Virus record (IMG/VR): IMGVR_UViG_3300033064_000890
Coordinates: 1 to 26,254 of that record
Reading direction: 5' to 3' (one strand)
Source of the DNA: a virus
DNA: 26,254 bases
The notes below the pieces were generated by a model. That model was not told where the DNA came from. It saw nothing but the letters and a program-made list of their open reading frames with translations, and ran no database searches. Position numbers and translations under genes: made by a program. Shown here piece after piece: positions 1 through 26,254 of this stretch (positions are counted from its first letter, which is position 1; every line of letters starts with the position of its first letter).

Positions 1-17
1 ATGATAGGCTCCGGAGG

Positions 18-200
18 ATGCACGAGGAACACTTGGGAGAGTACGCCAAGCGCATCACCGAGCTTAAGAAAAGAATCATTCAGCTTGAAGGTGCGCTTGA
101 AGACATATCCACATACACGACGATTGAGACTCCGGAGGTGGTGATGGAAATAATCAACGGGCTGCTGAACAAGGAGGCTTTGCTAAAGGGACACCCTTAG
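18..200 (+). CDS. Small coiled-coil-like protein, probably the 3' end of a gene cut by the window edge
   Basis: The 60 residues from the first in-frame ATG are highly charged. They include a helical, heptad-like stretch around residues 10-30 (RITELKKRIIQLEGALEDI) that could form a coiled coil. The reading frame stays open to the left edge of the window, so the true start may lie upstream. A GGAGG sits directly against this ATG with no spacer, too close to act as a normal ribosome binding site. About half of the bases are G or C, visibly more than in the AT-rich genes that follow. I recognise no family and assign no function. Confidence 0.5.
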   Translation: MHEEHLGEYAKRITELKKRIIQLEGALEDISTYTTIETPEVVMEIINGLLNKEALLKGHP

Positions 201-217
201 CAGAGAGAACCAAAAAT

Positions 218-244
218 CTAGAAAAAATTTAAACACAAACTATA
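218..244 (+). promoter_or_regulatory. A-rich leader with AAACACAAAC element (copy 1)
   Basis: The leader before the small membrane protein gene has CTAGA followed by an A-run and the 10-mer AAACACAAAC at 231-240. The same CTAGA...AAACACAAAC arrangement precedes the SSB gene (4050-4082). No Shine-Dalgarno sequence is present. A TATAAT at 241-246 overlaps the start codon, so it is not a convincing -10 box for this gene. The role is unknown: it could be a transcription signal or a translation-initiation leader. Confidence 0.35.
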
Positions 245-427
245 ATGAAAGGTTTCTCTATCTTTGGTGTGTTGACTATTATCTTTACTGTTGCTAAGCT
301 AATGGGATACTTCACTTACTCTTGGGTATGGGTATTTGCTCCTATGATATTCAGTGTAAGTCTCGGTCTAATCATTCTTTTGTTTGTCGGTATCATTGCT
401 TTCATTGGTACCATTGTTAAAAACTAA
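245..427 (+). CDS. Small two-helix membrane protein, unknown function
   Basis: This is a 60-residue, strongly hydrophobic protein. Two membrane-spanning stretches are evident: about residues 5-20 (SIFGVLTIIFTVAKLMG) and about residues 29-57, which may itself be long enough for a hairpin. Charged residues are confined to the ends (K2, K59). It lies between the first small gene and thyX in the same direction, with an 18-base gap to thyX, and probably shares its transcript. The start has an A-rich leader and no Shine-Dalgarno sequence. Small membrane proteins near the early end of podovirus genomes sometimes act in host takeover or lysis control, but nothing in the sequence shows that here. Confidence 0.55.
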   Translation: MKGFSIFGVLTIIFTVAKLMGYFTYSWVWVFAPMIFSVSLGLIILLFVGIIAFIGTIVKN

Positions 428-444
428 ACACTGATTTATATTAA

Positions 445-1068
445 ATGAAAGTATCATTCGTAAGTAAGACACAGAGTGAGCAGTTTGAAAATACCGAAGC
501 GTTGATGATCTACTGCGCTAGGGTGAGTAGTGCTAAACAAGACAAGGATGAATATGAAAAGCTTCTCAGGTATTGTATAAACAACGGACACTGGTCTGTG
601 TTTGAGATGGCTGACATGACTGTAGAGATTGAGACAAGCAGGGCAATAGCTCAGCAGATTCTCAGACATAGGTCATTTTCATTTCAGGAACTGAGTCAAA
701 GGTACACACCTGTGTCTGGGTTTGAAGAAGTGGAGCTGCGTAAGCAGGGTGATAGTAAGCAGGGCGGTGGTGAGGTGTACAATGATATAGACTTTAACCA
801 CATGATTGCTGAAGTTCAGGCGTTGAGTAAGGATGTCTATGACACAATGCTACAACACGGAGTGAGTAGAGAGACAGCACGCTTTATTCTTCCTCTCTGT
901 ACTACTACAAAGGTGTACATGAAGGGTAGTGTACGGAGCTGGATACACTACCTTATGGTGAGGCTTGACCACCATACGCAGCAGGAACACAGGCTGGTGG
1001 CTGATGAAATAAAAAAGATATTCATTAAACACTTTCCTGTTACAGCTAGGGCTATGTCGTTTTATTAA
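445..1068 (+). CDS. thyX: Flavin-dependent thymidylate synthase ThyX
   Basis: ThyX makes dTMP from dUMP using methylenetetrahydrofolate as carbon donor and FAD/NADPH as reductant, so it yields tetrahydrofolate and does not need a separate dihydrofolate reductase. The 207-residue length is typical. The family signature RHRxxSxxExSxR is complete at residues 74-86 (R74, H75, R76, S79, E82, S84, R86). The C-terminal dUMP/FAD-binding part is seen in SWIHYLMVRLDHHTQQEHR, matching the family's R-L-x-x-x-x-Q-x-E-x-R pattern. The gene lies two genes upstream of a ribonucleotide reductase, forming a dNTP-supply cluster as in several marine podoviruses such as roseophage SIO1. The start is an ATG in an AT-rich context without a Shine-Dalgarno sequence. 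Confidence 0.95.
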   Translation: MKVSFVSKTQSEQFENTEALMIYCARVSSAKQDKDEYEKLLRYCINNGHWSVFEMADMTVEIETSRAIAQQILRHRSFSFQELSQRYTPVSGFEEVELRKQGDSKQGGGEVYNDIDFNHMIAEVQALSKDVYDTMLQHGVSRETARFILPLCTTTKVYMKGSVRSWIHYLMVRLDHHTQQEHRLVADEIKKIFIKHFPVTARAMSFY

Positions 1069-1084
1069 CTAAATAAAAATCAAT

Positions 1085-1312
1085 ATGATTTATCGTAGTG
1101 AACTACATCCTTATATTGCAGACAAGCCAGATGGTTTGCTGAGAATCTTTGGAGTTCTCCTCTTTATTTTCTTTCCTCTTCTGGTTCTGATTACATCTAT
1201 CTATAACTTTCTTTGTGTTCTTGTTGACTACATAGTTAACGATGTATTTCCTGATGTTGTAGATACATGGGAAGACATTAAAGATTTCATCAAAGGTGAT
1301 ATTTGTGCATGA
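1085..1312 (+). CDS. Small membrane protein, unknown function
   Basis: A 75-residue protein with one long hydrophobic segment at about residues 19-52 (LLRIFGVLLFIFFPLLVLIT and the residues after it), long enough for one or two membrane passes, followed by an acidic C-terminal tail (DVVDTWEDIKDFIKGD). Its TGA stop overlaps the ATG of the ribonucleotide reductase (ATGA at 1309-1312), so translation of the two is probably coupled. I recognise no family. Confidence 0.6.
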   Translation: MIYRSELHPYIADKPDGLLRIFGVLLFIFFPLLVLITSIYNFLCVLVDYIVNDVFPDVVDTWEDIKDFIKGDICA

Positions 1313-2275
1313 ATACTGACTATCAGAATTATATAGCTCTCTCCCGCTACTCACGGTACATCCCAAGTGAGCAGCGAAGGGAGAGGTGGGAGGAAACAGT
1401 TACAAGATACTGTGATTTCTGGAAGGATAAACATCCTGACAGTTTCCCATATGAGGAGGTAAAACAATCTATCAGTTCTCTAAAGGTTATGCCCTCCATG
1501 AGGGCTTTGATGACAGCAGGTAAGGCGTTAGACAGAGACAATGTAGCTGGTTATAACTGTAGCTATATGGCTGTAGATAACCAGAGGTGTTTTGATGAAG
1601 CGTTGTACCTACTGATGTGTGGTGTTGGTGTTGGTTACAGTGTAGAGAGGCAGTTCATATCTAAGCTTCCGGTAGTGTCTGAAAGCTTTTACCCATCCGA
1701 TACGGTTATCTCAGTTAGGGATAGTCGTATTGGTTGGGCTTCTGCACTTCGTGAGCTTATCTCTCTGCTCTACCAAGGACAGGTTCCCAAGTGGGATGTG
1801 TCTAAGGTTCGTCCTTCGGGTGTTCCTTTGAAAACCTTTGGTGGTCGTAGCTCTGGACCTCAGCCTCTTGTTGATGTGTTCAATTACTTTGTAGCTACCT
1901 TCAAGGGTTCAGCGGGACGCAAGCTAAATAGTCTGGAGGTTAACGACCTGATGTGTAAGATCTCAATGTCTGTGGTTAGTGGCGGTGTTAGAAGGTCAGC
2001 TTGTATATGTCTGACTAACCTGTCTGACCTTCGTATGCGGGACGCTAAGTCTGGACAGTGGTACATAGAGAAACCTGAAAGGTCTCTTGCTAACATCTCT
2101 GTTGCATACACTGAGAAGCCTGACATAGGGCAGTTCATGCAGGAGTGGCTGTCTTTGTATAATAGTAAGGCAGGAGAGAGGGGGATATTCAATAGGGTTG
2201 CTGCCATAAAGAAGGTAGAAAATTATGGTAAAAGGAAGGTAGAACCTATTGAAGAAGCAGGTGGTACAAATCCGT
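1309..2275 (+). CDS. nrdJ: Class II ribonucleotide reductase NrdJ, exon 1
   Basis: N-terminal 322 codons plus the first base of codon 323 of an adenosylcobalamin-dependent ribonucleotide reductase, which reduces ribonucleoside triphosphates to deoxyribonucleotides for replication. Recognisable pieces are PSMRALMTAG (residues 62-71), AGYNCSYMAVD with the redox cysteine C84, GGVRRSA, ERGIFNR, and GGTNP at the exon end. The next residues of the family motif NPCGEI are missing here: without splicing the frame runs LISLAA and stops at 2295. Joining base 2275 to 3113 restores NPCGEI and gives one continuous 629-residue protein. I chose ATG 1309 because it makes a 4-base ATGA overlap with the upstream stop; a TTG at 1303 is in frame but less likely. 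Domain pattern and length resemble the monomeric RTPR type. Confidence 0.93.
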
Positions 2276-3112
2276 TAATTTCACTAGCGGCATAAGGTAG
2301 AGATATCTTATGAAAATTTTCCTAAAAACGGTGAACATCCTTTAAGGACAATACCGTGCTAACTCAGTATAATGAGGTGCGTAACGACTATGGATAAAAA
2401 ACTTTTGACTAAATACATTTCAGCTTTCATGTTGGGTGACGGCTGTCTCCGTATCTTTAAGAATGGGGGAAAGAATGCTGCCTATAGTTTTTCTCAAGTA
2501 GATAAACATAAAGAGTATACTGACTTTCAGGATAAAATTATTTCTCAGGTCACTGGTGTTACAGTTAGACACTATGACCCTTCTTGTAAAGACGGGATAA
2601 ACAGACAGGGTTACTATAAACTTGAAAGTAGATGCCATCCGTTTCTTACTACTATTTATTCAAGGTGGTATAACAACGGTAGAAAAACTATTTCCCTTCA
2701 TGACTTAAAACAGTTTGATTGGGAGACAGCAGCTATATGGTATATGGATGACGGTTATATTCTTAACTCATCCCTTCCATCACACAATGGAAATGTGTTT
2801 CTTTGCACTGATGGTTTCTCTGAGGCTGAAGTAACAATGCTTCAGAAGATTATATTCAAATCTCTTGGAGTGTCCTTTGATGTTATTAAAAGAGGATACA
2901 AAAAAGATGGGACACGGATATATAGGTTGCGTGCAAAGCATGGTGAACAGGCTACTACGTTTCTTAACGGAGTATCGCCATTCATCTTTGAGTCTTTTAA
3001 GTATAAACTCCGTACGGAAAACCCCACAAATAAAGTGGGTGATGATATAGTCTGTACCACAGTGAAAGCTGTGGAGAAAGACAGAGATGGTCTTTCCTTG
3101 TAACACAATTAG
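2276..3112 (+). mobile_element. Group I intron in nrdJ, encoding a LAGLIDADG endonuclease
   Basis: Self-splicing intron of 837 nt. The 5' exon ends in U (2275) and the intron ends in G (3112), as group I introns require. P1 pairs exon CCGU (2272-2275) with GCGG (2287-2290) and ends in the conserved U-G wobble. P2 is CATAAG/CTTATG (2291-2296/2307-2312). P4 is ACGGT/ACCGT (2328-2332/2353-2357). P6 and P6a include GC/GC and CTCA/TGAG (2358-2380). P7 is GACTAT in an R-like GTAACGACTATGG (2386-2391) with ATAGTC in an S-like GATATAGTCTG (3047-3052). P9 is CCACAG/CTGTGG (3057-3062/3069-3074), and a further hairpin is GAAAGAC/GTCTTTC (3076-3082/3090-3096). The endonuclease ORF lies between the two P7 strands. 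P3 and P8 are less clear to me. Splicing restores the reading frame across the NrdJ active-site motif. Confidence 0.92.
2390..3103 (+). CDS. LAGLIDADG homing endonuclease of the nrdJ intron
   Basis: A site-specific DNA endonuclease that would cut intronless nrdJ alleles and so spread the intron. Two LAGLIDADG motifs are visible: ISAFMLGDGCL (residues 10-20, acidic residue D17) and AIWYMDDGYI (about 115-124, acidic residue D121). This makes it a single-chain, two-motif enzyme, probably of the LAGLIDADG_2 type. The usual C-terminal FxxxKYKL-like end is at about residues 204-208, followed by roughly 30 extra residues that read through the intron's 3' core (P7, P9) and stop 9 bases before the splice site. 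I chose ATG 2390 because GAGG (2374-2377) lies about 12 bases upstream and the LAGLIDADG domain starts at once; an in-frame ATG at 2372 is possible. The chosen ATG lies inside the 5' strand of P7. Confidence 0.9.
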   Translation: MDKKLLTKYISAFMLGDGCLRIFKNGGKNAAYSFSQVDKHKEYTDFQDKIISQVTGVTVRHYDPSCKDGINRQGYYKLESRCHPFLTTIYSRWYNNGRKTISLHDLKQFDWETAAIWYMDDGYILNSSLPSHNGNVFLCTDGFSEAEVTMLQKIIFKSLGVSFDVIKRGYKKDGTRIYRLRAKHGEQATTFLNGVSPFIFESFKYKLRTENPTNKVGDDIVCTTVKAVEKDRDGLSL

Positions 3113-4035
3113 GTGGTGAAATTGTTCTTCGTTCTTGTTCTTTCTGTAATCTTACTGAGGTAGTAGTAAGGAACACCGACACTGTAGGTGACCTGCTACA
3201 CAAGGTAGAGGTAGCTGCTATACTTGGAACCTTTCAGGCTACCCTTACAGACTTCAGGTATCTTAGGTCTGTGTGGTCTACTAACACTGAGGAAGAGAGA
3301 CTGCTTGGTGTAAGCTTGACAGGGTTGATGGATCATCCTATGTTCAACAGTGTTGAGAATATGGTAGAGGCTGCTGAAGTCCTTGATGTTATGCGTAATG
3401 TTGTTGTAAGGACTAACGCAGAGTGGGCGGAGAAGCTAGGGATAAACCCAGCAGCTGCAACTACTACCATCAAACCTAGCGGTACAGTATCACAGCTAGT
3501 TGATAGTAGCTCTGGTATACACCCTAGGTATAGCAAGTACTACATTCGTAGGGTAAGGAATGATAAGAAGGACCCCTTGTCTTCCTTCCTTATTTCTCAG
3601 GGTGTGCCGTATGAGGAAGATGTACATAATAAAGATATGTATGTCTTCAGTTTCCCTATGGCTGCTCCTGAAGGGGCTCGTACCACAGAAGAAGTATCTG
3701 CTATTGAGCAGCTACATAGGTATCTGTTGTATAACGAGTACTGGTCTGAGCATTCTATCTCTATCACTGTCTATGTTAAAGAACATGAGTGGTTGAAGGT
3801 TGGTGCTTGGGTGTATCAAAACTTTGACAAGCTGAATGGTGTGTCCTTTCTTCCGCACTCTGACCACATCTATAAACAAGCACCTTATGAATCTATAGAT
3901 GAGGAAGAGTTTATAAGATGTAGTGAAGAGATGCCTAAGATAGACTGGAACGCATTCAATGTTAAAGAGTACGAGGATGTAACTGCTGGTATAAAGGAGT
4001 TTGCCTGTACAGCAGGAGGCTGTGAGATGGTTTAA
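3113..4035 (+). CDS. nrdJ: Class II ribonucleotide reductase NrdJ, exon 2
   Basis: C-terminal part of the reductase, starting with the last two bases of the codon for the catalytic cysteine. After splicing the sequence reads NPCGEIVLRSCSFCNLTE. C323 is the thiyl-radical cysteine, E325 the catalytic glutamate and C334 the second redox cysteine. The +2 and +11 spacings equal those of C408, E410 and C419 in the Lactobacillus enzyme. Further family landmarks are EERLLGVSLTGLMDHP, TTTIKPSGTVSQLVDSSSG and HSISITVYV. The C-terminal shuttle pair is C621 and C626 in ACTAGGCEMV, which matches the CxxxxC spacing used to pass electrons to the active site. At 629 residues in total it is shorter than the roughly 740-residue Lactobacillus enzyme. 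An in-frame ATG that could suggest a separate gene lies well inside the conserved domain. Confidence 0.93.
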
Positions 4036-4049
4036 AGATACCACCATAG

Positions 4050-4082
4050 CTAGAGAAACATAAACACAAACAAAAATAAACT
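4050..4082 (+). promoter_or_regulatory. A-rich leader with AAACACAAAC element (copy 2)
   Basis: The leader of the SSB gene has CTAGA at 4050-4054, then AAACACAAAC at 4062-4071 and a second A-rich stretch up to the ATG at 4083. It shares the CTAGA and the 10-mer with the leader at 218-244. There is no Shine-Dalgarno sequence. Its function is unknown. Confidence 0.35.
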
Positions 4083-4664
4083 ATGCTTATTATTAAAGGT
4101 AATGCCAAGTGGGCTAAGGTTCATGTTCCCGACACTAAGTTCAATCCTGACGGAGACTACTCTATTCAGGCACTGATGTCAGCAGAGGAGGCAGCAGTTG
4201 TTGAGGAAAAACTTCAGGAGATTCTTGACGAGTTTGTTGCTGAGTTGGTAAAGGAGAAACCACAGCTTGCAAAGACCCTGAATCTTGCTGACCTGTGTGA
4301 GACTGAGTTTGATCAGGACGGTGTAGAGACTGGTAACATTATATTCAAAGCAAAGCGTAAGGCTATCATCCATTCAAAGAAGACTGGTAAGGACTATGTC
4401 CAGAATGTTGTGGTTGTTGATGCAAAACGCCAGCCCACTAAGGTAGACATTGGTAATGGGTCTGTTGTTAAGATTGCTGTTGAACCTCGTCCTTACTATA
4501 TGCCCTCTTCTAAGACTGCTGGGGTTTCTCTTCAGCTAAACGCTGTACAGGTTATTACTCTTGTAGAGTATAAGGGATCTGCGTCTGCTGTCTTTGATGA
4601 GGAAGAAGGGTACGAGACAGAGACAACCAATAACACACCGTTTGATGTTAATGAAGACTTCTAA
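4083..4664 (+). CDS. Single-stranded DNA-binding protein (T7 gp2.5-like role)
   Basis: A 193-residue protein whose N-terminal AKWAKVHVPDTKFNPDGDYS is typical of podovirus ssDNA-binding proteins. It is followed by an alternating beta-strand region (IIFKAKRK, VVKIAVEPRPYY, VSLQLNAVQVITLVEY), consistent with an OB fold. The last 25 or so residues are strongly acidic and end in NEDF, like the acidic tail with terminal phenylalanine that T7 gp2.5 uses to contact polymerase and helicase. It coats single strands during replication and recombination. It lies directly before endonuclease I and the primase-helicase, the same order as T7 genes 2.5, 3 and 4. The 3' end overlaps the endonuclease start by 14 bases. 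Confidence 0.85.
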   Translation: MLIIKGNAKWAKVHVPDTKFNPDGDYSIQALMSAEEAAVVEEKLQEILDEFVAELVKEKPQLAKTLNLADLCETEFDQDGVETGNIIFKAKRKAIIHSKKTGKDYVQNVVVVDAKRQPTKVDIGNGSVVKIAVEPRPYYMPSSKTAGVSLQLNAVQVITLVEYKGSASAVFDEEEGYETETTNNTPFDVNEDF

Positions 4665-5025
4665 AACTAGAAGTACCTTTGAGAAGACAGTCTTATCAGA
4701 ACTAGATCGTGAGGGTATACATTACCTGTACGAACCTGATAAGATTATCTATCAGGTTGAGAGGTACTATGTTCCTGACCTACTCATCAATGATATTTAT
4801 ATAGAATTGAAGGGGTACTTTAGGGAAGACGCACAGAGAAAGATGAGAGCAGTGAAAGCCCAACACCCAGACCTAGACATACGCTTTGTCTTTCAGAATT
4901 CTAAGGCTACCATACAGGGAGCAAAAAAGAGGAAAGATGGGAGTAAGATGACCTGTGCTGAGTGGGCTGATCGCTACGGTTTTATATGGTCTCACTTAAG
5001 AGTTCCTAAAGAATGGATACAGTAA
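4651..5025 (+). CDS. Endodeoxyribonuclease I, Holliday-junction resolvase (T7 gp3-like)
   Basis: This enzyme cuts branched DNA and helps break down host DNA. The active-site pattern of T7 endonuclease I is complete: STFEKTV gives E11, YYVPDLLI gives D43, and IYIELKG gives E52 and K54, matching E20, D55, E65 and K67 in T7. The C-terminal region has the family's MTCAEWADRYGFIW-like stretch. With ATG 4651 the protein is 124 residues, somewhat shorter than the 149 of T7. In-frame ATGs further upstream at 4645 and 4594 lie inside the SSB gene, and the residues they would add look like out-of-frame translation of its acidic tail. It overlaps the primase-helicase start by 13 bases. Confidence 0.92.
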   Translation: MKTSKTRSTFEKTVLSELDREGIHYLYEPDKIIYQVERYYVPDLLINDIYIELKGYFREDAQRKMRAVKAQHPDLDIRFVFQNSKATIQGAKKRKDGSKMTCAEWADRYGFIWSHLRVPKEWIQ

Positions 5026-6617
5026 ACAACAGTGAATTCGTTAGACACATCTCTTGTCCTAATTGTGGTAGTAGCGATGCTAATTCCCTTTACTCCGATA
5101 ACCATACTTATTGCTTCAGCTGTGGCTCGTATGGTAACATGGATGATACAGGTCATAAACAGCAATCTAAAGTAAATTGGAATATGGAAGAACTTGTTGA
5201 ATCAATTCCTCAGGCTCTCCCTAAAAGAAAGATTACTCAAGCCACATGTGGTAAGTGGGGGTATGGGGTAGGTTCTTATAAAGGTAAGCCGGTACAGGTA
5301 GCTAACTACCAGAATAAAGATGGAGAGGTGGTAGCACAGAAGCTAAGGTTCCCAGATAAAACCTTCTCCATAGTTGGTAGTCTCAAGGATGCGCTGCTTT
5401 ATGGAGAATGGTTATGGAGAGACGGTGGAAAAATGGTCACCGTTGTGGAGGGTGAGGTAGATGCCTTATCACTTAGTCAGGTGTTTGATAACAAATGGCC
5501 TGTTGTATCTATACCAAACGGAGCACAAGCAGCTAAGAAAGCAGTAGCCAAGAGTATTGAATGGCTATCAAAGTTTGAGAGTGTTATCTTCATGTTTGAT
5601 ATGGACACTCAAGGACAGAAGGCAGCTAGAGAATGTGCCACAATACTCCCACCTAACAAAGCTAAGATAGCTACACTCCCACTAAAGGATGCTAATGAAA
5701 TGCTCCAGGCAGGTAGAGTCAAAGAACTTGTCTCTGCTGTTTGGGATGCAAAGGTCGTCCGTCCCGACGGTATTGTAAGCGGTGAAGATCTTTGGGATGT
5801 AGTGAGTTGTGATGATGAAGTAGACTCCTGCTCTTATCCCTACACTGAACTTCAAGAGAAGACACAGGGTATTCGTAAGGGAGAGATTGTAACTGTAACA
5901 GCGGGTAGTGGTATAGGTAAGTCTCAGTTCAGTAGAGAGATAGCACATAGCCTACTGAAGCAGGGTGAGACAATAGGGTACATAGCACTTGAAGAGAGTG
6001 TTAAGCGTACAGCCTTAGGTCTTATGAGTATAGAAGCTAACACCCCACTACACATAAACAGAGAAGGTGTGAGCGAGGAGAAACTAAAGGAGGCTTTTGA
6101 TGCGACAGTGGGCAGTGGTAGGGTTTATCTTTACGATCATTGGGGTAGCACTGACAGCGACAACCTCATCAGCAAGATTAGGTTTCTTGCCAGAGGCTGT
6201 GGTTGTAGTTATATCATTCTTGACCACATCTCTATTATCGTTAGTGGTATTGACGGTGGTGACGAGAGAAGGATAATTGATAACACCATGACAAACCTGC
6301 GTGGTCTTGTAGAAGAGTTAAAGTGTGGTATGCTCTTAGTGTCCCACCTTAAGAGACCACAAGGGGAACGAGGACACGAAGAAGGAGCAACAACTAGTCT
6401 TGCTCAGCTTCGTGGTAGTGCTGCTATAGGTCAGCTTTCAGATGTAGTAATAGGTCTTGAAAGAAATCAGCAGGATGTGGAACACTCTAACGAAACAAAG
6501 ATTAGAGTGTTGAAGAACAGGTGGACTGGAGATACTGGGCTTTGTGGTAGTTTGTATTATGACAAGACCACAGGAAGAATGACAGAGGATTCTATAATAA
6601 CTAGTGACTTATTTTAA
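5013..6617 (+). CDS. Primase-helicase (T7 gp4-like)
   Basis: A bifunctional replication protein that synthesises primers and unwinds DNA ahead of the polymerase. The zinc-binding domain has CPNC (C15, C18) and CFSC (C34, C37). The TOPRIM primase domain shows VVEGEVDAL (E146) and FMFDMDTQG (D196, D198). The RecA-type helicase domain has Walker A GSGIGKS (298-304), a catalytic glutamate region ALEES (about 326-329), Walker B IILDH (401-405), and then LVSHLKRP and LAQLRGSAAIGQLSD. A likely arginine-finger region is RVLKNRWTGDTG. The 534 residues compare well with the 566 of T7 gp4. The protein ends in an acidic, phenylalanine-terminated tail (EDSIITSDLF), comparable to the T7 tail that contacts the polymerase. 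The start overlaps endonuclease I. Confidence 0.95.
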   Translation: MDTVNNSEFVRHISCPNCGSSDANSLYSDNHTYCFSCGSYGNMDDTGHKQQSKVNWNMEELVESIPQALPKRKITQATCGKWGYGVGSYKGKPVQVANYQNKDGEVVAQKLRFPDKTFSIVGSLKDALLYGEWLWRDGGKMVTVVEGEVDALSLSQVFDNKWPVVSIPNGAQAAKKAVAKSIEWLSKFESVIFMFDMDTQGQKAARECATILPPNKAKIATLPLKDANEMLQAGRVKELVSAVWDAKVVRPDGIVSGEDLWDVVSCDDEVDSCSYPYTELQEKTQGIRKGEIVTVTAGSGIGKSQFSREIAHSLLKQGETIGYIALEESVKRTALGLMSIEANTPLHINREGVSEEKLKEAFDATVGSGRVYLYDHWGSTDSDNLISKIRFLARGCGCSYIILDHISIIVSGIDGGDERRIIDNTMTNLRGLVEELKCGMLLVSHLKRPQGERGHEEGATTSLAQLRGSAAIGQLSDVVIGLERNQQDVEHSNETKIRVLKNRWTGDTGLCGSLYYDKTTGRMTEDSIITSDLF

Positions 6618-6844
6618 TGAAGACGGCTAGAACTAGAGAAGAAATCCTTGACGATCTCTTTAAGTCTCTCAATAATACAACTGCTACAAACGATGAGAAG
6701 AAGGAGTATATAGAATATCTCCACATCCTTGATGTTTGTGTAGAGATTCTTGAGAGCAGGGATGAGTTAAAGGAAGAACAGTTGGAAGAATACTTTCCAA
6801 CATATGAAGCATACAAAACTTTAATGGGGGAAGAGGATGAGTAG
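6617..6844 (+). CDS. Small acidic protein, unknown function
   Basis: A 75-residue, strongly acidic, probably all-helical protein, rich in Glu (for example EILESRDELKEEQLEEYFP). The ATG shares one base with the TAA stop of the primase-helicase (TAATG), suggesting translational coupling. It overlaps the next small gene by 8 bases. Its place between helicase and polymerase genes suggests a role tied to replication or host takeover, but I recognise no family. Confidence 0.65.
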   Translation: MKTARTREEILDDLFKSLNNTTATNDEKKEYIEYLHILDVCVEILESRDELKEEQLEEYFPTYEAYKTLMGEEDE

Positions 6845-7055
6845 AGAGCTTGACGAGCGTATGTATACAGAACTGGCCCTTGCTAAAGGAGCTCTTGATA
6901 CAAAGGACTGGCTTGCTGCAAGAGATCTCCTTGATAAAACATATGATAAGGTCCACCACATCTTCAGTAAGGATATGGAAGACTGTCCATTCTTTGCCCC
7001 TGATTGTGGGTCAAAAGGCTGCCCATTGTATGGGTGTCCACATCACGCACGATAA
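6837..7055 (+). CDS. Small cysteine-rich protein with possible zinc-binding C-terminus
   Basis: A 72-residue protein with a helical N-terminal half (RELDERMYTELALAKGALDT) and a C-terminal cysteine/histidine cluster, CPFFAPDCGSKGCPLYGCPHH. Four cysteines spaced 7, 5 and 5 residues apart plus two histidines could bind a metal ion, but this is inference from spacing only. A purine-rich GGGGGAAGAGG stretch just before the ATG could serve as a ribosome binding site, one of the few here. The overlapping +1-frame reading at 6850-7065 lacks these features and was not chosen. No family recognised. Confidence 0.65.
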   Translation: MSRELDERMYTELALAKGALDTKDWLAARDLLDKTYDKVHHIFSKDMEDCPFFAPDCGSKGCPLYGCPHHAR

Positions 7056-7075
7056 TGAAAAATGAGGTTTGCTAA

Positions 7076-8773
7076 ATGAAACTAATCTTTGATATTGAGA
7101 CTGACGGCCTGCTAGACACCCTCACTAAGGTGTGGTGTATTGTAGCCATAGATGAAGAAGGAACAGTACATACCTTTGAACCAGATAACATTAAGGAGGG
7201 AGTTAAGTTTCTTTCTCAGGCTGAGGAACTCATAGGTCACAATATCATAGGCTTTGATCTTGAAGCTTTAAGGATGCTTCATAAGTTTAACTTCAGTGGT
7301 ACGGTAACAGACACATTGGTTTGTAGTCGTACCATCTGGAGCAACCTTGCAGAGATTGACTTCAACCTTACAAGGAAGAGTAAAGACTTCCCTTCTAACT
7401 TGATAGGTAGCCATAGCTTAAAAGCTTGGGGGTATAGGCTTGGGAAGTACAAAGGAGAGTATACAGACTTTTCTCAGTACGCTCCTGCAATGTTAGACTA
7501 CTGTGTTCAGGATATACACGTAACAAAAGAACTTTATGATAAGATTATCAACAAGGGCTTCAGTGAGGAGGCACTTGATTTGGAGCATAAACTCCATACC
7601 ATGCTCATCACACAGGAAAAGAGAGGCTTTCCTTTTGATGAAAAAGGAGCTATGGCACTTTTTGCTGTTATCTCTCATAAGAGGGAAGAGCTTTATACTA
7701 AGCTTGTTGAAACCTTTGAGCCTACGATAGTACAGCTTAAAACAAAGCAGAAGGTTATCCCATTTAACCCGGCATCTAGGCAACAGATAGCAGATAGGCT
7801 GATGAAGAAGGGATGGGCTCCGAAGGTATTCACAAATACAGGAGAACCAAAGGTTGATGAGGCGGTATTGTCTACCATTAAGTTACCTGAGGCTGCCTTG
7901 CTTAGTGAGTATCTTATGCTGAACAAGAGGATTGGACAGTTGTCTTCAGGTAAACAAGCGTGGTTAAAACTATTAAAACAGGGGAGGATACATGGGAGCG
8001 TTAATCATATGGGGGCTGTTACTAGTAGGTGTACTCATAATAACCCTAATGTGGCTCAGGTTCCGAACAGCTCTGCGCCATTTGGTACAGAATGTAGAGC
8101 TTTATTCACCGCAGGGGGACGAGGCTATAAGCTTGTTGGAGCAGATGCTAGTGGTCTTGAGCTTAGGTGTCTCGCTCATTACATGGCTATTTATGATGGC
8201 GGTGCTTATGCCAATGAAGTAGTTAGTGGTGATATACACACAGCAAACCAGAAGGCTGCTGGTTTGGAAACAAGGAACCAAGCAAAGACCTTTATCTATG
8301 GGTTTTTATATGGGGCTGGTGATGAGAAGATAGGTAAGATCATAGGGAAGGGTGAGAGAGAAGGGAAGAAGATTAAGAAAAGCTTCCTTACAAAGACACC
8401 CGCTCTAAAGAAACTCCGTGAAGCTGTAAGTACTAAAGCAGAAACCTCTAAGGTTCTAAAGGGTTTGGATGGTCGTATCATACCTGTCAGACATAAACAC
8501 GCCGCACTTAACACACTCCTTCAGAGTGCAGGAGCTATCGTCTGTAAGACATGGTATGTCCTGATAGCTGAAGAGATGGTTAAGAGAGGTATAGAAGGAT
8601 ACATAGCTGGCTTTATTCATGACGAGGTACAGATAATTGTGAGTGAACACCAAGCAGAAGCTATGGGTGCTATCACCAAGCAGGTGATGAAAGAAGTGGA
8701 GAAACATTTTAACTTCCGTTGCCCTCTTGATAGTGAATTCAAGATAGGTGATAACTGGGCGCAAACACATTAA
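7076..8773 (+). CDS. DNA polymerase, family A with 3'-5' exonuclease (T7 gp5-like)
   Basis: Replicative polymerase with proofreading. The exonuclease domain has FDIETDG (D6, E8), HNIIGFD (D61) and YCVQD (Y142, D146). The polymerase domain has motif A GADASGLELR (D357), motif B RNQAKTFIYGFLYGAGDEK (R400, K404, Y408) and motif C IHDEVQI (H515, D516, E517). Y408 corresponds to T7 Y526 and to position 762 of E. coli Pol I, the tyrosine type often linked to fast lytic phages. At 565 residues it is about 140 shorter than T7 gp5. The distance between exonuclease motif III and motif A is about 211 residues against about 301 in T7, so the thioredoxin-binding insertion is probably absent. A GAGG lies about 9 bases before the ATG. 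Confidence 0.96.
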   Translation: MKLIFDIETDGLLDTLTKVWCIVAIDEEGTVHTFEPDNIKEGVKFLSQAEELIGHNIIGFDLEALRMLHKFNFSGTVTDTLVCSRTIWSNLAEIDFNLTRKSKDFPSNLIGSHSLKAWGYRLGKYKGEYTDFSQYAPAMLDYCVQDIHVTKELYDKIINKGFSEEALDLEHKLHTMLITQEKRGFPFDEKGAMALFAVISHKREELYTKLVETFEPTIVQLKTKQKVIPFNPASRQQIADRLMKKGWAPKVFTNTGEPKVDEAVLSTIKLPEAALLSEYLMLNKRIGQLSSGKQAWLKLLKQGRIHGSVNHMGAVTSRCTHNNPNVAQVPNSSAPFGTECRALFTAGGRGYKLVGADASGLELRCLAHYMAIYDGGAYANEVVSGDIHTANQKAAGLETRNQAKTFIYGFLYGAGDEKIGKIIGKGEREGKKIKKSFLTKTPALKKLREAVSTKAETSKVLKGLDGRIIPVRHKHAALNTLLQSAGAIVCKTWYVLIAEEMVKRGIEGYIAGFIHDEVQIIVSEHQAEAMGAITKQVMKEVEKHFNFRCPLDSEFKIGDNWAQTH

Positions 8774-8784
8774 AGACTCTATCT

Positions 8785-9528
8785 ATGAAACTACTAATTG
8801 ACGGTGATATTATAGCATACAAGGCAGCTAGTGCTGCTGAAAAGGCTACTAATTGGGGTGACGGTCTTTGGACTCTTCACGCTTGGGAGGAGGATGTACG
8901 CACAATCATTGACGAATACATCAAAGGATTTCTTAGCTCTGCTGAATTCAGTAGATATGAGGTAGCCTTGTCTTCTCCATTTAACTTCCGTAAGGATATC
9001 TTTGCTGAATATAAAGCAAACAGAACATCAACAAGGAAGCCAATGCTCCTTGGTTTTGCTAGGGATTACATTATAGAAAACCATTACGGGTTCTCTTGGT
9101 TTCAGCTAGAGGCTGATGATGTCCTAGGTATTAAAGCTACAGAAGACAACAGTGAGTATGTTATCTGGAGTGAGGATAAGGACTTGATGACCATACACGG
9201 TAATCACCTTGTAGATGAAGACATTGTATATGTCTCAGCATATGAGGCAGAGTTCAAGTTCTATCTACAGGTGTTGTGTGGGGATTCTACAGATAACTAT
9301 AAGGGTTGCCCAGGAGTTGGCCCTGTTTCTGCTGAGAAGATTCTTAAGAAAGCAGATAAAGACGGTGTTCCAATTTGGGATGCTATTGTAGCTGCCTATG
9401 GTAAGCAGGGGCTTAGTGAAGATCATACTCTCATACAGGCAAGGATGGCTTATATTTTGAATGACAAAAACTATAACAGAGAAACAGGAGAGATACTACT
9501 ATGGACACCAGAAATTCCCATACCATGA
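8785..9528 (+). CDS. 5'-3' exonuclease, FEN/T7 gp6 family
   Basis: A structure-specific 5' nuclease that removes RNA primers and, in T7, degrades host DNA together with endonuclease I. Metal-binding acidic residues are visible in LLIDGDI (D6, D8), LEADDVLG (E109, D111, D112), WSEDKDL (D131, D133) and GDSTDN (D167, D170). The latter opens a helix-three-turn-helix DNA-binding region, GCPGVGPVSAEKIL. FAEYKANR (about 73-80) is the usual basic substrate-contact region. The 247-residue length is somewhat below the roughly 300 of T7 gp6. It follows the polymerase gene after a gap of 11 bases, the same relative order as in T7 (genes 5 and 6), and overlaps the next start by 4 bases (ATGA). Confidence 0.93.
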   Translation: MKLLIDGDIIAYKAASAAEKATNWGDGLWTLHAWEEDVRTIIDEYIKGFLSSAEFSRYEVALSSPFNFRKDIFAEYKANRTSTRKPMLLGFARDYIIENHYGFSWFQLEADDVLGIKATEDNSEYVIWSEDKDLMTIHGNHLVDEDIVYVSAYEAEFKFYLQVLCGDSTDNYKGCPGVGPVSAEKILKKADKDGVPIWDAIVAAYGKQGLSEDHTLIQARMAYILNDKNYNRETGEILLWTPEIPIP

Positions 9529-9812
9529 ACAATCCAGATATCTATGGAGGTTATGATCATGTCTCCCGTCCTGCTCATTATGATATGCCTATTCAACCTA
9601 GGGAATATATCATGACGAACGGGCTGTCTTATTGTATGGGAAACATTGTGAAGTATGCATCCCGTGCTGGGAAGAAACAGTATGGGAATATGTCTATGAT
9701 TGATTCAGAACTAATTGACCTTCATAAGATTCAGGAGTATGCTGAATATCAGATAGAGGCTCTTAATGAGCTTAAGCTTGAAGCTAAAGTAGATAAGATA
9801 AACGGTTTTTAA
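9525..9812 (+). CDS. DUF3310 family protein (often annotated as nucleotide kinase)
   Basis: A 95-residue protein with the DUF3310 pattern: HYDMPIQPREYIMTNGLSYC, then GNIVKYASRAGKK and a helical DLHKIQEYAEYQIEAL. The family occurs in many phages and is often labelled nucleotide kinase because of its relation to T7 gp1.7, but no enzyme activity can be read from this sequence. ATG 9525 is preferred because it forms a 4-base ATGA overlap with the exonuclease stop. The in-frame ATG 9501 would overlap by 28 bases and adds an N-terminus unlike the family. Confidence 0.85.
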   Translation: MNNPDIYGGYDHVSRPAHYDMPIQPREYIMTNGLSYCMGNIVKYASRAGKKQYGNMSMIDSELIDLHKIQEYAEYQIEALNELKLEAKVDKINGF

Positions 9813-9833
9813 AACTCACCTCTATAGAATTTT

Positions 9834-10043
9834 ATGAACGTTTTTTCAAACGAACTTCATATTTCTGATTTATTGTTAAGGAAACTCAACGAGGCTTTTC
9901 CCGATAAACTTCCACCAATTGAGACGAATATTGAGAACCTCAGGTTTAGACAAGGACAACGAAGCGTTGTTGAGTACCTTACACAGATTTATAAAGAAGT
10001 TCATAACATAGATGAATATGGGTCTAGCAGCACCAAAAGTTAA
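9834..10043 (+). CDS. Small protein in the T7 gp6.3-6.5 position, unknown function
   Basis: A 69-residue protein with helix-like segments, NELHISDLLLRKLNEAFPDK and then QGQRSVVEYLTQIYKEV. The pattern of a leucine-rich helix, FPxxxP, and GQRxVVxYLxxIY resembles short proteins found in T7-like phages just before the head genes, but I cannot name a characterised member. It overlaps the next gene by about 25-30 bases. The start has no Shine-Dalgarno sequence. Confidence 0.65.
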   Translation: MNVFSNELHISDLLLRKLNEAFPDKLPPIETNIENLRFRQGQRSVVEYLTQIYKEVHNIDEYGSSSTKS

Positions 10044-10248
10044 TGTCCCTGACCCTCTTCCTGCACCTGCTCAGGCTATTGCCCCTAAAGAGGTAGAAGC
10101 TCCTGAGCTTGAACTTGAAGATGAAGGGACTGCTTCAGAAGATATTTTAAAAAAACGCAAAGGCAAGAAAGCACTTCGTGTAGATAAGGCTGGTGCGCAG
10201 CCGTTGTCTAGTAGTGTTATTTCTGGTCTTCAAATACCAGTATCTTAA
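10018..10248 (+). CDS. Small virion protein, T7 gp6.7/gp7.3-like (paralogue A)
   Basis: A 76-residue protein: a Pro/Ala/Glu-rich N-terminal half (PDPLPAPAQAIAPKEVEAPE), then a basic stretch LKKRKGKKALRVDKAG and a C-terminal SGLQIPVS. T7 gp7.3 ends in a similar way, with a basic GKKSLxV stretch and a short hydrophobic tail, and T7 gp6.7 has a related RKGLKV; both are small virion proteins encoded just before the portal, as here. The next gene has the same C-terminal pattern. An ATG at 10012 is also in frame; 10018 (MGL) fits the MG start shared with the neighbour. The likely role is a small tail or virion component, inferred from position and motif. Confidence 0.7.
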   Translation: MGLAAPKVNVPDPLPAPAQAIAPKEVEAPELELEDEGTASEDILKKRKGKKALRVDKAGAQPLSSSVISGLQIPVS

Positions 10249-10250
10249 TT

Positions 10251-10496
10251 ATGGGTGGAAAGAAAAGAGAATCAGAAGAACAAGAGGTAGTTAGCTATGC
10301 CCCTACTCCTGCTGTTGCTATACAGAGACAGGGCAAAAAATCTTTTGACCAAGATGAAAATGTAGCAGATATTGAGACAGGCTCAGATCTCTTCATCAAA
10401 AAGAAACGGAAAGGTAAAAGAGCGTTGGTAGCCCCTAAGGGTGGCGCATCTATTCCCTCCGATACGAGCTCGTCAGGGCTTTCAGTTCCTTATTAA
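10251..10496 (+). CDS. Small virion protein, T7 gp6.7/gp7.3-like (paralogue B)
   Basis: An 81-residue protein that begins MGGKKRESEEQ, similar in style to T7 gp7.3 (MGKK). It has a middle low-complexity region and a C-terminal KKKRKGKRALVAPKGGA followed by SGLSVPY. The basic KRKGK[KR]AL core and the SGLxxP end are shared with the preceding gene, so the pair looks like an old tandem duplication. Only two bases separate the two genes. It lies directly before the portal, where T7 encodes its tail protein gp7.3. Function is inferred, not shown. Confidence 0.7.
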   Translation: MGGKKRESEEQEVVSYAPTPAVAIQRQGKKSFDQDENVADIETGSDLFIKKKRKGKRALVAPKGGASIPSDTSSSGLSVPY

Positions 10497-10508
10497 ACAC
10501 TAGAAACA

Positions 10509-12050
10509 ATGATGGTACAAGAAAGTTCTTCTCTTCAGAAACGGTATGATGAGCTTACAGGAGATCGCTCCGTGTTTCTTGAGCGTGGTCGTGACTCAGC
10601 GGTACTGACTATTCCTAGTCTTCTCCCAGAAGAGGGGCATTCTTCTTCCACAAAGTTTGATACTCCTTATCAGAGTGTTGGGGCAAGAGGGGTAAACAAC
10701 CTAGCGTCAAAGCTGTTGCTTACTCTTCTCCCTGCTAACAGTCCTTTTGCCCGTCTTATAGTAGATGATTCTGCTCTTGCGGCGCTTGGTGCAGATGGAA
10801 GAGGAGAGGTAGAGGTAGGGCTAGCGAAGATTGAGAGGATGGTAATGGCTGATATAGAAACCAAGGCTATTCGTGTTCCAGTCTTTGAAGCTCTTAAGCA
10901 TCTTATTGTTACTGGAAATGCTCTAGTATACCTTGATAAGGGTGTTGGAACAATGAAGGTATTCAGACTTGATCGTTACGTTGTGAAGCGTGATGCTATG
11001 GGTAATGTTCTAGAGATTATTACCAAAGAGTCTGTAGATAAGAAGATGCTTCCTAATGAGGTCGTTGCTCTTATGCCTGACCTCACGGATACCGAACACA
11101 AGACACTGGATCTTTATACAGGTGTTGTGCTTACCTCTAAGGGTTATGAGGTACACCAAGAAGTTATGGGAGTAGAAATCCCAAAGAGTAGAGGGGTTTA
11201 TAAGAAAGGAAAGCTTCCTTTCATACCTCTTAGATTCATCCGTGTTGACGGAGAAGATTATGGTAGAGGCTACATTGAAGAGTACATAGGAGATCTTATT
11301 TCTCTTGAGGCACTTAGTCAGGCTATTGTTGAAGGTAGTGCAGCATCTGCAAAGGTGTTGTTCCTTGTTGCTCCAAACGGTACGACAAAAGCATCAACAC
11401 TCGGAAGAGCCGCTAACGGTGCGTTTGTTGATGGTAATGCTAATGATGTAACTACCCTACAGGTTCAGAAAGCCGCTGACTTCCGTGTTGCAGAATCTAC
11501 AAGTTCAAAGATTGAACAGAGACTTGCTTATGCTTTCCTTCTTAACAGTGCAGTGCAGCGTAATGCTGAGCGTGTGACTGCTGAAGAAGTTAGGTACATG
11601 GCTCAGGAACTAGAGGCCGCCCTTGGTGGTATTTACTCTATTCTTAGTCAGGAGTTCCAGCTTCCTCTTGTTACTCTTATTCTGGAGTCGCTTCAGAAAG
11701 AGAAGAAGATGCCAAAGCTCCCTAAAGAAATCAAACCAGTTATTGTTACAGGTGTTGAAGCTCTTGGTAGAGGGCAGGATCTTAACAAACTTGCTACATT
11801 TCTTCGGTACCTCCAACCCCTAGGCCCTCAGGTTATACAGAGTGAGTTGAAGGTTAGTGATTACATTGCCCGTCTTGGTGCTAGTCTTGGTATAGATACC
11901 TTTGGACTTATTAAGACTGAGCAGGAAAAGATGCAGGAACAGGAGGCAGCTCTTGCTCAACAGCAACAGATGATGCAGGATCAAACAATGGCTAGTATGG
12001 CAGAGCGTAGTGCTCCGGAACTTGCAAAGCAAATGGGAAACACTGAATAA
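10509..12050 (+). CDS. Portal protein, head-tail connector (T7 gp8-like)
   Basis: This protein forms the dodecameric portal ring through which DNA is packaged and ejected. The N-terminus reads SSSLQKRYDELTGDRSVFLE, and residues about 58-82 contain SVGARGVNNLASKLLLTLLP followed by NSPFARL, the most recognisable pattern of T7-type connectors. The length of 513 matches T7 gp8 (536). The C-terminal part, about residues 472-500, is rich in Gln and Met (EQEAALAQQQQMMQDQ) and likely helical. Two ATG codons follow each other at 10509 and 10512, and either could start. It is preceded by small virion genes and followed by an extra gene and the scaffold. Confidence 0.93.
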   Translation: MMVQESSSLQKRYDELTGDRSVFLERGRDSAVLTIPSLLPEEGHSSSTKFDTPYQSVGARGVNNLASKLLLTLLPANSPFARLIVDDSALAALGADGRGEVEVGLAKIERMVMADIETKAIRVPVFEALKHLIVTGNALVYLDKGVGTMKVFRLDRYVVKRDAMGNVLEIITKESVDKKMLPNEVVALMPDLTDTEHKTLDLYTGVVLTSKGYEVHQEVMGVEIPKSRGVYKKGKLPFIPLRFIRVDGEDYGRGYIEEYIGDLISLEALSQAIVEGSAASAKVLFLVAPNGTTKASTLGRAANGAFVDGNANDVTTLQVQKAADFRVAESTSSKIEQRLAYAFLLNSAVQRNAERVTAEEVRYMAQELEAALGGIYSILSQEFQLPLVTLILESLQKEKKMPKLPKEIKPVIVTGVEALGRGQDLNKLATFLRYLQPLGPQVIQSELKVSDYIARLGASLGIDTFGLIKTEQEKMQEQEAALAQQQQMMQDQTMASMAERSAPELAKQMGNTE

Positions 12051-12057
12051 ATAAATA

Positions 12058-12876
12058 ATGGCTAATCTTGCTCATAACATTGGTGAAATGTTAGCTAAGC
12101 TTGCAACCAAGCTTGGTAGAAAACTCACCGCAAAAGAAATCCTTACTCTAGATAAGAAAGCAGTTAGTTCTCTTCTTTCTCAAAAAACAACAGCCGAAGA
12201 AGCTGCAAAACTCTTAGGAAAGAAGAAGCTATCAGCAACAGAAGTAAAAGGTTTTCTAAAACCAGCTGTATCTCCAGCAGCTAAAGTTGAGCCTAAGACA
12301 AAAAGAACACCAACCCCAAAGTCTGTTAGGGCAAAGGGAACCAAAAATGTATCTGAAAGCCCACAGACTACGGCACTTGCTAAGCGAGGTGAGACAAGGA
12401 TGGAAGCACCTGTAAAGACTGTAAAAGGTGATAGAGTTCTTACACCACAGACTACAGCACTTGCTAAGCGAGGCGGTCGTGTTGAGGCTCCCTCTAAAAC
12501 AGGCACAGGTAGGAAGCTAGCAGCTGGCGCGGCTGTTGCAGCTGGGCTTGGTATTGCAGCCTCACGGAACGGACAGCAGGGAGATAGAACACAGGTTGAG
12601 TCTCTGAATAAGAAAACTTCAGTAGGTAGTACCCAGTCTCCAGAGAATGCTGCTGCAAGTGGAGAGGTAGATGCTGAAGCCGTTGCTCCTTCTGTAACAA
12701 TTCCTGAAGCACAGTTCAAAAAGGATGTTGTGGATTATGTACACACCAAAGGTGGTGATTATCCTATCTTCCGTAGGAATAGTGATTCAGCTATGACATG
12801 GCGTAACACATATGCAACAGCTAAAAAGAACGGAGAAAGTACGTTTACTTTCAATGGTCTTAAATATAAAGTATAA
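12058..12876 (+). CDS. Lys/Ala-rich protein between portal and scaffold, probable virion protein
   Basis: A 272-residue protein with no counterpart at this place in T7. The N-terminus (about 1-70) is helical and lysine-rich (LGRKLTAKEILTLDKKAVSS). The middle is basic and low in complexity and holds a duplicated PQTTALAKRG (residues 102 and 130). Residues about 155-170 (LAAGAAVAAGLGIAA) form a short hydrophobic helix. The last 45 or so residues (YPIFRRNSDSAMTWRNTYAT, then STFTFNGLKYKV) look like a small beta-rich domain of the type 'aromatic, xFxWxGxxYxV' that I associate with virion-linked phage proteins. Structural context and seven-base spacing to the portal gene suggest it is made with the head proteins. 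Exact role unknown. Confidence 0.75.
   Translation: MANLAHNIGEMLAKLATKLGRKLTAKEILTLDKKAVSSLLSQKTTAEEAAKLLGKKKLSATEVKGFLKPAVSPAAKVEPKTKRTPTPKSVRAKGTKNVSESPQTTALAKRGETRMEAPVKTVKGDRVLTPQTTALAKRGGRVEAPSKTGTGRKLAAGAAVAAGLGIAASRNGQQGDRTQVESLNKKTSVGSTQSPENAAASGEVDAEAVAPSVTIPEAQFKKDVVDYVHTKGGDYPIFRRNSDSAMTWRNTYATAKKNGESTFTFNGLKYKV
12361..12473 (+). repeat. 29-bp direct repeat inside the gene between portal and scaffold
   Basis: Copies at 12361-12389 and 12445-12473 are identical at 28 of 29 bases and in the same reading frame. Each encodes PQTTALAKRG. The intervening protein sequence (METRMEAPVK-type and RVEAPSKT after the second copy) is also loosely similar, pointing to a duplicated block of about 28 residues. 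Confidence 0.85.
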
Positions 12877-12881
12877 TCTAT

Positions 12882-13676
12882 ATGGATGCACAGAGCATTA
12901 ACACCTTTGTAGAAGAGACTAATGGAGCAGAGTCCGCAGAACATGTTAGGGCTATGCTAGATAAAGCTGAACAGATTGAGGCAAACAATAATCCAGACAG
13001 TGATGAACGTCCTGACTGGTTGCCTGAAAAGTTTAGCAGTGTTGAGCAGATGGCTCAGGCTTATAGTGAGCTTGAGAAGAAGCTTGGTCGTGGTGAGAAG
13101 ATAGAAGAGGAAGAAAGTGGAGAAGGGTTTGATCTTGATGAGGTTGTTAGTACATCTGTAGACGATGTAGAAGCACTCATTACTGAGAATGGTCTATCCT
13201 TTGATGTTCTCCAGAACGAATTCCTTGCTTATGGCACTCTCACTAAAGATAGCTTTGAGGATCTAGAAGCTGCTGGTTTCCCTCGTCCTGTTGTAGAAAC
13301 ATGGATTCAGGGGCAGAACGCAGTTGCAGACAACCTTAAAACATCCGTTCAGAGTCTTGCAGGAGGTGCAGAAAACTACTCAGCTATGCTTGAGTGGGCA
13401 GGGGAAAACCTCAATGATAGAGAGATTGGTGCTTTTAACAAAGCCATAGAGTCAGGTAATGTTGACTACATTGGTCTTGCTGTTAACGGCATCATGTCTA
13501 AGTTTAGTGCTGACGCAGAGCCTACCTTGATGAGGGGCGGTACTGGAACTGTTAGTGCTAATAGATTTAATAGTACAGCTGAACTTACAGCAGCTATGGG
13601 TGACCCTAAATACCATAAGGATTCAGCCTATAGGGAAAAGGTCTCAAAAATGCTAGCGAATAGTTCGCTTTTTTAA
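12882..13676 (+). CDS. Capsid assembly scaffold protein (T7 gp9-like)
   Basis: The protein guides assembly of the procapsid and is then released. Recognisable features are an acidic, helical N-terminal region, RPDWLPEKFSSVEQMAQAYS followed by ELEKKL at about residues 43-67, and a C-terminal end FNSTAELTAAMGDPKYHKDS followed by YREKV, the usual scaffold C-terminus that contacts the capsid protein. The length of 264 is close to T7 gp9 (307). It sits immediately upstream of the capsid region, as in T7, but here is separated from the capsid gene by a structured 338-nt gap with a tRNA. The start is an ATG in TATATGG with no Shine-Dalgarno sequence. Confidence 0.92.
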   Translation: MDAQSINTFVEETNGAESAEHVRAMLDKAEQIEANNNPDSDERPDWLPEKFSSVEQMAQAYSELEKKLGRGEKIEEEESGEGFDLDEVVSTSVDDVEALITENGLSFDVLQNEFLAYGTLTKDSFEDLEAAGFPRPVVETWIQGQNAVADNLKTSVQSLAGGAENYSAMLEWAGENLNDREIGAFNKAIESGNVDYIGLAVNGIMSKFSADAEPTLMRGGTGTVSANRFNSTAELTAAMGDPKYHKDSAYREKVSKMLANSSLF

Positions 13677-13699
13677 GGCATTTGTTTGCCTTAGTTCAT

Positions 13700-13752
13700 C
13701 CCCTATCGGGTATAAAAATAAGGGAGAGACCCTTAACTATACCTGATAGGGG
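13700..13752 (+). promoter_or_regulatory. Long two-part hairpin, possible RNA processing site
   Basis: The outer stem pairs CCCCTATCGGGTATA (13700-13714) with TATACCTGATAGGGG (13738-13752) over 15 positions with a single G-U pair. Inside it, TAAGGG pairs with CCCTTA across a five-base AGAGA loop. No T-run follows, so it is not a standard intrinsic terminator. A long perfect duplex directly before a tRNA is the kind of structure RNase III cleaves in T7 late transcripts; this role is inference. Confidence 0.6.
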
Positions 13753-13758
13753 TTACTT

Positions 13759-13831
13759 GCCGCCTTAGCTTTAACGGTAGAGCAACGGTTTTGTAAACCG
13801 AAGGTTGGGGGTTCAAGTCCCTCAGGTGGCT
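13759..13831 (+). tRNA. tRNA-Thr (anticodon UGU)
   Basis: A 73-nt cloverleaf. The acceptor stem pairs GCCGCCT with AGGTGGC (one G-U). The D-arm is GCTT/GAGC with loop TAACGGTA. The anticodon arm is ACGGT, loop TTTGTAA, ACCGA, with an A-A mismatch at the stem base. The variable loop is AGGTT and the T-arm GGGGG, TTCAAGT, CCCTC. Positions 34-36 are TGT, reading ACA threonine codons. The discriminator base is T, and CCA is not encoded (TCAG follows), so host enzymes must add it. It sits alone between the scaffold and capsid genes. ACA is common in most genes here. Confidence 0.9.
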
Positions 13832-13844
13832 CAGAAGCAAAAAG

Positions 13845-13951
13845 AAAGTTAAAGGAGCCGATGCTCCTATGATTGTAATGAGACACAACTGAAAGGTTGT
13901 GTAAGCTCAATACTCTAACCAGAGTACTATAGCCCTTGCGAGGACAACTTT
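13845..13951 (+). ncRNA. Candidate multi-branched structured RNA upstream of the capsid gene
   Basis: A closing stem can form between AAAGTT (13845-13850) and AACTTT (13946-13951). It encloses three hairpins: AGGAGC-CGAT-GCTCCT (13853-13868); TGAGACACAAC pairing with GTTGTGT and, after an AAG bulge, CTCA (13879-13909), with loop TGAAAG; and TACTCT-AACC-AGAGTA (13911-13926). This matches no RNA family I know: it lacks a T-loop for a tRNA and the hammerhead core. It could be a leader of the capsid mRNA or a separate small RNA. The hairpins are seen directly; the overall fold and function are inference. Confidence 0.4.
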
Positions 13952-13971
13952 AGGAAAGAAAGGTGAACAGT

Positions 13972-14001
13972 ATGATGCTGTCTTTTATTATTCAACATCA
14001 T
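13972..14001 (+). promoter_or_regulatory. Imperfect hairpin just before the capsid start
   Basis: ATGATGCTG (13972-13980) can pair with CAACATCAT (13993-14001) with one mismatch and a 12-base T-rich loop. A T-rich stretch follows (TTCTTTATTTTATT) up to the capsid ATG. It resembles a weak terminator, but its place directly before the most expressed gene argues that it acts on mRNA stability or initiation. Low certainty. Confidence 0.3.
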
Positions 14002-14014
14002 TCTTTATTTTATT

Positions 14015-15100
14015 ATGGCTTTTTCAGCTGCTTCTAATCCTGCCTATAGCGTTTCCCGTCTTGGGCAGAACAACCTTACAGGTGATGTAAGGGATCTTTT
14101 TCTCAAACTTTATGCAGGTGAGGTACTTACCTCGTTTGAGCAGAAGACTGTTTTCATGGACAAGATTCGTACCCGTTCTATTACGAAGGGTAAGTCTGCT
14201 TCGTTCCCCATGCTTGGTCGTACCTCGGCTGAGTATCTCACTCCTGGTAATGAAATTACTGGTGGACAGATTCGTGCCGGTGAGCGTATTGTTACTATTG
14301 ATGACCTCCTTATCTCTTCGCAGTTCATTGCAAAGATTGATGAGGCGATGAATCATTATGATGTTCGGTCTGTCTATTCTAAAGAGGCTGGTATTGCTCT
14401 TGCCAAAGAGACCGATAAGAACATTGCCCGTACTCTTACTAAAGCTGCGCTGTCTACTGATGTTACCGCTGCTGCTGACCTTGTTCAGGACTACAAGTCG
14501 TTCACTGAAGAGGACTTCACAGACAATGTGACCATTGGTTCTGCTGCTGCTGATGCTTCTAGTGCAGAGTATATTGCTCAGTCTATCTTTAATGCTCGTA
14601 AAGAGATGGAGAAGAAGAACGTCCCCACAGAGGGTGCTTGTGTTATTCTTCCTCCTGACCAGTACTACGCTCTTCTGGATGTGACTGACGGTAATAAGCT
14701 TGTTTACATGAACCGTGACTTTGGTGGTGAGGGTTCTGTTTCTAAAGCTATGGTTCCTAACATCGCTGGTATGCCTGTCTTCATGAGCAACCATGTTGTT
14801 ACAACCAACCTGTGGAATGCATCTACTGGTGTAACCCTTGGTAATGCTCCTCTTGCCAACACTGTTGGTAGTGGACGTACCGCTGTTTACGATATTCCTT
14901 CAGCTTACCTTGCCACTGCCAACCTTATTCGTGGCTTTGTATTTACTCCTGAAGCTGTTGCTTTGGTGAAACTTCTTGACCTTGGTGTAGAGTCTGAGTA
15001 TCAGATTCAGCGTCAGGGTACTCTGATGGTTTCTAAGCTTGCTCAGGGTGCTAACGTTCTCCGCCCTGCTGCCGCTATTGCGCTGCTTGAGGCTGTTTAA
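14015..15100 (+). CDS. Major capsid protein (T7 gp10-like)
   Basis: The main shell protein of the head, with an HK97-type fold expected from the family. The 361 residues match T7 gp10A (345). Family landmarks are an N-terminal LFLKLYAGEVLTSFEQKTVF, then IRTRSITKGKSASFPMLGR, ERIVTIDDLLISSQFIAKID, VILPPDQYYALL, GMPVFMSNHV and a C-terminal LGVESEYQIQRQGTLMVSKL. Codon use is strongly biased (CTT, CGT, GGT, GCT, few ACA), unlike neighbouring genes and as expected for a very highly expressed gene. It is flanked by a structured leader and a strong terminator. I see no sign of a frameshifted minor form as in T7 gp10B: only ordinary sequence precedes the stop. Confidence 0.95.
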   Translation: MAFSAASNPAYSVSRLGQNNLTGDVRDLFLKLYAGEVLTSFEQKTVFMDKIRTRSITKGKSASFPMLGRTSAEYLTPGNEITGGQIRAGERIVTIDDLLISSQFIAKIDEAMNHYDVRSVYSKEAGIALAKETDKNIARTLTKAALSTDVTAAADLVQDYKSFTEEDFTDNVTIGSAAADASSAEYIAQSIFNARKEMEKKNVPTEGACVILPPDQYYALLDVTDGNKLVYMNRDFGGEGSVSKAMVPNIAGMPVFMSNHVVTTNLWNASTGVTLGNAPLANTVGSGRTAVYDIPSAYLATANLIRGFVFTPEAVALVKLLDLGVESEYQIQRQGTLMVSKLAQGANVLRPAAAIALLEAV

Positions 15101-15130
15101 CGAGGACTAAGTTCTTTTTGTTTTTAAATA

Positions 15131-15163
15131 GGGGATGGAGGTAAAACTCTGTCCCCTTTTTTT
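15131..15163 (+). terminator. Intrinsic terminator after the capsid gene
   Basis: GGGGATGGAG (15131-15140) pairs with CTCTGTCCCC (15147-15156) over ten positions, two of them G-U, around the loop GTAAAA, and seven T residues follow (15157-15163). The position directly after the capsid gene is that of T7 terminator T-phi, which lowers expression of the tail genes relative to capsid. Confidence 0.9.
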
Positions 15164-15183
15164 CCATTTTTAGAATAGGATAT

Positions 15184-15777
15184 ATGGCAGGTACAACACG
15201 CTTAGAGGCGATTAACCAGATCCTTGCTGCTATTGGTGAAACACCCGTAAACACTCTTGAGAGTGGTTATCTAGAAGCTGTATTAGCTGACAACTTCCTT
15301 AAAGAAGTTGATAGAGAAGTACAGAGCAGGGCTTGGAATTTCAATACAGAGTACACTAAGACATTTACAAAGACCATTAGTGGAGAGATCGTCCTTCCTA
15401 CAAACATCTTGCGGGTTGATGCTTCGCTTAATCCGTCATCTAAAGATCTAGTTCAACGTGGTCTCCGTATGTATGATAGGGGAAACCACACCTACATTAT
15501 TGCTGAGGATGTTACTCTTGATATAGTTATTCAGATAGACTGGGAAGACCTTCCAGAGCCAGCTAAGAGATATATCATTGATAGAGCTGCAAGAAAGAAT
15601 CAAGACAGGGTTGTTGGTAGTGGAACACTCCATGACTTTACCCTTATTGATGAAAGAGAATCTCTTATCTATCTTAAAGAGTTTGATAACATCTCTGAGG
15701 ATAATAACATCTTTGATAACTACTCCGTATATAGAGTAATTGACCGCAATAGGGGAAGATACAATGGCTCTTATTAG
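15184..15777 (+). CDS. Tail tubular protein A (T7 gp11-like)
   Basis: A tail gatekeeper ring protein that joins the portal to the nozzle. The 197 residues equal the 196 of T7 gp11. The N-terminus TRLEAINQILAAIGETPVNT and the region EVDREVQSRAWNFNTEY are characteristic, as is YIIDRAARKNQDRVVGS in the C-terminal half. It is the first gene after the capsid terminator. Its 3' end overlaps the tail tubular protein B gene by 14 bases. An AGGA lies a few bases before the ATG. Confidence 0.92.
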   Translation: MAGTTRLEAINQILAAIGETPVNTLESGYLEAVLADNFLKEVDREVQSRAWNFNTEYTKTFTKTISGEIVLPTNILRVDASLNPSSKDLVQRGLRMYDRGNHTYIIAEDVTLDIVIQIDWEDLPEPAKRYIIDRAARKNQDRVVGSGTLHDFTLIDERESLIYLKEFDNISEDNNIFDNYSVYRVIDRNRGRYNGSY

Positions 15778-18151
15778 TCAGTCTATACCAAACATTATTA
15801 ATGGTATTTCACAACAGCCACCTGCTTATAGGTTAACAACACAGGGGGAAATTCAAGAGAACGGCTTATCTTCTGTTGTAGATGGCCTTAGCAAACGACC
15901 AAGCTCTGAGAATATAGCATTTCTTGCTGATATAGATACGGTAGATAGTGCGTTTATCCATACAGCCCGTAGGGATGAATCAGAGGCTTATAACATTATT
16001 GTCTATGATAACGAAGGTGTTGGGGTTATTAAAGTATTTGATCAGGCTGGTGTAGAAAAAACCGTTACTATTGAAGATACATCTGCACAGACCTATATCA
16101 ATAGTCTTGATAATCCTAAAGAAAACCTAGCAGCTGTTTCTATTGCTGATTTTACCTACATCCTGAATAAGAAGCAGGTTGTGGCTATGGATACAGCTAC
16201 ATCTGCTATACGCTACCCTGACGGTCTTGTATATATTAAGGATGTAGACTATAGTTCCACGTTCTCTATTACCATCACAAAGGGAAGTACATCACGCTAC
16301 TTAGCATTCAAGACTAAATCAGCTACACAGGATTCAACATCAGCTGTTCATCTTGCAGAATCTGGAGCAAGTACTGATGTTATTGCTAATCACTTTTATG
16401 ACTTCTTTAGGAACTCTTTTAGTACCTCTACATACTATGAAGGTTACTCTTATAGTTCATTAGGTCTTCCTGCAAATATGGGGGTGAGTCTTACAGGCTC
16501 TGTTATTTATTTCTATAATACTAATGGGGATACAACAGATTTCACTATAGATACCAATGACTCCTTTGGTGGTGAACATGTAAAACCTTATAAAGATAAG
16601 ACAGCAAGCTTTACAAAGCTGCCTCCAATGGCTCCAGAGGATTTTAAGATTCTCATTAATGGGGACAATGAGAAAGGACAGGATGACTACTGGGTTAAGT
16701 ATTCCGAGAATGTTTGGGAAGAGACTATAGCACCTAGTACAACATATCTTCTAGACGCTGAAACACTTCCTATGACACTCCGAAAGGATGAGACAGGAAA
16801 CTTCCATCTAGAGGAAACAGTATGGGCAGAGCGGAAGGTAGGGGATGAAACCACAAACCCTGAGCCTTCTTTTATAGATTATACCCTCTCTGATATATTC
16901 TTCTACAAAGATAGACTAGGCTTCTTGTCTGATGAGAATGTTGTCTTTAGTAGGTCTGGTAGTTTTGAGGCTTATGATTTCTTTAGGAAGACAACACTTA
17001 CAATTGTTGATAGTGACCCTATTGATGTTGCAGTATCTTCTAACAAGGTAAGTCTTCTTAAACATGCTGTACCCTTCTCTGATAGTCTTCTACTCTTTTC
17101 AGAACTAACCCAGTTTAAAGTCCGTAGTGATACAATACTTACTCCTGAGACTATTAACATCTCTAACACAACGGAGTTTGAGGCAAGCCTTACAGCTAAG
17201 CCACAGGCTATTGGTAAGTTTGTATACTTTGCTTCTAGACGTGGTGAATTTGGCAGCCTTTGGGAGTACTTCATTGACACAGATACAGATGCAAATGACG
17301 CTATTGAAGTCACATCTCATATCCCTTCTTACATAGAAGGAGAGGTCTTTAACATTCAGGCTTCCAGTAATGATAACACGCTTATAGTTCAGAGCGAAGG
17401 TGATAGAAACTCTGTCTATATCTATAGGTTCTATTGGGCTGGAAATGATAAGGTTCAGTCAGCTTGGAGTAAGTGGACATTTTCTGGAGAAGTGTTAAAC
17501 TGTGAGTTCAATAAAAGTGAGCTAAATCTTTTAGTTAACCACACAGACGGTATATATCTAGAAAAAATTAGGTTCACTGAAGATGAGGCTAAAGCATATA
17601 CAAGTGGGTTTTCTATTCATCTAGATAGAAGGTTTATTCTTACGGAGGTTGGGCAGACTGCACCATATACTGATGAAAATATTGTCTATGTAACAGACAG
17701 AGGACATATTATAGAAGCAGCCGATGTTCAGGATGTCTTAGCAGAAGGAATGGTTGTGTTTGGTGGTCTTTCCTATACCTTCAGATATAGGTTCAGTGAG
17801 CCGTTCATGAAGAATAACAATCAGCCTGTGTTGTCAGGGTCTCTTAGGATTAAGAACTACTCTATCTACTATAGTGATACAGCTTTCTTTAAGGTAAAGA
17901 TCATACCTCTTAGCAGGATTGCTAGTGGTGAGGAAGAGTTTAGCTATGATAAGATTTTCAATGGACGTGTTATAGGTCTCTTATCAAACGCTCTTAACTC
18001 TTCACCAACTGAGACAGGGCTCTTTAGAGCGTCTGTATTGGCCAGGTCTTCTGCTGTTGCTATAGAGCTAGAAAATGATTCACACTTCCCCTCTATCTTT
18101 CAAGGTGTTGATTGGGAAGCAGACTACACAATTCGTTCACAACGAGTATAA
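15764..18151 (+). CDS. Tail tubular protein B (T7 gp12-like nozzle)
   Basis: This protein forms the tail nozzle. The N-terminus SIPNIINGISQQPPAYRLTT, followed by QENGLSSVVDGLSKRPSS, is the hallmark of the family. The 795 residues match T7 gp12 (794). The long beta-rich body includes DIFFYKDRLGFLSDENVVFS and LLLFSELTQFKV, both typical. I chose ATG 15764 because AGGGGAAG precedes it at good spacing and the signature begins at once; a TTG at 15740 is in frame but adds residues outside the family pattern. It overlaps the end of tail tubular protein A. Confidence 0.95.
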   Translation: MALISQSIPNIINGISQQPPAYRLTTQGEIQENGLSSVVDGLSKRPSSENIAFLADIDTVDSAFIHTARRDESEAYNIIVYDNEGVGVIKVFDQAGVEKTVTIEDTSAQTYINSLDNPKENLAAVSIADFTYILNKKQVVAMDTATSAIRYPDGLVYIKDVDYSSTFSITITKGSTSRYLAFKTKSATQDSTSAVHLAESGASTDVIANHFYDFFRNSFSTSTYYEGYSYSSLGLPANMGVSLTGSVIYFYNTNGDTTDFTIDTNDSFGGEHVKPYKDKTASFTKLPPMAPEDFKILINGDNEKGQDDYWVKYSENVWEETIAPSTTYLLDAETLPMTLRKDETGNFHLEETVWAERKVGDETTNPEPSFIDYTLSDIFFYKDRLGFLSDENVVFSRSGSFEAYDFFRKTTLTIVDSDPIDVAVSSNKVSLLKHAVPFSDSLLLFSELTQFKVRSDTILTPETINISNTTEFEASLTAKPQAIGKFVYFASRRGEFGSLWEYFIDTDTDANDAIEVTSHIPSYIEGEVFNIQASSNDNTLIVQSEGDRNSVYIYRFYWAGNDKVQSAWSKWTFSGEVLNCEFNKSELNLLVNHTDGIYLEKIRFTEDEAKAYTSGFSIHLDRRFILTEVGQTAPYTDENIVYVTDRGHIIEAADVQDVLAEGMVVFGGLSYTFRYRFSEPFMKNNNQPVLSGSLRIKNYSIYYSDTAFFKVKIIPLSRIASGEEEFSYDKIFNGRVIGLLSNALNSSPTETGLFRASVLARSSAVAIELENDSHFPSIFQGVDWEADYTIRSQRV

Positions 18152-18156
18152 TAGAT

Positions 18157-18669
18157 ATGACACTTCATAAATATACAGTAAAGGACAACAAAAGTACATA
18201 CGTAGTACCTACAACTGTAGAACATATTGAAGAGTTCGTACACATTATTAGGGAAGAAGATAAAGAAGAAGTTATAGCATCTCATGGGGATCTTTTAACT
18301 GGTCTTAAAGAGTCTTTTACTTCTTCCCTGTTCTGTGAAACCATCTTTACTCCAGACGATGAGATAGCGGGTATCTATGGTGTATGTCCTCTTCCACACA
18401 TCTGTCCTGCCCTGCCTACATTGGCTAGTCCTTGGATGCTTAGTACAATACATCTTCCAAAGGTGTATATGGCGTTCTTAAGGGGTGGCAGAGAATGGAT
18501 TGAGAGAGTAAATAAAGAGTTTCCCGTGCTTACTAACTGTGTTGATGCTGATTATAAGGTATCTATAGCATGGTTAAAGTTTATGGGGTTTAGGTTTATT
18601 AAACGGATTGAAAACTATGGGGTCAATCCTAAGCCTTTTTTAGAATTCGTAAGAATAAAGGAGTTATAG
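18157..18669 (+). CDS. Internal virion protein A-like, DUF2833 (T7 gp13-like)
   Basis: A 170-residue protein with a GNAT-like outline: an N-terminal strand-helix region (VPTTVEHIEEFVHIIREEDK), a central DDEIAGIYGVCPLP, then SPWMLSTIHLPKVYMAFLRG and a C-terminal WLKFMGFRFIKR. The pairing 'IYGVxP...PWML.T' followed by 'WLkfmGF' is that of the T7 gp13/DUF2833 group. It stands where T7 places gene 13, between tail tube B and gp14. Acetyltransferase activity is not implied. I chose ATG 18157; the in-frame TTG 18112 lies inside the previous gene. Confidence 0.75.
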   Translation: MTLHKYTVKDNKSTYVVPTTVEHIEEFVHIIREEDKEEVIASHGDLLTGLKESFTSSLFCETIFTPDDEIAGIYGVCPLPHICPALPTLASPWMLSTIHLPKVYMAFLRGGREWIERVNKEFPVLTNCVDADYKVSIAWLKFMGFRFIKRIENYGVNPKPFLEFVRIKEL

Positions 18670-19203
18670 ATGGGTTTAGTAGGGGCTGGAGTTACCTCTG
18701 CTCTTTCTGTTGGTGCACAGAATTCAATGTCTAAACAACAGGCAGCAATTCAAGAGCAAAAATATAAAGAGAATAGAGAAAGTTCTATTACTGCTAGAAA
18801 TCTAAAGACTGCTCAGAGTACTTTAGAGCTTCGTAGGAGTGTTGAACAGATTGCGGGGGAAAAGATGGATGCTGCTCTTCAAGCCCTTGAGACTAGTGAG
18901 TCTAATAAGGTTTCTGCTGCTGAGGCAGGTGTTAGTGGGCAGACTGTAGACCTTCTTGTTCAAGATCCTCGTACAGCACTATATAGACAGAACACAAAGT
19001 ATAGTGGTCAGATACAAGACCTACAGACAAACCAACAGCTACAGGCGAAAGGTTTAGATGCAGAATCTATTAACAGGATTAACGCTGTTGATCGTGGTGT
19101 TTCTGTTACGAAAAGCTTCTGGAGTGAGTTTATCCCTGCTGCTATCAGTTCAGTTGAGAAAACCATAGCAGGGGGAGCAGGGGGAGCTAATGGTACAAAA
19201 TAA
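18670..19203 (+). CDS. Internal virion protein B (T7 gp14-like)
   Basis: One of the ejection proteins that leave the head with the DNA and form a channel in the cell envelope; the T7 protein is placed in the outer membrane. The 177 residues are close to T7 gp14 (196). An N-terminal Gly/Ala-rich stretch (MGLVGAGVTSALSVGA) is followed by a long helix and the typical SAAEAGVSGQTVDLLVQDP. A strong AAGGAG ribosome binding site is placed 8 bases before the ATG. The 3' end lies in a small repeat region shared with the next gene's start. Confidence 0.85.
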   Translation: MGLVGAGVTSALSVGAQNSMSKQQAAIQEQKYKENRESSITARNLKTAQSTLELRRSVEQIAGEKMDAALQALETSESNKVSAAEAGVSGQTVDLLVQDPRTALYRQNTKYSGQIQDLQTNQQLQAKGLDAESINRINAVDRGVSVTKSFWSEFIPAAISSVEKTIAGGAGGANGTK

Positions 19204-19214
19204 TGGTACAAAAT
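19189..19214 (+). repeat. 13-bp perfect tandem repeat at a gene junction
   Basis: AATGGTACAAAAT occurs twice in direct succession (19189-19201 and 19202-19214). The first copy encodes the last residues of the gp14-like protein (NGTK and stop); the second creates an extra ATG (19203) in frame with the gp15-like gene. Just upstream, GGGGGAGC also occurs twice (19171 and 19180 area), so the junction has a history of short duplications. Confidence 0.9.
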
Positions 19215-19226
19215 AAGGGGACAATA

Positions 19227-21215
19227 ATGGCGGAAGCAACAACACTACAAGCTCTACAGAAAACTCTAGTTAAATCTGGTAATTCTAGAGAAACCAATAA
19301 AAGAATCAAAGTTCCCTTTGCCAGACAGGCTGTAGGTACACCAATGGCTGATGTCTATGTTCGTCCGGCAAGCAGAAGTAATGAAATAGAAGCTGTTGGT
19401 AAGTCTTCACTTCTGGGGTTTATTCAGGAGGTCAGTCCAGCTATTCAGAAAGCGATAACAGCCTATGAAGAAGTACAGGAAGAGAAAGATCTAAATAATG
19501 CTCTCAGTACTTATGAGAATCTATATAAGAACGGCTCTGAGGAAGAGAAAGAAAAATGGAATAAATCTATAGCAGGTTTAAATAATGAAAGGGCTAGGCT
19601 TTTATCTCAAGCTGTTATAAATAAAGACAGAGTTAATATTCAAGCTGAGTTAAATGATCTTGCTATAAAACAAGATCTAGCTGGAAAAGCACGAGATACT
19701 GAAGATTATTCTAATCAATACCGTGATCTTGGTCGCCAAGTCATTACTAGGTATGTTCAATCAAATCCAGCTCTAGCTAAAATTTCTGATTATGCTGAGA
19801 GTGTGGGTACCGCTGTAGATAATTTTGTGCTAGGTCAGGTTTCACAATATGGTTCTACTTTCAAAGCCACCAGAAGAGCACAGAATGACAAACAAACAGC
19901 GGCTAATCTACAGGATTTGTTACAGAATCCTCCTCATCCGGCTTCTCAAGTGCATAAAACAGAAGCAGGTATTTCTGTTGAAGTCTATTCACAGAGTTTA
20001 ATAGATGAAGAGCGGACGTTGGTAGCACAAAACTCAGCAGACCTTAAAACTTTCTTTACCACCCCAGAAGGAAAGAATATATATATAAAGGTGATAAATG
20101 ACGCTACTGATAGACAAGAAAAGAACCTCCCAACTTTTGGTTACAACAAAACAGAGACAAGACAAGAGCAGATAAGTACCTTTTTAAAGGAAAATAAGAT
20201 GTCTGGTGGGACTGTGTTGGCTGCTTTAACAGCTAGTTTGGAAAATGATCCTTCTCAATGGAGGGAGCTGCCTACTATTTTGGAGGGTGTTAGGCTAGGC
20301 ACAGGTCTTCTTTTGGAGACAGCATCTTTTAAGCTTGGTTGGACTGCTTTAATTTCAAAATCAAGACGACAAGAACGGACAGCTTTAGCTAATGCGGCTG
20401 CTGAGAGGGCTGCTCTAGAGCAACAGCAGAAAAGAAATGCCATCAGAGAAGCATCAGAGTTACTTAATGGTGGGAGCTCTTTAGATAATGTAAAGAATAT
20501 TCTGAGTGAGAGGTATCCATCATATATAAGGGATGAAGCCCTACAAACAGCCTCTCGGAATATATTTTACACTCCTGACGAGAAATTAAATCTACAGCGT
20601 CATGTAAATAATCTAGTAGCTAGATTTGGTGAGGAAGGGGCACAGACGTGGGTTGTAGATAATGTTCAGAATGCTGCTGTAGCGTCTTCCTTACTTGATG
20701 ATGCTGAGTCGTATGCTAAAAAACCTCCTATCAAAACATCTCTAACTTATCAGAGTTTTTCTTCAGGAATAGAAAAGCGCTCTAACTGGAGTTTTGGAAC
20801 GTCTTCTAATATAAAGGACAAAGCGGTTTATGATACCTTAGAGAGACAAGGCACAGAAGCTTTTGAAAATCTATATGTGTTAAAAGGTAAAGGAAGTAGA
20901 GATGAAACTATTTCTATGTTGAATGCATATGCACACAACACAAAAAAGCTTCAAAATTCTACCTTTAACGTGACCTATAAAACCCCAGCTGCTGAAGAAG
21001 TAAGCAAGATGAAGAGGCTTTTGTATAAGGAACAGGATGGTAAAATATATCTTAGAGATATTAAAACTCTTTCTAATAGTGAGCAAAGAGAGCTAGGTAC
21101 TCTTATGTCTAACGCTGTTCATTATTGGTATACAACCCAAGCTGCTATACAAAAAGTAGACGATAAGAATAGTATAGGAAATGGCTGGAGTGCAGAAATA
21201 AAGAAAGAGTTTTAA
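19227..21215 (+). CDS. Internal virion protein C (T7 gp15-like)
   Basis: An ejection protein forming, with the gp16-like protein, the periplasmic tunnel for DNA entry. The 662 residues compare with 747 in T7 gp15. The protein is mostly helical and charged. Recognisable stretches include an N-terminal segment ending in LLGFIQEVSPAIQKAITAYE and long Gln/Glu/Lys-rich helices (EERTLVAQNSADLKTFF). Assignment rests mainly on order, size and composition, as the family diverges quickly. ATG 19227 follows AAGGGG at good spacing and starts MAEATTLQALQK; the earlier ATG 19203 comes from the 13-bp tandem repeat and is less likely. Confidence 0.8.
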   Translation: MAEATTLQALQKTLVKSGNSRETNKRIKVPFARQAVGTPMADVYVRPASRSNEIEAVGKSSLLGFIQEVSPAIQKAITAYEEVQEEKDLNNALSTYENLYKNGSEEEKEKWNKSIAGLNNERARLLSQAVINKDRVNIQAELNDLAIKQDLAGKARDTEDYSNQYRDLGRQVITRYVQSNPALAKISDYAESVGTAVDNFVLGQVSQYGSTFKATRRAQNDKQTAANLQDLLQNPPHPASQVHKTEAGISVEVYSQSLIDEERTLVAQNSADLKTFFTTPEGKNIYIKVINDATDRQEKNLPTFGYNKTETRQEQISTFLKENKMSGGTVLAALTASLENDPSQWRELPTILEGVRLGTGLLLETASFKLGWTALISKSRRQERTALANAAAERAALEQQQKRNAIREASELLNGGSSLDNVKNILSERYPSYIRDEALQTASRNIFYTPDEKLNLQRHVNNLVARFGEEGAQTWVVDNVQNAAVASSLLDDAESYAKKPPIKTSLTYQSFSSGIEKRSNWSFGTSSNIKDKAVYDTLERQGTEAFENLYVLKGKGSRDETISMLNAYAHNTKKLQNSTFNVTYKTPAAEEVSKMKRLLYKEQDGKIYLRDIKTLSNSEQRELGTLMSNAVHYWYTTQAAIQKVDDKNSIGNGWSAEIKKEF

Positions 21216-21239
21216 TATCAATAACGTTGAATTTACATT

Positions 21240-24200
21240 ATGGCTTATAATCTACGCACAGTAAATGATCAGGAATATATTGAGATAGGAGACGCTCCTC
21301 TCATGGAAGAGGCCTACCAACCTGCGGGAGTTGATACTCCACAGGAGATTGACCCTTCCTTGGTAGCTCCCCCTGATACAGAAAAGCCTGTAGAACCTGT
21401 AGAACCAAAACCAAGTACAGAGGAAAAAGGGAAAGAGAAGGAAAAGAAAGACAAACGAAATGTTATTGAGTTTACTGATGACGAAACAGGAGCTAAGGTT
21501 CGCTATAGAACTACAGCGCCTGCCACCGATGAACTTGTAGCAAACATGGGGACACAGATTAAAGAGTCTGGTCTTTTTGATAAAGCCCTTGATGAGAACG
21601 AGCTGTATTACAGGAAGGATCTAGAGCAGAACGATGTTGTTATTTCTGCTATGAAGCAGTGGTATAAATCCAACAAAGGTGAAGAACTAGAAGGTAGTAA
21701 CGGTGAAGTTATAGACGAGTTTTATCAGTCTATGAGAGAGCTTGATTGGAATACAGGAGAAAAACTTCTTCTTGTTCCTCGTCTAAGAGAGGGTTCTACT
21801 TACTATGATGAACCAACAAAGCAGAGTTTTGCGATTCTAAACAATGTTTGGGAGAAGGTTGCTAACTTTAATGATCCCAAAGAAACAGATGAGGACTTTG
21901 GTGATGCTTTTAGAGGGGCTTTCTTTGGTACTGTAAAAGATTTTACCAACTATCCTGAGCTTCTTTGGGCTGCTGGTAGTGGCTTAATGGCGGGAGGGCC
22001 AGCTGGAGCAGCAGCAGGTGTTGGTGTTAACCTTGTTAAGAGGGAGGCACTCAAAAAAGTAGCTGGACTAGCTTTAAAAAATGAACTAGCCTCCCACCTT
22101 AAAAGACCGCTAGCCAATGTACTACTCTCTTCCAAAAAACTAGGAAGCGTTGCTTCTTCTGGTGCTTTCTTTAACGCTGTTGATGAAGCAGCTAGGGAAG
22201 ATATAGGAGTATCTACAGGACAAAGAGACGATATTAGCTGGGTAGAGGTAGGTCTTACTGGTTTAGGTGGTGCTATTGCTGGTACTTCTCTTGTTGCTGG
22301 GAGTAAATTTAGTAGCAATGCTATAAAAGCGACACCACTCTATAAAAAATTCTTCAGTAAGTTTGGTCATAACACCTCTACAGAGAACATAGCAAACCTT
22401 AATATAGAGCGTAGAGCACTAACAGAAGAGGAAGAGGCTATTAGAGTTGCCTATCAGAAGCTTGTAGATGTTGTTGAAGACCCTTTGGGTGGTGAAGAAG
22501 GTAAGCTTTTGAGAGATAAGCACTATGGTCTCTTTAAAAAACGCTTTGAAAAGTTTCTTTCTACACCAGAAGGTAAGAAGTTTCTTGATCCTGACGGCGC
22601 TGCTTCGGACGGTGGCTTTGATAGAACCATAGGAAAAGACGGTAAAGAACCTGCTGATAAGTTAATATCTAAAATGTATGACGCTGCTGGTATTTTACCG
22701 TCAGATGACATTCATGCGTCTATTAGAAAGCTTGTTAACTTAAAACCAGAGACCCTTTCTACGGAGAGTTTCAAAATTAACGGAAAAAATTCTAAGCTAT
22801 CTGGTAACAGGCAGTATCTTAGCTTTATGCAGAGCCTAGAAAAAGCTCTTCATGAGAATTTTAAGATATCAAACCTTATAAACGACGGTTCTGACAGCCG
22901 TATTACTGACTTTTATGACTTCTTGACAGTCTCTCAGGAAGTTTCAAAGCTGGCTAGAGAGGCTGGTCTTACTCTTACTGACTTTAAAGCTAGGTTTAAG
23001 ACTGATGAAGATGTTGCAAATATCTTTAAGAACATGAATATCATGGACAAAGAAGAGTTTGCAGATTGGGCAGGAAAGACAGACAGTATTGAAGACATGA
23101 TGTCTTATATTTCAGATGTGTCTGACATCTACGGGCCTGTAGCTAGGGGTGAACTAGGTGATTGGAATAATAAGATAGTAGCTAAGTCACAGGTTTTAAA
23201 AGAACTCTTTAAGTTTAACCTTATTAATAATCCTCTTGTTGCGTTTAACAACCTTACAAGTACGATGTTTAACCTCTATACTATACCAGCTGAAGAGCTT
23301 GTAGGAGGTATTAAGGCTAGAGATATGGGCGTTGTTAAAGATGCTTTTAGTATGTATAAAGAGCTTATTTTTAACACTGAGCTTACTAGAATGGCTTTGA
23401 ACTACAGTATGAAAGCTTTTCTTACTTCACGCTCGGTTCTTGATTCACGTACCTTTACTGAGCTAGGTGCTTTGGCTAATACAGACCACATTGCTAAAGA
23501 TATAGATCTAACTAAGATCAAGAGCTTTGGTTTGAAAGGTCTTGCTACATCTGTAGATGATACTGAAGACCTAACTACTGGACAAGCTACAGGTAGGCTT
23601 GCTGCTAATCTTGGTCTAAAGCTCTTCTCTAAGCGGTCGCAGATAGCCGGTGATGAGTTGTTTGAAACACTTGCCTTTATGTCTAGAGCAATAACAACTG
23701 CCAGGTTTGAAGAGGTTGCTAAAGGAACACCTAAAGAACTTATTGCAGAGATAGCATGGAAAAGAGCACAGGAAGCTTTTAAAGATCAAACGGTGTCCAC
23801 AGCGAAAGGAGAAGTATCTTCTAATACTTTGGTTAAAGCTGCTTTAGATTTTGCTCAAGAGATAACCTTTAAAAGAAAAGTTGAGAGAAGCGGTGATATA
23901 GGTGTTATAGGTTCTTGGCTACAGAGAAAGCAACACCCTATTCATAGAAAAAATGATGATGTCTTTAAGGTACTCAGGAAAGAGGCTTCGTCTTTGTTCT
24001 GGACTGTTGGGGCTCCTTTCGTTAGAACTCCTACGGCTGCTGTAAATGCGGTTATTAAAAGAACACCCATGCTCTCAAACCTTTCTGCAGAATTCAGAAG
24101 GGAGATTGCGTCTAAAAATCCAATCATAAAAGGGAAAGCAATAGGAGCTTTAACACTCGGTGCAGGTATCTGGACGTTAGCTATACAACAGGCGTTAGTA

Positions 24201-25307
24201 GGAAACATAAAAGGCGGTGGTGCTTATGATATGAAGCAAGCTACAACAGGACGTGGGAAGATTCATGGAGAAAAGGTCTCTAGTCCTTATGTCTATACAG
24301 GTTTGGATGGAAAAACACATCCTATCCAGCGTGGCTCTTCTGTTGGAACTATAATGTCTATTGCTGGTGATATAGGAGACCTTATAAGATTCTCTAAACC
24401 AGAGCAAGGTCTTGAAATATTCTCAGCCACGATGCTTGTTATGTCAAGAGCTATCAAGAATATTCCTGGGGCTTCTGATGTTGGTGAGGACATTCGTATA
24501 CTTTCTAACCTTGGTAGAGGAATTGGAGCTGGTGAAAGTGAGGAAGCGTTTTCTAGTGCTGGTGGAAGATTCGTTAAGAAACTTCATCCTTTTTCTCCAG
24601 AAACATCCACATTCAATACTATTAGTCAGATACTAGGGGAAGAGGATACAGAAAAGCTCCAAAGCATTGTGGATATGTATAAACACGAGCTTAAACTAGG
24701 AGCAGAGGTTATAGGCTTTGATGTTAATACAGGACTAAATCGTATCTTTGATCCGACTACCAGTAAAAAGAAAGACAAAAACCCTATAAATCCTTTCTTT
24801 GCAGAACAATCAGACCTAAAACTGGCTGGTGTGTTGCAGCAAATGACTATCCCACCGCTGACTAAGTACGAACTTGATCCTAAAATAAACCTAGAAACTG
24901 TAGCATATACACCTTCAGGACGCTCTTGGTTTGACCATATACAGGAAGTTGCTGGTTCTGTTGTTTTAGGAAAAGAGTTTACTACTGAGTCTGAGGTAAC
25001 TGTATTGCCTTCAGGTATAGGACATCCTATTTTATTGGAGTTCTGTAAAGGTAATGATCTAGAAGATGCTCTTATATCTTTTGTAAACTCTGATGTTTTT
25101 GATAGTGAATCTTTTTACTATAAAGACTTTAAGGTTTTTCAAAGCGGTAAAACAGAGGTAAACAAAAACCCCCAAGAAGAAGCTATACAAGAGATTGTAG
25201 ATATTTATAGAGATGCAGCAAAGGGGATAATTATAGAAGAAGTTAAGAAAATGACTAGTGAAGGCGACAAGGATGCCACCAACATATATAAAAATATGGG
25301 CAGATAA
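21240..25307 (+). CDS. Internal virion protein D (T7 gp16-like), large ejection protein
   Basis: At 1355 residues this is the largest protein in the window and matches T7 gp16 (1318) in size and place. It should form the core of the DNA-ejection channel. The N-terminal 80 residues are Pro/Glu/Lys-rich. Hydrophobic segments that may enter the membrane lie at about 240-265 (AAGSGLMAGGPAGAAAG), 337-355 (VGLTGLGGAIAGTSLVAG) and 969-990 (LTLGAGIWTLAIQQALVG). I see no lytic transglycosylase motif near the N-terminus, where T7 gp16 has one, so cell-wall opening may rest on another protein. Conserved-looking parts include LFKFNLINNPLVAFNNLTST and the region about 760-850. Confidence 0.88.
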   Translation: MAYNLRTVNDQEYIEIGDAPLMEEAYQPAGVDTPQEIDPSLVAPPDTEKPVEPVEPKPSTEEKGKEKEKKDKRNVIEFTDDETGAKVRYRTTAPATDELVANMGTQIKESGLFDKALDENELYYRKDLEQNDVVISAMKQWYKSNKGEELEGSNGEVIDEFYQSMRELDWNTGEKLLLVPRLREGSTYYDEPTKQSFAILNNVWEKVANFNDPKETDEDFGDAFRGAFFGTVKDFTNYPELLWAAGSGLMAGGPAGAAAGVGVNLVKREALKKVAGLALKNELASHLKRPLANVLLSSKKLGSVASSGAFFNAVDEAAREDIGVSTGQRDDISWVEVGLTGLGGAIAGTSLVAGSKFSSNAIKATPLYKKFFSKFGHNTSTENIANLNIERRALTEEEEAIRVAYQKLVDVVEDPLGGEEGKLLRDKHYGLFKKRFEKFLSTPEGKKFLDPDGAASDGGFDRTIGKDGKEPADKLISKMYDAAGILPSDDIHASIRKLVNLKPETLSTESFKINGKNSKLSGNRQYLSFMQSLEKALHENFKISNLINDGSDSRITDFYDFLTVSQEVSKLAREAGLTLTDFKARFKTDEDVANIFKNMNIMDKEEFADWAGKTDSIEDMMSYISDVSDIYGPVARGELGDWNNKIVAKSQVLKELFKFNLINNPLVAFNNLTSTMFNLYTIPAEELVGGIKARDMGVVKDAFSMYKELIFNTELTRMALNYSMKAFLTSRSVLDSRTFTELGALANTDHIAKDIDLTKIKSFGLKGLATSVDDTEDLTTGQATGRLAANLGLKLFSKRSQIAGDELFETLAFMSRAITTARFEEVAKGTPKELIAEIAWKRAQEAFKDQTVSTAKGEVSSNTLVKAALDFAQEITFKRKVERSGDIGVIGSWLQRKQHPIHRKNDDVFKVLRKEASSLFWTVGAPFVRTPTAAVNAVIKRTPMLSNLSAEFRREIASKNPIIKGKAIGALTLGAGIWTLAIQQALVGNIKGGGAYDMKQATTGRGKIHGEKVSSPYVYTGLDGKTHPIQRGSSVGTIMSIAGDIGDLIRFSKPEQGLEIFSATMLVMSRAIKNIPGASDVGEDIRILSNLGRGIGAGESEEAFSSAGGRFVKKLHPFSPETSTFNTISQILGEEDTEKLQSIVDMYKHELKLGAEVIGFDVNTGLNRIFDPTTSKKKDKNPINPFFAEQSDLKLAGVLQQMTIPPLTKYELDPKINLETVAYTPSGRSWFDHIQEVAGSVVLGKEFTTESEVTVLPSGIGHPILLEFCKGNDLEDALISFVNSDVFDSESFYYKDFKVFQSGKTEVNKNPQEEAIQEIVDIYRDAAKGIIIEEVKKMTSEGDKDATNIYKNMGR

Positions 25308-25361
25308 AGAGGCTTTCCATAGAATTTCTTAACGTATTTAAAATTTACATCTTACGAAACA

Positions 25362-26254
25362 ATGGCTTTTTCATTTATTGCTTACGAAGGTAATGGCTCT
25401 ACTGATACCTTTGCAATAACATTTACTTATAAAACCGATAGTGAATTGGTAGTCACTGTTGCTAACGTAGTTAATGTTATTAACACTGATTTTACTGTTG
25501 AAGATGGCAGTGTTGTCTTTACTACAGCTCCCGAAATGGGGGCTGTGGTTCTTTTTGAGAGGCTTACTGATATAGAAGAACCTTCTGTAGTATGGAATAG
25601 CGGTTCTATCTTCACAGCAGCAAACCTTAACGAAGCCACAACACAGCTTTTTAACAGTATTCAAGAACTTTCTGATGGTGTAGGACGGGTTCCTAAACAG
25701 TCTAAGTCTGATAGTCTTCTCTATGATGTTTCTATTCCTGAACCACAGGATGGATACATCCTTAAATGGGACGGAGATAGCGGTGCTTTGGTGAATAGTG
25801 ACTACCCTATAGATGAGGTTGTTAATCTAACTTCAGGTTATAGAGATGATGCTGAAGATTCGGCAGATGCCGCAGCACTCTCAGCAGCAGGGGCTCTTGC
25901 TAGTGAAAGCGCCGCAGCTCTTAGTGAAGATAATGTATCAGACCTTGTAGATGTTGTTACTGCTTTTGAGACAGAGATTGTTACGGTGTCTGATAACATT
26001 GATGATGTTGTTACTGTAGCAGAGAGTATAGATGATGTAGAGACTGTTGCGGGTATTGCTAGTGAAGTTGTTACTGTTGCAGGGGTTGATAGTGAAGTTG
26101 TTACTGTGGCGGGAGGTATAACAGACATCAACACTGTAGCTTCTGACCTAACAGGGGATGATGATATCGGAACCGTTGCTGATTGGCTTGATGCCGGTGG
26201 CTCAGTAGCCGCAGGTGTTGATTACAACAATTCAACCAGCGGTCTCACTGCGAC
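25362..26254 (+). CDS. Tail fibre protein, N-terminal part (T7 gp17-like), cut by the window end
   Basis: The host-recognition fibre; 297 residues are visible and the frame remains open at the right edge. Residues 1-110 match the T7 gp17 N-terminal tail-attachment domain: FIAYEGNGSTDTFAITFTYK, VEDGSVVFTTAP, LFERLTDIEEPSVVWNSGS, then AANLNEATTQLFNSIQEL. An Ala-rich coiled-coil-like stretch follows (ADAAALSAAGALASESAAAL, about 167-186), then six ten-residue repeats. The gene follows the gp16-like protein, as in T7. The start has no Shine-Dalgarno sequence (CGAAACAATGG). Confidence 0.9.
   Translation, partial: MAFSFIAYEGNGSTDTFAITFTYKTDSELVVTVANVVNVINTDFTVEDGSVVFTTAPEMGAVVLFERLTDIEEPSVVWNSGSIFTAANLNEATTQLFNSIQELSDGVGRVPKQSKSDSLLYDVSIPEPQDGYILKWDGDSGALVNSDYPIDEVVNLTSGYRDDAEDSADAAALSAAGALASESAAALSEDNVSDLVDVVTAFETEIVTVSDNIDDVVTVAESIDDVETVAGIASEVVTVAGVDSEVVTVAGGITDINTVASDLTGDDDIGTVADWLDAGGSVAAGVDYNNSTSGLTA
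25974..26153 (+). repeat. Six ten-residue (30-bp) repeats in the tail fibre shaft
   Basis: In-frame repeats with the consensus [DE]-[VI]-V-T-V-A-x-x-[IV]-[DS], for example DVVTVAESID, DVETVAGIAS, EVVTVAGVDS, EVVTVAGGIT. The DNA copies share GTTACTGT-like cores but differ at many third positions. Such repeats form trimeric shaft segments in other phage fibres. Confidence 0.85.

Follow-up and report, generated by a model that had tools for sequence, protein, structure and literature searches.

The class II ribonucleotide reductase (RNR) gene nrdJ of the virus analysed here is very probably interrupted, within the codon of its radical cysteine, by a mobile group I intron that carries a gene for a homing endonuclease. 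Mobile group I introns of phage RNR genes are a known kind of element, of which this is one more case. Judging from the sequences compared below, the radical-cysteine codon itself is a recurrent insertion site, in which two or more group I intron lineages, unrelated to each other, and an apparent intein have settled. The window, i.e. the whole stretch of 26,254 bases that was analysed, has a gene set of T7-like podovirus character according to our reading of its open reading frames (ORFs); a tRNA-Thr gene (anticodon TGT) is located at 13759-13832 between phage structural genes. The interrupted gene comprises the following features.

1309..2275, plus strand: nrdJ exon 1, residues 1-322 and the first base of Cys323 (tblastn to 1193 phage records; Pfam RNR domains)
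2275..2275, plus strand: 5' splice site; the terminal U of exon 1 is base 1 of the Cys323 codon TGT (2275 and 3113-3114)
2276..3112, plus strand: group I intron, 837 nt (empty-site allele L018; covariation; Rfam halves)
2390..3103, plus strand: ORF of a predicted LAGLIDADG_2 homing endonuclease, 237 amino acids (PF03161, 1.3e-22; start common to relatives)
3112..3112, plus strand: terminal guanosine (omega G), 3' splice site (G in all relatives)
3113..4035, plus strand: nrdJ exon 2, last two bases of Cys323 to the stop codon

The nrdJ frame is open from 1309 to 2295, resumes at 3113, and stops at 4035. Exon 1 ends with AAT CCG T (2275) and exon 2 begins with GT GGT GAA ATT (3113). Joining 2275 to 3113 yields a single frame of 1890 nt (629 amino acids plus stop) with the motif NPCGEI, which is absent when the join is displaced by one base. 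The join lies in phase 1 of the codon of Cys323, the radical cysteine; C323, E325 and C334 align with C408, E410 and C419 of the Lactobacillus enzyme (PDB 1L1L), and the joined protein possesses the radical cysteine, the glutamate at +2 and the redox cysteine at +11 expected of a class II RNR, as well as the RNR-II insertion domain PF21995 (Pfam). Read-through of unspliced RNA terminates after NPLISLAA at the in-frame TAA 2293-2295. An earlier note on this DNA had proposed the identity of the gene, the boundaries 2275/3113 in phase 1 of the radical-cysteine codon, the single 1890-nt frame with NPCGEI, the +2 and +11 spacing of E410 and C419, and the stop after LISLAA; the join, the empty-site allele described below and the 1L1L alignment bear out all of these. 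Synthesis of dNTPs by the phage would depend on splicing, though the host's own RNR could contribute.

Comparison with related sequences confirmed the insert as a group I intron, since the U.G pair in P1, the conserved core and the terminal G are all present. The proposed helices, in order along the intron, are as follows.

2272..2290, plus strand: P1, CCGU (2272-2275) with the guide GCGG (2287-2290); 10/10 paired, double changes in 3/4 pairs
2291..2312, plus strand: P2, 2291-2299 with 2304-2312; double changes in 7/9 pairs
2317..2322, plus strand: P3 5' strand UUUUCC, partner 3016-3021 past the insertion point of the ORF between P7 and P3'; double changes in 5/6 pairs
2328..2357, plus strand: P4 (2328-2332 with 2353-2357) and P5 (2338-2340 with 2346-2348); core alignment
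2363..2376, plus strand: P6a, 2363-2365 with 2374-2376; covariation
2386..2391, plus strand: P7 5' strand GACUAU; invariant in 10 introns
3016..3021, plus strand: P3 3' strand GGAAAA, within the ORF; covariation
3023..3039, plus strand: P8, 3023-3027 with 3035-3039, within the ORF; covariation
3047..3052, plus strand: P7 3' strand AUAGUC, within the ORF; covariation set and Rfam alignment
3057..3074, plus strand: P9, 3057-3063 with 3068-3074, within the ORF; double changes in 6/7 pairs
3076..3096, plus strand: P9.1, 3076-3082 with 3090-3096, within the ORF; covariation

For the covariation analysis, the ORF was excised from ten related introns, the cores were aligned, and the 55 proposed pairs of the named structure were counted; P6 proper, which is short, was left out of the scoring. 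Over 55 pairs in 10 introns, 94.1% of the cells were paired. Double changes were observed in 123 cells, as compared to 39 in a shuffled control, which retains the relatedness among the introns, and 14-30 in a slid control, which removes it; the covariation score was 0.629, versus 0.200 for the shuffled control and no more than 0.157 for the slid one. Covariation was strong in P1, P2, P3, P5, P6a, P8, P9, and P9.1, while P4 and P7 were nearly or wholly invariant. P1 covaries with the exon (CCGU/GCGG, GCUU/GAGC, CUGU/GCAG), and its U.G pair at the exon end is present in all 10 introns of the alignment. Covariation in P3 spans the ORF insertion; since the partner strand of P3 lies beyond the point of ORF entry, the ORF begins between P7 and P3'. 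A P10 pairing, sought by eye, was weak and inconsistent across relatives. The intron likely belongs to subgroup IA. In phage IA introns, the stretch between P7 and P3' holds the helices P7.1 and P7.2, which mark subgroup IA2; no such helix was established in the window, where the ORF begins in exactly that stretch.

The earlier note had called the insert a group I intron on the strength of P1 (CCGU/GCGG with terminal U.G), P7 (GACUAU/AUAGUC) and the terminal G at 3112. All three are in place, and the covariation in the ten introns upholds the assignment. The search with Rfam model RF00028 that it proposed, run under relaxed settings, did recover the core, in two halves flanking the ORF (29.6 bits, E 2e-5, and 24.2 bits, E 9e-4), neither of which reaches the gathering score of 50, a threshold that represents a detection limit and not a defining trait. 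The match is split and sub-threshold because the 0.7-kb ORF divides the core. At the gathering threshold, a tRNA was the sole Rfam match in the window. Two nrdJ group I introns with the ORF outside the core, L015 1445-1694 (MN988507) and L016 1475-1685 (MK613349), score 83.6 and 79.2 bits, respectively, against RF00028. They are inserted directly after the redox-active C419-equivalent codon; the genes are annotated as split RNR genes, and one of the intron ORFs is labelled as a sigma-factor decoy.

Another IMG/VR contig, L018, contains an uninterrupted nrdJ whose product shares 97.3% protein identity with the window enzyme. It lacks exactly the insert of the window and is otherwise collinear through nrdJ, which fixes the intron boundaries where the earlier note had suggested comparing intronless genes; its empty site reads AAC CCC TGC GGT GAG ATC. 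Between the two genes there are 111 differences in 1890 bases, with six in the 30 nt at the junction versus 1.8 expected, a density equally high in 30 of 1860 windows of the gene; this excess is at most suggestive of co-conversion. The RNR of a further contig, L001, is only about 46% identical, yet the junction letters AAATCCGT/GTGGTGAAATT (here and below, the slash marks the insertion point) are identical to those of the window, which would be compatible with short flanks moving alongside the intron, without proving it. The nrdJ exons are under strong purifying selection in the comparison with L018 (dN 0.014, dS 0.26). It is therefore very unlikely that the intron is defective and that, in the absence of splicing, nrdJ is either dead or expressed as two separately made halves, as is nrdA of Aeromonas phage Aeh1. 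Such genes in pieces have been reported for phage RNRs (PMC3653736). However, besides the selection on the exons, all core helices are intact and supported by covariation, and two separate halves would be devoid of any radical-cysteine codon, because this codon exists only after the join.

The endonuclease ORF had escaped the description of the intron in the earlier note. Its likely start is ATG 2390, inside P7 and common to most relatives examined, with a longer in-frame start at 2372; GAGGUG from 2374, in a P6a strand, is a Shine-Dalgarno-like stretch ahead of the start. The frame crosses P3', P8, P7', P9 and P9.1 and ends at 3103, beyond P9.1. Both aspartates of the LAGLIDADG motifs, D17 and D121, are invariant in nine relatives, and the intact ORF with its catalytic residues is predicted to encode a homing endonuclease. 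Between the window and L001, the body of the protein shows purifying selection (dN 0.22, dS saturated), and its 30-residue tail over the ribozyme shows none (dN 0.48, dS 0.41). A LAGLIDADG enzyme is a less usual choice, because phage group I introns mostly encode GIY-YIG, HNH, PD-(D/E)xK, and EDxHD enzymes (PMC3984707).

The earlier note had implied that the insertion site is exceptional; instead, it is recurrent. Searching public viral contigs with a pattern that combined the exon end with the intron start and the guide retrieved 43 contigs, 26 of which have RNR flanks and share the same exon/intron boundary, at RNR protein identities down to about 23-30%; this endonuclease family is present in 18 of the 26, which include a few near-duplicates and some contigs that end near the site, so that one flank was read. 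The other 17 matches, which do not lie in RNR genes, were discounted as chance. A DNA search of the phage collection gave short core matches only. Relatives of the endonuclease are located at the class II radical cysteine in L001, L003, L004, L041, L050, L055 and probably L002, at the C419-equivalent codon in L005, at the motif GEP/GF in L037-L039 and L056, immediately behind the class I radical cysteine in L013, and in nrdB in L012 and L040; more distant relatives occur in other genes. The nrdJ of L041 contains a second group I intron (1896-2144; RF00028, 54.8 bits) upstream of that at the radical cysteine, and the nrdJ of L056 (about 2350-3475) harbors both an intron with a LAGLIDADG ORF, at GEP/GF, and an ORF-less intron at the radical cysteine. 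The latter and the intron of Roseobacter phage CRP-118 are related to each other and represent a second, ORF-less lineage at the same nucleotide, unrelated to the window intron. One genome from a cyanobacterial order (L183, G248) encodes an NrdJ that shares 54% identity with the phage enzyme, a much closer match than in the other genomes searched; it may derive from a prophage or from a phage contig that contaminates the assembly.

The tree of the endonucleases disagrees, with good support, with that of the RNRs, as expected for a homing element: for L001/L231, identities are 74% for the endonuclease and 46% for RNR exon 2, and for L235, 57% for RNR exon 2 and 30% for the endonuclease. Together, the intronless allele L018 and the horizontal spread indicated by the tree conflict point to a homing intron. 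An assembly chimera, or a mobile sequence misjoined into nrdJ, might be suspected in a metagenomic virus record, but is extremely improbable and was rejected on the independent occurrences, as the same arrangement is found, exact to the nucleotide, in many independent assemblies and the insertion point recurs in a cultured phage.

Among the RNR genes of phages, those known to contain group I introns include T4 nrdB and nrdD, Twort nrdE, and SPbeta nrdE and nrdF, two of the Twort introns being located near functionally important residues (reviewed in PMC3653736). These genes are of class I or III, whereas in the window the gene is of class II, the endonuclease is of the LAGLIDADG_2 type, and the insertion is in the radical-cysteine codon itself. 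Where the type is known, the endonucleases of the T4, Twort and SPbeta introns are HNH or GIY-YIG enzymes. Closer to the window are the group I introns in nrdE of Staphylococcus phage SEP9 (KF929199) and nrdA of Pseudomonas phage SPA01 (OP875100), which are likewise found at the radical cysteine but directly after the class I codon (SNLC/). The SPA01 intron has the same endonuclease family as the window and differs in its class I gene, its phase 0, and its position two nucleotides downstream; SEP9 also has a class I enzyme, and its endonuclease does not match the family of the window. Exactly the same insertion point, CCG T/GC, is used in nrdJ of CRP-118 (OR420741), a cultured phage whose nrdJ is annotated only as two RNR genes; its intron is 172 nt long, ORF-less, and without detectable sequence similarity to that of the window. 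The group I intron described from a cyanobacterial RNR gene (Meng et al. 2007, via PMC12702839) resides in a bacterial rather than a phage gene; the Anabaena enzyme is B12-dependent. The site of this intron was not located, as a generic class II query matched other RNRs and a second query gave no interrupted relative among the matches seen. We found no description of introns in the radical-cysteine codon in the open-access literature, which is not proof of absence.

At the same codon (SNP/C), nrdJ of Nodularia phage vB_NpeS-2AV2 (KU230356) has a mobile element that would be removed by protein splicing. Its RnR (L182 175-3624) is encoded by one frame of 1149 aa, in which an insert that starts with CFTGDMRL and ends with HIAHN separates the proline from the radical cysteine of NPCGEI; this apparent intein precedes the codon, and the radical cysteine would serve as its +1 residue. 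Despite this precedent, the probability that the window insert is itself an intein, translated in frame and excised from the protein, is negligible, and we rejected this reading on the in-frame TAA 2293-2295 and on the endonuclease lying in another frame with its own start.

For the mobile group I intron, we propose that the nrdJ transcript folds into the group I core, with the guide GCGG pairing to the exon end CCGU in P1. Guanosine would attack after U2275, the freed exon would then attack after G3112, and the rejoined T/GT would restore the radical cysteine. In mixed infections, the LAGLIDADG_2 endonuclease would cut intronless nrdJ across the NPCGE-coding stretch, a target that would persist because the amino acids there cannot change, and repair would insert the intron together with short flanks into the cut allele. 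Since the start codon lies in P7 and the frame runs over P3', P8, P7', P9 and P9.1, a given RNA would be either spliced or translated, not both. Group I introns and inteins are known to prefer conserved sites (PMC2814812), split phage RNRs are frequent (PMC3653736), and RNRdb has curated more than 100 group I introns (PMC2795772); the site preference and the frequency of split phage RNRs account for the present case. More tentatively, and with slightly less than even confidence, we suggest a specialised LAGLIDADG intron lineage that homes to the radical-cysteine codon of class II RNRs in viruses, that has spread between enzymes with identities down to about 23-30%, and in which the endonuclease start built into P7 makes splicing and endonuclease synthesis mutually exclusive for each RNA.

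The nrdJ intron thus provides a nucleotide-exact case of mobile introns settling where the protein cannot change; its less ordinary features are the repeated use of a single nucleotide as insertion site and an endonuclease start codon that forms part of P7. Some viral nrdJ genes annotated as two broken genes appear to be intact but interrupted. The many RNR backgrounds, together with naturally empty alleles and ORF-less introns, make target specificity, co-conversion and the putative switch between splicing and translation amenable to testing.

Follow-up and report, generated by a model that had tools for sequence, protein, structure and literature searches.

The intron and its host gene

The window, i.e. 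the whole 26,254-base virus contig analysed here, represents part of the genome of a T7-like podophage (it encodes a T7-type helicase-primase and a Gp10A-like capsid protein). It carries a ribonucleotide reductase (RNR) gene interrupted by an intron:

1303..2275, + strand: 5' exon of the class II (B12-dependent) RNR gene (listed ORF from 1303 to the splice site after U2275)
2276..3112, + strand: group I intron, 837 nt (open spliced frame, partial RF00028 matches, P1, last base G3112)
3113..4035, + strand: 3' exon of the RNR gene (spliced frame, domains on the spliced protein)

Excision of 2276-3112, which joins U2275 to G3113, gives an open class II RNR frame (GTNP-C-GEIVLRS), and PF02867 and PF21995 were both matched on the spliced protein. 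P1 is formed by CCGU (2272-2275) and GCGG (2287-2290), with the U2275.G2287 pair at the 5' splice site; G3112 is the last intron base. At the gathering score, Rfam returned only tRNA, and no intron, across the window. RF00028 gave one match per intron half (29.6 and 24.2 bits), both under the gathering score of 50: the halves of the ribozyme are separated by the ORF, by about 620 nt, which leaves two partial matches. A tRNA-Thr (UGU) is found at 13759-13832, in the structural gene region.

Relatives were collected by DNA-pattern and protein scans. The comparison set comprises 36 introns with an intact endonuclease gene, i.e. 32 tabulated ones (the window included, as L007) plus L019, L023, L047 and L031; wider patterns provided a control set of 66 introns that share this ribozyme but have a short insert. 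The scan of one genome collection gave one relative, on a TM6 bacterium contig. The intron also occurs at the corresponding RNR site in the viral contig L006, where its protein is 69% identical to that of the window. When window positions 1475-2275 and 3113-3912 were compared with L006, the RNR exons were 56-58% identical as against 69-80% for the intron, which suggests horizontal transfer of the intron between these genomes. In L002, L003, L020-L024 and L046 the intron-endonuclease unit stands beside differing RNR coding sequences (class II site, small subunit, others), which suggests that it has invaded several RNR sites; the insertion sites were read by eye.

The ribozyme core and the position of the ORF

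The features of the intron, all on the + strand, are the following:

2317..2322, + strand: P3 5' strand, UUUUCC, partner 3016-3021 (each of the 6 pairs has changes in both strands among 21 relatives)
2374..2379, + strand: Shine-Dalgarno (SD)-like GAGGUG; GAG is the P6 3' strand and pairs with CUC 2363-2365 (sequence, family comparison)
2386..2390, + strand: P7 5' strand, GACUA, partner 3048-3052 (paired throughout, 100% of cells, in 21 relatives)
2390..3103, + strand: ORF for a predicted LAGLIDADG_2 homing endonuclease, 237 aa; folded domain residues 1-207, tail about 208-237 (PF03161, AlphaFold2)
2391..2394, + strand: P7.1 5' strand, UGGA, made up of the UG of the start codon and the GA that opens codon 2 (permutation test, covariation)
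3009..3012, + strand: P7.1 3' strand, UCCG (permutation test, covariation)
3013..3015, + strand: J7/3, UAC (position between P7.1' and P3')
3016..3021, + strand: P3 3' strand, GGAAAA, within the ORF (covariation)
3023..3039, + strand: P8 hairpin, CCCAC 3023-3027 / GUGGG 3035-3039, within the ORF (sequence)
3048..3052, + strand: P7 3' strand, UAGUC, within the ORF (covariation)
3057..3074, + strand: P9, arms 3057-3062/3069-3074, GAAA (GNRA) loop 3064-3067, within the ORF (pairing in relatives)
3076..3096, + strand: P9.1 hairpin, arms 3076-3082/3090-3096, within the ORF (pairing in relatives)
3101..3103, + strand: UAA stop codon, separated by 9 nt from the 3' splice site downstream (sequence)

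The pseudoknotted core helices P3 and P7 were confirmed by covariation in 21 relatives: P7 is paired in 100% of the cells and P3 in 99.2% (a figure that is partly circular, because the P3' anchor strings were picked by complementarity), and the observed covariation score was matched by none of 500 shuffles. Boundaries and covarying core together identify 2276-3112 as a group I intron, predicted to be self-splicing. The outer helices are also kept: P9 was paired in all seven long-tail relatives (42 of 42 cells, best-fit arms), P9.1 in 42 of 42 cells of the same introns (best-fit arms), and 2 of the 6 P9 pairs have changed on both sides between the window and L006.

Another helix, P7.1, was seen by covariation between P7 and P3', which is where the extra helices P7.1/P7.2 that serve as criterion for subgroup IA are located. 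Its strands are UGGA/UCCG in the window, UGGAAGAA/UUCUUCCG in L011, UGGUAAU/AUUACCG in L018 and UAAUAUUUUA/UAAAAUAUUG in L026. Strands pair better with their own partner than with exchanged ones (0 of 20 000 permutations reached the observed value, a figure free of circularity because the length of J7/3 had been set to three bases), and both strands have changed in 7 of 8 pairs across the family. The pairing is understated for L022, L042, L046, L049 and L155, in which automatic detection misplaced P3' by one base. The 5' strand of P7.1 consists of the first codons of the ORF and the 3' strand of the sequence just past the protein domain. Protein coding does not explain the latter, since its reading frame differs between members and it is untranslated in some of them.

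As the covarying P7.1 closes the insert between the P7 5' strand and J7/3, the comparison places the endonuclease ORF in the peripheral loop L7.1. The initial annotation had contrasted this ORF with the many intron endonucleases that lie in a peripheral loop, and that contrast falls. It had also left P7.1 unnamed: besides the helices that it listed, the ORF overlaps P3', P8, P9.1 and P7.1. An insertion straight into J7/3 was considered and dropped once P7.1 had been detected and tested. A narrow-spacing pattern scan for gene-less relatives returned L016 only, which (minus strand, around 6234) has three bases (CAU) between the P7 5' strand and P3', with neither P7.1 nor ORF.

The endonuclease

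The protein encoded by 2390-3103 matches PF03161 (E = 1.2e-22; 81.1 bits for a cut-off of 25) and is predicted to be a LAGLIDADG_2 homing endonuclease, with cleavage of the intron-less RNR site as its putative activity. The acidic LAGLIDADG motifs, D17-G18 and D121-G122, are conserved in the family. In the AlphaFold2 model the domain has pLDDT values mostly of 80-98 and is confident to residue 207, in agreement with the domain end first placed near residue 208, and residues 211-237 are at about 36-42. The nearest solved structures found by Foldseek are I-WcaI (E = 1.7e-13) and I-SceI. They have family (PF03161, LAGLIDADG_2) and fold in common with the window protein but are only about 19% identical to it, and the 30-residue unstructured tail belongs to the window protein.

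The start codon

A2390 is the last base of the P7 5' strand, so that AUG 2390-2392 sits on the P7/P7.1 junction. The start had been proposed to lie in that strand; it does, A2390 closing GACUA 2386-2390, and not well downstream of P7. The 3' strand of P7, initially given as 3047-3052, needs trimming: 3048-3052 pairs with the 5' strand, but the additional A3047-U2391 pair, although it could form, is disfavoured by the family comparison, which puts U2391 in P7.1.

An AUG occupies the junction in 31 of 35 long-insert (500-900 nt) introns versus 1 of the 66 short-insert controls (Fisher, 1.7e-20, relatedness ignored; a few members had entered through a search pattern containing AUG). It is thus coding that keeps it there, and not the ribozyme. 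L014 and L026 have GACUAUA at the junction and start 13-15 nt downstream. On the minus strand of L162, an endonuclease copy at the P7.1 junction is cut short by a stop behind its third codon (AUG AGU AAA UAA) in an intron core that otherwise matches; a sequencing error or the decay of a homing gene may be the cause.

Both putative initiation signals fall in the covarying fold, where P6 takes up the SD-like GAG and P7/P7.1 the AUG. In a nested-fold model this GAG was paired at every transcript length, which is only a hint since such a model cannot represent the P3/P7 pseudoknot. SD-like bases lie within P6 in most members, but L006 and L008 have none there, and we rejected the SD as a conserved element. 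A second possible start, the in-frame AUG 2372, is present in the P6 loop.

The C-terminal tail

The coordinates bear out that the ORF continues for about 30 residues through P7', P9 and the next hairpin to stop nine bases before the splice site, and its overlap with both strands of P7 is confirmed by the pairing of that helix throughout the 21 relatives. Where the frame ends varies greatly. Of the 36 introns, 4 have the stop ahead of P3', 14 have it in P3'-P8, 7 end at a UGA immediately past P7' and 11 run further; a tree built from the endonuclease domain of 21 members requires at least 11 switches between these stop classes. Homologues that end near residue 208 do exist, some of them with the stop directly after the domain. 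The Pseudomonas phages SPA01 (L003), HHBS10_2 (L002) and FBPa8 (L001) resemble the window in ribozyme, ORF position and AUG at the P7/P7.1 junction; their stops are in P8 for SPA01 and directly after P7' for the other two, against 9 nt before the splice site in the window.

Between the window and L006, pN/pS is 0.25 for the domain and 1.10 for the tail (the latter from one intron pair and few sites), so that protein-level selection on the tail is not seen; differences at the three codon positions number 47/33/112 in the domain and 13/11/7 in the tail. Third positions are the least variable in the long tails (9 introns), and across P9 the amino acids are altered though the helix is kept (TTVKAV to SSGKLE). 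Since helices are kept while residues change, with such a pN/pS value and such third positions, the constraint on the tail lies at the RNA level, and none is detectable on the protein. The idea that the same bases answer to both RNA pairing and protein coding thus holds for the start region but not for the tail, which, from these comparisons, looks like an unselected by-product.

One feature of the long tails deserves mention. Where the ORF crosses P7' and runs on, the L9 GNRA loop is GGAA or GAAA. GUAA or GUGA, which would be in-frame stops, are found in 0 of 9 long-tail introns, 14 of 20 earlier-ending ones and 12 of 57 short-insert ones. Selection for an open frame could be the cause, but lineage may also be, as only 21% of the gene-less relatives carry GUAA/GUGA.

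Interpretation and alternatives

The explanation that we favour, and regard as probable as a whole, is the following. The RNR gene of a phage hosts a mobile group I intron, which carries its homing endonuclease in L7.1, the first codons (AUGGA...) doubling as the 5' strands of P7 and P7.1. The sequence after the domain forms the 3' strands of P7.1, P3, P8, P7, P9 and P9.1, through which the frame runs on until a chance stop, and the tail would be a non-adaptive 'core creep' under constraint at the RNA level alone. In line with core creep, the extension varies in length among relatives (four stop classes) and, on comparative grounds, is not required by the protein (neutral-like pN/pS, tailless relatives, no predicted structure). 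In the folded ribozyme the SD-like bases are engaged by P6 and the start codon by P7/P7.1, so that the endonuclease is presumably translated from unfolded or nascent intron RNA, and a ribosome crossing P3', P8 and P7' would delay splicing, as for T4 I-TevI. That translation and splicing are alternatives in the window intron, as the initial annotation had it, is a plausible and reasonable inference, for which T4 td/I-TevI offers a direct precedent (PMC2988022, PMC3073962).

The overlap at the 5' end lends itself to two other readings. If the true start were AUG 2372, the protein would have 243 aa and the overlap would include P6, J6/7 and all of P7. An in-frame AUG is present at the equivalent spot in 13 of 21 relatives and one annotator chose the corresponding start (HHBS10_2), but there is no SD upstream, the SD-like GAGGUG sits between the two AUGs, L009, L011, L019 and L047 have no start codon there, the P6-loop AUG of L014 is out of frame with the endonuclease, and the intervening residues are dictated by the invariant J6/7-P7 sequence; we therefore hold this start, possible but weaker than AUG 2390, to be improbable. 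The other reading accepts AUG 2390 and makes the junction an evolved switch: core base pairs would also hide the start codon, folding repressing endonuclease translation and translation repressing splicing, with selection on the overlap itself having kept the AUG in more than 30 phage introns. The partners of P7/P7.1 being some 620 nt downstream, the nascent transcript would then leave a time window for endonuclease translation before folding. This reading draws on the presence of the junction AUG in 33 of 36 introns despite differing N-terminal leaders (MEEYPLK.., MVMEK.., MKIK..), on its recovery in L031 by a one-base shift (GACUAAUG), on the frequent SD-like bases in P6 and on the T4 td precedent. 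Yet L014 and L026, with their downstream starts, show no sign of loss, the SD is not conserved as such (L006, L008), and an AUG at the loop border also follows from the insertion site alone. Such a switch is conceivable, but we are inclined to doubt it.

At the other end, the tail might be a functional part of the endonuclease, or of a maturase, kept by protein selection. The frame is open through P9 and P9.1 in 10 introns, the window included, L9 stops are absent from these long-tail introns, and some tails are alike (C-S/T-x-x-E-x-x-E-x-x-R-N/D-D). A similar sequence is, however, also found where the region is untranslated, so that the likeness is explained by the RNA consensus. With, in addition, the tail pN/pS close to 1, four relatives that stop before P3' and no structure predicted for the tail, we consider a function of this kind very unlikely, and retain core creep.

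Comparison with known systems

Overlaps between endonuclease genes and ribozyme cores had previously been listed as single cases. The present introns form a natural series, with 36 homologues that have one ORF in one place and four kinds of stop, next to 66 short-insert controls. The series supports the start codon within the core as real and tests the prediction that tails are variable and dispensable; the cultured Pseudomonas phages SPA01, HHBS10_2 and FBPa8 allow direct testing of the conflict between translation and splicing.

The extension of ORFs into the ribozyme core was described as 'core creep' by Edgell 2011 (PMC3073962), where it was cautioned that some cases may be annotation errors. 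In T4 td/I-TevI (Gibb and Edgell 2010, according to PMC2988022 and PMC3073962), the conflict was demonstrated, early translation lowering splicing; as in the window, the ORF end supplies core bases including P7, and the RBS is sequestered by RNA structure. The two differ in that I-TevI is a GIY-YIG enzyme in L6a with a 20-nt overlap at the 3' end only, whereas the window ORF is a LAGLIDADG_2 gene in L7.1 with overlap at both ends, and in that td has a dedicated RBS hairpin and a late promoter. The Synechococcus lividus LSU rDNA intron has, like the window, a LAGLIDADG ORF over P6/P7/P3/P8/P9.0/P9 (81 nt; Table 1, PMC3073962), but its ORF insertion site is listed as P8, as against L7.1 and about 95 nt shared on the 3' side in the window. 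The I-PfoP3I intron of cyanophage Pf-WMP3 is likewise from a T7-like phage and its ORF spans P6a, P6, P7, P7.1 and P7.2; it differs from the window in coding for an HNH nicking enzyme that starts in P6a and in residing in a DNA polymerase gene (PMC3428280). Among the open-licence papers searched on P7.1-loop ORFs and core creep, none was found to describe an ORF whose own end codons form the P7.1 that closes it. The type of overlap is thus that known as core creep, and the closure by P7.1, as deduced from the aligned introns, appears to be a new element of it.
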